Positions 1-35,804 of a DNA stretch of 35,804 nt are shown piece after piece. The DNA is from a virus. The stretch is taken from IMG/VR virus record IMGVR_UViG_3300021963_008236, positions 1 to 35,804 of that record; one strand, 5' to 3'. The notes beneath the pieces were generated by a model. That model was not told the origin of the DNA, ran no database searches, and was given only the letters and a program-made list of their open reading frames with translations. Positions within the stretch are counted from its first letter, which is position 1, and each line of letters starts with the position of its first letter. The position numbers and the translations under genes are program-made.

Positions 1-2
1 TA

Positions 3-545
3 GGTCCCGGTGCTGCTACACCTCCTGCAAGAACTGCTACACCTCCTGCAAGAACTGCTACACCTCCTGCAAGAACTGCCGCAACTGCTCCTGCTACTCC
101 AAAACCTGCAGCAACCTCAACTCCAACACCAGCACCTTCCGCAAGTCCAGCAAGACCATCTCTTTCTTCTCAAGCAGATGAGATTCGTCAAATGAGAGCA
201 AGATCATTACAAAGACAAGGAAAAACATTAGACTCTGCTACTGTTAGTGGAGCAACACGACCAGCATATCAGGCAAACAGTTTTGATGTATTTGATGTTA
301 TCAAAGGTCATCTTATTGATGAAGGTTATGCCGATACTGAAGAGTCGGCACTTGTAATTATGGCAAATATGAGTGAAGAGTGGAGAGAAGAGATTCTTGA
401 AGGTAAAACTGATCGCCCCTTAGGATATATGCATTCTTTTGCAAGAGGTATGAAGCAAAAAAAAGGTAAAAAAGATGCGGAGCATGGTCAGGATACTGAA
501 GGTAATCCCACTGGCAAATATACTCAAATGTTGAAAAAAGCCTAA
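3..545 (+). CDS. C-terminal part of a Pro/Ala-rich virion-type protein (5' partial)
   Basis: The reading frame is open from the window edge, so the start lies upstream; about 180 residues are visible. The first ~55 residues are a Pro/Ala/Thr-rich linker with three exact 7-residue repeats (ATPPART). Residues ~94-133 of the visible part form a compact acidic helical module (FDVIKGHLIDEGYADTEES, then MSEEWREEILEG) that recurs in diverged form twice in the protein starting at 2118. The tail is basic and Lys-rich. A strong terminator follows at once. Linker plus small helical module is typical of accessory virion proteins of T4-like cyanophages, but no function is established. An internal ATG at 192 is not needed, because the frame and composition run on unbroken upstream of it. 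Confidence 0.75.
   Translation, partial: GPGAATPPARTATPPARTATPPARTAATAPATPKPAATSTPTPAPSASPARPSLSSQADEIRQMRARSLQRQGKTLDSATVSGATRPAYQANSFDVFDVIKGHLIDEGYADTEESALVIMANMSEEWREEILEGKTDRPLGYMHSFARGMKQKKGKKDAEHGQDTEGNPTGKYTQMLKKA
15..77 (+). repeat. Three exact 21-bp tandem repeats in coding sequence
   Basis: Three adjacent identical 21-bp units at 15-35, 36-56 and 57-77 encode ATPPART repeats in the linker of the first protein. Exact nucleotide identity suggests recent slippage and possible length variation between relatives. Confidence 0.9.
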
Positions 546-567
546 TCCATTTCTCAAACTAGAACAT

Positions 568-595
568 AAGAGGGTTTTCAAGACCCTCTTTTTTT
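568..595 (+). terminator. Rho-independent terminator
   Basis: AAGAGGGT and a matching ACCCTCTT arm around a short loop, followed by seven T. It closes the first gene. The end of the T tract merges with the late promoter of the next gene. Confidence 0.9.
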
Positions 596-602
596 ATAAA
601 TA
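595..602 (+). promoter_or_regulatory. T4-type late promoter TATAAATA
   Basis: Exact T4-family late promoter octamer, 23 bases before the ATG at 625 and overlapping the preceding terminator's T tract. Confidence 0.8.
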
Positions 603-624
603 ACTAAAAAAGTAAGAAAGAAAA

Positions 625-2076
625 ATGAAATCTTTTAGTCAGTTTTTACAAGAATCATATTTGAGTGAAGAGGATGCGAGACAGGGAAAATTATTTACAA
701 GTAAAGATAAACCTCAAGATTTTAGAAATCCTAAAAAAATTCCATTTACTGGAACCGATCCCACACCAACTCCAGCATCTAAAAGATTGTCTGCAGGAGC
801 GCCAGAAGCACCAAAAGCATCTCCAGGACAATTGGAAATTCCGAAACCAAAGTCAACTAAAGTTTCTGGATCACAATTTAGAAATGCCGGAGAAGCAAGA
901 CAAGGATCTTTATTTACCAAAAGTGGAAAACCGCAAAATTTTACCGGTGGAAGAACTCCATTTGTCGGTACTGATCCAGTAAAAGCAACAAAGCGTCTTC
1001 CTGCTGCTGCACCAGAAGCACCAAAAGCATCCCCAGGACAACAAGTAATTAGACAAAACTCCACTCCACCGTCTAGACCAGCACTACCTCCCGGAAACCC
1101 TGGAGGAAAATTGGCAAAACCAATTAATGCAATTCCAGATGCAATGGGTAGGGGAGCACAAGATGCTGCAAGAAGACAAGCATCTAATCCCAAACCTCCT
1201 AAAGGTCCAGTAAGACCATCTATCGGTAATGTAAGTGGTCCAGCATCTAATCCCAAACCTCCTAAAGGTCCAGTAAGACCATCTATCGGTAATGTAAGTG
1301 GTCCAGCATCTAATCCCAAACCTCCTTCTGGAGGAAAACCACCTACAGGTCTTCCCCCTTCTGCTACATCTTCTGCTGCTAAAGAAACACAAAAAGCAGC
1401 AGCAAAAACTGCAGGGAAAGGTATTCTCAAGACACTCGGAAGAGTTGCGGGGCCTGCCGCTGCTGCACTTGATGTTGCAGATGAAAGATCAAAAGGTTCT
1501 GGATGGGCAAGATCACTTGCTAAAGGTGCTGTAGTCGCTGCTGGTGGTGCCTTAGGTGGTGCTGCTGGAAGTGTTGCTGGTCCCGTTGGAACTATCGGTG
1601 GAGCAACAGCAGGATCTATGGCAGCATCTAAAGCATTTGATGTTGCCGCTGGTGCGAATGCTAAAGAAAGAAAAGCAATGGCAACAGCAAATCGCCAAAG
1701 ACAAGCAGGAACTGCTGTTAAAGGTATTGGTGGCAAGACTACTTTCGATACCAAAAAGAATACCATCACAACTGGTACGGGAGCACAGAGAAAAACAGTT
1801 GGTCTCGCTAAAACTGGTGTAGTTCAAAGAGGTGGACAATCTGTTGCAGGTAATCTTGCATACAAAGGTGGTAAAGCAGTTTATAAAGCAGGTCCAAGTG
1901 CTCAATCACTTGCTAAGACTTCTTCTAATCCATTGGAGAGAGTTGGTAGATCTTTATTTGCTGGTGCATATAAGAAATCAGATGCTGCTAATGCCGCCAA
2001 GAAACTTGCTACCGCAAGATCATCAGATGCTGCTCGCAATAAAGCACTTGGAGTAAAATCAAAACCAGCAGGTTGA
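625..2076 (+). CDS. Putative internal head protein with capsid-targeting N-terminus
   Basis: 483 residues. The N-terminus MKSFSQFLQES closely resembles the capsid-targeting sequence of T4 internal proteins (MKTYQEFIAEA), which is cut after (I/L)xE by the prohead protease; here the cut would follow E10. A ~50-residue unit occurs twice (residues 17-69 and 90-139: ARQG.LFT...KPQ.F, then PF.GTDP and APEAPKASPGQ). A second, exact 21-residue repeat (ASNPKPPKGPVRPSIGNVSG type) follows near residues 186-227. The C-terminal half has a Gly/Ala-rich hydrophobic stretch (about 290-345) of glycine-zipper character, then a basic tail. A late promoter and a capsid address fit a protein packaged with DNA or injected. 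This is inference; the sequence is low in complexity and no enzyme motif is visible. Confidence 0.75.
   Translation: MKSFSQFLQESYLSEEDARQGKLFTSKDKPQDFRNPKKIPFTGTDPTPTPASKRLSAGAPEAPKASPGQLEIPKPKSTKVSGSQFRNAGEARQGSLFTKSGKPQNFTGGRTPFVGTDPVKATKRLPAAAPEAPKASPGQQVIRQNSTPPSRPALPPGNPGGKLAKPINAIPDAMGRGAQDAARRQASNPKPPKGPVRPSIGNVSGPASNPKPPKGPVRPSIGNVSGPASNPKPPSGGKPPTGLPPSATSSAAKETQKAAAKTAGKGILKTLGRVAGPAAAALDVADERSKGSGWARSLAKGAVVAAGGALGGAAGSVAGPVGTIGGATAGSMAASKAFDVAAGANAKERKAMATANRQRQAGTAVKGIGGKTTFDTKKNTITTGTGAQRKTVGLAKTGVVQRGGQSVAGNLAYKGGKAVYKAGPSAQSLAKTSSNPLERVGRSLFAGAYKKSDAANAAKKLATARSSDAARNKALGVKSKPAG
1180..1326 (+). repeat. 63-bp tandem repeat, two exact copies plus partial third
   Basis: Units at 1180-1242 and 1243-1305 are identical, with 21 bp of a third from 1306. 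Each encodes a 21-residue Pro/Lys/Gly-rich repeat within the putative head protein. Confidence 0.9.
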
Positions 2077-2080
2077 TTTT

Positions 2081-2088
2081 TATAAATA
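2081..2088 (+). promoter_or_regulatory. T4-type late promoter TATAAATA
   Basis: Exact octamer 29 bases before the ATG at 2118. A 9-bp hairpin (2084-2106) begins inside it and would form the mRNA 5' end. Confidence 0.75.
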
Positions 2089-2117
2089 TCTGTATATCAG
2101 GTATTTAAGTTATAACC

Positions 2118-3629
2118 ATGTCCAGAATTTCGCAAGATTTCATCAATAGCGTTGGATATTTGTATGAAGAAATCAATATTCAACAGAACGATTTTTTAAA
2201 TGAAGAATCTGAATATTATGATGAGGAAGCATCGGAACTAGTAGAAGATATTATTGCTACCATTTCAACTTCAATGGTTTATGAGGGTTATAGTGCTGAA
2301 GGTATTATAGGATTTCTTGCAGATTGTTCAGAAGAATCTATCATTGAAAAGTATTTGAGTTTTGATGAAAATATTCTTACAGAAAGTAACGTTTCGGAGG
2401 AATATATTGTAGAGCAGTTAGAAATTTTTGATGCCGCAATTGACGAAGGTTTGGCAGATAAGTTGTTAGGTGGTGCCATTAAACTTGCGGGAAGAGTGGC
2501 ATCAAAACCTGCAAGAATGAGGGTAGATAAAATATTATCAAAGACTAAAAATCCAGAAAGAGCAAGAGAACTATTACAAAAAACTGCTCAAAAGTCCGCA
2601 AGAAATGCTAATGCTGGAGGTTATAGTTCTACAATGTCTCCAGTTGATGGTAAAAAATTAACTGGAAAACAATCTGCAGAATTATTAAGTAAAGCAAAAT
2701 TAAATCAAGCAACTCAAAAAGTAAAAGATATCACCAAACGAGCAAAAGCAGCACTTCCAGCAATTGCAAAAGGTGCATTAATTGGAGGTACTGGTGTTCT
2801 TGCTGGATACGCTGGCGCAAAATTAGGAAGTGGGGATGGTAAGGTAGGTCCCAAAATTGTAGGTCCCAAAATTGTAGGTCCCAAGATCGTAGGTCCCAAG
2901 ATCGTAGGTCCCAAATCTTCACCCCCTTCAGGAGGTGGTGGCGGATCTACTTCTTCAGGTGGCGGCAGTGGGGGTGGATCTTCCACACCTTCTTCAGCAT
3001 CTCCAAAACCCATCCCAGCAAAACCAAAGGTAGCAGATAAAGCGCCAGAAGGTGAAACTGCAATGCAGAAGTGGGCAAGAGCAAATCCAAAACTTGCTGA
3101 TAAAGTAAAATTAGGTCAATCTGGTTATGATGAGATTTCTGCAACTAGAACTAAACCAGGTCCTAACGAAAAGCAAGATCAAACTCCAACTCAAGGTTCG
3201 CCAGATGCTAAGATTGACACTAAGGCAGTTGATGATGCTATAAAAGCACAAAAAGAAAGAGATAAGAATAGAGCAAAACCGCAGGCAGTAAACTCTTCTT
3301 ATGAATACGATGCCTATGACCTTGTGCTTGAGTATCTCCTCTCACAGGGGCACGTAGAGACCGTAGAAGAGGCAAATTATGTGATGCTGGTAATGGATGC
3401 TGAAACTATTGGAACGATTGTTGAGGGTTCTGGTGTAGTGGTTGGTGCATCTAAAGTTATTAATACTGTTATGAAACCTACCAATCAAACCCCAGAACAG
3501 GAAAAAAAGGCAGTTGGTAGTATTACTAAAGGTCTAGATGTAGTTGCTAAACCAATTAAATCTATTCTTAGTCCTGTAGATAATTCAAAAAAAGCACAAC
3601 AGGAAAGAATTGGTAAACGCCGCCCATAA
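2118..3629 (+). CDS. Repeat-bearing virion-type protein with two copies of a 40-residue module
   Basis: 503 residues. An acidic N-terminal domain (residues ~39-80, VEDIIATISTSMVYEGYSAEG and on) and a C-terminal stretch (395-437, YDLVLEYLLSQGHVETVEEA and on) both resemble the module in the protein ending at 545. The centre has a basic region, a Gly/Ala hydrophobic segment (~215-235), four or five VGPKI repeats and a Gly/Ser-rich linker. The C-terminus is basic. It has its own late promoter and terminator and sits with two similar proteins, so a virion-associated or tail-fibre-adjacent role is likely but not shown. No catalytic motif is seen. Confidence 0.75.
   Translation: MSRISQDFINSVGYLYEEINIQQNDFLNEESEYYDEEASELVEDIIATISTSMVYEGYSAEGIIGFLADCSEESIIEKYLSFDENILTESNVSEEYIVEQLEIFDAAIDEGLADKLLGGAIKLAGRVASKPARMRVDKILSKTKNPERARELLQKTAQKSARNANAGGYSSTMSPVDGKKLTGKQSAELLSKAKLNQATQKVKDITKRAKAALPAIAKGALIGGTGVLAGYAGAKLGSGDGKVGPKIVGPKIVGPKIVGPKIVGPKSSPPSGGGGGSTSSGGGSGGGSSTPSSASPKPIPAKPKVADKAPEGETAMQKWARANPKLADKVKLGQSGYDEISATRTKPGPNEKQDQTPTQGSPDAKIDTKAVDDAIKAQKERDKNRAKPQAVNSSYEYDAYDLVLEYLLSQGHVETVEEANYVMLVMDAETIGTIVEGSGVVVGASKVINTVMKPTNQTPEQEKKAVGSITKGLDVVAKPIKSILSPVDNSKKAQQERIGKRRP
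2844..2913 (+). repeat. 15-bp tandem repeats encoding VGPKI
   Basis: Four full units (two sequence variants, AAAATT and AAGATC) plus a partial fifth inside the preceding gene. The paired identical variants suggest stepwise duplication. Confidence 0.85.
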
Positions 3630-3631
3630 AG

Positions 3632-3741
3632 TTTAAGTATCTTAACATAACTTAAAGGAGGCTTGACAAGTCTCCTTTTTTTGTGTAGACTAGGTTTGTC
3701 CCCGTTGAGAAAAGGGTCTAAGCTTCTTTAAGATACTTAAA
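3632..3741. repeat. 14-bp perfect inverted repeat around a terminator
   Basis: TTTAAGTATCTTAA at 3632-3645 is the exact reverse complement of 3728-3741. The pair spans the terminator at 3654-3682 and ends inside the last codons of the minus-strand SegE-like gene, marking a possible insertion boundary. Confidence 0.75.
3654..3682 (+). terminator. Rho-independent terminator
   Basis: AAAGGAG arm, short loop, CTCCTTT arm and a run of T. It ends the head-protein gene at 2118-3629. Confidence 0.8.
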
Positions 3742-4153
3742 AGCCCTTAAGAACCAATTCGTAAATCCTATTCACTTCACTACTAAAGAACTTACCTTCA
3801 ATATTCGTATTATAGTACTCTTCACTTAATAATACGTTACGAATGAATTGTTCATAAGTTTCATAATAACTCATAGATTTCTTATGAGGACACAGGTATA
3901 ATATTTCTCTTAAGAACTTATCTTTACCTAGTTCTTTTACATCCTCTTTAAGTTGATCGCATGATCCCCAATAATCAATCCAATCACTTTCCTTAGTTTT
4001 TCTTCTACCAGTCTTTCTATCCTTTTGACGAGTCCAGAAATGCTTCTTACCAATATATTTCTTATCATTAACTATATTTGTAATTATATAAACAAATCCT
4101 TCCATTCCTTTGGGAACATCGGTAAAGTCCACACTATTATACTTCCAAGTCAT
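3737..4153 (-). CDS. SegE-like GIY-YIG endonuclease
   Basis: 138 residues from the ATG at 4153; a longer frame upstream is open but lacks conserved character. The N-terminal half shows a GIY-YIG-type core: GFVYIITN (residues 19-26) and KKYIGKKHFW (31-40). Then come a basic stretch with WIDYWGSC and a helix FLREILYLC, and a conserved-looking YYETYEQFIRNVLL segment. This order matches SegE-like GIY-YIG nucleases of T4-like phages, which are free-standing homing endonucleases. It lies antisense between two plus-strand genes and is bordered by a 14-bp inverted repeat, which fits a mobile insertion. Function as a homing nuclease is inferred from family. Confidence 0.8.
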   Translation of the reverse strand: MTWKYNSVDFTDVPKGMEGFVYIITNIVNDKKYIGKKHFWTRQKDRKTGRRKTKESDWIDYWGSCDQLKEDVKELGKDKFLREILYLCPHKKSMSYYETYEQFIRNVLLSEEYYNTNIEGKFFSSEVNRIYELVLKGF

Positions 4154-4208
4154 GGTTAAGATTTTATATAACATATTTAGAGTGTTGCGGAAGAACCTGA
4201 GAGGTGGT

Positions 4209-4418
4209 ATGATAGTGACCAACAGCACTTCTAATATGACTCTTCTAGAACAGACTCTGAGAACATCCCACGATTGGGCAGTTGATCGCATACATACATT
4301 ATGTGAAGATAAGAGTGTCGAAGACGCTCAGGCAATTCAGGCAGAGTTTAGTGAATGGATGAACCCAGATATTGCCGAACATGATGTTTTTTCACTTGAA
4401 TACCTAGGAGACGAATAA
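4209..4418 (+). CDS. Small acidic protein of unknown function
   Basis: 69 residues from the ATG at 4209, preceded by a GAGGTGG Shine-Dalgarno-like stretch. A longer frame back to 4110 would overlap the antisense nuclease and looks unconserved. The protein is acidic (EFSEWMNPDIAEHDVFSLEY) and probably helical. Its TAA stop shares a base with the next ATG (TAATG), so it is translationally coupled to the C39-like peptidase. I do not recognise the family. Confidence 0.65.
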   Translation: MIVTNSTSNMTLLEQTLRTSHDWAVDRIHTLCEDKSVEDAQAIQAEFSEWMNPDIAEHDVFSLEYLGDE

Positions 4419-5119
4419 TGAGAATAGACCTTCATAACTTCTTTCTACATTTTGACCCAAAGAACCCAAAGCACGTTGCGGCAGTAGAGCAACTTGAAGT
4501 AGATTTGGTAGGTAAATCTCCGGACCTGATGGAGGATACTGCCAATTGGGTGAAGATTTTCAGAACAAAACTAGAAGTAGTAATTCCAGGAATTCTAAAT
4601 GTTCCCTACTATCCTCAAACAGATAATTATAGAGACGCTGATCGTACTTGTAATAGTTCTTCCTGTGCTATGTGCCTTGAGTATTTTAAACCAGGTACTT
4701 TAGTGGGAGCAAAAGGTGATGATGCTTATGTTCAAAAAGTATTCGCAGTCGGTGATACAACTGACCATTCAGTTCAGACCAAAGTTCTTGCTTCTTACGG
4801 AGTTAAGTCTGAGTTTAGGTATAATCTTGGGTTTGCTGACATTGATCGTGAGTTGTCTGCTGGGAGACCCGTTGTTATTGGCATACTCCATCGCGGCACT
4901 TTATCTTCTCCTACTGGTGGGCACATGGTTGTAGTGATTGGTAAAAGTCCTGATGGAAAATCTTATATCTGCAATGACCCTTATGGGTCTCTGAACGATG
5001 GATATACTGGAGCAGTCACGAATGGTAAGGGAGTTCAATACTCTGTTGAAGTTCTAAAGCATAGATGGTTAGAGAAAGGAAAAGATAAGACTGGTTGGGG
5101 TCGTGTTTTTAAACCATAA
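4418..5119 (+). CDS. C39-like cysteine peptidase
   Basis: 233 residues. From residue ~60 it follows the papain-like Peptidase_C39_2 pattern: NVPYYPQTDN, then RTCNSSSCAMCLEY with the likely nucleophile Cys78, GGHMVVVIG with His169, and NDPYG with Asp187. The first ~55 residues form a separate N-terminal segment. Members of this fold cut peptide or amide bonds; in phages they may act on cell-wall peptides or virion proteins. There is no signal peptide, so it would act in the cytoplasm, on the virion, or after lysis. It is coupled to the small upstream gene and followed by a hairpin terminator. The fold assignment is good; the substrate is unknown. Confidence 0.8.
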   Translation: MRIDLHNFFLHFDPKNPKHVAAVEQLEVDLVGKSPDLMEDTANWVKIFRTKLEVVIPGILNVPYYPQTDNYRDADRTCNSSSCAMCLEYFKPGTLVGAKGDDAYVQKVFAVGDTTDHSVQTKVLASYGVKSEFRYNLGFADIDRELSAGRPVVIGILHRGTLSSPTGGHMVVVIGKSPDGKSYICNDPYGSLNDGYTGAVTNGKGVQYSVEVLKHRWLEKGKDKTGWGRVFKP

Positions 5120-5159
5120 ATAATATCACCTGACTTGTTCGCACTTTTCAGGAAAGATT

Positions 5160-5185
5160 GGAGGGCAGAAATGTCCTCTTTTCTT
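5160..5185 (+). terminator. Rho-independent terminator with GAAA loop
   Basis: GAGGGCA-GAAA-TGTCCTC (7 bp with one G-T pair), then TTTT. It ends the C39-like peptidase transcript. Confidence 0.75.
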
Positions 5186-5186
5186 G

Positions 5187-5194
5187 TATAAATA
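5187..5194 (+). promoter_or_regulatory. T4-type late promoter TATAAATA
   Basis: Exact octamer 28 bases before the GIY-YIG gene at 5222. Confidence 0.75.
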
Positions 5195-5221
5195 GTAATG
5201 CGAACAAGTTAGAGTGGAACT

Positions 5222-5794
5222 ATGAAAGACCCTACAAGGTTTTACACTTACGCATATTTGCGGGAAGATAAAACTCCTTATTATATTGGTAAGGGGCAAG
5301 GTAAAAGGATTTATCAATCAATTGGAAAACCTTGTAATAAACCTCTTAAAGATAGAATAATTTTTCTCAAAGAAAGACTAACTGAAGAAGAAGCATTCAA
5401 GCACGAAAAATATATGATTGCTGTTTTTGGAAGAAAAGATTTAGGAACTGGTATTCTCTATAATAAAAGTGATGGTGGAGAAGGACCTAGTGGAATGATA
5501 GTTACTGATGAAATAAGAAAAAAATGGAGTAATCAGAGAAAGGGAAAAAAGAAACCCAAACAAAGTGAGAATATGAAAGGTGAAAAAAATCCTATGTTTG
5601 GTAAAAAAAGAACTGAAGATGAAAAAGAAAGAATAAGACAAAAAGTTCTAGTTAATAATCCACAAAGAGGAACATTTTGGTGGAATGATGGTGAGAATGA
5701 AATGAGATCTAAAGAATATCCTGGATTAAAATGGAAAAGAGGGAGATTGAAAAAATGTAGAGATAGTAATGGAAAGTTTGTAATAAATAACTAA
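5222..5794 (+). CDS. GIY-YIG homing endonuclease with NUMOD3 motif
   Basis: 190 residues. The N-terminus carries the GIY-YIG signature in the form FYTYAYL then YYIGKGQGKRI (residues 20-30). An FKHEKYMIAVFG helix and an NKSDGGEG stretch follow. Residues ~118-141 (ENMKGEKNPMFGKKRTEDEK) are a NUMOD3 DNA-binding motif, and the C-terminus (FWWNDGENEMRSKEYPG, then KWKRGRLKK) is a tail often seen in these enzymes. There is no intron around it, so it is free-standing. Its last codons run into the AATAAATA promoter-like sequence of the next gene, showing a tight insertion in an intergenic gap. Late expression is suggested by its own TATAAATA. Confidence 0.85.
   Translation: MKDPTRFYTYAYLREDKTPYYIGKGQGKRIYQSIGKPCNKPLKDRIIFLKERLTEEEAFKHEKYMIAVFGRKDLGTGILYNKSDGGEGPSGMIVTDEIRKKWSNQRKGKKKPKQSENMKGEKNPMFGKKRTEDEKERIRQKVLVNNPQRGTFWWNDGENEMRSKEYPGLKWKRGRLKKCRDSNGKFVINN
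5782..5789 (+). promoter_or_regulatory. Possible late promoter variant AATAAATA
   Basis: One mismatch from TATAAATA, 21 bases before the ATG at 5811 and overlapping the end of the GIY-YIG gene. The downstream bases match those after the promoter at 595 (ACTAAAAA). Confidence 0.5.
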
Positions 5795-5810
5795 AAAGTA
5801 ATCAATACAG

Positions 5811-6173
5811 ATGAAAACTTTTAGAGAGTTTATTACTGAATGTGAGTTAATTGAAGGTAAAGTGGAGTGGGATAATCCAAAAAGACCACTTCAATCTGGA
5901 TTTACTCCAAGAGAAAGGAATAGGAAGTTAAGAAAAAGAGTAGAAAGGGAGACTGGATTAAATAACCCTGATGCAAAATCATTTACATCAACTGGACCCT
6001 CTGAAAAAGGATATGAAAGATATGGTAAATTAACATTAGCAAATAAAGAGCAAAGTGGATTGAAAACACCAAAAGAAAGATTACATAATTTTAAAGATAA
6101 AAATAAAGGAAAAACTAATAGGAAAAAATATAAAACAATTCTTAAAAATCTAAAAGAACCAAAAGACAAATGA
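5811..6173 (+). CDS. Small basic protein with capsid-targeting N-terminus
   Basis: 120 residues, strongly basic. The start MKTFREFITEC is very close to the T4 capsid-targeting sequence MKTYQEFIAEA, with a predicted prohead-protease cut after E10 (ITE). The rest is Lys/Arg-rich and lacks hydrophobic segments, as expected of a small DNA-associated internal head protein. The stop overlaps the start of the lysozyme gene (ATGA), so the two are coupled. Packaging into the head is inferred from the N-terminus, not shown. No other family was recognised. Confidence 0.7.
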   Translation: MKTFREFITECELIEGKVEWDNPKRPLQSGFTPRERNRKLRKRVERETGLNNPDAKSFTSTGPSEKGYERYGKLTLANKEQSGLKTPKERLHNFKDKNKGKTNRKKYKTILKNLKEPKDK

Positions 6174-6634
6174 CTTTAAAGGCAGGAATAGATTTAATTA
6201 AAAAATTTGAAGGATGTCATCTTAAAGCATATCCAGATCCTCTGTCAGGTGGTCTTCCAATCACCATAGGTTGGGGGTCCACTCGCAAGAAGGATGGGTC
6301 TCCATTTAAACTTGGCGACACCATTACTCAAAAGGAAGCAGATGAATTGTTGATTGCTCAATGTGAGAATCAGTTCTTACCATCACTTTCTAAAATCCCA
6401 TATTGGAGTGAAATGAATGACAATCAACGCGGAGCACTTTTATCCTTTGCTTACAATCTCGGTGCTGGTTTTTACGGCGGAAGTAATTTTAATAGTATCA
6501 CTCGTAACCTTCGTGAGAAAAATTGGAAAGCAATCCCAAAAACATTAGAAATGTATCGCAATCCTGGTAGTAATGTAGAGGCCGGATTATTGAGAAGAAG
6601 AAAGGCAGAAGGTAAACTTTGGTCTACACCATAA
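6170..6634 (+). CDS. T4-type lysozyme (GH24 endolysin)
   Basis: 154 residues, the usual length of T4-like phage muramidases. The catalytic region reads LIKKFEGCHLKAYPDP with Glu14 and Asp23, then GLPITIGWGST with Thr32. Downstream NQRGALLSFAYNLG and a C-terminal LLRRRKAEGKLW are family features. It cleaves the glycan backbone of peptidoglycan. There is no signal peptide, so a holin would be needed to release it, or it may be carried in the virion. It overlaps the basic head protein upstream by four bases and is convergent with the minus-strand operon, overlapping the nuclease end by 11 bp. Confidence 0.92.
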   Translation: MTLKAGIDLIKKFEGCHLKAYPDPLSGGLPITIGWGSTRKKDGSPFKLGDTITQKEADELLIAQCENQFLPSLSKIPYWSEMNDNQRGALLSFAYNLGAGFYGGSNFNSITRNLREKNWKAIPKTLEMYRNPGSNVEAGLLRRRKAEGKLWSTP

Positions 6635-6965
6635 AAGGTTTTGCTATTCCTTCATTTATCATTCTCTCATTCACCGTAACTGGGTCTCCAACAAGATAAA
6701 GAGTTCCAAGTATCCTTCCATACTTATCTTCTTTGAAAGTTTCAATTACCCATTCACCTTCTCTGGACAGTTCTTTTTCTAACCACGCTTTTGTCGCAAG
6801 ACCTTCTGCTTTTTCCTTAAGGTCTTTGGTTCTTGTTTCTGCGGCATTAATACCTTTGAGGCGAACTCTTTGAAGAGTTGTGAGATTGAATCCCAAATCT
6901 ATTGAAACATCTAATGTGTCACCATCAACAATTCTTTCTATCTTCTTGATTTTATAGTTATACAT
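6624..6965 (-). CDS. Staphylococcal-nuclease (TNase)-like protein
   Basis: 113 residues. It has the SNase core: IVDGDTLDVSIDLGF (residues 12-26), RVRLKGINAAETR with Arg35 and Glu43, and KYGRILGTLYL with Arg84. These match the catalytic Arg/Glu/Arg set of micrococcal nuclease. There is no signal peptide, so it would act inside the cell, perhaps on host DNA or RNA. It is the last gene of a three-gene minus-strand operon; its ATG overlaps the stop of the small membrane protein upstream. Its end overlaps the lysozyme stop on the other strand. Confidence 0.88.
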   Translation of the reverse strand: MYNYKIKKIERIVDGDTLDVSIDLGFNLTTLQRVRLKGINAAETRTKDLKEKAEGLATKAWLEKELSREGEWVIETFKEDKYGRILGTLYLVGDPVTVNERMINEGIAKPFMV

Positions 6966-7068
6966 TATCTTCCTCGTATGCTAATTTAAGTATATAGTAA
7001 ATGATATAAGCAGCACCGGTAAGTCCAATACCTAATAGTATATTTACACTCCATACTGGGTCAGTCAT
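6958..7068 (-). CDS. 36-residue single-helix membrane protein
   Basis: A short frame, MTDPVWSVNILLGIGLTGAA and on, ending in EEDN-V. Residues ~6-28 form one transmembrane helix, followed by an acidic tail. Its ATG overlaps the stop of the gene before it (ATGA), and its TAA lies inside the start of the nuclease gene, so both junctions are coupled, strong evidence that it is real. No family is recognised; small phage membrane proteins of this kind can be holin-like or regulatory, but nothing here decides. Confidence 0.7.
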   Translation of the reverse strand: MTDPVWSVNILLGIGLTGAAYIIYYILKLAYEEDNV

Positions 7069-7259
7069 AATCGTCCTTCGGTTTTATGTATCCATTCTTT
7101 TAACTCAGCAACATATATTCTGAGTTCTTGTGCTTTATTTAGATGCCATTCATCGCCACTCTTGAAGTACTCGTGAGTGTGATTATCTATTGCCTTAAGA
7201 ATATTGTGTATCGGTGTATTCCAGTCTTCTCTATGAGGTGTATTCCACTCCCGTGGCAT
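7065..7259 (-). CDS. Small conserved-looking protein of unknown function
   Basis: 64 residues from the ATG at 7259 (MPREWNTPHREDWNTPIHNI and on, ending WIHKTEGRL). It is polar and helical, with no membrane segment. The frame is open back to an ATG at 7361, but a late-promoter variant (TCTAAATA) sits 23 bases upstream of 7259, and the repeated WNTP segment begins there, so I prefer the shorter start. It is first in the minus-strand operon, with an ATGA overlap to the membrane protein. The function is not recognised. Confidence 0.65.
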   Translation of the reverse strand: MPREWNTPHREDWNTPIHNILKAIDNHTHEYFKSGDEWHLNKAQELRIYVAELKEWIHKTEGRL

Positions 7260-7282
7260 AAAATGTGAAAAGTAGTTTGAAG

Positions 7283-7290
7283 TATTTAGA
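7283..7290 (-). promoter_or_regulatory. Late promoter variant TCTAAATA (minus strand)
   Basis: TCTAAATA on the minus strand, 23 bases before the ATG at 7259. The same variant stands before the genes at 13260 and 33082 at similar spacing. Confidence 0.5.
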
Positions 7291-7337
7291 TTATTGGGAG
7301 ACTTATTTACCTCTAACCACTTCTCAAACTGGCATAC

Positions 7338-7366
7338 TTGACAGAACCTAAATAATCTCATATAAT
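7338..7366 (+). promoter_or_regulatory. Consensus sigma70 promoter
   Basis: TTGACA (7338-7343), 17-base spacer, TATAAT (7361-7366): a perfect consensus. The predicted start near 7373 coincides with the hairpin at 7374. Confidence 0.88.
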
Positions 7367-7373
7367 GCAAAGG

Positions 7374-7396
7374 AACCCACTCAAAAGGTGGGTTTT
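7374..7396 (+). terminator. Terminator-like hairpin at the transcript start
   Basis: AACCCAC, a short loop, GTGGGTT and TTT. It lies at about +1 to +23 of the promoter above, so it would form the 5' end of the RNA for the gene at 7500. It is either a stability or attenuation hairpin, or a terminator for upstream readthrough. Bases 7397-7499 are a leader with further GC-rich pairing (for example GGTATACC) and no gene. Confidence 0.6.
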
Positions 7397-7499
7397 GTCA
7401 TAATGAGTCTTTGATGTGACACTTAGAGCCGTGGAAGGTGCCTCCCGAGAGGGTTGGTATACCCCCCTTCTATACGGATGCCGAATTCTATTAAACTAA

Positions 7500-8141
7500 A
7501 TGCTTAAAAACTTAACAAATGTAACCGTAGCAATTTTGGGTGCGGTTGCAACATCAGCGGCAACACTGCCAGCACCGAGTATGGCAACATCTTCAGTAGT
7601 ACAACCATTTTCAATTGTTCCTGAAGCGCCTACTCAAGAGACAGAGACCAAAGAGGTTGTTCCCGAGAAACCTAAAGTTAAACGATTAGTTTGTAAAGGA
7701 TGTAATACTAATGAAACGAAGACTGTAGAATTCTTACAGAATCGTGGAATTACTGACAAAAACGCCATAGCAACCATTATGGGCAATATCCGACAAGAAT
7801 CTACCTTCACACCTAATATTTGTGAGGGTGGTGCTAGAACTTCCTATCCTAATTGTGGTGGGGGGTATGGTCTTATCCAATGGACTAATGCTCCTCGTTT
7901 TTATGGACTAGGAAGACACGCTGCCCGTATTGGTGCTAATCCTTCCTCACTGGATGCACAACTTGACTATATGCTGCACGAAGGTGATTGGAAGATGATT
8001 GAGAACCAAATGAAAACACCTGGTGGGTCCATTACTCACTACATGCGTCTTGCAAGTAAGTGGATTCGTTGGGGTCATCATGGGGCAAGAACTGACTTTG
8101 CTTATAACTATGCGAATAAATTAGTTCTTGTTGAAGTCTGA
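7500..8141 (+). CDS. Secreted phage_lysozyme2-type peptidoglycan hydrolase
   Basis: 213 residues. Residues 1-~29 form a signal peptide (VAILGAVATSAATLPAPSMA), followed by a Pro/Glu-rich linker (~40-60) and a catalytic domain from ~70. That domain has AIATIMGNIRQESTF with the likely catalytic Glu100, GGGYGLIQWTNAPRF and a C-terminal helical part, the pattern of the phage tail lysozyme family (phi29 gp13-like). With an export signal it could reach the periplasm without a holin, unlike the GH24 enzyme at 6170. It is driven by a consensus sigma70 promoter with a structured leader, which suggests early or host-like expression, unusual for a lysis enzyme. The substrate is inferred from the fold. 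Confidence 0.8.
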   Translation: MLKNLTNVTVAILGAVATSAATLPAPSMATSSVVQPFSIVPEAPTQETETKEVVPEKPKVKRLVCKGCNTNETKTVEFLQNRGITDKNAIATIMGNIRQESTFTPNICEGGARTSYPNCGGGYGLIQWTNAPRFYGLGRHAARIGANPSSLDAQLDYMLHEGDWKMIENQMKTPGGSITHYMRLASKWIRWGHHGARTDFAYNYANKLVLVEV

Positions 8142-8166
8142 AAATACATACAACTTAATAAATACT

Positions 8167-8192
8167 GAGGAGTTCTATACTCCTCTTTTTTT
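8167..8192 (+). terminator. Rho-independent terminator abutting the next ATG
   Basis: GAGGAGT-TCTAT-ACTCCTC, then seven T; the last T is directly followed by the ATG at 8193. The GAGGAG arm could also act as a distant Shine-Dalgarno for that gene. Confidence 0.85.
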
Positions 8193-8594
8193 ATGTTTAA
8201 TTTCAATTTTGGTAAGAAGAAACCTGATATTAAGCAATATGCAATTATAGGAGTTGTATTGACCTCCATTATTGCAGCACTCTCCCAATGCTCTGGAATA
8301 TCCACAAATACTTTATGGGACTTATTGGATGAGATGCAACGAAAATATTTCCCACAAACTATTCTCAATGAGTTCATCATCAAAGACCCAGAGAAACTTG
8401 ACCGAAGAATTGAGAGGGATGTTGACAGTGCAATTGATGATTATTGGAAACAATCTGGAGAGAAACCAGTAGAAGTTCCTGCTCCAATATTTTCAGAGAA
8501 ACCTGTAGATGAATCTGTATGCTATACGGATGAATGTAAGTCTTTAGGTGGAGAAATGAGAATATGTGCCCCCTGGGTTGACAACTGCAAGTAA
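8193..8594 (+). CDS. Single-pass membrane protein, Cys-containing tail
   Basis: 133 residues. A short basic N-terminus (KKKP) is followed by one membrane helix (residues ~16-33, YAIIGVVLTSIIAALSQC), a long charged helical part (KDPEKLDRRIERDVDSAIDD), a Pro/Glu linker and a C-terminus with four Cys (CYTDEC...CAPWVDNC). The topology suggests a periplasmic soluble domain with disulfides, as in spanin-like or superinfection-exclusion proteins. This is only a possibility; the family is not recognised. Its position beside two lysozymes favours an envelope role. The ATG directly follows a terminator T tract. Confidence 0.65.
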   Translation: MFNFNFGKKKPDIKQYAIIGVVLTSIIAALSQCSGISTNTLWDLLDEMQRKYFPQTILNEFIIKDPEKLDRRIERDVDSAIDDYWKQSGEKPVEVPAPIFSEKPVDESVCYTDECKSLGGEMRICAPWVDNCK

Positions 8595-8637
8595 AAAATG
8601 TTATATATAAACATATCTTATTTTTATAGAGATTATT

Positions 8638-8829
8638 ATGTCACAAACATCACAAGAACTACTGACTGCTATTGAAGCGTGGAAAGTAGAAGACGAAAAG
8701 TTCACTGCTGGTAATGGTGCAGCAGGCACCCGTGCCCGTAAGGCACTTCAGGAAGTTGCCAAACTGGTCAAGACCCGTAGGGGTGAGATTACCGAAGAGA
8801 AGAATGCCCGTAAGGAAGCAAAGGCTTGA
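8638..8829 (+). CDS. Histone H1/Hc1-like DNA-binding protein
   Basis: 63 residues, basic and helical. The central segment EKFTAGNGAAGTRARKALQE, followed by VAKLVKTRRGEI, matches the Hc1 pattern of chlamydial histone-like proteins (a GNKAA..RVR..... core). Such proteins bind and condense DNA and occur in several cyanophages. TATAAACA (8605-8612) stands 25 bases upstream as a possible weak late promoter. It is the last protein gene before the tRNA array; the array promoter begins over its final codons. Confidence 0.7.
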   Translation: MSQTSQELLTAIEAWKVEDEKFTAGNGAAGTRARKALQEVAKLVKTRRGEITEEKNARKEAKA

Positions 8830-8854
8830 CTTTAGTGCCCTGATGCCTTATACT
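8826..8854 (+). promoter_or_regulatory. Sigma70 promoter of the tRNA array
   Basis: TTGACT (8826-8831), 17-base spacer, TATACT (8849-8854). The leader to the first tRNA (8861-8940) has two nested hairpins, including CCTCCC (8899-8904) paired with GGGAGG (8929-8934). Confidence 0.8.
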
Positions 8855-8940
8855 ACTATCATAAGCAGCGGGGGTCCAAACTTCGTATAAGTCCTGCCCC
8901 TCCCATGCCTCTCAACGATGCACAAACAGGGAGGTCTCTT

Positions 8941-9017
8941 GGGTTAGTAGCTCAGATGGATAGAGCAATTCACTTCTAATGAATTGGTCGGGGGTTCGAG
9001 TCCCTCCTAACCCGCCA
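8941..9017 (+). tRNA. tRNA-Arg(TCT)
   Basis: GGGTTAG/CTAACCC acceptor, anticodon loop CTTCTAA, standard T arm, discriminator G and an encoded CCA end. Reads AGA, common in this AT-rich genome. Confidence 0.95.
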
Positions 9018-9091
9018 GGGGAATTATCTCAGTTGGTAGTAGCACTTGCTTTGCAAGCAAGATGTCATCGGTTCGAGTCCGATATTCTCCA
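9018..9091 (+). tRNA. tRNA-Ala(TGC)
   Basis: GGGGAAT/ATTCTCC acceptor, anticodon stem CTTGC/GCAAG, loop TTTGCAA. Begins directly after the CCA of the preceding tRNA-Arg. Confidence 0.95.
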
Positions 9092-9092
9092 C

Positions 9093-9123
9093 TTGACTTT
9101 TTAACAAAAAAGTCTTATAAATA
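9093..9123 (+). promoter_or_regulatory. Overlapping sigma70 and late promoters
   Basis: TTGACT (9093-9098), 17 bases, TATAAA (9116-9121), with an exact late octamer TATAAATA at 9116-9123. One site could serve both early and late polymerase forms. It stands 21 bases before the small frame at 9145. Confidence 0.7.
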
Positions 9124-9144
9124 AAAACACTTAGGTCGAAAACA

Positions 9145-9246
9145 ATGTCTTACCCGATGCCCACAAAACAGTTTAGTAATCTCGATTGCCGTTATTGGCA
9201 TATTGAGGGTGCTCCCCTGTTTGCGGATATGGTAGGTCAGATGTAA
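9145..9246 (+). CDS. Possible 33-residue protein between tRNAs
   Basis: A short frame, MSYPMPTKQFSNLDCRYWHI and on, ending MVGQM. It has a double promoter 21 bases upstream and a strong terminator just downstream, so it forms its own small transcription unit inside the tRNA array. No Shine-Dalgarno is obvious. No family is recognised. Confidence 0.5.
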   Translation: MSYPMPTKQFSNLDCRYWHIEGAPLFADMVGQM

Positions 9247-9272
9247 GAACCAAACCATAAAAAGCAAACAAG

Positions 9273-9308
9273 AAGGGGAGAGAAACCAAAAGTTTCCTCC
9301 CCTTTTTT
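9273..9308 (+). terminator. Strong Rho-independent terminator
   Basis: AAGGGGAG and GAAAC arms pair with GTTTC and CTCCCCTT around a short loop, then TTTT. B 9309-9439 after it holds no gene; it has a possible CCACC/GGTGG stem (9335-9372) of unknown role. Confidence 0.88.
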
Positions 9309-9439
9309 GTTGCTTGTGACAGTTTCCTAAGTGTCCACCAGTGCCTCTCCAGAGACCAAACGGTGGTATTCTAATCAAGTGGTCGAGGGATTACCCTTTC
9401 ACCAGAACCTAGACAACCGAATATTTATCCATATTATTT

Positions 9440-9511
9440 GGGTCGTTGGCAGATCGGTTTATGCACCCGGCTTTTAACCGGTAGAGAGAGGTTCAACTCC
9501 TCTACGACCCA
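9440..9511 (+). tRNA. tRNA-Lys(TTT)
   Basis: GGGTCGT/ACGACCC acceptor, loop CTTTTAA. One non-paired position at the top of the anticodon stem. Confidence 0.92.
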
Positions 9512-9528
9512 TTGTGGAACAAAACTCT

Positions 9529-9536
9529 TATAAATA
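9529..9536 (+). promoter_or_regulatory. T4-type late promoter TATAAATA
   Basis: Exact octamer 25 bases before the nuclease ATG at 9561; a CAGAGT/ACTCTG hairpin (9538-9552) follows directly. Confidence 0.75.
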
Positions 9537-9560
9537 ACAGAGTAATACTCTGGTATAAGA

Positions 9561-9956
9561 ATGTTTCATAACTGCAAAAACACCAAGAAGCAGGGTGATG
9601 TTGGATTGGGTAGTTGTATTTCTCATTTTTGTAATCTTGGATATACAGTTTCAATTCCATTAACTGATAGTCAAGATTATGATTTGATTGTTGAGTTTCC
9701 TGAACTTGGACTTCAAAAAATACAAGTAAAAACTACAAACTCAAAATCATCTGGTGGAAAGTATATTGTAGGGTTGAGAATTACTGGTGGAAATAGTAAA
9801 TCTAATTTCGTCAATAAACTCAATACTGAAATTTTTTATGATCAGTTATTCATACTGACTTCTGGTGGAGATAAGTATCTTATTCCAAAAGACATCATAA
9901 AGAATAATAAAAACTCAATCAATCTTGGTGAAAATTACTTGCAGTATAAAATCTAG
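9561..9956 (+). CDS. PD-(D/E)XK nuclease, I-Ssp6803I-like
   Basis: 131 residues. The core reads GLGSCISHFCNLGYTVSIPL, then DYDLIVEF with Asp41 and LQKIQVKTT with the Q-x-K triad end (Gln55, Lys57). This matches PD-(D/E)XK nucleases of the PDDEXK_5/I-Ssp6803I type; I-Ssp6803I is the tRNA-intron homing enzyme of Synechocystis and also uses QxK. Here there is no intron: the gene sits between tRNA-Lys and tRNA-Tyr, and the G of its TAG stop is the first base of tRNA-Tyr. It is driven by its own late promoter. Target specificity is unknown; a tRNA-gene target is a natural guess. Confidence 0.78.
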   Translation: MFHNCKNTKKQGDVGLGSCISHFCNLGYTVSIPLTDSQDYDLIVEFPELGLQKIQVKTTNSKSSGGKYIVGLRITGGNSKSNFVNKLNTEIFYDQLFILTSGGDKYLIPKDIIKNNKNSINLGENYLQYKI

Positions 9957-10044
9957 GGAGGATGTCTACTGTTGGCAACGTAGTACCTGTCTGTAAAACA
10001 GGAGTGGTTTTTTAGCCTCGGGGGTTCAATTCCCTCTTCTCCCA
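9956..10044 (+). tRNA. tRNA-Tyr(GTA)
   Basis: Class II tRNA with long variable arm; GGGAGGA/TTCTCCC acceptor, anticodon stem CCTGT/ACAGG, loop CTGTAAA. Its first base is the last base of the nuclease stop codon. Confidence 0.93.
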
Positions 10045-10068
10045 CTACCTCTTTAAAGAGGTTACAAT

Positions 10069-10142
10069 GGGATCACATGTACCAAGGCTGGCGAGATTGC
10101 TTTGCAAGCAAACTGTGAGGAGTTCGATTCTCCTTGAGTCCA
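10069..10142 (+). tRNA. Atypical tRNA-Ala(TGC)
   Basis: Loop TTTGCAA on a TTGC/GCAA stem and a good T arm (AGGAG-TTCGATT-CTCCT). The acceptor GGGATCA/TGAGTCC has an A-G mismatch and the D arm does not form normally. A 14-bp palindrome (CCTCTTTAAAGAGG, 10048-10061) precedes it and a UUCG hairpin (10142-10160) follows. It may be a decaying copy of the Ala tRNA at 9018. Confidence 0.5.
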
Positions 10143-10156
10143 TTCCCTTCGGGGGA

Positions 10157-10258
10157 ATTTAGAAAAGGAAAGATATGGCGTTCGAATCGCCTTACTCGGA
10201 GGGGACGAATTATATCCCCCGGTAGTTTAAGTGGACTAAAAACAGTTCTTTTCTAAGT
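10157..10258 (+). ncRNA. Stem-closed, permuted-tRNA-like element P1
   Basis: A 13-bp closing stem (ATTTAGAAAAGGA at 10157-10169 with TTCTTTTCTAAGT at 10246-10258, two G-T pairs) ends at the base before tRNA-Gly. Inside, in order, are a T-arm-like hairpin (GGCG-TTCGAAT-CGCC), a GGGGA/TCCCC hairpin, and a D-arm-like GGTAGTTTAAGTGG stretch ending ACTAAAAACAG. This is the order expected of a circularly permuted tRNA. The role is unknown. Confidence 0.5.
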
Positions 10259-10330
10259 GCGGAATTAGTTCAGTGGTAGAACGCAACCTTGCCAAGGTTG
10301 ATGTCATCGGTTCAAATCCGATATTCCGCT
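10259..10330 (+). tRNA. tRNA-Gly(GCC)
   Basis: GCGGAAT/ATTCCGC acceptor, anticodon stem CAACC/GGTTG, loop TTGCCAA. Confidence 0.95.
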
Positions 10331-10353
10331 TGGGTACTTAGGTATCCTAACAA

Positions 10354-10461
10354 AATGAAAAAGAAATGGGTTTTCGATTCTCCCCCTGGGCTCCATGCCT
10401 GGAAAGTAGTTTAAATAGGTGCAAAGGTAAGTTCTTCTTATCCAAAAACTTCTTTTTCATT
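10354..10461 (+). ncRNA. Stem-closed, permuted-tRNA-like element P2
   Basis: A perfect 12-bp closing stem (AATGAAAAAGAA with TTCTTTTTCATT) ends 3 bases before tRNA-Asp. Inside come a T-arm-like GGG...TTTTCGATTC...CCC, a GGGC-TCCAT-GCC hairpin, and a D-arm-like AAGTAGTTTAAATAGGTGC stretch, the same order as in P1. A short stem TTAGG/CCTAA (10338-10350) precedes it. Confidence 0.5.
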
Positions 10462-10464
10462 ATT

Positions 10465-10538
10465 CGCCCATTAGTGTAGCGGTCTATCACGCCTCTCTGT
10501 CTAAGAGGAGATCAGGGGTTCAAATCCCCTATGGGTGG
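10465..10538 (+). tRNA. tRNA-Asp(GTC)
   Basis: CGCCCAT/ATGGGTG acceptor, anticodon stem CCTCT/AGAGG, loop CTGTCTA. Bases 10539-10680 after it hold no tRNA I can complete, only hairpins (GAGTTA/TAACTC, CATTCTTC/GAAGAATG, CCAGTT/AACTGG). Confidence 0.94.
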
Positions 10539-10680
10539 TTGGGAGTTAGTGCTTTAACTCTCACGCATTCTTCAGAGGTTGCCAGTTTGCAGAAGAATGT
10601 TGTAGCAATAACTGGAATTGGGGAGGGATTCTCGCCCGATGATTTTAAATCATCACTTTTCGGGATACCCCTTTCATCAA

Positions 10681-10752
10681 GTTCCTATCGACTAGCGGTT
10701 AGGTCACAACACTTTCAATGTTGTAGCACGGGTTCGAATCCCGTTAGGAATA
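10681..10752 (+). tRNA. tRNA-Glu(TTC)
   Basis: GTTCCTA/TAGGAAT acceptor, anticodon stem CAACA/TGTTG, loop CTTTCAA. Confidence 0.94.
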
Positions 10753-10755
10753 CCT

Positions 10756-10829
10756 CTGGGAGTAGCTCAGTTTGGTAGAGCTGGGTGTTTGGAACGCTCA
10801 AGTCGCAGGTTCAAATCCTGCCTCTCAGA
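10756..10829 (+). tRNA. tRNA-Pro(TGG), copy 1
   Basis: CTGGGAG/CTCTCAG acceptor, loop TTTGGAA. A second, sequence-diverged tRNA-Pro(TGG) lies at 19393. Confidence 0.94.
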
Positions 10830-10833
10830 CTTT

Positions 10834-10907
10834 GGGAACATAGCTCCAATTGGTAGAGCACTTGATTGAAGATCAAGGTGTTATCGGTTCAAATCCGATT
10901 GTTCCCA
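10834..10907 (+). tRNA. tRNA-Phe(GAA)
   Basis: GGGAACA/TGTTCCC acceptor, anticodon stem CTTGA/TCAAG, loop TTGAAGA. Confidence 0.95.
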
Positions 10908-10909
10908 CT

Positions 10910-11067
10910 TGCCCTTGCCGTTGGTACGGTAACATAGGGTTCAACTTGATAAAGTAGTTTTAGATAGGTGTGCTGAACCCACACTGATAAGAACCTCCCT
11001 CGTAAGGTCGTCTTCTTGTACGAAACATTAAGTCTATGAAGAGTGGGATCATTCCCCACCAAGGGCA
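10910..11067 (+). ncRNA. 158-nt multi-helix element closed by an 8-bp stem
   Basis: TGCCCTTG (10910-10917) pairs perfectly with CAAGGGCA (11060-11067). Inside are a perfect 7-bp stem GGGTTCA/TGAACCC (10937-10943 and 10974-10980) holding GTAGTTTTAGATAGG, an ACCT/AGGT hairpin and a GTGGG/CCCAC hairpin. It ends 5 bases before tRNA-Ile. No gene or known RNA recognised. Confidence 0.45.
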
Positions 11068-11072
11068 CACAA

Positions 11073-11144
11073 TGGAATGTAACTCAGTGGTAGAGTGCTG
11101 TGCTGATAACGCAGAAGGCGTGAGTTCAAATCTCACCATTCCAA
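11073..11144 (+). tRNA. tRNA-Ile(GAT)
   Basis: TGGAATG/CATTCCA acceptor, anticodon stem CTGTG/CGCAG, loop CTGATAA. A CGTTC/GAACG hairpin follows. Confidence 0.93.
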
Positions 11145-11166
11145 TTCGTTCAATAGAACGACATAA

Positions 11167-11239
11167 AGTCTCATCGACTAGTGGTCTAGGTCGCAACCCT
11201 CTCAAGGTTGAAACACGGGTTCAAATCCCGTTGGGACTT
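11167..11239 (+). tRNA. tRNA-Glu(CTC)
   Basis: AGTCTCA/TGGGACT acceptor, anticodon stem CAACC/GGTTG, loop CTCTCAA. Shares the D and T arms of the tRNA-Glu(TTC) at 10681, suggesting duplication. A TCCC-GTAA-GGGA hairpin follows. Confidence 0.92.
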
Positions 11240-11257
11240 TTCCCGTAAGGGATTTAA

Positions 11258-11341
11258 GGTGAGTTGGCAGAATGGTAATTGCAAAAGTTTGCTAAACTTT
11301 CGGGTTAATAGCCCATATAGGTTCGACCCCTATACTCACCG
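11258..11341 (+). tRNA. tRNA-Ser(GCT)
   Basis: Class II; GGTGAGT/ACTCACC acceptor, anticodon stem AAAGT/ACTTT, loop TTGCTAA, long variable arm. Confidence 0.94.
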
Positions 11342-11344
11342 CCT

Positions 11345-11446
11345 TGGGTAAACGTTAAAGCAAATAGAGGGGAATAGTAGGTGAGATTATTCTCATTTTA
11401 CACCTGGCTACCCATCAGGATTCTTTGGAAATATTCCCTCAACCCA
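11345..11446 (+). ncRNA. Stem-closed element before tRNA-Met
   Basis: TGGGT/ACCCA outer stem and GAGGGGAATA (11367-11376) with TATTCCCTC (11432-11440), one bulged G, around ~55 nt that include GGTG/CACC. It ends 5 bases before tRNA-Met. Unknown role. Confidence 0.4.
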
Positions 11447-11451
11447 GCTAT

Positions 11452-11524
11452 GGTTGTATAGTTCAGATGGTAGAACGCTTTTCTCATAAGAAAGTCGTCG
11501 GTGGTTCAATTCCACCTACAGCCA
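11452..11524 (+). tRNA. tRNA-Met(CAT), elongator type
   Basis: GGTTGTA/TACAGCC fully paired acceptor, stem CTTTT/GAAAG, loop CTCATAA. The paired 1-72 position argues against initiator; a tRNA-Ile(CAT) cannot be excluded by eye. Confidence 0.9.
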
Positions 11525-11526
11525 CT

Positions 11527-11600
11527 GTGTAGGTAGCATAAATGAAGAATGCACCAACTTGTGACGTTGGGTTATGCCAGATTATACCTGGTCCTACACC
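11527..11600 (+). tRNA. tRNA-His(GTG) with unusual T loop
   Basis: GTGTAGG/CCTACAC acceptor, D arm GCAT/ATGC, anticodon stem CCAAC/GTTGG, loop TTGTGAC. The T arm pairs (GCCAG/CTGGT) but its loop is ATTATAC, lacking the TTC motif. Discriminator C, as in His tRNAs. Confidence 0.82.
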
Positions 11601-11619
11601 CCAATTATAAATTCTTATA

Positions 11620-11802
11620 ATGAATAAACCTAAAAAAGAATGTGGTTCTTGCTCTTATTGGATTAAATGGAAACACGACAAATTAGGACGTGGATTATGT
11701 GAACTTTTAGATGTCGCAGGACCTGCACAGGCAGGTAAAAATTGCCCATACTGGACAGGTAAAAAGTATCAAAGAAATAAACAAATGCCCCATATGCATT
11801 AA
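11620..11802 (+). CDS. Small Cys-rich protein, possible zinc finger
   Basis: 60 residues with four Cys in a CxxC...C...C layout: ECGSCSYWIKW (Cys8, Cys11), GLCELL (Cys27) and NCPYW (Cys42). A basic C-terminus follows. The spacing would allow one zinc site. TATAAATT (7 of 8 late-promoter bases) lies just upstream. It stands alone between tRNA-His and tRNA-Thr. Similar small Cys-rich proteins are common in phage tRNA regions, but I do not recognise a function. Confidence 0.65.
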   Translation: MNKPKKECGSCSYWIKWKHDKLGRGLCELLDVAGPAQAGKNCPYWTGKKYQRNKQMPHMH

Positions 11803-11833
11803 ATTGATGCACAGACTTTGACGAATAACTTAC

Positions 11834-11905
11834 GCCCCCTACCCCTAGTGGCGAGGGACTTGCCTTGTAAGCAAGACAGCACGGTTCAATTTCCGTGAGG
11901 GGGCT
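11834..11905 (+). tRNA. tRNA-Thr(TGT), copy 1
   Basis: GCCCCCT/AGGGGGC acceptor, anticodon stem CTTGC/GCAAG, loop CTTGTAA. The T loop has eight bases. Confidence 0.9.
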
Positions 11906-11930
11906 TTGTCGGAAGTAATTACTCCGATAA

Positions 11931-11977
11931 CGTGAAATAGTTGGTGACGACCAACACTATGATGAATAGGTTTCACG
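11931..11977 (+). ncRNA. Compact three-way-junction element
   Basis: CGTGAAA/TTTCACG closes two hairpins, GTTGG/CCAAC and CTAT/ATAG, in 47 nt. Preceded by a TCGGA/TCCGA hairpin. No family recognised. Confidence 0.4.
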
Positions 11978-11978
11978 A

Positions 11979-12043
11979 TATAAGTAAACAATCCTAGCTT
12001 GGAAATAAATGGAAGGTGCAAATTCTTACTTTGTTTACTTATA
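11979..12043 (+). ncRNA. Element closed by a perfect 13-bp stem
   Basis: TATAAGTAAACAA (11979-11991) and its exact complement (12031-12043) enclose 39 nt with CTTGGAAATAAATGG and GGTGCAAA, resembling part of P2. It ends 4 bases before tRNA-Cys. Confidence 0.5.
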
Positions 12044-12047
12044 TAAT

Positions 12048-12125
12048 GTCTAGGTGCCCGAGTGACCGAAGGGGTTAGTCTGCAAAACTAATAAATCACC
12101 GCAGGTTTGAATCCTGTCCTAGACT
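12048..12125 (+). tRNA. tRNA-Cys(GCA)
   Basis: GTCTAGG/CCTAGAC acceptor, anticodon stem TTAGT/ACTAA, loop CTGCAAA. A TGATTC/GAATCA hairpin follows. Confidence 0.9.
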
Positions 12126-12151
12126 CTTGATTCTTTATGAATCATATTTAC

Positions 12152-12225
12152 TCCCAAGTGAGCAAACTGGTAAAGCTATCTCCCTTTGAAGGAGAAGATT
12201 GCAGGTTCGAAGCCTGCCTTGGGAT
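12152..12225 (+). tRNA. tRNA-Gln(TTG)
   Basis: TCCCAAG/CTTGGGA acceptor, stem TCTCC/GGAGA, loop CTTTGAA. Confidence 0.94.
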
Positions 12226-12269
12226 TTGGATTTATAATGGTAAGACTAGTATTTTTTGACTTTATGTGT

Positions 12270-12277
12270 TATAAATA
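12270..12277 (+). promoter_or_regulatory. T4-type late promoter TATAAATA
   Basis: Exact octamer 21 bases before the HNH gene at 12298. Confidence 0.75.
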
Positions 12278-12297
12278 ACTAATAAAGAATAATTACT

Positions 12298-12978
12298 ATG
12301 TCAAATCAAAATAAATCCAGACAAAAAAGAAGTATATTATGGTCTGTTCCCAAACAGGAATTGGAACTTATTATTCTCAATAGTTCTTCTTATTCTGAAA
12401 TCCTAAGAAAACTTAATATATTTTCTCAAGGTTCTAATATAAACACATTAAAAAGAAGAATTTTATCTGAAAATATAGATACTTCACACATCAATAAAGG
12501 GATGTCTTCTAATAAAGGCAGAAAATTTGGACCACACAAATATTCCATTCCCAATGATATTTTATTTACTGAAGATTCTTCCAAATCAAGAAGCATTGTA
12601 AGGAAAAGATTATTAAGAGATTCTCTTATACCATATATGTGTTCTGATTGTGGATTAGAACCAAAATGGAACAATAAACCATTATCTATGGTTTTGGACC
12701 ATATCAATGGAGTTCCAAATGATAATAGACTGGAAAATCTAAGATTTTTATGTCCCAATTGCAATAGTCAAACAGATACTTTTGCTGGTAGAAATGTAAA
12801 ATTTTCTTCAAATAGTAAAGTCAAACATACTATTCCAAGAAAAAGAAAATTTGAAATTTCAAAAGAAGAACTCCAAGAACTTCTTAAAAATAACTCTTAT
12901 GTTTCTATTGGAAAAATGTTTGGAGTATCTGATAATGCAATTCGTAAAAGATGTAAAGTTTTTGGAATTTTAAATTAG
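12298..12978 (+). CDS. HNH homing-type endonuclease with C-terminal HTH
   Basis: 226 residues. The HNH core spans ~115-160: two zinc knuckles (CSDCG and CPNCN) around SMVLDHINGVPNDNRLENLR, whose D-H and N residues are the metal and catalytic positions. The N-terminal ~60 residues and the C-terminal segment (SKEELQELLKNNSYVSIGKM) look like DNA-binding helix-turn-helix units. It is free-standing between tRNA-Gln and tRNA-Leu. The G of its TAG stop is base 1 of tRNA-Leu, the same arrangement as the nuclease at 9561. Own late promoter. Function as a homing enzyme is inferred from family and setting. Confidence 0.85.
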   Translation: MSNQNKSRQKRSILWSVPKQELELIILNSSSYSEILRKLNIFSQGSNINTLKRRILSENIDTSHINKGMSSNKGRKFGPHKYSIPNDILFTEDSSKSRSIVRKRLLRDSLIPYMCSDCGLEPKWNNKPLSMVLDHINGVPNDNRLENLRFLCPNCNSQTDTFAGRNVKFSSNSKVKHTIPRKRKFEISKEELQELLKNNSYVSIGKMFGVSDNAIRKRCKVFGILN

Positions 12979-13051
12979 CCCGATTGATGGAATTGGTATA
13001 CATACTTGTCTTAGAAACAAGGTTTTACAGGTTCGAGTCCTGTATCGGGCA
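12978..13051 (+). tRNA. tRNA-Leu(TAG)
   Basis: GCCCGAT/ATCGGGC acceptor, anticodon stem CTTGT/ACAAG, loop CTTAGAA. The variable region is only about five bases, short for a Leu tRNA. First base shared with the HNH stop codon. A TTGGAT/ATCCAA hairpin follows. Confidence 0.88.
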
Positions 13052-13073
13052 TTGGATTTTATATCCAAATTTT

Positions 13074-13148
13074 GTTGGGTTAGTCTAACGGTAAGATGCA
13101 GGTCTCCAAAACCTTGCGATGGGAGTTCAAATCTCTCACCCTTCGCCA
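13074..13148 (+). tRNA. tRNA-Trp(CCA)
   Basis: Loop CTCCAAA, stem CAGGT/ACCTT, good T arm, encoded CCA. The acceptor GTTGGGT/ACCCTTC has two T-T mismatches, so charging may be weak. Confidence 0.82.
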
Positions 13149-13151
13149 AAT

Positions 13152-13226
13152 GCCCTGGTAACTCAGTGGAAGAGTGCTTCGCTACGAACGAAGAAGACGG
13201 GGGTTCAAATCCCTCTCAGGGTGCCA
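13152..13226 (+). tRNA. tRNA-Arg(ACG)
   Basis: GCCCTGG/TCAGGGT acceptor, anticodon stem CTTCG/CGAAG, loop CTACGAA, encoded CCA. A34 would need deamination by host TadA to read all CGN codons. Confidence 0.92.
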
Positions 13227-13232
13227 TTTAAA

Positions 13233-13240
13233 TCTAAATA
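13233..13240 (+). promoter_or_regulatory. Late promoter variant TCTAAATA
   Basis: Nineteen bases before the HNH gene at 13260. Confidence 0.45.
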
Positions 13241-13259
13241 CGGTAGGTGCAAAAAAATC

Positions 13260-13730
13260 ATGGAATTAGTAGAACCACATTCCACAATATTGGTTCTGAA
13301 TAGTTCTTATGAACCATTACATTTCACAAATTGGAAAAGAGCAATTGTTCTTCTCTTCAAGGAGAAAGCAAAACTCATTACTAAACGTGTAATCCGTTTA
13401 GTCAGTTATGTGAGAATTCCTTTCAATCAGGGTAAAAGTTCTTATCCTAGCAGATCTCTAATTTACAAGAGAGATGATTACGAATGTCAGTATTGTAGAT
13501 CTGAAAAAAATCTTACAATCGACCACGTAATTCCACGCTCCAGAGGTGGGCAAGATACTTGGGAAAACCTTGTTGCTTGTTGCTCTAAATGTAATTTGAA
13601 GAAAGGTAATTTACTTCTTTCTGAAACAAGTATGACTTTGAAGAAAAAACCAGAAGCACCTTTCAACCGTGTTTATCTGGATCTTCAAAAAAGTCGTATT
13701 TCCGAATGGAAAGATTATGTGATCGGTTGA
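13260..13730 (+). CDS. HNH endonuclease (cyanobacterial/phage type)
   Basis: 156 residues from the ATG at 13260 (MELVEPHSTILVLNSSYEPL); the frame extends back through tRNA-Arg, but that part is a shadow. The N-terminal half (NSSYEPLHFTNWKRAIVLLF, then VIRLVSYVRIPF) and the HNH core (CQYCRSEKNLTIDHVIPRSR, then GGQDTWENLVACCSKCNLKK) follow the widespread HNH family common in cyanobacteria. His and Asn of the HNH, and four zinc-binding Cys, are present. It sits between tRNA-Arg and tRNA-Val. It could be a homing enzyme or a host-derived repair or packaging-type HNH; the sequence does not decide. Confidence 0.85.
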   Translation: MELVEPHSTILVLNSSYEPLHFTNWKRAIVLLFKEKAKLITKRVIRLVSYVRIPFNQGKSSYPSRSLIYKRDDYECQYCRSEKNLTIDHVIPRSRGGQDTWENLVACCSKCNLKKGNLLLSETSMTLKKKPEAPFNRVYLDLQKSRISEWKDYVIG

Positions 13731-13758
13731 GGACGGTTTTAGAACTGGACCATAGGGG

Positions 13759-13787
13759 TTGACGAACGAAGCAATTCCTGTTATTCT
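13759..13787 (+). promoter_or_regulatory. Sigma70 promoter upstream of tRNA-Val and the Ro-like gene
   Basis: TTGACG, 17-base spacer, TATTCT (13782-13787). A GGTGGT/ACCACC hairpin (13793-13812) starts at the predicted transcript start. Confidence 0.7.
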
Positions 13788-13817
13788 ATAAGGGTGGTTG
13801 AGAGAGACCACCAAATC

Positions 13818-13890
13818 GGGAGATTAACTCAGCGGTTAGAGTGTCTGATTTACATTCAGAAAGTCCACAGTTCGAATCTGTGATTTCCCA
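13818..13890 (+). tRNA. tRNA-Val(TAC), copy 1
   Basis: GGGAGAT/ATTTCCC acceptor, stem TCTGA/TCAGA, loop TTTACAT. Differs from the copy at 18337 at three positions. A TACGCC-TTCG-GGCGTA hairpin follows (13892-13907). Confidence 0.95.
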
Positions 13891-13908
13891 TTACGCCTTC
13901 GGGCGTAT

Positions 13909-13969
13909 AAGATGAGGCAGCAATTTACTGCACTAAACCGTTAATTTAGAAAAGCAAAAAACTCATCTT
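13909..13969 (+). ncRNA. CAGCAATT stem-loop element E1
   Basis: AAGATGAG (13909) pairs with CTCATCTT (ends 13969); CAGCAATT at 13918-13925 follows the left arm and an A-run precedes the right arm. First of five related 51-61 nt elements around the Ro-like gene. Confidence 0.55.
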
Positions 13970-13979
13970 GCTCAAAAAA

Positions 13980-14034
13980 AAGTTGATTCAGCAATTAACC
14001 TAATTGTATCTGAAAAACAACTAAACATCAACTT
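13980..14034 (+). ncRNA. CAGCAATT stem-loop element E2 in the Ro-like gene leader
   Basis: AAGTTGAT pairs with ATCAACTT; CAGCAATT at 13989-13996. Its right arm ends at the base before GGAG, the Shine-Dalgarno of the gene at 14046. Confidence 0.55.
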
Positions 14035-14045
14035 GGAGAAAAATT

Positions 14046-15512
14046 ATGACTTTTATTACTGCTCTGGAATCTCAAATGAATGACACCGTGACTTTGAACG
14101 GTGCAAAATCAAACAAGTCCACTCTGAATAAGTGTCTGGATTTGTTTGGAAAAATTGGTGCTTGTCGTAATGATGTCAAGCAAGCACAACGACTGTTTGC
14201 CTTTGCATATGCCGAGAATCCTGAAACTGCGACTCGCATTCTGTTTTGGGTACGGGATATTCGTGGTGGTCAAGGAGAGCGTGAAGTTTTCCGCAATCTC
14301 TTCAAGTATCTCGTAGAGGAAAATGGTGAAATTGGTGCTAAACTAGTTTCTCTGGTTCCTGCATATGGACGCTGGGATGACCTACTTGTTCTAGAAAACA
14401 CTTCTGCCTGGGATAATGTTCTGGGTGCAATTCAGTTCCAACTGAATTTGGATCGTGTTTCTTTCAAGGCAGGTTCGGCAGTTTCTCTGCTTGCAAAGTG
14501 GTTGCCTTCTATCAATGCTTCCAGCAAAGATAGCAAGCGTCTGGGACGTAAGATTGCAGAACATCTTGGTATGACTGAGCGGGAGTATCGTAAGGTTCTC
14601 AGCAATCTTCGTACTCACATTAACGTTGTTGAAAAGGCAATGTGCTCTAAGGAATGGTCTGTAATTGACTATTCTAAACTGCCTTCTCGTGCTGCATTTA
14701 TGTATCGCAAGGCATTTGCAAAGCAAGATGCAACTCGGTATGCTGATTATCTCAGTGCCGTTGAGAAAGGTGAAGCAAAAATCAATGCCGCAACTCTGTA
14801 TCCTTATGAAATTGTCGAACAGTATCTCTACAAAGGTGCTCGCAACGACAAAACCATTGACCTACAGTGGGAAGCACTTCCTAACTATATGGAAGGTAAG
14901 GAGTTTAACGGTCTGGTAGTTGCTGACGTTTCAGGTTCTATGAATGGTCGTCCTATGTCGGTTTCTATCTCTCTTGCAATGTATATTGCAGAGCGTAATA
15001 CTGCTGAAGTGTGGAAGAATAAGTTCCTGACTTTCTCCGCACAACCTGAACTTCAATCTATCGTTGGTTCTACCATCGGTAAGCGTATTGATAATCTTTC
15101 TCGTGCTGCTTGGCAAATGAATACTGACCTGATGGCAGTATTCAAAACTGTTCTGGATGCAGGTATGAGTAATGACGTTGCTGTTGAGGATATGCCTCAG
15201 AAACTAATTATCGTCTCCGATATGCAGTTTGACCGGTGTTGCAGTTCTAACAAGAGAACTAACTTTGAGCAAATTCAAAAACTCTACCGTAAGGCAGGGT
15301 ATGAGATGCCGAGTTTAGTATTTTGGAACGTCAATTCAATTGGTGGTAATGTTCCTATCACTACTCACGATACTGGCACCTGTCTTGTATCTGGATGTAG
15401 TCCTTCTATCCTGAAGTCCATTCTGACGGATAAGGTTCTTACTCCTGTTGACACTATGAACGATACCGTGTATAGTGAGAGGTATGAAGCAATCGGTGAG
15501 GTGTTTGCCTGA
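14046..15512 (+). CDS. Ro-like RNA-binding protein (DUF2828, HEAT-like ring plus vWA)
   Basis: 488 residues with good Shine-Dalgarno GGAG at 14035. The N-terminal ~285 residues carry the DUF2828 signatures ILFWVRDIRGGQGEREVFRN, YGRWDDLL, SLLAKWLPS and YRKVLSNLR. The C-terminal third is a von Willebrand A domain with an intact MIDAS (VADVSGSM, Asp294-Ser296-Ser298), then LMAVFKTVL and IIVSDMQFD. HEAT-like repeats followed by a vWA domain is the architecture of the Ro60/TROVE ring protein, and phage members are often labelled Ro-like. Ro60 binds misfolded RNAs and Y RNAs. Here the gene lies among tRNAs and is flanked by repeated structured elements, supporting an RNA role. RNA binding itself is inference. 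Confidence 0.85.
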   Translation: MTFITALESQMNDTVTLNGAKSNKSTLNKCLDLFGKIGACRNDVKQAQRLFAFAYAENPETATRILFWVRDIRGGQGEREVFRNLFKYLVEENGEIGAKLVSLVPAYGRWDDLLVLENTSAWDNVLGAIQFQLNLDRVSFKAGSAVSLLAKWLPSINASSKDSKRLGRKIAEHLGMTEREYRKVLSNLRTHINVVEKAMCSKEWSVIDYSKLPSRAAFMYRKAFAKQDATRYADYLSAVEKGEAKINAATLYPYEIVEQYLYKGARNDKTIDLQWEALPNYMEGKEFNGLVVADVSGSMNGRPMSVSISLAMYIAERNTAEVWKNKFLTFSAQPELQSIVGSTIGKRIDNLSRAAWQMNTDLMAVFKTVLDAGMSNDVAVEDMPQKLIIVSDMQFDRCCSSNKRTNFEQIQKLYRKAGYEMPSLVFWNVNSIGGNVPITTHDTGTCLVSGCSPSILKSILTDKVLTPVDTMNDTVYSERYEAIGEVFA

Positions 15513-15529
15513 CCGAATCTTGAGGGGGG

Positions 15530-15558
15530 TTGACAAATCTTCCCCCTTCTGTTAAGAT
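15530..15558 (+). promoter_or_regulatory. Consensus-like sigma70 promoter for the E3/tRNA-like region
   Basis: TTGACA (15530-15535), 17 bases, TAAGAT (15553-15558). The predicted start near 15565 coincides with the first base of element E3 (15566). Confidence 0.82.
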
Positions 15559-15565
15559 AATTTCA

Positions 15566-15616
15566 TAGATGATTCAGCAATTAACTTCTTATTGCTAAAG
15601 GAAAAAACATCATCTA
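15566..15616 (+). ncRNA. CAGCAATT stem-loop element E3
   Basis: TAGATGAT/ATCATCTA stem, CAGCAATT at 15575-15582, A-rich before the right arm. It would be the very 5' end of its transcript and is followed 5 bases later by tRNA-like A. Confidence 0.65.
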
Positions 15617-15621
15617 GTTTC

Positions 15622-15739
15622 ACCAGAATAGTGTAACGGTAGCACACTTAAAAATCAGTTATCTAGTTTTAGATACGGACAGCAATTACTAATAATCCAT
15701 AGGGAGGAGGTGGTCTAGGTTCAATTCCTAGTTCTGGTA
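15622..15739 (+). ncRNA. tRNA-like RNA A with expanded anticodon arm
   Basis: 118 nt with perfect ACCAGAA/TTCTGGT acceptor, D arm GTGTAACGGTAGCAC and T arm CTAGG-TTCAATT-CCTAG. Instead of a 17-nt anticodon arm there is a ~65-nt domain with hairpin TATCTA/TAGATA, then GACAGCAATTACTAATAATCC (octamer at 15680-15687) and GGAGGAGG. No loop with T33 can be made, so it probably does not decode. A terminator follows. Confidence 0.65.
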
Positions 15740-15740
15740 T

Positions 15741-15762
15741 CAGACAGTTCTCTGTCTGTTTT
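15741..15762 (+). terminator. Terminator after tRNA-like A
   Basis: CAGACAG-TTCT-CTGTCTG, then TTTT. It would end a ~200-nt transcript starting at 15565. Confidence 0.8.
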
Positions 15763-15764
15763 AT

Positions 15765-15849
15765 GGGGAAGTTCTCGGGGGGACCTGAGGTTATCTTGTT
15801 TTAGATAAATCTGCATCTTACTTAATAAGTTCGACTCTTATCTTCCCCG
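15765..15849 (+). ncRNA. tRNA-like RNA C, class II shape with odd anticodon loop
   Basis: GGGGAAG/CTTCCCC acceptor, CTC/GAG D stem, T arm ATAAG-TTCGACT-CTTAT and a long variable region. The anticodon hairpin is TTATC/GATAA with eight bases (TTGTTTTA), or six if the closing T-A pair forms; no Leu or Ser anticodon fits. The hairpin resembles those in tRNA-like A and B. Confidence 0.55.
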
Positions 15850-15853
15850 CTTA

Positions 15854-15905
15854 TAGATAGTTCAGCAATTTAAAAATTTTCATACAGAGAAAAAACAACT
15901 ATCTA
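15854..15905 (+). ncRNA. CAGCAATT stem-loop element E4
   Basis: TAGATAGTT/AACTATCTA stem (9 bp), octamer at 15863-15870. It differs from E3 by paired changes in the stem, which supports a conserved helix. Followed 5 bases later by tRNA-like B. Confidence 0.65.
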
Positions 15906-15910
15906 GTTTT

Positions 15911-16029
15911 GCCGAAATAGTTTAATTGGGTAAAACGCTTAAAAACAGATATCTTGTAAAAGATACAGACAGCAATTACTAATAATCCATGTTAAGGAGG
16001 TGTTCTAGGTTCGAATCCTAGTTTCGGCG
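15911..16029 (+). ncRNA. tRNA-like RNA B with expanded anticodon arm
   Basis: 119 nt; perfect GCCGAAA/TTTCGGC acceptor, D arm GTTTAATTGGGTAAAAC, T arm CTAGG-TTCGAAT-CCTAG. The anticodon stem CTTAA/TTAAG encloses ~50 nt with hairpin TATCTT/AAGATA and CAGCAATTACTAATAATCC (octamer 15970-15977). The insert is nearly the same as in A although the tRNA bodies differ. Confidence 0.65.
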
Positions 16030-16030
16030 T

Positions 16031-16086
16031 TAGATGATTCAGCAATTAAAAAAACTTTTCTGTAAAAAAAGCCAAAAAATCATCTA
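16031..16086 (+). ncRNA. CAGCAATT stem-loop element E5
   Basis: TAGATGATT/AATCATCTA stem (9 bp), octamer at 16040-16047, starting two bases after the end of tRNA-like B. Confidence 0.6.
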
Positions 16087-16111
16087 GTTTAAAACTAAAT
16101 AATAAAATCAT

Positions 16112-16186
16112 CGTGGGGAAGTGTACCGGTTGCACAGAAGTCTCATAAACTTCAGGAAGGAGGTTCAATTCCTCCCCCCGCCACCA
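16112..16186 (+). tRNA. tRNA-Met(CAT), possible initiator
   Basis: CGTGGGG/CCCCGCC acceptor with a C1-C72 mismatch, the hallmark position of initiator tRNAs; loop CTCATAA; encoded CCA. It lacks the three G-C pairs usual in the initiator anticodon stem. Confidence 0.85.
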
Positions 16187-16189
16187 AAT

Positions 16190-16266
16190 GCTGTTGGTAG
16201 TCTAGTGGTCAGGACACCCCGATAAGGGAGTTGGAAAAGTAGGGGTTCGATTCCCCCACAACGGCA
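16190..16266 (+). tRNA. Degenerate or unusual tRNA, anticodon unclear
   Basis: GCTGTTG/CAACGGC acceptor and GTC/GAC D stem are clear, and a TTCGATT T loop is present. The anticodon region CCCCGATAAGGG gives no loop with T33 (nearest reading GAT), and the T stem has an extra base. Confidence 0.45.
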
Positions 16267-16273
16267 CATTTAT

Positions 16274-16345
16274 TCCCCTGTGGCGCAGCGGTAGCGCAGT
16301 TGACTGTTAATCAATGGGTCGCAAGTTCGAATCTTGCCGGGGGAG
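16274..16345 (+). tRNA. tRNA-Asn(GTT)
   Basis: TCCCCTG/CGGGGGA acceptor, stem GTTGA/TCAAT, loop CTGTTAA. Confidence 0.95.
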
Positions 16346-16348
16346 TTT

Positions 16349-16419
16349 GCCCTATAAGCATTGTGGTGATGCAGCAGTTTTGTAAACTGCAGAGATTGGT
16401 TCAATTCCGATATGGGGCT
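16349..16419 (+). tRNA. tRNA-Thr(TGT), copy 2
   Basis: GCCCTAT/ATGGGGC acceptor, stem GCAGT/ACTGC, loop TTTGTAA. Its last base is the first base of the -35 box of the next promoter. Confidence 0.93.
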
Positions 16420-16447
16420 TGACATAATACTCGTTATGTCTTATAAT
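16419..16447 (+). promoter_or_regulatory. Consensus sigma70 promoter
   Basis: TTGACA, 17 bases, TATAAT (16442-16447). Hairpins TTCCTT/AAGGAA and GGGAGA-GAAA-TCTCCC follow before tRNA-Gly. Confidence 0.88.
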
Positions 16448-16491
16448 TCCTTGGTGTGAAGGAAGTCGCCGGGAGAGAAATCTCCCACTTT

Positions 16492-16562
16492 GCGGATATG
16501 GTGTAGTGGCAACACAAGAGTTTTCCAAACTTTTATCCTCGGTTCAAATCCGTGTATCCGCT
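16492..16562 (+). tRNA. tRNA-Gly(TCC)
   Basis: GCGGATA/TATCCGC acceptor, stem AGAGT/ACTTT, loop TTTCCAA. Confidence 0.95.
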
Positions 16563-16582
16563 TGCCCCTAAAATAAATGGGG

Positions 16583-16590
16583 TATAAATA
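16583..16590 (+). promoter_or_regulatory. T4-type late promoter TATAAATA
   Basis: Exact octamer 32 bases before the porin ATG at 16622; an AACT-TCGT-AGTT hairpin follows. Confidence 0.75.
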
Positions 16591-16621
16591 AACTTCGTAG
16601 TTGTAATTCTTAACAAACTAT

Positions 16622-18103
16622 ATGAATTTTCTAAAACAATTAATGCTCGTGCCTGTTGCACTGGGTCTTATTGCTCCTGCGGTGAATGCTGCAGAACTCA
16701 ATACTGAGGATGTCAATAAGTATGCCTCGGCACAACAAGTCACAAGCGTTACACAATTTACTGATGTCCAACCTACTGATTGGGCATATCAGGCACTTAG
16801 CAACCTTGTAGAGCGTTATGGTTGCGTAGCAGGTTATCCTAACGGCACCTTTGTGGGTCGTCAGGCAATGACTCGCTATGAAGCTGCTGCTCTTCTGAAT
16901 GCTTGCCTAGATCGTGTAACTGAAACTACCGATGAACTTAAAAAACTTCTTGCTGAGTTTGATGCAGAACTTACTGTTATCACTGCTCGTGTAGATGGTC
17001 TTGAGAACCGTGTTGGAAACTTGGAAGCAACACAATTCTCTACCACTACCAAACTCAAAGGTGAAGTTAACTTTGTTCTTGGTGGCGTTCCCGGTCTTGA
17101 AACTAACAAACGTGTTGATGTAGGTAATACCGCATTCAACTATGATGTTCGTCTGAACTTTGATACCTCATTCACTGGTAAGGACTTACTCCGTACTCGT
17201 CTTCGTTCTGGTAACTTTAGTAGCGATCCTTTTGGTTCCAGTTCTTCACTGTTCAAACTTGATAAGGCAGAATCTTATGCCGACCAAGTTGTGATTGACC
17301 GTCTGTACTATCAGTTCCCAGTTGGTAAGAGTGTAACTCTGACTGCTGGTCCTCTGGTTCGTAACACGGAGATGGCATGGGTTCCTTCTGCTTATAAGTC
17401 GGAAATCCTTGACTTCTTCCAACTTGGCGGTGCCTCTGGTGTCTATAACAAGGCAACTGGTGCTGGTTTTGGTGCTCAATGGAAGCAACAAGTTCCAAAA
17501 GGTCAGGGAGGTTTCCTTGCTGGTCTGAACTATGTCTCACAGGATGGTGATAACACTGAAACTGGTGTCTTCAATTCCGATAGTGGATTGAACTTCTTGA
17601 CGCAAGTTGGTTATCGTGCTCCTCAATGGGGTGCTGCCGTTGCTTACCGTTATGGTACTGAAGGCAGTCGTGTTCGCACCTTCAACGCCCTTGGAGGCGG
17701 TTCTGGTGCCCTTACCAGTGGTCAGGATAGCAATAGCGTTGCTGTGAATGCTTACTGGCAACCTTCCCAAAGTGGATTCGTCCCTTCTATCTCAGTTGGT
17801 TATGGATACAATGGTGTAAGTGGCAAAGGTTCCAAAACTGGTGCCACCGATTCTGATTCCTGGTTCGTTGGACTCCAGTGGTCTGATGTGTTTGCTCAAG
17901 GTAATACTGCTGGCGCTGCCGTTGGTCAACCCGGTAATTCTGACTTCGTTGGTGATGATGCCACGATGCTTGAAGTCTTCTATAAGTATCAAGTTTCGGA
18001 CAACATCAGCATCACTCCTGCTCTCTTCTATGTGAGCAATAATGCCCGTTATCAAGGAGAATCTTCTTGGGGTGGAGTGGTCCAGACCAAGTTCACCTTC
18101 TGA
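16622..18103 (+). CDS. Cyanobacterial-type SLH/OprB outer-membrane porin
   Basis: 493 residues, full length for the cyanobacterial Som/iron-uptake porin family. In order: signal peptide (1-23, ending PAVNA), SLH domain (~46-97: FTDVQPTDWAYQALSNLVER, then GYPNGTFVGRQAMTRYEAAA) which binds cell-wall polysaccharide, a short coiled coil (~100-137) and an OprB-type beta barrel to the C-terminal Phe (VQTKFTF). The terminal Phe is the outer-membrane insertion signal. It has a late promoter and a terminator, so it is its own late unit. It is a host-derived gene; roles such as nutrient or iron uptake during infection, or receptor masking, are possible. No truncation or frameshift is visible. Confidence 0.92.
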   Translation: MNFLKQLMLVPVALGLIAPAVNAAELNTEDVNKYASAQQVTSVTQFTDVQPTDWAYQALSNLVERYGCVAGYPNGTFVGRQAMTRYEAAALLNACLDRVTETTDELKKLLAEFDAELTVITARVDGLENRVGNLEATQFSTTTKLKGEVNFVLGGVPGLETNKRVDVGNTAFNYDVRLNFDTSFTGKDLLRTRLRSGNFSSDPFGSSSSLFKLDKAESYADQVVIDRLYYQFPVGKSVTLTAGPLVRNTEMAWVPSAYKSEILDFFQLGGASGVYNKATGAGFGAQWKQQVPKGQGGFLAGLNYVSQDGDNTETGVFNSDSGLNFLTQVGYRAPQWGAAVAYRYGTEGSRVRTFNALGGGSGALTSGQDSNSVAVNAYWQPSQSGFVPSISVGYGYNGVSGKGSKTGATDSDSWFVGLQWSDVFAQGNTAGAAVGQPGNSDFVGDDATMLEVFYKYQVSDNISITPALFYVSNNARYQGESSWGGVVQTKFTF

Positions 18104-18122
18104 TAAATCACTCATAATACTA

Positions 18123-18150
18123 GGGGAGTTGGAAACGACTTCCCTTTTCT
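18123..18150 (+). terminator. Rho-independent terminator
   Basis: GGGGAGT/ACTTCCC (7 bp with one G-T pair) around TGGAAACG, then TTTT. Ends the porin gene. Confidence 0.8.
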
Positions 18151-18165
18151 TATATTATAAAATAA

Positions 18166-18330
18166 ATGAAAATTAATCTATGGTTCTGCTCTGAAATGAA
18201 TCAGTGGAGGTGGACTCTCTGTGATAGTTCTCGTCCAATTCGTAAACAAGAATCTGGACAAAGAGAAAATCTCCGAGATGCTATGAATGATATTGCTAAT
18301 ACTGTAGAGTATATGTTAAGTCAGTCTTGA
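18166..18330 (+). CDS. 54-residue protein of unknown function
   Basis: Frame starting MKINLWFCSEMNQWRWTLCD and ending TVEYMLSQS. Three Trp and two Cys in the first 20 residues suggest a compact fold; the C-terminal half is a helix. It lies between the porin terminator and tRNA-Val, with an AATAAATG-type A/T-rich start. Family not recognised. Confidence 0.6.
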   Translation: MKINLWFCSEMNQWRWTLCDSSRPIRKQESGQRENLRDAMNDIANTVEYMLSQS

Positions 18331-18336
18331 CCTTAG

Positions 18337-18409
18337 GGGCGATTAACTCAGCGGTTAGAGTGTCTGATTTACATTCAGAAAGTCCACAGTTCGAATCTGC
18401 GATTGCCCA
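18337..18409 (+). tRNA. tRNA-Val(TAC), copy 2
   Basis: Same as the copy at 13818 except for a compensated acceptor pair (A-T to C-G) and one T-stem change that creates an A-C mismatch. Confidence 0.94.
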
Positions 18410-18410
18410 T

Positions 18411-18418
18411 TATAAATA
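18411..18418 (+). promoter_or_regulatory. T4-type late promoter TATAAATA
   Basis: Exact octamer directly after tRNA-Val, 20 bases before the Dps ATG; a CTCAAA/TTTGAG hairpin follows at 18419-18435. Confidence 0.78.
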
Positions 18419-18437
18419 CTCAAAACTACTTTGAGTA

Positions 18438-19013
18438 ATGGAAAAATTATACAAATTAATTAGTGATGTGCAGGCAAATCTTTTTGTACTTTTTCATAAG
18501 ACGTGGGTTTTTCATTGGAATGTGGTAGGTCCTGATTTTCAACAACTTCATACTCTTTTTGGGGAACAGTATGAAACTATGTTTGAAGAGATTGATCGCA
18601 TCAGCGAGCATATGAGATTTATGAATATACGTCCAATTGGAACTCTCACAAGAATGGTTGAAGTTGCAACAGTTGGTGAAGGATCAAATATTTCCCAAAT
18701 TGATGAAATGGGACAAAAGCAAATTATTTTGGGGAAACCAATTACAAAATCCGATGAGATGATCAAGCGTTTGATGGTTGATCATCTTACTATTATTGAA
18801 TTACTTACTTCTTTATCTGAGGAAGCAGAATCACAAAGGCAATATGCTACTGCAAGTATTTCTCAAGATTTGATGGAATCCCACGGTAAATTTGTTTGGA
18901 TGCTGAGAGCATTTGTAGATAAAACATCAAAATTATCTATTGAAGATTCTGAACAAACACCCATACCAGTTCCACAAGAACAATCAGTAGATTCGCAAGT
19001 ACCGGCACAATAA
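18438..19013 (+). CDS. Dps-family ferritin-like protein
   Basis: 191 residues. The ferroxidase region is well kept: LFHKTWVFHWNVVGPDFQQL (His26), LHTLF (His38) and MFEEIDRISEHM (Asp53, Glu57), which line up with the E. coli Dps metal ligands. Four helices span ~5-160; the last ~30 residues are a Pro/Gln-rich tail not usual for the family. Dps proteins form 12-subunit shells that store iron and protect DNA from peroxide. A late promoter suggests synthesis during assembly. Beside a porin of the iron-uptake type, it may handle iron or oxidative stress in the infected cell. A virion role is also possible. Confidence 0.9.
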   Translation: MEKLYKLISDVQANLFVLFHKTWVFHWNVVGPDFQQLHTLFGEQYETMFEEIDRISEHMRFMNIRPIGTLTRMVEVATVGEGSNISQIDEMGQKQIILGKPITKSDEMIKRLMVDHLTIIELLTSLSEEAESQRQYATASISQDLMESHGKFVWMLRAFVDKTSKLSIEDSEQTPIPVPQEQSVDSQVPAQ

Positions 19014-19032
19014 TTAATTGAATTGATAAAAA

Positions 19033-19293
19033 ATGGAAAACTTAAAAATTAGATGTAAGTCTTGCGGAAGTGAGATAGAAGGAAAGTCTGGAAAAACAGT
19101 TGCGTGTGGATGCCCTAATATGGCAACCATTCGTAATAATGAAAATATTGCGGCACTTGACTTATCGAAGGTTGTTATGATAAACTATATGAGTACCAAA
19201 GAAAAGTCTACTGTTCTTACGAATGAAGACCTTGCCTTCCAAGAAGCAAGGCGTCAGCGTAAAGTAAGACGACTTGATTTTGATGTCCGTTGA
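19033..19293 (+). CDS. Small zinc-ribbon-like protein
   Basis: 86 residues. The first 35 hold a CxxC...CxC set (IRCKSCGSEIEG and VACGCPN), consistent with a zinc ribbon. The rest is helical and ends very basic (EARRQRKVRRLDFDVR). It lies 19 bases after dps and is probably co-transcribed. No precise function is recognised. Confidence 0.7.
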   Translation: MENLKIRCKSCGSEIEGKSGKTVACGCPNMATIRNNENIAALDLSKVVMINYMSTKEKSTVLTNEDLAFQEARRQRKVRRLDFDVR

Positions 19294-19302
19294 GGACTTA
19301 TT

Positions 19303-19392
19303 GGAGAGACAAGCAGATTGGTGACTGCAACGCTCTTGAAAAGCGTCGAGGTGTTAAAGCCCTTAGGAGTTCGACCCTCCTTCTCTCCGCCA
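19303..19392 (+). tRNA. tRNA-Ser(TGA)
   Basis: Class II; GGAGAGA/TCTCTCC acceptor, stem ACGCT/AGCGT, loop CTTGAAA, long variable arm, encoded CCA. Confidence 0.95.
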
Positions 19393-19468
19393 CGGAATGT
19401 CGCCTAACTTGGTCATGGCACCTGCTTTGGGAGCAGGAATAATCTCGGTTCAAATCCGAGCATTCCGA
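19393..19468 (+). tRNA. tRNA-Pro(TGG), copy 2
   Basis: CGGAATG/CATTCCG acceptor, stem CCTGC/GCAGG, loop TTTGGGA. Starts right after the CCA of tRNA-Ser. A GCCAGT/ACTGGC hairpin follows. Confidence 0.94.
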
Positions 19469-19492
19469 TTGCCAGTTTTATTACTGGCACAC

Positions 19493-19521
19493 TTGACATA
19501 AAACTCAAATCACTCTATAAT
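19493..19521 (+). promoter_or_regulatory. Consensus sigma70 promoter
   Basis: TTGACA (19493-19498), 17 bases, TATAAT (19516-19521), 23 bases before the ATG at 19545. Confidence 0.9.
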
Positions 19522-19544
19522 AACAAGGTAAACAAATCAAAGCG

Positions 19545-19757
19545 ATGTCTCTGACTATCAAATTCAAGAAAGATATTAATACTCTTCGTGCCGCAGCGAA
19601 TGGTGATTTTTATCTTGATGTAAAGAATCCGAAACTTTACAAGAAAGTCCGTAAGTTCTATCAAAATGAAGGAGTTATTTTTTCTGATGACCCTCTTGAT
19701 AATTATGATATTCTAATCGATTATATCATTCAAGACCTTGAGACTGTTGAAGCATAA
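19545..19757 (+). CDS. Small protein of unknown function
   Basis: 70 residues, mixed charge, starting MSLTIKFKKDINTLRAAANG and ending IIQDLETVEA. No membrane segment or Cys. It is first in a two-gene early unit behind a consensus promoter; its TAA shares a base with the next ATG. Not recognised. Confidence 0.7.
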   Translation: MSLTIKFKKDINTLRAAANGDFYLDVKNPKLYKKVRKFYQNEGVIFSDDPLDNYDILIDYIIQDLETVEA

Positions 19758-20017
19758 TGATTCAATCTAAAGTTCTTCTTGAGAAAGAAGAGTATCGTTT
19801 CGTTGAGAAGGGTATTATTGAACTCAACGGAAAACCTGATTATCGTCTTCAGAAAAAACACTATTATACAAAAAAATGGAATGACATCTATTTGTTTGAT
19901 AATCAAATACAATGTTTGATTGCTATGGAAGATATTAATTATGTGAAATGGTTAGACACTGATAGAGTCCCTTGTTATGTGAAGGACTATGATGATGAAG
20001 ACACGGAGAGTCTCTAA
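19757..20017 (+). CDS. Small protein of unknown function
   Basis: 86 residues with several aromatic residues (HYYTKKWNDIYLFDN) and an acidic tail (DYDDEDTESL). Coupled to the gene before it by TAATG. The end of the gene overlaps the first of two 26-bp direct repeats. Not recognised. Confidence 0.68.
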   Translation: MIQSKVLLEKEEYRFVEKGIIELNGKPDYRLQKKHYYTKKWNDIYLFDNQIQCLIAMEDINYVKWLDTDRVPCYVKDYDDEDTESL

Positions 20018-20073
20018 AAGTACTGGTCGGTGATGAACCCCTTTAGTCACGGAGAGACTCTAAAAGTACTGGT
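20002..20073 (+). repeat. 26-bp direct repeat, two copies
   Basis: Copies at 20002-20027 and 20048-20073 differ at one base (CACGGAGAG, T or A, CTCTAAAAGTACTGGT). The first overlaps a gene end. They sit at the border of the sugar operon. Confidence 0.85.
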
Positions 20074-20130
20074 GGATCCAAAATGACCCCTCAATAGGTT
20101 TCCAATTTCCAGTCAAAGAATTGGTGGCGA

Positions 20131-20182
20131 GCCCAAAGACCCCAAAGACCCCAAAGAGGAGTTGCATAAACTCCTCTTTTTT
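20131..20182 (+). terminator. 9-bp tandem repeat leading into a strong terminator
   Basis: Three units of CCCAAAGA(C/G)-type repeat (20132-20157) run into AGAGGAGTT-GCATA-AACTCCTCT (20155-20177) and TTTTT. A CCAATT/AATTGG hairpin lies upstream. Separates the tRNA/accessory region from the sugar operon. Confidence 0.8.
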
Positions 20183-20190
20183 GCTATAAT
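20162..20190 (+). promoter_or_regulatory. Possible promoter of the sugar operon
   Basis: TTGCAT (20162-20167, in the terminator loop), 17 bases, TATAAT (20185-20190); ATG of gmd at 20211. The -35 match is partial. Confidence 0.5.
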
Positions 20191-20210
20191 AATATAAAAT
20201 ACTTTGTCAT

Positions 20211-21212
20211 ATGAAAGTTGCTTTAATTTCAGGAATTTCGGGTCAAGATGGATCATATCTTGCTGAACTTCTCATAGAAAAAGGATATGAGGTTCATGGT
20301 ATTATTCGTCGTGCCTCTCAAATCAATACGCAAAGAATTGATCACATTTATAATCAAATCAAGTTGCATTATGGTGATTTGACTGATTCTACAAATCTTG
20401 TAAGAATAATTCAGCAAGTTCAACCGGATGAAATTTATAATCTTGGTGCTCAGAGTCATGTAAAAGTATCTTTTGAGATTCCTGAATATACTGGTCAAGT
20501 GGATGCTCTCGGAACTCTTCGTATTCTTGAGGCAGTTCGTCTTCTTGGTATGGAGAATAAAACCCGAATCTATCAGGCATCTACTTCTGAGATGTTTGGT
20601 AAAGTTCAAGAGATTCCTCAAAAAGAAACCACACCTTTTTATCCTCGTTCACCTTATGGAGTTGCCAAATTATATGGATACTGGATTGTCAAAAACTACC
20701 GAGAGTCTTACGGATTACATGCATCTTCTGGAATTCTTTTCAATCACGAATCCCCTAGAAGAGGAGAAACTTTTGTCACAAGAAAAATCACTAGAGGATT
20801 ATCACGCATTTCAGTTGGGGAACAAGATATATTATATCTCGGCAACCTAAATGCAAAACGTGACTGGGGACACGCTAGGGACTTCGTAGAGGCGATGTGG
20901 TTGATGTTGCAGCAAGATGAACCTGATGACTATGTAATTGCCACAGGAGAGCAGTACTCGGTGCGTGAGTTTGTTGAGGAAGCAGCACCTTATTTTGGTA
21001 TGAAGATTGAATGGATGGGTGAAGGTCTTGATGAGGTAGGATATGATTGGAATACTAAAAAAGCAGTCATTAAAGTTGACTCTAAATACTTCAGACCTGC
21101 TGAAGTAGAGACTTTGTTAGGTGATGCCTCTAAGGCAAAGAAAAAACTAGGTTGGGAACCTAAAATTTCATTTAAACAATTAGTTGAGGATATGTGCATT
21201 TATGGACAATAG
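20211..21212 (+). CDS. gmd: GDP-mannose 4,6-dehydratase
   Basis: 333 residues. Short-chain dehydratase with the NADP-binding [10 protein letters not shown] (residues 8-17), catalytic STSEMFG (124-130) and YGVAK (Tyr149, Lys153), and the family features [16 protein letters not shown] and [20 protein letters not shown]. It turns GDP-D-mannose into GDP-4-keto-6-deoxymannose, the first step to GDP-L-fucose. It opens the sugar operon; the methyltransferase and GDP-fucose synthase that follow use its product or a relative. The host would supply GDP-mannose. The full length is normal. Confidence 0.96.
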
Positions 21213-22452
21213 TATGTTTCATAAAATAGAAAAATGTAGAGTCTGTGGTAACAAACATTATTCCACAGTTTTAGATCTAGGAAATCAATATCTATCGGGA
21301 ATTTTTCCCAAATCTGTAGATCTCGATATGTACCGTGGACCTTTAAAACTTGTTAAGTGTGATGAACTAACGGGTGGATGTGGGCACGTTCAATTAGAGC
21401 ATACCTTTGATCTTCCTACGATGTATGGGGAAGAATATGGATATCGTTCTGGATTAAATGCCAGTATGGTAAAACATCTAAAATCTAAGTGTGAAAAAAT
21501 TTCTAATTTTCTTGATCTAAAAGAAAATGATATTGTAATTGATATTGCTGGAAATGATGGAACATTCCTTGGATTCTTTTCATCAGAATTAAAACTGGTA
21601 AGTATTGATCCAACTTCTAAAAAGTTTTCAAAGTATTTCAAAGAACATGTAGATTATATTGCAGACTTTTTTACTGAAAAAACTTTTAGGAAATTTTTTG
21701 GAACTAATAATGCAAAGTTAGTAACTTCATTTTCAATGTTCTATGACTTGGAAGATCCTTGTCAGTTTGCTAAAGAAGTTAATTCTATTTTAGATCCTGA
21801 AGATGGTATTTGGGTTTTGGAGCAGAGTTATATGCCTGAGATGCTTCGTGCAAATTCTTTTGATACCGTATGCCATGAGCATCTATCATATTATGGAATG
21901 CGACAACTAAAATACATCATGGATCAGGCAGGATTTAAGATTATTGATTTTGAATTTAATGATGTAAATGGTGGAAGTATTTCACTTGTAGTTGCTAATA
22001 AAAATAGTAAATATGAAGAAGCAACTGAAATGTTAAATGATCTTCTTCAGGAAGAATTGGACCGTAAACTCAACACTACCGAACCTTGGGATGATTTTTC
22101 TTTCCGTATTGAAGAATGTAGAATTAAGTTTTGGGAACTCATTAACAAGTGTAAAGAGGGTGGATTAAAAATTGCTGCCCTTGGAGCTAGTACAAAGGGT
22201 AATGTAACACTTCAAACTTGGGGCGTTACTGGTGATGACATTACTGTTGTTGGTGAAGTTAACCCTGATAAAGACGGATCATTTACACCAGGAACTTGGA
22301 TACCAATTAAAAATGAAGATTCTGTAATTGAGGAATATGATGTCTTTGTAGTTCTTCCTTGGCACTTTAAAAATTTCTTTATTAATAGTCCAAAGTTCAA
22401 AGGGAAAAAATTATTGTTCCCACTACCAAATGCTGAAATTGTAATTCCTTGA
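21202..22452 (+). CDS. NDP-sugar C-methyltransferase-type protein
   Basis: 416 residues from the ATG at 21202, chosen for a GAGGA Shine-Dalgarno 11 bases upstream; an ATG at 21214, just after the gmd stop, is the alternative. Three domains as in Methyltransf_13/11/14 sugar C-methyltransferases: a zinc-binding N-terminus (CRVCG...CGHVQ), a SAM-binding core ([14 protein letters not shown]), the conserved [10 protein letters not shown], and a C-terminal NAD-like domain ([16 protein letters not shown]). Such enzymes add a methyl to a 4-keto-deoxysugar. Next to gmd, the likely substrate is GDP-4-keto-6-deoxymannose or a derivative, giving a branched sugar; this is inference. Confidence 0.88.
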
Positions 22453-22456
22453 TATC

Positions 22457-23392
22457 ATGAAAAAAGACTCTAAAATATTTGTTGCAGGTCACAGAGGACT
22501 TGTTGGATCTGCCATTGTGAGAAACTTAAAAGAAAATGGATATACAAATATTGTTACTAAAACTCGTCAAGAGTTGGATCTTTTAAATCAAAAAGATGTT
22601 CTTGATTTTTTTGAAGATCAAAAACCAGAGTATGTTTTTGATGCAGCTGCCCGTGTTGGTGGTATCTATGCAAATGACACATTCTCTGGAGATTTTATCT
22701 ACGAGAACATACAAATTCAAACTAATTTAATTAATAGTTCTTATAGATCTGGTGTTGAAAAGTTTTTATTTCTTGGATCAGTTTGCATCTATCCTAAGTT
22801 TGCTGAAGTTCCAGTTAAAGAAGAATCATTATTGACTGGTCATCTTGAACCAACTAATGATGCATATGCAATTGCTAAAATTTCTGGAATTAAAATGCTC
22901 CAGGCATATCGTAAGCAATATGGATTTAAATCTGTGTCACTTATGCCGTCAAATCTTTATGGTCCTGGCGATAATTTTCATCCGGAAAATGGGCATGTTA
23001 TTCCTGCAATTATGAACAAATTTAATAATTCAAATGGTAAGTTTGTAACTTTCTGGGGTGATGGAACTCCAATGCGTGAGTTTCTTTATTCGGATGATCT
23101 TGCAGATGCCTGCTTATTTGCAATGGAACATTTTGAAAATGCTGAACTCATTAATGTTGGTTCTGGTGAAAATGTAACAATTCAAAATCTTGCAAATATA
23201 ATTGCCGGCATTGTTAGGTATACTGGAGACATTGAATGGGATACAACACGACCAAATGGAACTCCCAATCGTCCATTAGACTATTCTAAAATGACTGAAC
23301 TTGGATGGAATCCGAAGCATAATCTTTATGAGGGACTGCAGAAAACTTACAGATGGTTCATTGAAAATACTTATTACGATAGTTGTAAATGA
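22457..23392 (+). CDS. fcl: GDP-L-fucose synthase
   Basis: 311 residues. NADP-binding GHRGLVGSAI (11-20), FDAAARVGGI, catalytic GSVCIYP (Ser108, Cys110) and YAIAK (Tyr137, Lys141), then SLMPSNLYGPGDNF and a substrate-binding RPNGTPNRPLD. It carries out the epimerisation and reduction that finish GDP-L-fucose from the gmd product. Its TGA overlaps the next ATG (ATGA). Together with gmd it gives the phage its own GDP-fucose supply, used by the GT11 enzyme later in the operon. Confidence 0.96.
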   Translation: MKKDSKIFVAGHRGLVGSAIVRNLKENGYTNIVTKTRQELDLLNQKDVLDFFEDQKPEYVFDAAARVGGIYANDTFSGDFIYENIQIQTNLINSSYRSGVEKFLFLGSVCIYPKFAEVPVKEESLLTGHLEPTNDAYAIAKISGIKMLQAYRKQYGFKSVSLMPSNLYGPGDNFHPENGHVIPAIMNKFNNSNGKFVTFWGDGTPMREFLYSDDLADACLFAMEHFENAELINVGSGENVTIQNLANIIAGIVRYTGDIEWDTTRPNGTPNRPLDYSKMTELGWNPKHNLYEGLQKTYRWFIENTYYDSCK

Positions 23393-24354
23393 AATATTCT
23401 AAAGTAATTATTTGGGGACACCCGTTATATTCTCATACTCATTCATATGTTCATGAAGCATATTATAGAGCATTTAAAAGTTTGGGATATGATGTCTATT
23501 GGTTTCATGACGATGATTATCCAGAAGACTTTGATTATACAAATTGTCTGTTTATTGGTGAGGGATTTTCAGATAAAAAAATTCCCATTAATGGCACAAG
23601 TTGTTACTTAATCATGTATTGCCCATCACCAATTAAATATCAAGGTGCTGGGAGATATATTGATATTAGAATGTCTGCAGTTAATTTTAAAGATCATATT
23701 CAAGAATATTCTCTAGATAAAAATACAGCAACTAAGATTGGACCTGCTTGTTATTTTGTTTCCAAAACACTTGAAAAAATTAAAGTTAAAAATGATTATG
23801 TGGATTATGAAATGGATGATTATGATAAGGTATACATTGCTTGGGCGACAAATCTTCTTCCTGATGAATTTGAGGAAGGAGACATTTATTTAGAAAGAGA
23901 AAATGCAATTTATTTCTTCGGAACCATTTCTGCTCATGGAGTATGTGAAAACTATTCCAATTGGCAACCATTCTTAAAAGCATGTGGCGACAATCAAATC
24001 AAATTCATTCACAATGACCCTTGGCAAAATCCTGTGTCCATGTGTGATGTAATTATCAATACGCAAAAATCAATTTTAGGTATTGATATTCGTGGTCCAG
24101 AGCATTTAAAACAGGAATTATTAACTTGCAGAGTATTTAAAAACATTAGTTATGGTCATTTAGGATTGACAAATTCAAAAGCAGTATATGCCGAACTTGA
24201 GGGAAATTGTATTTACAATGAAAATATTGAAGATCTATTTTATGATGGTATGAAGAATAGGAACAATTATAAATTAATATCTGATGGCATGAAGTTTGTC
24301 CAAGAGAACCATACATATATAAATCGAGTAAACACTTTATTATCAATTCTATGA
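23389..24354 (+). CDS. Probable glycosyltransferase (GT-B-like)
   Basis: 321 residues. It starts with a beta strand and loop typical of GT-B enzymes (KVIIWGHPLYSHTHSYVHEA, then YRAFKSLGYDVYWF). The C-terminus ends VQENHTYINRVNTLLSIL, like CgeB-type glycosyltransferases. A central IDIRGPEHLKQELLTCRVFK may be the donor-binding region. It overlaps both neighbours by ATGA, so it is firmly in the sugar operon. The family is a weak call; donor and acceptor are unknown. Confidence 0.65.
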   Translation: MKYSKVIIWGHPLYSHTHSYVHEAYYRAFKSLGYDVYWFHDDDYPEDFDYTNCLFIGEGFSDKKIPINGTSCYLIMYCPSPIKYQGAGRYIDIRMSAVNFKDHIQEYSLDKNTATKIGPACYFVSKTLEKIKVKNDYVDYEMDDYDKVYIAWATNLLPDEFEEGDIYLERENAIYFFGTISAHGVCENYSNWQPFLKACGDNQIKFIHNDPWQNPVSMCDVIINTQKSILGIDIRGPEHLKQELLTCRVFKNISYGHLGLTNSKAVYAELEGNCIYNENIEDLFYDGMKNRNNYKLISDGMKFVQENHTYINRVNTLLSIL

Positions 24355-25124
24355 CAACTAACGTAACAAATATTGGCATTATGATGAGTTGCTTTGATGA
24401 AGTCGAAGCAGTATCATTTGCAATACAAGAATTGCGAAAATTTTATCCAGAAAATAAAATTTATATTTTTAATGAAAGTAATGAAGATTATAGTTTTTTA
24501 CTTAAGGATGATAGTAATATAAAAATAAAAAATGATAAAGACACGATGAGTTTTTATTATCAAAACACTATGCATAATGTTTATTTACTTCCAGAATTTC
24601 AATCAAAAATTCAAGATGCTCTTTTAACTTTTCTAAGTAGAGTACATCAAACTATTGAATATTCTCGGAGTGAATATTTGTTATTAATGGATCCTGATGT
24701 CTTAATAAGAGGTCAATTAAATATACCATCAAATATCAATCTTTTAGGTTCTCTAAGAAATAGGGGAGTTCCATTGCCAACAAAAAAAATATTACAGGAG
24801 ATAGAAGGTGCTATAATTGTAGATGAATGGGGAGCAACACCAGCAATATTTAAAGTAGAAACCTTCATTAAAGCGTACAATAAATTTATTTCTATTCCTA
24901 ATCTTTTACAAAAATTTACTCAATCATGGTATGCTTTTTATGCTCATGATATAATCATACCAATGCTATTTGCCCTTATAGGGGAAAGAGAACACTTAAA
25001 TGCCGATTTTACTGAATGTAATACTGACATTGATTGGCAAACAAATAATAAAAAATTAGTTCATCATTACAAAAAGTACTATAATGATGTTGAAACCAAA
25101 TTTCCATATTTCAAAGAGGTATAA
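24351..25124 (+). CDS. Probable GT-A glycosyltransferase
   Basis: 257 residues. An N-terminal strand (NIGIMMSCFDEVEAV) is followed by EYLLLMDPDVLIRG, whose DPD is a DxD-type metal and nucleotide-sugar site. A DEWGATPAIFKVETF stretch and a C-terminal HH motif follow, as in GT-A enzymes. Coupled to the preceding gene by ATGA. Strongly AT-rich with Asn, Ile and Lys bias, like the next four genes. Donor unknown. Confidence 0.7.
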   Translation: MTTNVTNIGIMMSCFDEVEAVSFAIQELRKFYPENKIYIFNESNEDYSFLLKDDSNIKIKNDKDTMSFYYQNTMHNVYLLPEFQSKIQDALLTFLSRVHQTIEYSRSEYLLLMDPDVLIRGQLNIPSNINLLGSLRNRGVPLPTKKILQEIEGAIIVDEWGATPAIFKVETFIKAYNKFISIPNLLQKFTQSWYAFYAHDIIIPMLFALIGEREHLNADFTECNTDIDWQTNNKKLVHHYKKYYNDVETKFPYFKEV

Positions 25125-25130
25125 AATATT

Positions 25131-26681
25131 ATGAATGTCTTTATAATCAATCACTCCATAGAAAATTGTGGAGTCTATCAGTATGGAAAAAGATTTGGAA
25201 ATATCGCATCCAAATCTAAAAAATATAATTTCATGTATCATGAAATGAATTCTCAGGAAGAACTTAAAAGTTCTTATGAAGATCATAAACCCGAAGCAAT
25301 TATTTACAATTACCTGGGTGGAACAATGCCTTGGGTGACTCCGCAATTAGTTCAGAAGTATAGAGATCTTGGAGTTAAACAATATTTAATTGTTCATAAT
25401 GTAGGATATGCCACATTCTTTGATTATTATTTACACCAAGATCCTTATCATAAAAATGTTGACAGTAATAACTTTGCATTAGCAAGACCTTTATTTGATT
25501 ATCAATCACCTAAAATAGAAAGGAATGATGATACTTTACATGTAGGATCTTTTGGATTTGGATTTAGAATAAAATACTTTGATGAAATTTGTAGAATTGT
25601 AAATGAACAACTTTCTGATAAAAAAGTTCAAATCAATTTACATTTAACATCTTCTCATTTCTGTCCTGATGCAAATGACATTTCTGCTATCAAGCAAGAT
25701 TGTTTGAATTGTATCACTCATGATAATATTAAATTAAATATGACTCATGATTTTTTGACTGATAATGAAATGTTAGATTTTCTTGCTAAAAATGATTTAA
25801 ATATTTTCTTCTATGAAAAATACGAGAATTATTATAATGGCATTTCTTCTACAATAGATTATGCACTTTCTGTTAAAAAACCATTAGCAATTTGTGAAAG
25901 TAACATGTTCGCTCACATTTGGGATGTTCAACCTTCCATTTGTGTAGAAAATAATTCTTTGTCATCAATCATTGAAAATGGATTTTCTCCTCTAGAAGAA
26001 AAGTATAATTTATGGACAAATGAAAAGTTTATAGATATCTTAGATCAAATTATAGAAAAAACAACTGAAGTTATTATGCCCCAATTTAATTCTGATGCAA
26101 AGCAAGATCAATTTGCTGCAAATATTTTAAACTTTAAAAAAGATGGTTATTGCGTAGATATTGGGAGTTGTAACTCAATCACTTCAAATAATACTTATTA
26201 TTTTCAAAATGATAATTGGACATCAATTAGTGTAGAAATTGAAAGTTTATATAATGAAAGTTATTCCAGTAGAAAAAATGGAGTTCATCTAAATGAAAAT
26301 GCTTTGGAGGTTGACTATAAAAAACAATTTGAGGAATATGAATTTCCAAAAAGTATAGATTATCTTTCTCTAGATGTTGATACTCTAAGTTTGGATGTTC
26401 TTAAACTTTTACCTTTGGATGAGTATAGATTTAAAGTAATTACGATTGAGCATGACGGATACCTTTATGGTGATACGTATAGAGAACCTCAGAGGGGTAT
26501 TCTTAATTCTCATGGATATCTTCTAGTTTGTTCAAATGTTTATGTTGAACAACCTGGATATGAAGGAAAGGAATATCCATTTGAAGATTGGTGGATTGAC
26601 CCATCAGAATTTGATAATGATTTGATTGAAAGACTAAAATGTGATAGCACACTTCCATCGGTAATTATTTCTAAATTCTGA
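25131..26681 (+). CDS. Two-domain protein: GT-B-like domain fused to FkbM-like domain
   Basis: 516 residues. The first ~310 resemble a GT-B enzyme (IINHSIENCGVYQYGKRFGN, HNVGYATFF, HVGSFGFGFRIK, and SSTIDYALSVKKPLAICESN as the donor-side helix). The last ~190 look like an FkbM-type methyltransferase: a motif-I-like YCVDIGSCNSITSNNTYYF, then DYLSLDVDTLSLDVL and ITIEHDGYLYGD. Motif I lacks the usual GxxxG glycines, so SAM binding may be altered. A fused pair would add and methylate a sugar in one step. The fusion is inferred from one open frame. Confidence 0.65.
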   Translation: MNVFIINHSIENCGVYQYGKRFGNIASKSKKYNFMYHEMNSQEELKSSYEDHKPEAIIYNYLGGTMPWVTPQLVQKYRDLGVKQYLIVHNVGYATFFDYYLHQDPYHKNVDSNNFALARPLFDYQSPKIERNDDTLHVGSFGFGFRIKYFDEICRIVNEQLSDKKVQINLHLTSSHFCPDANDISAIKQDCLNCITHDNIKLNMTHDFLTDNEMLDFLAKNDLNIFFYEKYENYYNGISSTIDYALSVKKPLAICESNMFAHIWDVQPSICVENNSLSSIIENGFSPLEEKYNLWTNEKFIDILDQIIEKTTEVIMPQFNSDAKQDQFAANILNFKKDGYCVDIGSCNSITSNNTYYFQNDNWTSISVEIESLYNESYSSRKNGVHLNENALEVDYKKQFEEYEFPKSIDYLSLDVDTLSLDVLKLLPLDEYRFKVITIEHDGYLYGDTYREPQRGILNSHGYLLVCSNVYVEQPGYEGKEYPFEDWWIDPSEFDNDLIERLKCDSTLPSVIISKF

Positions 26682-26726
26682 TAATTTACCTAATATTATA
26701 AATCAAAAATAAACAAAAATTAAACT

Positions 26727-27452
26727 ATGAAAACAGAAATTACTCATTTAAATAAAAAAATAATTATAAACTTACATGAAAATGAAAATGAAACAGTATC
26801 ATCAACAATAAGTAGAACTGGTAACTTTTTTGAAATAAATTTTTTAGATTTTGTAAGAAATAATTTTAAAAAACAAAAAACAATTATTGATATTGGGGCA
26901 AACATTGGTAATCATTCTTTGTTTTTTTCGGAATTTTTAGAACATGATGAAATAATTTGTTTTGAACCTTTTGAAAAAAATGTTGAGTTACTTAAACTTA
27001 ATTTAATAGGTAAAAATTGTAAGATTATGGATTACGCACTTAGCGATTCTAATTCTGAAAAAATCTTATATAATAGTGAAGCAATTAATTTTGGTGGGTT
27101 TTCGTTACATTCATATGATGGAAGTAAGGGTGAAAATAAATCATTTATTGTTAAAGACAAAGTAGTTGCTAAAACTTTGGATAGTTTAAATCTAACTAAT
27201 ATTACCATGATTAAAATAGATGTTGAAGGTCATGAAAACTCAGTTTTAAGTGGAGGTATTGAGACAATAAAAAGAAATAATCCTATAATATTCATTGAGA
27301 ATTTAAGTCATGGTTACCCTCACTTATTTCACGATTCTCAATTTGATGAATTTTTTAAAGAAATAAATTATGTTAGAAAACATAAGGACATTATGAGTAG
27401 TTGTATGGATTTGTGGATTCCAAAATCGATGGAATTACCGAATGGAAAATAA
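26727..27452 (+). CDS. FkbM-family methyltransferase
   Basis: 241 residues with canonical FkbM motifs: TIIDIGANIGNHSLFFSEFL (SAM motif I), IICFEPFEKNVELLKLNL and MIKIDVEGHENSVLSGG. These enzymes O-methylate sugars or peptide hydroxyls; in this operon a glycan O-methylation is likely. TATAAATC (7 of 8 late bases) lies 21 bases upstream. The end overlaps the next gene by 11 bases. Confidence 0.9.
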   Translation: MKTEITHLNKKIIINLHENENETVSSTISRTGNFFEINFLDFVRNNFKKQKTIIDIGANIGNHSLFFSEFLEHDEIICFEPFEKNVELLKLNLIGKNCKIMDYALSDSNSEKILYNSEAINFGGFSLHSYDGSKGENKSFIVKDKVVAKTLDSLNLTNITMIKIDVEGHENSVLSGGIETIKRNNPIIFIENLSHGYPHLFHDSQFDEFFKEINYVRKHKDIMSSCMDLWIPKSMELPNGK

Positions 27453-28251
27453 ATTTTGTTTAGTGACTTCTCTTTTTAATATTGAAAGGGAAAGAATGAA
27501 TGGTAATGATGGTAGATCTTGGGATGATTATTTGAAATGGTTTGAAAAAACTCTTCAACTTAAGACTCCTATGATTGTTTTTTGTGAAGATGACTTAGTT
27601 GAGTTCATCGAAAAAAGAAGAGAGAATCCAACAAAAATAATCACACACAATGTTTTAGAAATTCCTTATTACTATTTAAAGGATGAAATTCAAAAAATAA
27701 TTTCTTCCAATGAATATCAAAGTAAAATAGGTGCTCCTCAAAGAATTGAGTGTCAGCATCCAATGTATAATGTGGTTCAGTATTCAAAATTTAAATGGTT
27801 GGATCGGGCAATAGAACTCAATCCATTTGATAGTAAGTATTTTTTCTGGATTGATGCTGGTGCTTCTAGACATTTTGAAGGATTTGATACAAACAATAAT
27901 TTTCCAAGTCAGGCATCTTTGGATGCATTAGATCAAATTGGTGAAAAGTTTTTACTCCAAATGAATATGGATTATTATCAAGATTTGGTGCAGTCCGAAA
28001 CTTTAACAGAAGAATATCTATGGGATGCCAGAGCATTTACTTGTGGGTCTTTTTTTGGCGGAGAACTTGAGGCGGTTAAAAAAGTAAATAATGAAATTGA
28101 TAATATTTTTATTAATAAAATGATTAATAATGGACTTGTGAATACCGAACAAACTGCACTGGGATATCTTTTGAAGACCCAACCAGATTTATTTGTTGAA
28201 TATAGGAGATATAATGGTAAGCATATGGATATGTTTACAGAACTTTCTTGA
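27442..28251 (+). CDS. WlaTC/HtrL-type glycosyltransferase
   Basis: 269 residues. It follows the HtrL/YibB (WlaTC) pattern: CLVTSLFNIERERMNGNDGR, YLKWFEKTLQLKTPMIVFCE, a central NVVQYSKFKWLDRAIELNPF, and KYFFWIDAGASRHF with a WIDAG metal-site-like motif. Members add sugars to lipopolysaccharide or capsule. It overlaps the preceding gene and lies nine bases before the next. Sugar specificity is unknown. Confidence 0.8.
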   Translation: MENKFCLVTSLFNIERERMNGNDGRSWDDYLKWFEKTLQLKTPMIVFCEDDLVEFIEKRRENPTKIITHNVLEIPYYYLKDEIQKIISSNEYQSKIGAPQRIECQHPMYNVVQYSKFKWLDRAIELNPFDSKYFFWIDAGASRHFEGFDTNNNFPSQASLDALDQIGEKFLLQMNMDYYQDLVQSETLTEEYLWDARAFTCGSFFGGELEAVKKVNNEIDNIFINKMINNGLVNTEQTALGYLLKTQPDLFVEYRRYNGKHMDMFTELS

Positions 28252-28260
28252 GATAATTGA

Positions 28261-29220
28261 ATGAATATTGCGTTTATTGGTCCTGGCATTATGCCAATCC
28301 CTCCTGATGGGTGGGGTGCTGTTGAAATGATGATTTGGGATTATGCAACGGTTCTTGGAGAACTTGGACATACGGGGGCAATTATTAATACTCCAGATAG
28401 ATCTCAAATCATTGAGGAATTAAAAGAAGAAGAATTCGATATTGTCCATCTTCATTACGATGTTTTTCATGACATTATTCCGAAAATTTTGAATATAATT
28501 TCTGGCAAGTTAATTGTATCAAGTCATTACCCATATATCAATCATCCAGATATGTGGACAAGGGACAACTATAATACCATAGCACAAAGTTATAGTAAGA
28601 ATAAAGATTTTTATATCTTCTCCTCAAGTCAAAAAGACATTAATACTTTTGTAAAATTTGGTGCTGATGAAAATCATTGCTGGTTAAGTAGATTGGGAGT
28701 TCTTCCAGATTCTTATCAATTCGATGAGAATCCAACATATGATCGCACACTTTCTTTCTCTCAAATTTGTGATAGAAAACGTCAATACCTTATTCAAGAT
28801 TTTGATAATATTGACTTTATTGGTAGAATGGAGTGTGGTAAGTTCAGCAATAGAACAAACTATAAGGGGGAAATGTTGAGAGAAAAATTAAATACTGAAA
28901 TCACTAAGTATTCTAACTTTACTCTCTTAAGTTCTGTTGAAAACACAACACCACTGGTTGTTAAGGAGGCACTTATTTGTGGGTTGGGTGTAGTGGTTTC
29001 TGAGCAAGTATTTGTGGAATTGGATGCAAGTTTGGATTTTATTGATGTAATTCCAGAAGATAAGATTGAAGACCTTTCTTATATTAAAGATGTTCTAGAA
29101 AAAAATAAAGAATATTCCGTAAAGAATAGGAATCAAATTAGAGATTATGGAATTAAAACTTTTGGTCTTTCCAATATCTTGGAATTTGAATATGCCCCCA
29201 AACTTCAATCACTATTATGA
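28261..29220 (+). CDS. GT-B glycosyltransferase, paralogue 1
   Basis: 319 residues. N-terminal Rossmann unit MNIAFIGPGIMPIPPDGWGA with a GWGAVE loop typical of GT4 enzymes, and a C-terminal TTPLVVKEALICGLGVVVSE donor-binding helix with its E-x7-E-like spacing. It is a clear tandem paralogue of the next gene (same PP.GWGAVE start, DFIDVIPE...I.D..YI end). ATGA overlap with it. Confidence 0.85.
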   Translation: MNIAFIGPGIMPIPPDGWGAVEMMIWDYATVLGELGHTGAIINTPDRSQIIEELKEEEFDIVHLHYDVFHDIIPKILNIISGKLIVSSHYPYINHPDMWTRDNYNTIAQSYSKNKDFYIFSSSQKDINTFVKFGADENHCWLSRLGVLPDSYQFDENPTYDRTLSFSQICDRKRQYLIQDFDNIDFIGRMECGKFSNRTNYKGEMLREKLNTEITKYSNFTLLSSVENTTPLVVKEALICGLGVVVSEQVFVELDASLDFIDVIPEDKIEDLSYIKDVLEKNKEYSVKNRNQIRDYGIKTFGLSNILEFEYAPKLQSLL

Positions 29221-30161
29221 GAATTTGTATTATTGGACCAGCAACTCAAATACCACCAGTAGGTTGGGGGGCAGTTGAAAGTTTAATCTGGGACTATAAA
29301 CTTTCATTGGAAAAATTGGGACATACCGTTAAGATTATAAACATATCAAATCCAAGTGAAATCATTCAACGTGTGAATGATTTTAGACCAGATTTTGTTC
29401 ACATCAATTATGATGACTGGATTATACTTTATCCATATATTCAGTATCCTTGTGCAATAACTTCTCACTTTGGGTATATTGAACGGCAAGATATGATGAA
29501 TGGATATGTAAATATCTTCAGACTCTTTCAGGATTATAAACCAAATATCTTTTGCCTGTCCGAGAACATTAAAAAAGTTTATAAGTTTTTTGCTGAAATT
29601 CCCGAAGAAAAATTATACATCAATCCAAATGGTGTAAATTCTTCCCTATTTAAAAGGACTGATGATCCAAAATATCCCGATAGAAGTATCTATTTGGCTA
29701 AGGTAGACTATCGTAAAAGACAACATTTATTCCGGTCAATTGATTCTCTTTGGTATGCTGGTAATCTCGCAGATTCAAGATTTAATACGAATAAAAATTA
29801 TCTTGGAGAATGGGATAAAGATACTCTTCACGGGGAGTTGACAAATTACGGAAATCTGGTATTATTAAGTGATGGTGAAGCACATTCTCTTGTATTGATG
29901 GAAGCACTTGCTGCTGGACTTGGTATTGTAATCAGTGAATTTGCAACAGCAAATCTTGATTTGGATAAAGAGTTTATCGATGTAATTCCAGAAAAAAGAA
30001 TTAATGATATTGAATATATTGAAAGTATCATAATTAAGAACAGAGAATATTCAATTTCTCGCAGAAAAGAAATTTTTGAGTATTCTAAAAACTTTGAATG
30101 GTCTAATATCATAGAAAATTATTACCTACCAAATATTGAAAAGTTGATTAGTAAGTTATGA
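29217..30161 (+). CDS. GT-B glycosyltransferase, paralogue 2
   Basis: 314 residues, paralogue of the gene before. MRICIIGPATQIPPVGWGAV at the start; EAHSLVLMEALAAGLGIVIS near residue 230 is the donor-binding helix. Tandem duplication with divergence suggests two similar linkages or acceptors. ATGA overlap with the fucosyltransferase that follows. Confidence 0.85.
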   Translation: MRICIIGPATQIPPVGWGAVESLIWDYKLSLEKLGHTVKIINISNPSEIIQRVNDFRPDFVHINYDDWIILYPYIQYPCAITSHFGYIERQDMMNGYVNIFRLFQDYKPNIFCLSENIKKVYKFFAEIPEEKLYINPNGVNSSLFKRTDDPKYPDRSIYLAKVDYRKRQHLFRSIDSLWYAGNLADSRFNTNKNYLGEWDKDTLHGELTNYGNLVLLSDGEAHSLVLMEALAAGLGIVISEFATANLDLDKEFIDVIPEKRINDIEYIESIIIKNREYSISRRKEIFEYSKNFEWSNIIENYYLPNIEKLISKL

Positions 30162-30949
30162 TTGGATTTAATGCTCTAGGGCAATTGGGAAGATTGGGAA
30201 ATCAGATGTTCCAATTTTCCGCACTTAAAGGTATTGCAAGACATCGTGGATTTGAATATTGCTTTCCTCCCACACAAAATAAAAATGAATGGACTGACCA
30301 TCAATTATTCAATCCATTCAAACTTGCTTCTACTAGTCAATTAAATGTTCAGTTTATTGATGTTGATAGACCTACAGTTGTTGAAGACACCTTTTCATTT
30401 AATGAGAAGTTGTTTAATGAGTGTCCTGATTGGGTTTCTATTCAAGGATACTTTCAAACAGAGAAATACTTCAAGCACATTCGTGATGAGTTGCTAAAAG
30501 ACTTTGAGTTTCGAGATGAGATTCTAGAACCTTGTAATGAGATGATGTCTCAATTTGAGAGTGCTCCTATTGCACTTCATATTCGTAGAACTGACTATAT
30601 TACAAATCTAAATCATACTGCACTTGGACTTGATTATTATGAAGAGGCATTAAAGCAGTTTGATAATGGTGAAGTTCTTGTGTTCTCCGATGACCCAGAA
30701 TGGTGCAATCAACAAGAGTTATTCTCTGATGATAGATTCTTGATTGCTGAAGGAAATACAAACTATGTTGATTTGTGTCTGATGACTTTGTGCTCTGGAC
30801 ACATTATTGCCAACTCTTCATTCTCCTGGTGGGGTGCATGGTTATCAAATAGTAGGCAGGTTGTAGCACCTTCTGGATGGTTTAGAGGGTCTAATAATGA
30901 GCACCTAGATACTAAAGATATTATTCCCGAAACTTGGATTGTGGTATGA
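30158..30949 (+). CDS. Alpha-1,2-fucosyltransferase (GT11)
   Basis: 263 residues, family length. Signatures: LGRLGNQMFQFSALKGIA near the N-terminus, LHIRRTDY (His141-Asp146, GDP-binding HxRRxD) and NSSFSWWGAWLS at the C-terminal side. GT11 enzymes move L-fucose from GDP-fucose to galactose in alpha-1,2 linkage, making H-antigen-like ends. GDP-fucose would come from gmd and fcl at the start of the same operon. ATGA overlaps on both sides. Confidence 0.93.
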   Translation: MIGFNALGQLGRLGNQMFQFSALKGIARHRGFEYCFPPTQNKNEWTDHQLFNPFKLASTSQLNVQFIDVDRPTVVEDTFSFNEKLFNECPDWVSIQGYFQTEKYFKHIRDELLKDFEFRDEILEPCNEMMSQFESAPIALHIRRTDYITNLNHTALGLDYYEEALKQFDNGEVLVFSDDPEWCNQQELFSDDRFLIAEGNTNYVDLCLMTLCSGHIIANSSFSWWGAWLSNSRQVVAPSGWFRGSNNEHLDTKDIIPETWIVV

Positions 30950-31659
30950 AAGTTGCTATTGCATTTGTTGGTACGGGCAAGTACCTTGATTTTCTTCCTA
31001 GGTATTATGAGAATATTAAAGAATATTTTCTACCTAATACCGAAAAGACGTTTTTAGTATTCACTGATGGTGAAGGAGATTTTCCAGAAGATGTTAAAGT
31101 TTATCCGCAAGAACACCTTGACTGGCCGTTCATTACGCTTAAGAGATTCGAAATTCTTAACAGTGCAAGAGATGAAATTGTTAAGAATGACTGGTTGGTT
31201 TTCATTGACGCTGATGCTCTCGTTGTTGATAAAATTTTAGAAGAAGATTTCTTTACCGATAAACCATTATTTGGAGTACATCATCCTTGTCATGCACTTG
31301 GTATGCCTCCTCATAACAAGTATCCAGGTGCCTTTGAGACTAATACAAAATCTTTAGCACACATAACAGAATCTGATGATTTATCCGTATATTATCAGGG
31401 ATGTTTGTGGGGTGGAAAAGTTTTTGAAGTTTGTACTATGATTGATACTCTAATGGAAAGAACCAATCTTGACTTAGAAAATGATGTGATTGCAGTATGG
31501 CATGATGAAAGTCATATGAATAAGTATTTTATTGAAAATCAAAATTCAGTGCATACTCTTGGTCCAGAATATGCATATCCAGAAGTCTTTGCTGGATACT
31601 GTGATTTTGAACCAAAGATTGTACACCTTGCAAAAGACAACTCCAAATATCAGCAATAG
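30946..31659 (+). CDS. GT6 (ABO-like) glycosyltransferase
   Basis: 237 residues from the ATG at 30946 that overlaps the fucosyltransferase stop. The GT6 pattern is strong: HLDWPFITLKRFEIL, VFIDADALV with a DAD metal motif (88-90), GVHHPCHALG, YYQGCLWGG (149-157), and IAVWHDESHMNKYF (the conserved WHDESHLN segment). GT6 includes the human A and B transferases, which add GalNAc or Gal alpha-1,3 to fucosylated galactose. Many bacterial GT6 enzymes have NxN instead of DxD; this one keeps DxD, so it is probably metal-dependent. A GT6 gene was reported earlier in cyanophage P-SSM2. Donor unknown. Confidence 0.9.
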   Translation: MKVAIAFVGTGKYLDFLPRYYENIKEYFLPNTEKTFLVFTDGEGDFPEDVKVYPQEHLDWPFITLKRFEILNSARDEIVKNDWLVFIDADALVVDKILEEDFFTDKPLFGVHHPCHALGMPPHNKYPGAFETNTKSLAHITESDDLSVYYQGCLWGGKVFEVCTMIDTLMERTNLDLENDVIAVWHDESHMNKYFIENQNSVHTLGPEYAYPEVFAGYCDFEPKIVHLAKDNSKYQQ

Positions 31660-31661
31660 AA

Positions 31662-32453
31662 ATGGACAAAAATAAAGCGGCATATAAACTTAAAAATCTT
31701 TCTCCAGTATATTATCTGAATCTGGATGGGCAACCAGAAAGAAAGGAATATATGGAGGAGCAGTTTAAGTATTGGGAAATTGAAAACTATACTCGTATCT
31801 CTGCATATGATGGAAGAGAAGATGACCTGAGTGATATCATTAAGGGTCGTTATCCTGACAATATGACCTCTGGTGAGATTGGATGTACTACCTCTCATCT
31901 CAAGGCACTCCAGCACTGGATAGGGACCTCTGACAGTCCTTATGCAATTATTATGGAAGATGATGTGGATTTACAACTTGCCAGATGCTGGAACTTTACC
32001 TGGAATGATATTATTGCCAAGGTTCCTTATGATTATGATGTAATTCAACTTGCTATTATTTGTACCGGTGATTTACATGTAAAACTTCATAAGAGATTTG
32101 TGAATGATTTTTCAACTGCTGCTTATATGATTACTCGTCATCATGCCGAAAAGATTCTAAAGCATCATGTTCGTGGAGATAAGTATAAACTTGATAACGG
32201 TGTAAAACCTAGAGCAGTTGCCGATGACTTAATTTATAATTCTGGCAATACCTTTTCCATTCCTCTGTTCCTTTATAAGATTGCTTTAGGTTCTTCTATT
32301 CACCCTGAGCACATTGATGTCTTTCATCGCCAGAGTCATGATGGTCTTCTTCATTTTTGGGAAACTCAGGGTTCTGATATGACAATTGATGACCTGATGA
32401 ACTATGACCCTTACCTAGGAAGAATCACAAATCCCTCCCCGCCACCAAGTTAG
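31662..32453 (+). CDS. GT25-type glycosyltransferase
   Basis: 263 residues. LSPVYYLNLDGQPERKEYME, YTRISAYDGRE, SGEIGCTTSHLKALQHWI and AIIMEDDVDL (Glu99-Asp101) are the ordered motifs of family 25 (LPS beta-galactosyltransferase and collagen galactosyltransferase type). Last gene of the sugar operon, two bases after GT6. It may supply the galactose on which the fucosyltransferase and GT6 act; this is inference from family and order. Confidence 0.9.
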   Translation: MDKNKAAYKLKNLSPVYYLNLDGQPERKEYMEEQFKYWEIENYTRISAYDGREDDLSDIIKGRYPDNMTSGEIGCTTSHLKALQHWIGTSDSPYAIIMEDDVDLQLARCWNFTWNDIIAKVPYDYDVIQLAIICTGDLHVKLHKRFVNDFSTAAYMITRHHAEKILKHHVRGDKYKLDNGVKPRAVADDLIYNSGNTFSIPLFLYKIALGSSIHPEHIDVFHRQSHDGLLHFWETQGSDMTIDDLMNYDPYLGRITNPSPPPS

Positions 32454-32473
32454 GGTCTTCTGACTCGGGGTAC

Positions 32474-32502
32474 TTGACATCACCTCCCGTTGCCTATATA
32501 AT
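32474..32502 (+). promoter_or_regulatory. Consensus sigma70 promoter of the hli unit
   Basis: TTGACA (32474-32479), 17 bases, TATAAT (32497-32502); ATG at 32527. Confidence 0.9.
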
Positions 32503-32526
32503 GACATAGTTCTTTATAAGACTACA

Positions 32527-32736
32527 ATGACCGTTACGACCAATGAGCACGGGCAACAAAACCTGTTCGCAAAGGAACCTGAAATGTATGTGTCTCCAAC
32601 CGATGCAGAGCGTTATGCACTTGAGACTTATGCCGAAAGAGCAGAAAAGGCAAATTCAAGATTTGCAATGCTAGGATTCGTTGCCGCAGTTGTTTCTTAT
32701 GCGCTTACTGGGAACCTCTTCTTTGGTGTAATCTGA
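32527..32736 (+). CDS. hli: High-light-inducible protein
   Basis: 69 residues. The C-terminal half holds the chlorophyll a/b-binding-like helix with AEKANSRFAMLGFVAAVVSY (ExxNxRxAMLG core). Hli proteins bind chlorophyll in the thylakoid membrane and protect photosystem II under stress; cyanophages carry them to keep photosynthesis going. First gene behind a consensus early promoter; its stop overlaps the next ATG. Confidence 0.95.
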   Translation: MTVTTNEHGQQNLFAKEPEMYVSPTDAERYALETYAERAEKANSRFAMLGFVAAVVSYALTGNLFFGVI

Positions 32737-32822
32737 TGAACGAACTCATTTTTACCGTAACGATTATTGCTTTCCTTGTGCTTCTGGCACACTCTATCAA
32801 TCAACTTTCCGACACTTACTAA
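32736..32822 (+). CDS. 28-residue single-helix membrane peptide
   Basis: MNELIFTVTIIAFLVLLAHS and an ending INQLSDTY. One transmembrane helix. TGATG overlap with hli and a GGAG before the next hli gene support translation. It looks like a small photosystem-type subunit but I cannot name it. Confidence 0.6.
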   Translation: MNELIFTVTIIAFLVLLAHSINQLSDTY

Positions 32823-32833
32823 GGAGAAAAAAA

Positions 32834-32953
32834 ATGAAATTTGGATTTACCCCCGAGGCAGAAATTCTTAACGGAAGACTTGCGATGTTGGGATTTGTAA
32901 TTGCTGTAGGCACTTACTTGACGACTGGGCAGATTCTTCCGGGAGTATGGTGA
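32834..32953 (+). CDS. hli: Short high-light-inducible protein
   Basis: 39 residues, MKFGFTPEAEILNGRLAMLG and on, ending LPGVW. The E-x-x-N-x-R-x-A-M-L-G chlorophyll-binding core is exact. The single-helix short form is common in cyanophages. Shine-Dalgarno AAGGAG lies just upstream (32821-32826). Confidence 0.93.
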   Translation: MKFGFTPEAEILNGRLAMLGFVIAVGTYLTTGQILPGVW

Positions 32954-33036
32954 CTTCTGATATTATCTCAATATTCTGTGGAATACTTATATCAGCAATC
33001 GCACTGAATGTATTGAAACTCTCAAATAAAAAATAG
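32947..33036 (+). CDS. Possible 29-residue single-helix membrane peptide
   Basis: MVTSDIISIFCGILISAIAL, then NVLKLSNKK. Its ATG overlaps the end of the short hli gene (ATGGTGA). One helix and a basic tail. Third in a row of small membrane peptides here. Confidence 0.5.
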   Translation: MVTSDIISIFCGILISAIALNVLKLSNKK

Positions 33037-33043
33037 CAATATC

Positions 33044-33079
33044 AATCCTTCTCTCTAAATATGGAGAGAAGGATTTTTT
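33044..33079 (+). terminator. Strong terminator holding a late-promoter variant in its loop
   Basis: A 12-bp stem (AATCCTTCTCTC with GAGAGAAGGATT), then TTTT. TCTAAATA (33054-33061) spans the loop and could drive the gene at 33082. Confidence 0.9.
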
Positions 33080-33081
33080 GT

Positions 33082-33243
33082 ATGCCTAGAGGACAATTGA
33101 CTAAAGAAGAAATGAAGTATCAGGTTCTGAAGTTGAAGCAGAAACTTCAGACTGAATATATTGGATATACATCAGACCCAAAAGCACTTGCGGACCAGTA
33201 CTTGAATATGGTTCTGGATAAAATTAACGAATATTCATGCTGA
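33082..33243 (+). CDS. 53-residue protein of unknown function
   Basis: MPRGQLTKEEMKYQVLKLKQ and on, ending LDKINEYSC. Helical and basic; the frame extends upstream to 33061 through the terminator, which is unlikely to be translated. The start is two bases after the terminator T tract and 20 bases after TCTAAATA. Bases 33244-33288 after it hold nothing recognised. Function unknown. Confidence 0.68.
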   Translation: MPRGQLTKEEMKYQVLKLKQKLQTEYIGYTSDPKALADQYLNMVLDKINEYSC

Positions 33244-33288
33244 CAAAGGGTTCTTATTTATACTGTGCCAGTTAGGTAATTGGACCTA

Positions 33289-33317
33289 TTGACAGGAAAC
33301 CCTGACAGTGTTATCAT
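33289..33317 (+). promoter_or_regulatory. psbA promoter (sigma70 type)
   Basis: TTGACA (33289-33294), 17 bases, TATCAT (33312-33317). A CACGG/CCGTG hairpin (33327-33345) lies near the start of a ~140-base leader that holds no gene. Confidence 0.82.
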
Positions 33318-33463
33318 ATATACATACACGGGGTTAAGAACCGTGTCTTCTGCAACCGAGACCATCAGAAGTAAAGCGTCTCTCATACCTGCACTGGAGG
33401 GTGGTGTAGGACATAATGTAACCAGTTCGTCCCCCGAACTCATATTTACCCCTTTTCAATTAA

Positions 33464-34111
33464 ATGACTGCTACAATTGCTACACGTTCTAATACTATTA
33501 ACCCCTGGCAGAACTTCTGCGAGTGGGTTACTTCAACTGACAATCGTTTATATGTTGGTTGGTTCGGAGTCCTTATGATTCCTTGCCTACTTGTTGCTAC
33601 TTCAGTTTTTATTATTGCTTTTATTGCAAATCCGCCAGTAGATATTGACGGTATTAGGGAACCAGTAGCAGGTTCTCTAATGTATGGAAACAACATCATC
33701 TCTGGTGCAGTTGTTCCTTCTTCTAATGCTATTGGATTGCATCTTTATAATCTTTGGGATGCTGCTTCTATTGATGAAGCACTTTATAATGGTTGGGCAT
33801 ATCAAGCAGTGGTATTCCACTTTTTGATTGGTGTTTGGTGCTATCTTGGTCGTGAGTGGGAACTCTCATTCAGACTTGGAATGCGTCCTTGGATTGCAGT
33901 TGCTTATAGTGCTCCTGCTATTGCTGCGACTGCTGTATTCTTGATTTATCCCTTTGGTCAAGGAAGTTTTAGTGACGGAATGCCTCTTGGTATTTCTGGA
34001 ACCTTTAATTATATGCTTGTATTTTCTGCAGAACACAATATTCTTATGAATCCGTTTCATATGTTGGGTGTTGCAGGTGTTTTTGGTGGAAGTCTTTTTT
34101 CCGCAATGCAT
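33464..34111 (+). CDS. psbA: psbA exon 1 (photosystem II D1 protein, residues 1-216)
   Basis: [20 protein letters not shown] through [13 protein letters not shown]1 is the reaction-centre core protein of photosystem II and turns over fastest under light; phage copies keep photosynthesis going during infection. The frame is exactly 216 codons to the 5' splice site after CAT. Transmembrane helices A to D lie here; the QB and manganese ligands near the C-terminus are in exon 2. Joined to exon 2 it gives 360 residues, the normal D1 length. Confidence 0.96.
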
Positions 34112-34198
34112 AGGGAACTGTGCCCTTGCTGAGTAATCAGTAAGTGAAAATCGGGTGAACTGCTGGAACCCTAAGTTACTAAAATGTTACTTGACTTA

Positions 34199-34206
34199 TA
34201 TAAATA
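34199..34206 (+). promoter_or_regulatory. Late promoter TATAAATA inside the psbA intron
   Basis: Exact octamer 21 bases before the intron nuclease ATG at 34227; TTGACT at 34191 lies too close to be its -35. Confidence 0.75.
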
Positions 34207-34226
34207 ACTCTGGTAACATAAACAGT

Positions 34227-34904
34227 ATGACTAATCACTACTTATCTTTTATTGAGGAATGTAAATCTAAAACATATCCTCCCAATACTTATCTTGAAGA
34301 ACACCATATTGTCCCAAAACACGATGGTGGTTCAGATAATTCAGAAAATCTAATTTCATTATCTTTTGACGACCACATACTCGCACATAAAATAAGATAC
34401 GATGTATACGGTCAAGTTTATGACTTAGCAGCATATAACTTGATGTGTGGTTTTGATGGTGAAGGTTGGAGACTTCTTAGAGTTGAAGGTGCTTATAAAA
34501 CACACCAAGCACTGAGATTATCCAAGAAAAACTTTTGGAGTTCTGATTATCAAAAAGAAATGTCTGCTCGTTCTGTAAAGTCTGAGTATGCTATGAAAAT
34601 GAGAAGTGTTGGTGGTAAAATTGGTGGTAAGAATAGAAACAAAAATGTTGCTATTACTTCTACTGATAAGTATATTTTCTTTCACAATAAAGTAGAAACA
34701 GTTTGTATAATAAACTGCGAAACTGGTGGAGAAGTTTTAGAAGAACTACAAAAAATAGTTCCTAATCAAAACTTCAAGAGGGTAACACCTTTATTAAAAA
34801 AACAAAGAGAAAATGCATATGGTTGGTCTTGTGAAAAGTTTAGTAATACGGCAATCAGCATCCAAGTCTCAGATACATCTGAGAAAGGTTCAGAGACTAC
34901 CTGA
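34227..34904 (+). CDS. Intron-encoded HNH homing endonuclease
   Basis: 225 residues from the ATG at 34227; the upstream in-frame ATG at 34155 precedes the late promoter and looks unconserved. HNH core YLEEHHIVPKHDGGSDNSEN, then LISLSFDDHILAH. A basic segment (GGKIGGKNRNKN) near 150 and a C-terminal FKRVTPLLKKQRENAYGWSC tail probably bind DNA. It would cut intronless psbA to spread the intron. Related intron and nuclease pairs are known in cyanophage psbA genes (for example S-PM2). The separate late promoter lets it be made late, apart from early psbA mRNA. Confidence 0.88.
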   Translation: MTNHYLSFIEECKSKTYPPNTYLEEHHIVPKHDGGSDNSENLISLSFDDHILAHKIRYDVYGQVYDLAAYNLMCGFDGEGWRLLRVEGAYKTHQALRLSKKNFWSSDYQKEMSARSVKSEYAMKMRSVGGKIGGKNRNKNVAITSTDKYIFFHNKVETVCIINCETGGEVLEELQKIVPNQNFKRVTPLLKKQRENAYGWSCEKFSNTAISIQVSDTSEKGSETT

Positions 34905-35004
34905 GGGGTTTAGTCCCCTTAATAACAGGAATAAGTGCCCGACAACCTAATACAACTTAGGTTGATGATATAGTCCACTCCTTATGAAAATGAGGTATAA
35001 TAGG

Positions 35005-35439
35005 GGTTCCCTCGTAACCTCTTCAATCGTTCGTGAAACTACCGAAACTGAATCCCAAAATTATGGTTATAAGTTCGGTCAAGAAGAAGAAACGTATAAT
35101 ATCGTTGCTGCTCACGGTTATTTTGGTCGTCTTATTTTCCAATATGCTTCCTTTAATAACTCCCGCAGTCTCCACTTCTTCCTCGCTGCCTGGCCCGTTG
35201 TGGGTATCTGGTGTGCTGCTATGGGAATTGCCGTTTCTTCTTTCAATCTCAATGGTCTAAATTTTAATGAATCAATTCTAGATAACCAAGGACGAGCAAT
35301 TCCTACTTGGGCAGATATGCTTAATAGGGCAAATTTGGGTCTAGAAGTGGTCCACGAAAGGAACGCACATAACTTTCCTTTAGACCTTGCTAACGTAGAA
35401 GCAACTCCTGTTGCTCTTACTGCCCCAGTAATCGGTTGA
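35005..35439 (+). CDS. psbA: psbA exon 2 (D1 residues 217-360)
   Basis: [20 protein letters not shown] through [12 protein letters not shown]. Contains the DE loop, QB site ([14 protein letters not shown]), helix E and the lumenal C-terminus with [17 protein letters not shown], which holds manganese-cluster ligands and the CtpA processing region. Reading frame joins exon 1 precisely at GGT. A terminator follows. Confidence 0.95.
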
Positions 35440-35460
35440 TATAAAACCTAAAAAATAAAT

Positions 35461-35489
35461 AGAGGAGTTCCACAAGAACTCCTTTTTTT
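35461..35489 (+). terminator. psbA terminator abutting an ATG
   Basis: AGGAGTTC-CACAA-GAACTCCT, then seven T; the next base starts ATG at 35490. Confidence 0.9.
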
Positions 35490-35558
35490 ATGCTCCTCAT
35501 CCTCCTCCTCTTCCAACTCTTTGGAGTGTTCCTCTTTCTGATGTCTCTGCTCCCTTGA
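35490..35558 (+). CDS. Possible 22-residue hydrophobic micropeptide
   Basis: MLLILLLFQLFGVFLFLMSL, then LP and TGA. Entirely one membrane helix. The TGA lies in the -35 box of the next promoter. It resembles tiny photosystem subunits in size; translation is not proved. Confidence 0.35.
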   Translation: MLLILLLFQLFGVFLFLMSLLP

Positions 35559-35583
35559 CATAAGACCTCAACTCTGTTAAGAT
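35555..35583 (+). promoter_or_regulatory. Sigma70 promoter
   Basis: TTGACA (35555-35560), 17 bases, TAAGAT (35578-35583); ATG at 35606. Confidence 0.82.
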
Positions 35584-35605
35584 ACCCATAAATCTCGAAA
35601 CAATT

Positions 35606-35788
35606 ATGACCCCAGAAGAAAAGTTTGATATTGCATTTAATGATACATATGAAAAAATGAAGCAACAGGAACCAACATGGTCTCTTAAGGTTTTACGAAA
35701 AATGTTAAAAAACTCAGATGATTATGATGCCGATGTTATTGAACATATTAAATATCTTATGAAAAAATTAGATATTAAATTAGATTAA
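35606..35788 (+). CDS. 60-residue protein of unknown function
   Basis: MTPEEKFDIAFNDTYEKMKQ and on, ending YLMKKLDIKLD. Two or three charged helices, no membrane segment. Single gene behind a good early promoter. Not recognised. Confidence 0.7.
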   Translation: MTPEEKFDIAFNDTYEKMKQQEPTWSLKVLRKMLKNSDDYDADVIEHIKYLMKKLDIKLD

Positions 35789-35804
35789 AAAGACTTTTAT
35801 AGAA

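Follow-up and report, generated by a model that had tools for sequence, protein, structure and literature searches.

The window, by which we mean the whole 35.8 kb virus record that was analysed, is cyanophage-like in carrying a split psbA together with a PhotoRC-II RNA, and the nearest named relative that we found for it is Synechococcus phage B23 (Kyanoviridae). The psbA gene (photosystem II D1) lies in two pieces at 33464-35439 with a homing endonuclease ORF between the pieces, and the PhotoRC-II RNA is found 5' of it at 33334-33424. An array of about 28 tRNAs spans 8.9-19.5 kb of the window; endonuclease genes are interspersed in this array, one PD-(D/E)XK and two HNH (9561-9956, 12298-12978 and 13119-13730). 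Just 5' of the first tRNA is an abiF RNA match (8899-8935; 53.8 bits against a cut-off of 37), and such matches near tRNAs occur also in the contigs L007, L010 and L107. Inside the array are two elements, P1 (10157-10258), directly 5' of tRNA-Gly(GCC), and P2 (10354-10461), 3 nt 5' of tRNA-Asp(GTC), which an earlier note on this DNA had described as laid out like circularly permuted tRNAs. P1, P2, the gene for a Ro60-like protein (14046-15512) and the RNAs that flank this gene all lie on the + strand.

The Ro60-like protein

The 488-residue product of 14046-15512 falls into phrog_850, labelled 'RNA-binding protein', and its sole Pfam listings at E<=0.001 are DUF2828 and DUF7788; the Pfam TROVE domain gave no match. 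It is 71% identical to a protein of B23 and 40-41% identical to mycobacteriophage proteins annotated as Ro-like RNA-binding proteins, and relatives were found in 667 phage records, while a sequence search of the PDB returned no Ro relative. A single-sequence AlphaFold prediction reached a pLDDT of 39, and an alignment of 45 sequences from the window and the collected loci was used instead, which gave an AlphaFold2 model with a mean pLDDT of 90. When this model was submitted to Foldseek, Ro60/TROVE structures were the only matches at E<=0.001. It aligns to Xenopus Ro60 (1yvr) with a Z of 23.9, at 3.7 A over 404 residues, and contains both the HEAT-like ring and the vWA domain. The structure alignments list also Deinococcus radiodurans Rsr and the Ro60 of Thermus phage phiLo; a literature search on phage Ro60 with Thermus returned nothing, though the PDB lists the phiLo protein. 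The MIDAS residues of the predicted vWA domain, D294, S296 and S298 (DxSxS), T360 and D392, are invariant in the 45 sequences. Based on the modelled fold, rather than on a Pfam TROVE match, we regard the product as a Ro60-fold protein.

Architecture and relatives of P1 and P2

The two ends of P1 can pair in a closing helix of 13 bp (10157-10169 with 10246-10258), counting two G-U type pairs, and the 3' arm of this helix abuts tRNA-Gly(GCC) at 10259; 11 of 3000 flank shuffles reached a helix as good. Enclosed by it are, in order, a T-arm with a 4 bp stem and the loop TTCGAAT (10176-10192), a closed acceptor-like hairpin of 5 bp, AGGGGA/TCCCCC, as read from the sequence (10200-10220), and a D-arm-like stretch, TAGTTTAAGTGGACTAAAAAC (10223-10243). 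The relatives of P1 amount to one other sequence type, represented by the contigs L016/L108 and L109, which are nearly identical among themselves. Compared with L109, three of the nine aligned closing-helix pairs have undergone double compensatory changes, and the T-loop is retained in L016/L109 although the T-stem differs. In place of P1's acceptor-like hairpin, L109 has a longer two-hairpin domain. The D-like TAGTTTAAGTGGACTAAAAAC is identical in L016, L108 and L109, and because it is invariant the D-arm pairing that GTTT and AAAC might form gets no support from covariation; this pairing is ambiguous, as the minimum-energy fold of P1 favours a rival hairpin, TAGTTT/GGACTA. The D-arm itself is putative.

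The closing helix of P2 is a perfect 12 bp (10354-10365 with 10450-10461), which was reached by 6 of 3000 flank shuffles. It is followed by a T-arm-like hairpin with the loop TTCGATT (10368-10384), a closed acceptor-like hairpin CTGGGC/GCCTGG (10386-10402), taken from the sequence and the alignment of the relatives, and a D-arm-like stretch TAGTTTAAATAGGTGCAAAG (10407-10426), nearly invariant in five sequences with its GG retained. An extra hairpin at 10426-10443, absent from the earlier note, shows compensatory changes in B23, L010 and L107. Relatives of P2 were found in B23 (88.9%) and in three other contig types, namely L008/L010 (80%), L106 and L107. The T-stem, of 3 bp here, extends to 5 bp without mismatch in L106 and L107 (GTCTG/CAGAC and GGAGG/CCTCC), so that the TTCGA of the loop has stayed constant while the stems were wholly replaced. 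Across the five sequences 91.9% of the cells of the proposed structure are paired, and seven pairs carry double changes, where shuffling gives a mean of 2.7. In a set of 50,697 phage records B23, which also has a Ro gene, was the only one with the whole of P2. Two contigs picked up by a pattern search with the P2 T-arm lacked the rest of P2, and these were taken as chance matches.

P1 and P2 have in common the TTCGA(A/T)T T-loop, the closed acceptor-like hairpin, an invariant TAGTTTAA...GG and the T-acceptor-D order, and a covariance model built from the P2 family picks up P1 from end to end without a shift of register, though as a weak hit (20.1 bits; E 0.6 in 0.56 Mb). The own-end closing stems of 12-13 bp, the T-arm-like hairpins and the closed acceptor-like hairpins of the original description are all found, the last with stems below 7 bp (4-6 bp) that are short or variable, and the permuted order is real and is conserved, with compensatory changes, in relatives of both elements, absence of conservation having been named at the outset as an argument against the proposal. 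Neither ARAGORN nor the Rfam tRNA model (RF00005) makes a call on P1 or P2. They have no anticodon loop and no open 7 bp acceptor, and the position of the anticodon is buried in the 12-13 bp helix; since the anticodon loop is missing and the acceptor is closed, P1 and P2 would be unable to decode or to be charged. This agrees with the suggestion, made with the first description, that they are mimics rather than tRNA genes.

CAGCAA RNAs at phage Ro loci

Near Ro genes the hexamer CAGCAA recurs just inside a helix, with an A-rich opposite strand. Such a helix accompanies 218 of the 506 occurrences in the collected loci (the same letters in other orders average 13%). A set of 56 divergent loci has 55 elements of this kind at most 700 nt from the Ro gene, distributed over 34 loci (control hexamers: mean 2.1, maximum 8). 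They occur at the Ro loci of cyano-, myco-, Bacillus, Listeria, Felix O1-like and Campylobacter phages. In Listeria phage AG20 (L121, 4650-4925), for instance, three tandem CAGCAA stems stand with a TTGACA-type promoter directly 5' and the Ro gene 3'.

Many of the CAGCAA RNAs outside the cyanophages (Faith1, L047, L048, L049, L057, L104 and others) enclose a perfect permuted tRNA, in which the helix surrounds a T-arm, a flush closed acceptor of 6-7 bp, TA/TG and a 4 bp D-arm. Twelve of these canonical sequences show 97.4% pairing, a percentage that is partly built in by their selection with a structural descriptor, and 65 double-change cells, where shuffling yields 21.4 on average; the descriptor itself finds 47 matches in the loci and about two per shuffled set. 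Rfam YrlA finds the permuted RNA of L104 with E 1e-7 and 47.2 bits, a score short of the curated cut-off of 69. At L022 1950-2070 and L047 2912-3030 a CAGCAA helix encloses a D-anticodon-T tRNA body without an acceptor, as if the Ro-type helix had taken the place of the acceptor stem.

The cyanophage clade has the hexamer in two settings, minimal stems and tRNA-like RNAs whose arms follow the ordinary order. The window has five of the former, one upstream of the Ro gene (13908-13970), one in its leader (13980-14034), one downstream of it (15566-15616) and two more that likewise consist of helix and motif (15854-15905 and 16029-16088). The latter are represented at 15622-15739, where a capped CAGCAA hairpin replaces the anticodon loop and the Rfam tRNA model scores 44 bits with an insert, and at 15911-16029, also with a capped CAGCAA hairpin and a member of the same alignment. 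Between them is a compact tRNA-like RNA (15765-15850) that includes a TTATCTTGTTTTAGATAA hairpin, a 7 bp acceptor and a T-arm, and whose relatives are readable in L007 and L010. The un-permuted CAGCAA RNAs keep acceptor, D and T arms intact and were found beside the Ro gene in L003-L081 and L106. Their alignment of 36 sequences shows 97.2% pairing and 221 double-change cells, compared with 68 on average after shuffling; the set was selected on 6/7 acceptor pairs plus a T-arm, on which the figure for the acceptor leans, and neither D-stem pairs, 96.5% of which are formed, nor hairpin pairs were required for selection. The B23 copy is annotated tRNA-Undet. A reading of these RNAs as intron-bearing tRNAs was rejected: after the anticodon stem comes an insert with A-rich sequence, and there is no U33-like position. 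The un-permuted CAGCAA RNAs, 5 kb from P1 and P2, may be a more informative discovery than these two elements.

Possible roles of P1 and P2

The bacterial Y RNA whose structure is solved corresponds to a tRNA that is circularly permuted (PMC11472068). P1 and P2 resemble YrlA (RF02553; Salmonella structure 6CU1) in the helix formed by their own ends, in the T-acceptor-D tRNA-like module that it closes, with the D-arm pairing putative here, and in the Ro60-type protein encoded in the same genome. They differ from it in that P2 has an extra hairpin, in their position within a viral tRNA array instead of beside the Ro gene, and in that their binding to Ro is presumed. In 10140-10470 the covariance search for YrlA that had been recommended found nothing at E<=10. 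With R3, a model of the canonical permuted core of the phage RNAs, P1 scores 14.7 bits and P2 5.0 bits, and tandem tRNA junctions reach up to 33 bits; because this score cannot separate permuted RNAs from tandem junctions, we relied on the closing helix and the compensatory changes as evidence. The CAGCAA hexamer is absent from P1, from P2 and from their relatives. Without a YrlA match, a high R3 score or the hexamer, P1 and P2 were not assigned to the Y RNA family; we class them as Y-RNA-like permuted tRNA mimics, which should not be listed as Y RNAs. The resemblance to bacterial Y RNAs noticed at the start thus gains from the Ro60-fold protein in the window and from the permuted Y RNAs of related Ro phages, and loses by the missing YrlA match and hexamer.

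Among phages there is a likeness to the Ro-locus Y RNAs of mycobacteriophage Faith1 and its relatives, where a T-acceptor-D module is likewise set in a closing helix and the Ro-like protein is of the same family; Y RNAs of mycobacteriophages were reported by Chen 2014, as cited in PMC12282133. The Faith1-type RNAs run helix-CAGCAA...A-rich-helix, whereas P1 and P2 are without CAGCAA, and their shorter acceptor-like stems are set off from the T-stem instead of flush with it. Listeria phage CKA15 has a Ro-like gene downstream of tRNA genes and very abundant non-coding transcripts: transcription is among the strongest in the non-coding regions upstream of its Rsr-like gene, and its authors tentatively attribute this to Y RNAs (PMC12282133). 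The Y RNAs there are proposed and unproven, and no permuted elements are described for that phage. A related Listeria phage, AG20, is the one noted above with three CAGCAA stems 5' of its Ro gene. Stable RNA C (species 1) of phage T4 is similar in being a stable tRNA-like RNA within a phage tRNA cluster. T4 RNAs C and D were considered as candidate kin of P1 and P2; RNA C has the ordinary order, with its T-arm at the 3' end, and is not permuted.

We consider P1 and P2 to be non-coding permuted tRNA mimics that most likely belong to the Ro60-type ribonucleoprotein repertoire of this virus, a reading to which we give a probability of about 0.5. It is put no higher because CAGCAA is missing from both elements and neither covariance model recognises them. 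Ro-locus RNAs are present in seven of the eight carriers of P1 or P2, the eighth carrier being a 5.3 kb contig, and since every carrier belongs to one phage clade this co-occurrence with Ro is not independent evidence; several Ro-bearing relatives gave no clear P1 or P2 match in the stretches searched. Within this reading, P1 and P2 would be co-transcribed with the tRNA array, and their 3' ends might be freed, or nearly so, when the tRNA that begins 0-15 nt downstream is cut at its 5' end. Their own ends would then form a helix at the position of the anticodon arm, followed by the T-arm, the closed acceptor-like hairpin and the D-like stretch, and the T-loop could dock with the D-like GG, so that a tRNA elbow would be displayed to RNA-binding proteins. 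The resulting particle might join the Ro ring or occupy elbow-binding proteins, the Ro60-fold protein and the CAGCAA RNAs being encoded 3.5-6 kb downstream. If P1 and P2 work at all, they would work like the tRNA modules of Y RNAs. Taken together, P1 and P2 in a viral tRNA cluster, a Ro60-type protein and RNAs of the partner type suggest that this virus brings along a complex for handling RNA that is of the Ro60/Y RNA kind.

Alternatively, P1 and P2 might act independently of Ro, as decoys that present a tRNA elbow to host tRNA-handling proteins while offering no anticodon or CCA end; modification enzymes, RNase P and tRNA-cleaving defence nucleases could be imagined as targets. The lack of the hexamer would suit such decoys, as would the location among genuine tRNAs, away from the Ro gene, and the retention of the T-loop and the D-like GG while the stems drift. 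The topology is nevertheless that of a Y RNA, a Ro protein and Y-RNA-type RNAs are found in the same cluster, and the targets are purely hypothetical, so that we hold this explanation to be doubtful.

A less probable origin is the decay of adjacent tRNAs, whereby a 3' half and the 5' half of the tRNA that follows would have been left as debris. The T-acceptor-D order is by itself no evidence against this, because tandem tRNA arrays give a T-arm and then the next D-arm automatically. The Rfam YrlA model and the canonical permuted model both match ordinary tandem junctions, and fit those of this window better than they fit P1 and P2; the T-stem of P2 itself is also imperfect. Against decay are the closing helices: the P1 helix (25.4) exceeds those of all 101 ordinary T-arm-to-next-D-arm junctions taken from the collected tRNA arrays (maximum 24.1). 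The compensatory double changes in both families, the preservation of P2 at 80-89% identity in several phages and an order that has stayed constant while stems changed likewise speak for maintained structures.

That the hairpins are chance products, or serve merely as processing spacers or terminators between tRNAs, appears quite improbable. Both elements do lie immediately 5' of tRNA 5' ends, and their whole-fold z values are modest, -1.8 for P1 and -2.5 for P2, which is why we treat conservation as the stronger evidence; but a spacer would not need a conserved T-loop and D-like sequence, and the compensatory changes in P1 and P2 go against it too.

Some algae and archaea have permuted tRNA genes, in which the 3' half precedes the 5' half, and to our knowledge no maturation of permuted tRNAs is known in bacteria or phages. 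That P1 and P2 are such genes, yielding functional tRNAs through a circular intermediate, is scarcely credible: the 3' part of P1 (TAGTTTAAGTGGACTAAAAAC) does resemble a tRNA 5' half with a possible TCT near the anticodon position, but the anticodon region lies wholly within the closing helix, the acceptor-like stems amount to 4-6 bp, with two hairpins in their stead in L109, and joining the ends of P1 or P2 gives neither the anticodon stem-loop nor the 7 bp acceptor that the algal and archaeal genes restore.

Returning to the reading of P1 and P2 as mimics in a Ro60-type repertoire, we note that, in our alignment, the capped hairpin of the un-permuted RNAs (...CTAGTTTTAGAT...) looks like the 3' and 5' ends of the open stems joined together (...ATCTAGTT + TTAGAT...). 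For this reason we speculate, tentatively and as a possibility rather than an expectation, that a single design, a tRNA body in which a Ro-type helix replaces the anticodon arm, is present in the viruses of this clade as both of its circular permutants. In the un-permuted form the helix would be capped (15622-15739 and 15911-16029), and in the permuted form the acceptor would be capped (P1, P2 and the CAGCAA-bearing permuted RNAs of other Ro phages). Y RNAs are tRNA-like yet permuted; if the two-permutant proposal is true, phage tRNA arrays would be the place where tRNAs gave rise, or still give rise, to them. Within 6 kb of one virus there are permuted mimics free of the motif, un-permuted RNAs with it and minimal stems with the motif only, and the CAGCAA signature offers a handle on the ligands of phage Ro particles and on the reason for their retention by phages.

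Three further stretches of the array have features in common with these elements. At 11978-12044 a perfect 14 bp inverted repeat (ATATAAGTAAACAA/TTGTTTACTTATAT) surrounds AGGTGCAAA, as in P2, and has no T-arm. The stretch 10070-10141 is a degenerate tRNA-like sequence with the T-loop TTCGATT and TGC at a plausible anticodon position, on which neither ARAGORN nor Rfam tRNA makes a call. Lastly, a structured non-coding stretch of 164 nt at 10909-11072 is kept at 90-95% identity in L005, L006 and L007, and includes AAAGTAGTTTTAGATAGGTG, which resembles the D-like stretch of P2.

Follow-up and report, generated by a model that had tools for sequence, protein, structure and literature searches.

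Ro-like genes of phages are accompanied by a CAGCAA-bearing RNA module found in plain and tRNA-like forms

We analysed a 35,804-nt stretch of viral DNA (IMG/VR record IMGVR_UViG_3300021963_008236; the whole stretch is called the window below), in which a gene for a protein with DUF2828 and DUF7788 domains is surrounded by copies of the octamer CAGCAATT, all on the plus strand (Table 1). The first-pass annotation of this DNA had listed seven octamers, at 13918, 13989, 15575, 15680, 15863, 15970 and 16040, two of them upstream and five downstream of the gene; on re-reading the sequence, each position was correct and the arrangement was as described. The window contains ten copies in total, compared with 1.83 expected, and none of 100 shuffles attained ten. 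Five of the seven (13918, 13989, 15575, 15863 and 16040) lie, as had been annotated, in hairpins with a closing stem, about 52-62 nt long, which we call plain elements. Their stems (AAGATGAG/CTCATCTT, AAGTTGAT/ATCAACTT, TAGATGAT/ATCATCTA and TAGATAGTT/AACTATCTA) vary between copies yet remain paired, again in agreement with the annotation. The further claim, that all seven are copies of one structured element, holds for these five; at 15680 and 15970 the octamer belongs instead to a permuted helix inside tRNA-like genes. The plain elements score 33-51 bits under a model trained on 40 elements from many phages, with four of the five among its training rows and the element at 16031 left out; the next match in the window reaches 19.7 bits. 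Folding-energy z-scores of the window RNAs are modest (about -1.0 to -2.5), so that the case for the elements rests on covariation and linkage.

Table 1. Features at the locus of the Ro-like gene, in window coordinates
Feature	Positions	Strand	Remarks
Plain element 1	13909..13970	+	helix AAGATGAG/CTCATCTT; scored by the 40-element model
Plain element 2, leader of the Ro-like gene	13980..14038	+	scored by the 40-element model; leader helix recurs in aligned cyanophage leaders
Ro-like protein gene, DUF2828 + DUF7788, 488 aa	14046..15512	+	Pfam 165.8 and 127.9 bits
Promoter-like TTGACA-17-TAAGAT	15530..15558	+	ends 7 nt before element 3; consensus match only
Plain element 3	15566..15617	+	46.4 bits
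tRNA-like RNA B1	15622..15738	+	capped helix 15660-15675, CAGCAATT at 15680 replacing the anticodon loop; Rfam tRNA 44.0 bits
Terminator-like hairpin after B1	15741..15758	+	consensus match only
tRNA-like RNA B3	15765..15848	+	variant motif CTGCATCT at 15811 (CTGCAT for the CAGCAA part); 7-bp acceptor read from sequence
Plain element 4	15854..15906	+	50.8 bits
tRNA-like RNA B2	15911..16028	+	capped helix 15950-15965, CAGCAATT at 15970; Rfam tRNA 46.9 bits
Plain element 5	16031..16087	+	49.5 bits; outside the model training set

Elsewhere in the window, an abiF RNA (Rfam RF03085; 8899-8935, plus strand; 53.8 bits, cut-off 37) stands directly before a tRNA-Arg. It has no AbiF-sized gene adjoining and is an orphan within the tRNA cluster of this cyanophage; it may be a decoy against AbiF defence. 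The psbA gene is apparently split (33464-34132 and 34984-35439, plus strand), with an HNH gene between the parts (34155-34904), which probably represents an intron that carries a homing endonuclease; a PhotoRC-II RNA lies upstream of psbA at 33334-33424.

One plain element reaches into the expression signals of the Ro-like gene. The 3' arm of element 2 (14027-14034) adjoins the Shine-Dalgarno sequence GGAG of the gene (14035-14038). An alignment of cyanophage leaders shows the arms again, together with variant octamers; GGAG is weaker in some of the leaders. From this sequence arrangement, autoregulation of the Ro-like gene through element 2 is plausible: with an excess of free protein, the copy over the ribosome-binding site would repress translation. 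In several relatives, sequences similar to the promoter-like one of the window stand directly before the first downstream element.

Across phages, the element consists of a covarying helix of 7-9 bp, the motif CAGCAA 9-10 nt from the start of the helix, and a G after the 3' arm. In a set of 63 short elements, with 48 different 7-nt arms, the distance from the helix start to the motif is 9 or 10 nt for 62 of them. The arms in this set were required to pair, so that its pair counts illustrate the helix and do not prove it; the G, found in 62 of the 63, was not a selection criterion. Free of selection, too, is a control with the order of the letters. Within 2.5 kb of the gene, at 44 loci with less than 70% identity between their Ro-like proteins, we counted 85 cases of CAGCAA together with a 7-bp helix, spread over 30 of the loci. 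When the letters of the motif are put in other orders the mean count is 6.9, the high values coming from orders that overlap the motif, and on the opposite strand there are 2. Covariation of the stems is also seen in relatives, including the tRNA-like RNAs described below. Unrestricted counting of 7-mers around the gene was swamped by coding-strand bias.

The element co-occurs with the gene in phages of Synechococcus, Bacillus, Mycobacterium, Listeria, Enterococcus, Staphylococcus, Campylobacter, Aeromonas, Vibrio and E. coli. Motif and helix lie beside the gene in the phages of Bacillus, Mycobacterium, Listeria, Enterococcus, Campylobacter, Staphylococcus, Aeromonas and E. coli, a wider range than the other cyanophages in which the annotation had proposed to look next to DUF2828 genes. 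We also searched viral contigs with the pattern AAGACAC-N3-CAGCAA-N(15-45)-GTGTCTT, without reference to the gene. It matched 89 contigs, and the same pattern with the permuted motif CAACGA matched none. DUF7788 scored above its cut-off in 67 of the 79 matching contigs examined, and in 65 of the 70 that were at least 20 kb long; one more short contig carries a DUF2828 fragment. The five remaining contigs of at least 20 kb lack both DUF2828 and TROVE and may be fragments. The gene is present in none of 26 contigs with the same helix without the motif, a control set of smaller contigs (8 of the 26 reach 20 kb), and in two of three records with the variant elements CAGCTA and CAGCGA.

A model of the element, R1, was positive in all 12 genomes of gene-bearing phages, four of which (B23, nt-1, DLP_6 and Milchi) were outside its training, and in none of eight tRNA-bearing phages without the gene, six of them cyanophages. 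The element thus tracks the Ro-like gene, and not tRNA arrays or cyanophages as such. The annotated link would have been contradicted by elements in phages without the gene together with their absence next to it elsewhere, and it survived this test. This bears on the possibility that the hairpins serve tRNA arrays as signals for processing or stability, such as cut sites or spacers, and that the link to DUF2828 reflects large, tRNA-rich phages carrying the gene. tRNAs do flank most copies, and in Vibrio phage nt-1 the element belongs to a tRNA array and the gene is 9 kb away. The 12 of 12 against 0 of 8, the mycobacteriophage and Listeria copies close against the gene and the copy in the gene's leader make this explanation very unlikely.

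The gene product itself gave no match to Pfam TROVE (PF05731); DUF7788 and DUF2828 alone were reported at E values up to 0.001. Since a sequence-profile search of the PDB with the protein returned no significant match, we turned to a fold search. The AlphaFold model of the 488-residue protein (pLDDT 89.9, pTM 0.90) has as its top six PDB matches only Ro60/TROVE structures (E 2.5e-7 to 4.8e-6, TM-score 0.50-0.59); matches to lone vWA domains rank lower, with E values above 0.01 only. The predicted model has the HEAT-like ring followed by a C-terminal vWA fold that is a feature of the Ro60/TROVE superfamily. The description of the DUF2828 gene as Ro-like is therefore upheld by the predicted fold, which best matches Ro60. 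Relatives of the protein are encoded in 667 deposited phage records, where most are annotated without function.

One relative has been studied in Listeria phage CKA15, whose CKA15_055 is this DUF2828 protein (gene at 5992-7512 of our locus L042). It was detected in purified virions with 20 peptides and 57.1% coverage (PMC12282133), and the Ro-like protein may be delivered along with the phage genome. Y RNAs have been suggested near the Rsr-like CKA15_055, with no motif or structure named for them (PMC12282133). The most transcribed region of CKA15 is a non-coding stretch, 26,236-26,727 (PMC12282133); mapped to L042 4480-4971, this hot region does not contain the CAGCAA element. The CKA15 RNA-seq was dropped as transcript proof for the elements, as the hot region lies elsewhere.

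The fold of the protein also weighs on a second explanation, that the elements are ligands of another RNA-binding protein of phage or host, and that the Ro-like protein shares its pathway or is regulated by them. The look-alike Class I RNA DdR-21 of Dictyostelium is directly bound by the RRM protein Rnp1A (PMC7919456), and the copy overlapping the ribosome-binding site of the Ro-like gene would allow a purely regulatory link. DUF2828, the one family covered by the linkage analysis, nevertheless accompanies the elements across unrelated phages, the protein has the fold of Ro60, and long forms of the element carry the tRNA module of YrlA. We regard this explanation as very unlikely.

The tRNA-like RNAs downstream of the gene (type B) carry the same module in another setting. 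In B1 and B2 the acceptor, D-arm and T-arm are matched by the Rfam tRNA model with an insert of about 45 nt, and the anticodon region is replaced by about 60 nt; B3 carries this hairpin too, its motif being a variant. A test of tRNA features found no anticodon arm with a 7-nt loop in type B copies. Some copies retain an anticodon stem of 4-6 bp, and many have no consistent anticodon stem or clear 7-nt loop. A further tRNA-like sequence at 16190-16265 on the plus strand, missed by ARAGORN, gave a weak tRNA-Sec match (28.1 bits). In an alignment of 41 tRNA-embedded RNAs, 94% of cells are paired and 260 double changes are seen, compared with 89 in shuffles. Their acceptor stems are paired in 99.3% of cells, with several pair types per position. 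Of 44 motif sites flanked by a D-arm and a T-arm and picked without requiring a hairpin, 41 have one (2.9 expected).

The module thus occurs in more than one topology. The plain form reads 5'-TAGAT-GATT-CAGCAATT...AATC-ATCTA-3', and the tRNA-embedded form 5'-...AAAATC..ATCTA-loop-TAGAT-N4-5-CAGCAATT...; it is the same module with its ends moved. The tRNA module of the window stands in normal tRNA order; that in the long elements of other phages is permuted, with T-arm, closed acceptor and D-arm following each other as in the Rfam YrlA consensus. By a simple finder, the cyanophage clade has 46 unpermuted sites and no permuted ones, and the phages outside it have 14 permuted and 6 unpermuted sites, both kinds occurring in contig L099. 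A restriction of unpermuted forms to cyanophages is ruled out by these six sites, which belong to five other loci. Two loci have a long element at some distance upstream of the Ro-like gene, about 2.05 kb at L002 and 1.58 kb at L067, in which the CAGCAA helix encloses an apparently ordinary tRNA, with D-arm, GAT-type anticodon and T-arm in normal order; there the helix may wrap a whole tRNA. That the tRNA-like copies are functional tRNAs with an intron, spliced out with the help of the Ro-like protein or a phage enzyme, would suit their intact, covarying acceptor, D-arm and T-arm and the anticodon stem of 4-6 bp in some, but is most unlikely, as many copies have no consistent anticodon stem or 7-nt loop to restore, the module is also found outside tRNAs and, elsewhere, in permuted form from which splicing cannot yield a tRNA, and known group I introns are much longer than these inserts.

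We consider it very probable that the elements are small RNAs, non-coding and Y-like, which serve the phage Ro-like (DUF2828) protein as ligands, because of their linkage to its gene (12 of 12 genomes against 0 of 8, and 65 of 70 contigs in the blind search). The match of the protein to Ro60, the 85 motif occurrences against 6.9, the covariation of the type B RNAs, the unselected G and the YrlA-like module support the same conclusion. Counted against it are the five gene-less contigs, the distance of 9 kb in Vibrio phage nt-1, the CKA15 hot spot without the element and the modest z-scores. To the structure, covariation, Ro fold and genetic linkage documented above, the proposal of ligand RNAs adds binding, tethering and autoregulation as putative steps. 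The binding module would be the helix of 7-9 bp, with CAGCAA(U/C)(U) unpaired after its 5' strand and an A-rich strand before its 3' strand, and the protein would grip the helix as Ro60 grips a Y RNA. Three forms would present this module: plain hairpins of 50-60 nt (form A); tRNA-like RNAs with acceptor, D-arm and T-arm intact and the capped helix in place of the anticodon loop (form B), which end at the acceptor stem and so could mature like a tRNA; and, in other phages, permuted YrlA-like RNAs with their ends within the helix (form C). The loop or the tRNA mimic may tether or gate other RNAs or enzymes, for example PNPase or tRNA nucleases. If so, the family represented in the 667 phage records has a concrete candidate for its RNA partner. 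We regard the unpermuted tRNA-embedded Y-like RNA, the element over the ribosome-binding site of the Ro-like gene and the close match in architecture to Dictyostelium Class I RNA, described below, as new; the CAGCAA motif may have been described before.

The annotation had read the locus as a candidate phage Y-RNA system. This stands for Y-like RNAs with a Ro-like protein, on the strength of linkage and fold, and fails for membership in the Rfam YrlA or Y_RNA families. The Rfam models of Y_RNA (RF00019) and YrlA have no match in the region of the elements at E values up to 5. In four whole phage genomes the best score of YrlA (RF02553) is 25 bits, and at the mycobacteriophage element it is 21.4 bits, all below the cut-off of 69 bits. 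Conversely, CAGCAA was upstream of the module in none of 37 matches to a YrlA-like pattern in cellular genomes, some of which may be tandem tRNAs. With animal Ro60 and its Y RNAs the phage system has the protein fold in common; the binding site of Ro60 is a helix near the ends of the Y RNA. Chen reportedly described Y RNAs in mycobacteriophages in 2014. The likeness to YrlA and its TROVE-type Rsr includes a partner of Ro fold and, in the long phage forms, a permuted tRNA module held between the strands of a helix. Unlike YrlA, the phage outer helix has CAGCAA and not the YrlA sequence, the protein is DUF2828 and not TROVE, the cyanophage form is unpermuted and ends at the acceptor, and a tRNA module is missing from the plain forms. 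That a single RNA module exists in three topologies (plain, permuted tRNA and unpermuted tRNA) bears on the origin of tRNA-mimicking Y RNAs.

The architecture of the phage element is nearly identical to that of the Dictyostelium Class I RNAs (RF01414), by homology or convergence. To our knowledge, Class I RNAs have no known Ro-like partner. They are 42-65 nt long, have a stem that joins their AAG...CUGU ends, carry a motif of 11 nt and are reported to be unique to dictyostelids (Kjellin 2021, PMC7919456). Phage and amoebal RNAs are alike in being short, in the covarying stem that joins the ends, in an unpaired motif next to the 5' strand, with ACAGCAA at its end, in the spacing of 10 nt from the start of the stem to CAGCAA, in ends of the AAG...CUGU type and in a variable loop; they differ in that one set belongs to phages and the other to a eukaryotic host, where the reported binder is Rnp1A. 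The RF01414 model, built from amoebal RNAs, finds its best phage match in Vibrio phage nt-1 (33.4 bits, E 1.7e-5; cut-off 41.5 bits). It gives a cluster at the Ro locus of Aeromonas phage LAh_9 (best E 6.5e-5, with another match of E 5.5e-5 some 4 kb upstream), and also has matches at this locus in phages of Listeria, Staphylococcus, E. coli and Mycobacterium, all of these matches being below the cut-off in a search that also yields weak matches in control genomes. We tentatively raise the possibility, which we hold to be somewhat less than even, that the phage DUF2828-associated RNAs and the dictyostelid Class I RNAs form one class recognized by Ro-like proteins. In that case the Y RNAs of social amoebas would be the Class I RNAs, shared with or acquired from phages; Y-like RNAs could exist in an unpermuted, tRNA-embedded form, and YrlA could have arisen from it by circular permutation, or the reverse. 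For the Class I RNAs, thought to be unique to social amoebas, the likeness to the phage elements suggests which kind of protein to seek there.

What the first reader, a model, noticed from the sequence alone, without database searches (positions are those of the whole stretch)
15530..15762. Promoter start site matches the first base of an element, giving a discrete ~200-nt RNA unit
A TTGACA-17-TAAGAT promoter just after the Ro-like gene predicts a start at 15564-15566, where element E3 begins. A clean terminator (15741-15762) follows tRNA-like A. The unit would be a 5' stem-loop E3 plus tRNA-like A, a defined noncoding RNA.
Basis: partly seen in the sequence, partly recalled or inferred. Interest (0 to 1): 0.7.

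Follow-up and report, generated by a model that had tools for sequence, protein, structure and literature searches.

The report
Phage tRNA-mimic RNAs beside Ro-like gene
A bacterial virus carries, next to a gene for a Ro60-like ring protein, a cluster of small hairpin RNAs and tRNA look-alikes that share one conserved module; the same module turns up beside this gene in very different phages, pointing to a widespread, little-noticed family of Ro-partner (Y RNA-like) RNAs.

Summary
The promoter (15530-15558) and hairpin E3 (15566-15616) are real. The promoter is unremarkable statistically, but it is conserved just upstream of the same hairpin in relatives, so a start at ~15565 is credible. The "clean terminator" (15741-15762) is doubtful: homologs of this spacer hairpin can lack a U-run, with the next tRNA-like gene following at once. 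The unit is probably part of a longer cluster reaching E5 (~16087).

What matters is larger. E3 and tRNA-like A belong to an RNA family defined by a stem P1 flanked by ACAGCAA and an A-rich strand. It occurs as stand-alone hairpins and as tRNA bodies whose anticodon loop is replaced by the module. P1 and the tRNA stems covary strongly. A model of circularly permuted cyanophage RNAs finds YrlA-type elements beside Ro-like genes in Enterococcus, Mycobacterium, Bacillus and E. coli phages (E down to 8e-14); six phages without the gene show none. The DUF2828 protein is predicted to have the Ro60/TROVE fold. Best reading: phage Y RNA-like partners of a Ro-like protein, some in a permuted, open-acceptor form, plus a leader hairpin at the gene's ribosome-binding site that may autoregulate it. 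Binding, start site and processing are inferred, not shown.

The parts
13909..13969 (+). E1: CAGCAA hairpin in the leader of the Ro-like gene
   Evidence: model R2 30.6 bits, E 0.00033
13980..14035 (+). E2: CAGCAA hairpin whose 3' arm abuts the Shine-Dalgarno GGAG of the Ro-like gene; candidate autoregulatory operator
   Evidence: 54.7 bits with R2; same hairpin before nearly all cyanophage homologs with >50% identity
14046..15512 (+). Ro-like gene (488 aa, Pfam DUF2828 + DUF7788, PHROG 850 RNA-binding protein), predicted Ro60/TROVE fold with MIDAS motif DVSGSM
15522..15547 (+). Inverted repeat with the -35 box in its loop; stem changes but stays complementary in relatives
   Evidence: read from sequence, no formal covariation count
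15530..15558 (+). Sigma70-type promoter TTGACA-17-TAAGAT; predicted start about 15565
15566..15616 (+). E3: stand-alone P1/CAGCAA hairpin
   Evidence: 63.2 bits with R2, E 1.5e-11 (the window copy was in the training set); covariation
15622..15739 (+). tRNA-like A: tRNA body with P1 hairpin (15660-15675) and CAGCAATT (15680-15687) in place of the anticodon loop
   Evidence: 110.9 bits with R3 (training member)
15741..15762 (+). Terminator-like hairpin + TTTT; more likely a loop-deleted spacer hairpin
15766..15849 (+). tRNA-like C, with hairpin TTATCTTGTTTTAGATAA in the anticodon position but no CAGCAA
   Evidence: sequence; fold; 29.3 bits with R3, no better than ordinary tRNAs
15853..15906 (+). 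E4: stand-alone P1/CAGCAA hairpin
   Evidence: 65.3 bits with R2
15911..16029 (+). tRNA-like B: as A, P1 at 15950-15965, CAGCAATT at 15970-15977
   Evidence: Rfam tRNA 46.9 bits; 113.4 bits with R3
16030..16087 (+). E5: stand-alone P1/CAGCAA hairpin
   Evidence: 57.5 bits with R2

Best explanation
The stretch is the start of a cluster of small phage RNAs that are partners of the neighbouring Ro60-like protein. Each RNA carries one module: a purine/pyrimidine stem P1 whose end is flanked by the strands ACAGCAA(UU) and AAAAA(C). In E3, E4 and E5 the module is closed by a small variable cap. In tRNA-likes A and B it sits where the anticodon loop of a tRNA should be, so that the RNA is a tRNA mimic plus a protein-binding stem. 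This is the anatomy of YrlA-type bacterial Y RNAs, but with the circle cut elsewhere: acceptor ends open and P1 capped, instead of acceptor closed and P1 open. Most likely mechanism (inferred): transcription starts near 15565, runs through the cluster, and the tRNA-like pieces are cut out by tRNA-processing enzymes; the Ro-like ring binds P1 and the ACAGCAA module, with the tRNA-like body as tether or gate for structured RNA; spare protein binds leader hairpin E2 at its own ribosome-binding site and lowers its synthesis. Shown here: the module, its covariation, its linkage to the gene, the permuted homology, the predicted Ro fold. Inferred: binding, autoregulation, processing, start site.
For: Stem covariation: 53 stand-alone hairpins, P1 96% paired, 68 double changes, 0 of 500 shuffles as high; 45 tRNA-like RNAs, 17 of 22 pairs with compensatory changes in acceptor, D, T and P1 stems. 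Permuted homology: model R1, trained only on in-silico permuted cyanophage RNAs, hits Enterococcus phage EfV12 (8e-14, 1.8e-13), Mycobacterium phage Faith1 (3.5e-12, about 100 nt after the gene), Bacillus phages BcoS-136 and FADO, E. coli phage Alf5, Citrobacter Moogle and Stenotrophomonas DLP6. Rfam YrlA matches the EfV12 elements (E 1e-8 and 1.5e-5, below the gathering score). Linkage: ACAGC(A/G)A with a P1 of at least 7 pairs occurs 29 times on the gene's strand and 0 times on the other in 18 distant loci; shuffles average 0.5, scrambled cores 0.7. Open-acceptor form also in Vibrio and Aeromonas phages lacking the permuted form (53-81 bits). Six control phages without the gene reach only 40 bits (R3) and 32 bits (R1), the level of ordinary tRNAs. 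Protein: the top ten structural matches are all Ro60/TROVE, best Z 13.5 over 390 residues, including a Thermus phage Ro60. Leader hairpin at the start codon in nearly all cyanophage homologs.
Against: No binding or expression data. The Pfam TROVE profile does not match the protein even at E 10. The known YrlA model is not reached at its gathering score anywhere. Some phages carry the hairpins on contigs where no Ro-like gene was found (L033, L046, L053, L072, L097), though these are fragments. Staphylococcus phage PG-2021_12 and Pseudomonas phage Milchi have the gene and no clear element. The one Listeria RNA peak with published coordinates lies about 0.7 kb from the hairpins there.
Confidence: 0.68

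Rival explanations
1. tRNA-likes A and B are ordinary tRNAs with tiny (about 42-50 nt) introns in the anticodon loop that are spliced out.
For: Acceptor, D and T arms are intact and covary; the insert sits at the anticodon-loop position, where known tRNA introns sit; Rfam scores both as tRNA.
Against: The same insert exists as stand-alone hairpins, and in distant phages the same strands occur in permuted order with the acceptor closed, which cannot be a tRNA precursor. No constant 7-nt loop with U33 is left in the copies compared (judged by eye). Too short for group I; no Rfam intron match in the window.
Confidence: 0.08
2. The stand-alone hairpins are processing signals or spacers between phage tRNA genes, recognised by a nuclease, with no link to the Ro-like protein.
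For: They sit within a few nt of tRNA-like 3' and 5' ends; some tRNA arrays carry them without a detected Ro-like gene.
Against: They also flank the Ro-like gene itself, sit at its ribosome-binding site, and lie between protein genes in mycobacteriophage Faith1, which has no tRNA nearby; tRNA-rich phages without the gene lack the tRNA-like form.
Confidence: 0.12
3. Decoy tRNAs: RNAs that look like tRNAs but lack an anticodon loop, made to absorb host anticodon nucleases or other tRNA-directed defences.
For: The cluster lies in a phage tRNA array, and the anticodon is the part that is replaced.
Against: Does not explain the stand-alone hairpins, the leader hairpin or the linkage to the Ro-like gene.
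Confidence: 0.05
4. One reading: a discrete ~200-nt RNA, E3 plus A, started at 15565 and ended by the terminator at 15762.
For: Conserved promoter with correct spacing; hairpin followed by TTTT.
Against: The hairpin's homologs can lack a U-run and lead straight into the next tRNA-like RNA; only four T in the window, with tRNA-like C starting a few nt on.
Confidence: 0.2

Closest known systems
YrlA (Y RNA-like A, Rfam RF02553), bacterial Y RNAs that mimic tRNA
   Same: tRNA-like D and T arms and an anticodon-type stem leading to a terminal stem; found beside a Ro-fold gene; the EfV12 elements match the YrlA model at E 1e-8.
   Different: In the window (and in Vibrio and Aeromonas phages) the circle is cut at P1 instead of the acceptor: acceptor ends open, P1 capped. 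Module sequence ACAGCAA/AAAAAC; below the Rfam gathering score; accompanied by stand-alone hairpins.
Ro60/Rsr (TROVE) proteins, including Thermus phage phiLo Ro60 (PDB 9l5y)
   Same: Predicted fold: repeat ring plus vWA domain with MIDAS; the ten best structural matches are Ro60/TROVE.
   Different: Different Pfam family (DUF2828 + DUF7788); no TROVE match by sequence; about 10-16% identity over the structural alignments.
Listeria phage CKA15 Rsr-like protein CKA15_055 and abundant ncRNAs (PMC12282133)
   Same: Same protein family; the authors propose Y RNA partners beside it.
   Different: No RNA family was defined there; the one peak with coordinates (26,236-26,727) does not overlap the three ACAGCAA hairpins found here.

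Membership tests
YrlA / bacterial Y RNA | tRNA-like domain with D and T arms | tested here: met
   Covarying acceptor, D and T stems
YrlA / bacterial Y RNA | Stem at the anticodon position leads into the terminal (Ro-binding) stem | tested here: met
   e.g. L009 6586-6697, CAACG/CGTTG stem leading to P1; not clear in window A and B, which have diverged there
YrlA / bacterial Y RNA | Acceptor closed; terminal stem made by the RNA's own 5' and 3' ends | tested here: not met
   Window A/B have open acceptor and capped P1; met in EfV12, Faith1, Alf5 and others
YrlA / bacterial Y RNA | Rfam RF02553 gathering score of 69 bits | tested here: not met
   No hit in the window; 45.2 bits at best in EfV12
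YrlA / bacterial Y RNA | Bound by a Ro60/Rsr protein | not testable with these tools
   Only gene neighbourhood and predicted fold
Ro60 / TROVE protein | Ro60 fold: helical-repeat ring plus vWA domain | tested here: met
   Z 13.5 over 390 residues, all of the top ten are Ro60/TROVE; Foldseek best hit Ro, E 5e-6; model pLDDT 80, pTM 0.67
Ro60 / TROVE protein | Pfam TROVE sequence profile | tested here: not met
   No TROVE match up to E 10; DUF2828 and DUF7788 instead
tRNA | 7-nt anticodon loop with an anticodon | tested here: not met
   ARAGORN does not call A or B; the anticodon position holds P1 + CAGCAA
Intrinsic terminator at 15741-15762 | GC-rich hairpin followed by a U-run, kept in relatives | tested here: inconclusive
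   Hairpin + TTTT present, U-run absent at homologous spacers in L014 and L022

The most novel reading that the evidence does not exclude
DUF2828 proteins of hundreds of phages form a separate branch of Ro RNPs with their own RNA ligands: a minimal hairpin (P1 + ACAGCAA/AAAAAC), used as stand-alone RNA, as leader operator for autoregulation, and built into tRNA mimics that exist in two circular permutations (acceptor closed or acceptor open).
Probability: 0.55. Interest if true: 0.82.

Novelty: new variant of a known kind. Interest (0 to 1): 0.72.

Why it matters
DUF2828 Ro-like genes are found in 667 of 50,697 phage records, mostly without a known role or ligand. A conserved RNA module beside them gives a defined ligand to test, links phage tRNA arrays to Ro biology, and explains some 'undetermined' or pseudo tRNAs annotated in phages. 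Two circular permutations of one tRNA-mimic RNA would be a rare natural case and tells which parts (P1 module and tRNA body, not the ends) matter.

Tried and rejected
Rfam scan of the window for a known family of the hairpins: none; the abiF RNA hit at 8899-8935 is a different motif. Exact 19-mer pattern search brought three coding false positives (L001, L002, L006). The unbiased hairpin pattern also hit coding chance matches (L042, L055, L060, L063, L064, L068, L069, L077, L078, L081, L092-L095, L101). PDB sequence search with the Ro-like protein: nothing. Rfam YrlA over whole phage records rings in almost all control genomes too, at low scores, so only the EfV12 hits were used. The permuted model R1 picks up pairs of adjacent tRNAs at up to about 36 bits (e.g. 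Campylobacter L119 3229-3359), taken as background; R1 hits in the window itself (44-55 bits) reuse training sequences and are not counted as evidence. Considered group I or archaeal-type introns for A/B: too short, and excluded by the permuted homologs. First thought the Listeria CKA15 RNA peaks were these hairpins; coordinates of the named peak do not overlap. Key reviews on bacterial Y RNAs were not held, so what is known of YrlA topology rests on memory and on the Rfam model.

Full report
Setting. The window is a 35.8-kb virus fragment with 28 tRNA genes, psbA (with a PhotoRC-II motif) and sugar genes, most like Kyanoviridae cyanophages; the closest named genome with the same region is Synechococcus phage B23 (71% protein identity). 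Gene 14046-15512 is DUF2828 + DUF7788.

Check of the finding. The TTGACA-17-TAAGAT site is there, but promoter-like matches in this stretch are not above chance (8 against 10.1 expected). Its support comes from relatives: the same boxes lie just after the stop codon of the Ro-like gene, with the first hairpin starting 6-10 nt past the -10. The -35 box lies in the loop of an inverted repeat whose two arms change together (window GAGGGGG/CCCCCTTC, L073 and L030 GCAGAAGGGG/CCCCTTCTGC; read). In other relatives the hairpin follows the stop codon almost directly without a promoter, so RNA there must come from read-through and processing. The terminator-like hairpin 15741-15758 is followed by only four T. 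At the same place in L014 and L022 the short hairpin has no U-run and the next tRNA-like RNA begins at once; in L004 a full CAGCAA hairpin is there instead. I read it as a shortened spacer hairpin.

The RNA family. CAGCAATT occurs 7 times within 13.9-16.1 kb on one strand, 10 times in the window against 1.8 expected. Five copies are in stand-alone hairpins (E1-E5): P1 stem, CAGCAAUU, variable cap, A-rich strand, P1', G. Two are inside tRNA-likes A and B, where the order is A-rich strand, P1 as a capped hairpin, CAGCAAUU: the same internal loop seen from the other side. Collected from viral contigs, 53 diverse hairpins show 5 of 9 P1 pairs with double changes, 96% paired, covariation score 0.397 against 0.146 in shuffles and at most 0.081 with slid partners. 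45 tRNA-like RNAs give a consensus of acceptor, D, T and P1 stems, 17 of 22 pairs with compensatory changes.

Relatives elsewhere. DUF2828 proteins occur in 667 phage records of many hosts. I read 18 distant loci (30-43% identity). A strict descriptor (P1 of 7 or more pairs, ACAGC(A/G)A within 3 nt, A-rich before P1') matched 29 times on the gene's strand and never on the opposite one; Markov shuffles gave 0.5 on average (maximum 2) and scrambled cores 0.7 on average, the maximum of 17 being AACAGCA, which overlaps the real motif. Three stand in a row directly upstream of the gene in Listeria phage AG20; hairpin, tRNA-mimic and hairpin directly follow the gene in mycobacteriophage Faith1.

Two permutations. 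In Enterococcus phage EfV12 the elements run P1 - ACAGC(A/G)A - anticodon-type stem - T arm - acceptor closed by a short loop - D arm - A-rich - P1', and match Rfam YrlA at E 1e-8 and 1.5e-5. Model R1, made from cyanophage RNAs permuted in silico to this order, finds EfV12 (8e-14, 1.8e-13), Faith1 (3.5e-12), BcoS-136 (1.6e-9), Alf5 (1.9e-9), FADO (5.6e-8), Citrobacter Moogle (1.8e-11) and Stenotrophomonas DLP6 (9.4e-9). Model R3, of the open-acceptor order, finds Vibrio nt-1 (6.4e-14), Vibrio D479, Aeromonas Ahp1 and LAh_9, with the core partly diverged there, for example ACGGCAA in nt-1. E-values are rough because calibration was short. Controls: six phages without the gene reach 40.3 bits with R3 and 32.4 with R1, on ordinary tRNAs; ordinary tRNAs of the window reach 36.6.

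The protein. AlphaFold model pLDDT 80, pTM 0.67. Foldseek's best PDB hit is Ro autoantigen (5e-6); in the structural re-alignment the first ten entries are TROVE/Ro60 (Z 13.5 to 10.2), then unrelated vWA domains at Z 8.9 and below. Sequence profiles do not show TROVE.

Leader hairpin. E2 ends with AUCAACUU directly before GGAG of the ribosome-binding site. The same arrangement precedes nearly all cyanophage homologs above 50% identity, with the stem changed to AGUUAAU/AUUAACU in some. This suggests translational autoregulation; it is inference.

Mechanism and status. Shown: a conserved, covarying RNA module in two settings and two permutations, tied to a gene with predicted Ro fold. Inferred: protein binding, tethering, autoregulation, processing of the cluster. 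The window RNAs are not filed as YrlA, because the closed-acceptor feature and the Rfam score fail; they work like a permuted YrlA. Stand-alone hairpins in tRNA arrays of contigs without a detected Ro-like gene leave room for a role in tRNA processing.

Noticed in passing
window 15522-15547: Inverted repeat enclosing the -35 box, both arms changing together in relatives: possible operator or end hairpin of the Ro-like mRNA.
   Followed up: partly
window 8899-8935: Rfam abiF RNA match (53.8 bits, gathering 37) just before the first tRNA of the array; abiF RNA is linked to an abortive-infection gene family.
   Followed up: no
window 15766-15849 and 16190-16265: Two further tRNA-like sequences not called as ordinary tRNAs by ARAGORN; anticodon loops look like 6 or 8 nt.
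   Followed up: no
L004 3388-3445, L022 8226-8282, L008 4344, L009 6508: A third form: P1 + CAGCAA hairpins whose cap is a T arm (e.g. TTGGTTCGATTCCAA), like a tRNA mimic reduced to its T arm.
   Followed up: partly
window 33464-35439: psbA appears interrupted: two psbA-like ORFs (33464-34132, 34984-35439) with an ORF between them at 34155-34904 whose sequence looks like an HNH-type endonuclease; suggests an intron with a homing endonuclease.
   Followed up: no
window 16419-16447 and 15448-15476: A perfect TTGACA-17-TATAAT promoter between tRNA genes and an 11/12 match inside the 3' end of the Ro-like gene.
   Followed up: no
L116 7910-8025 (Aeromonas PX29), L135 7804-7917 (Aeromonas Ahp1), L007 5946-6055 (B23): Annotated joined tRNA-Leu, tRNA-Pseudo and tRNA-Undet; the first two are matched as open-acceptor tRNA mimics, the B23 one was not checked further.
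   Followed up: partly
PMC12282133, Listeria phage CKA15: The DUF2828 protein CKA15_055 was detected in purified virus particles (20 peptides, 57% coverage), so it may be packaged.
   Followed up: no
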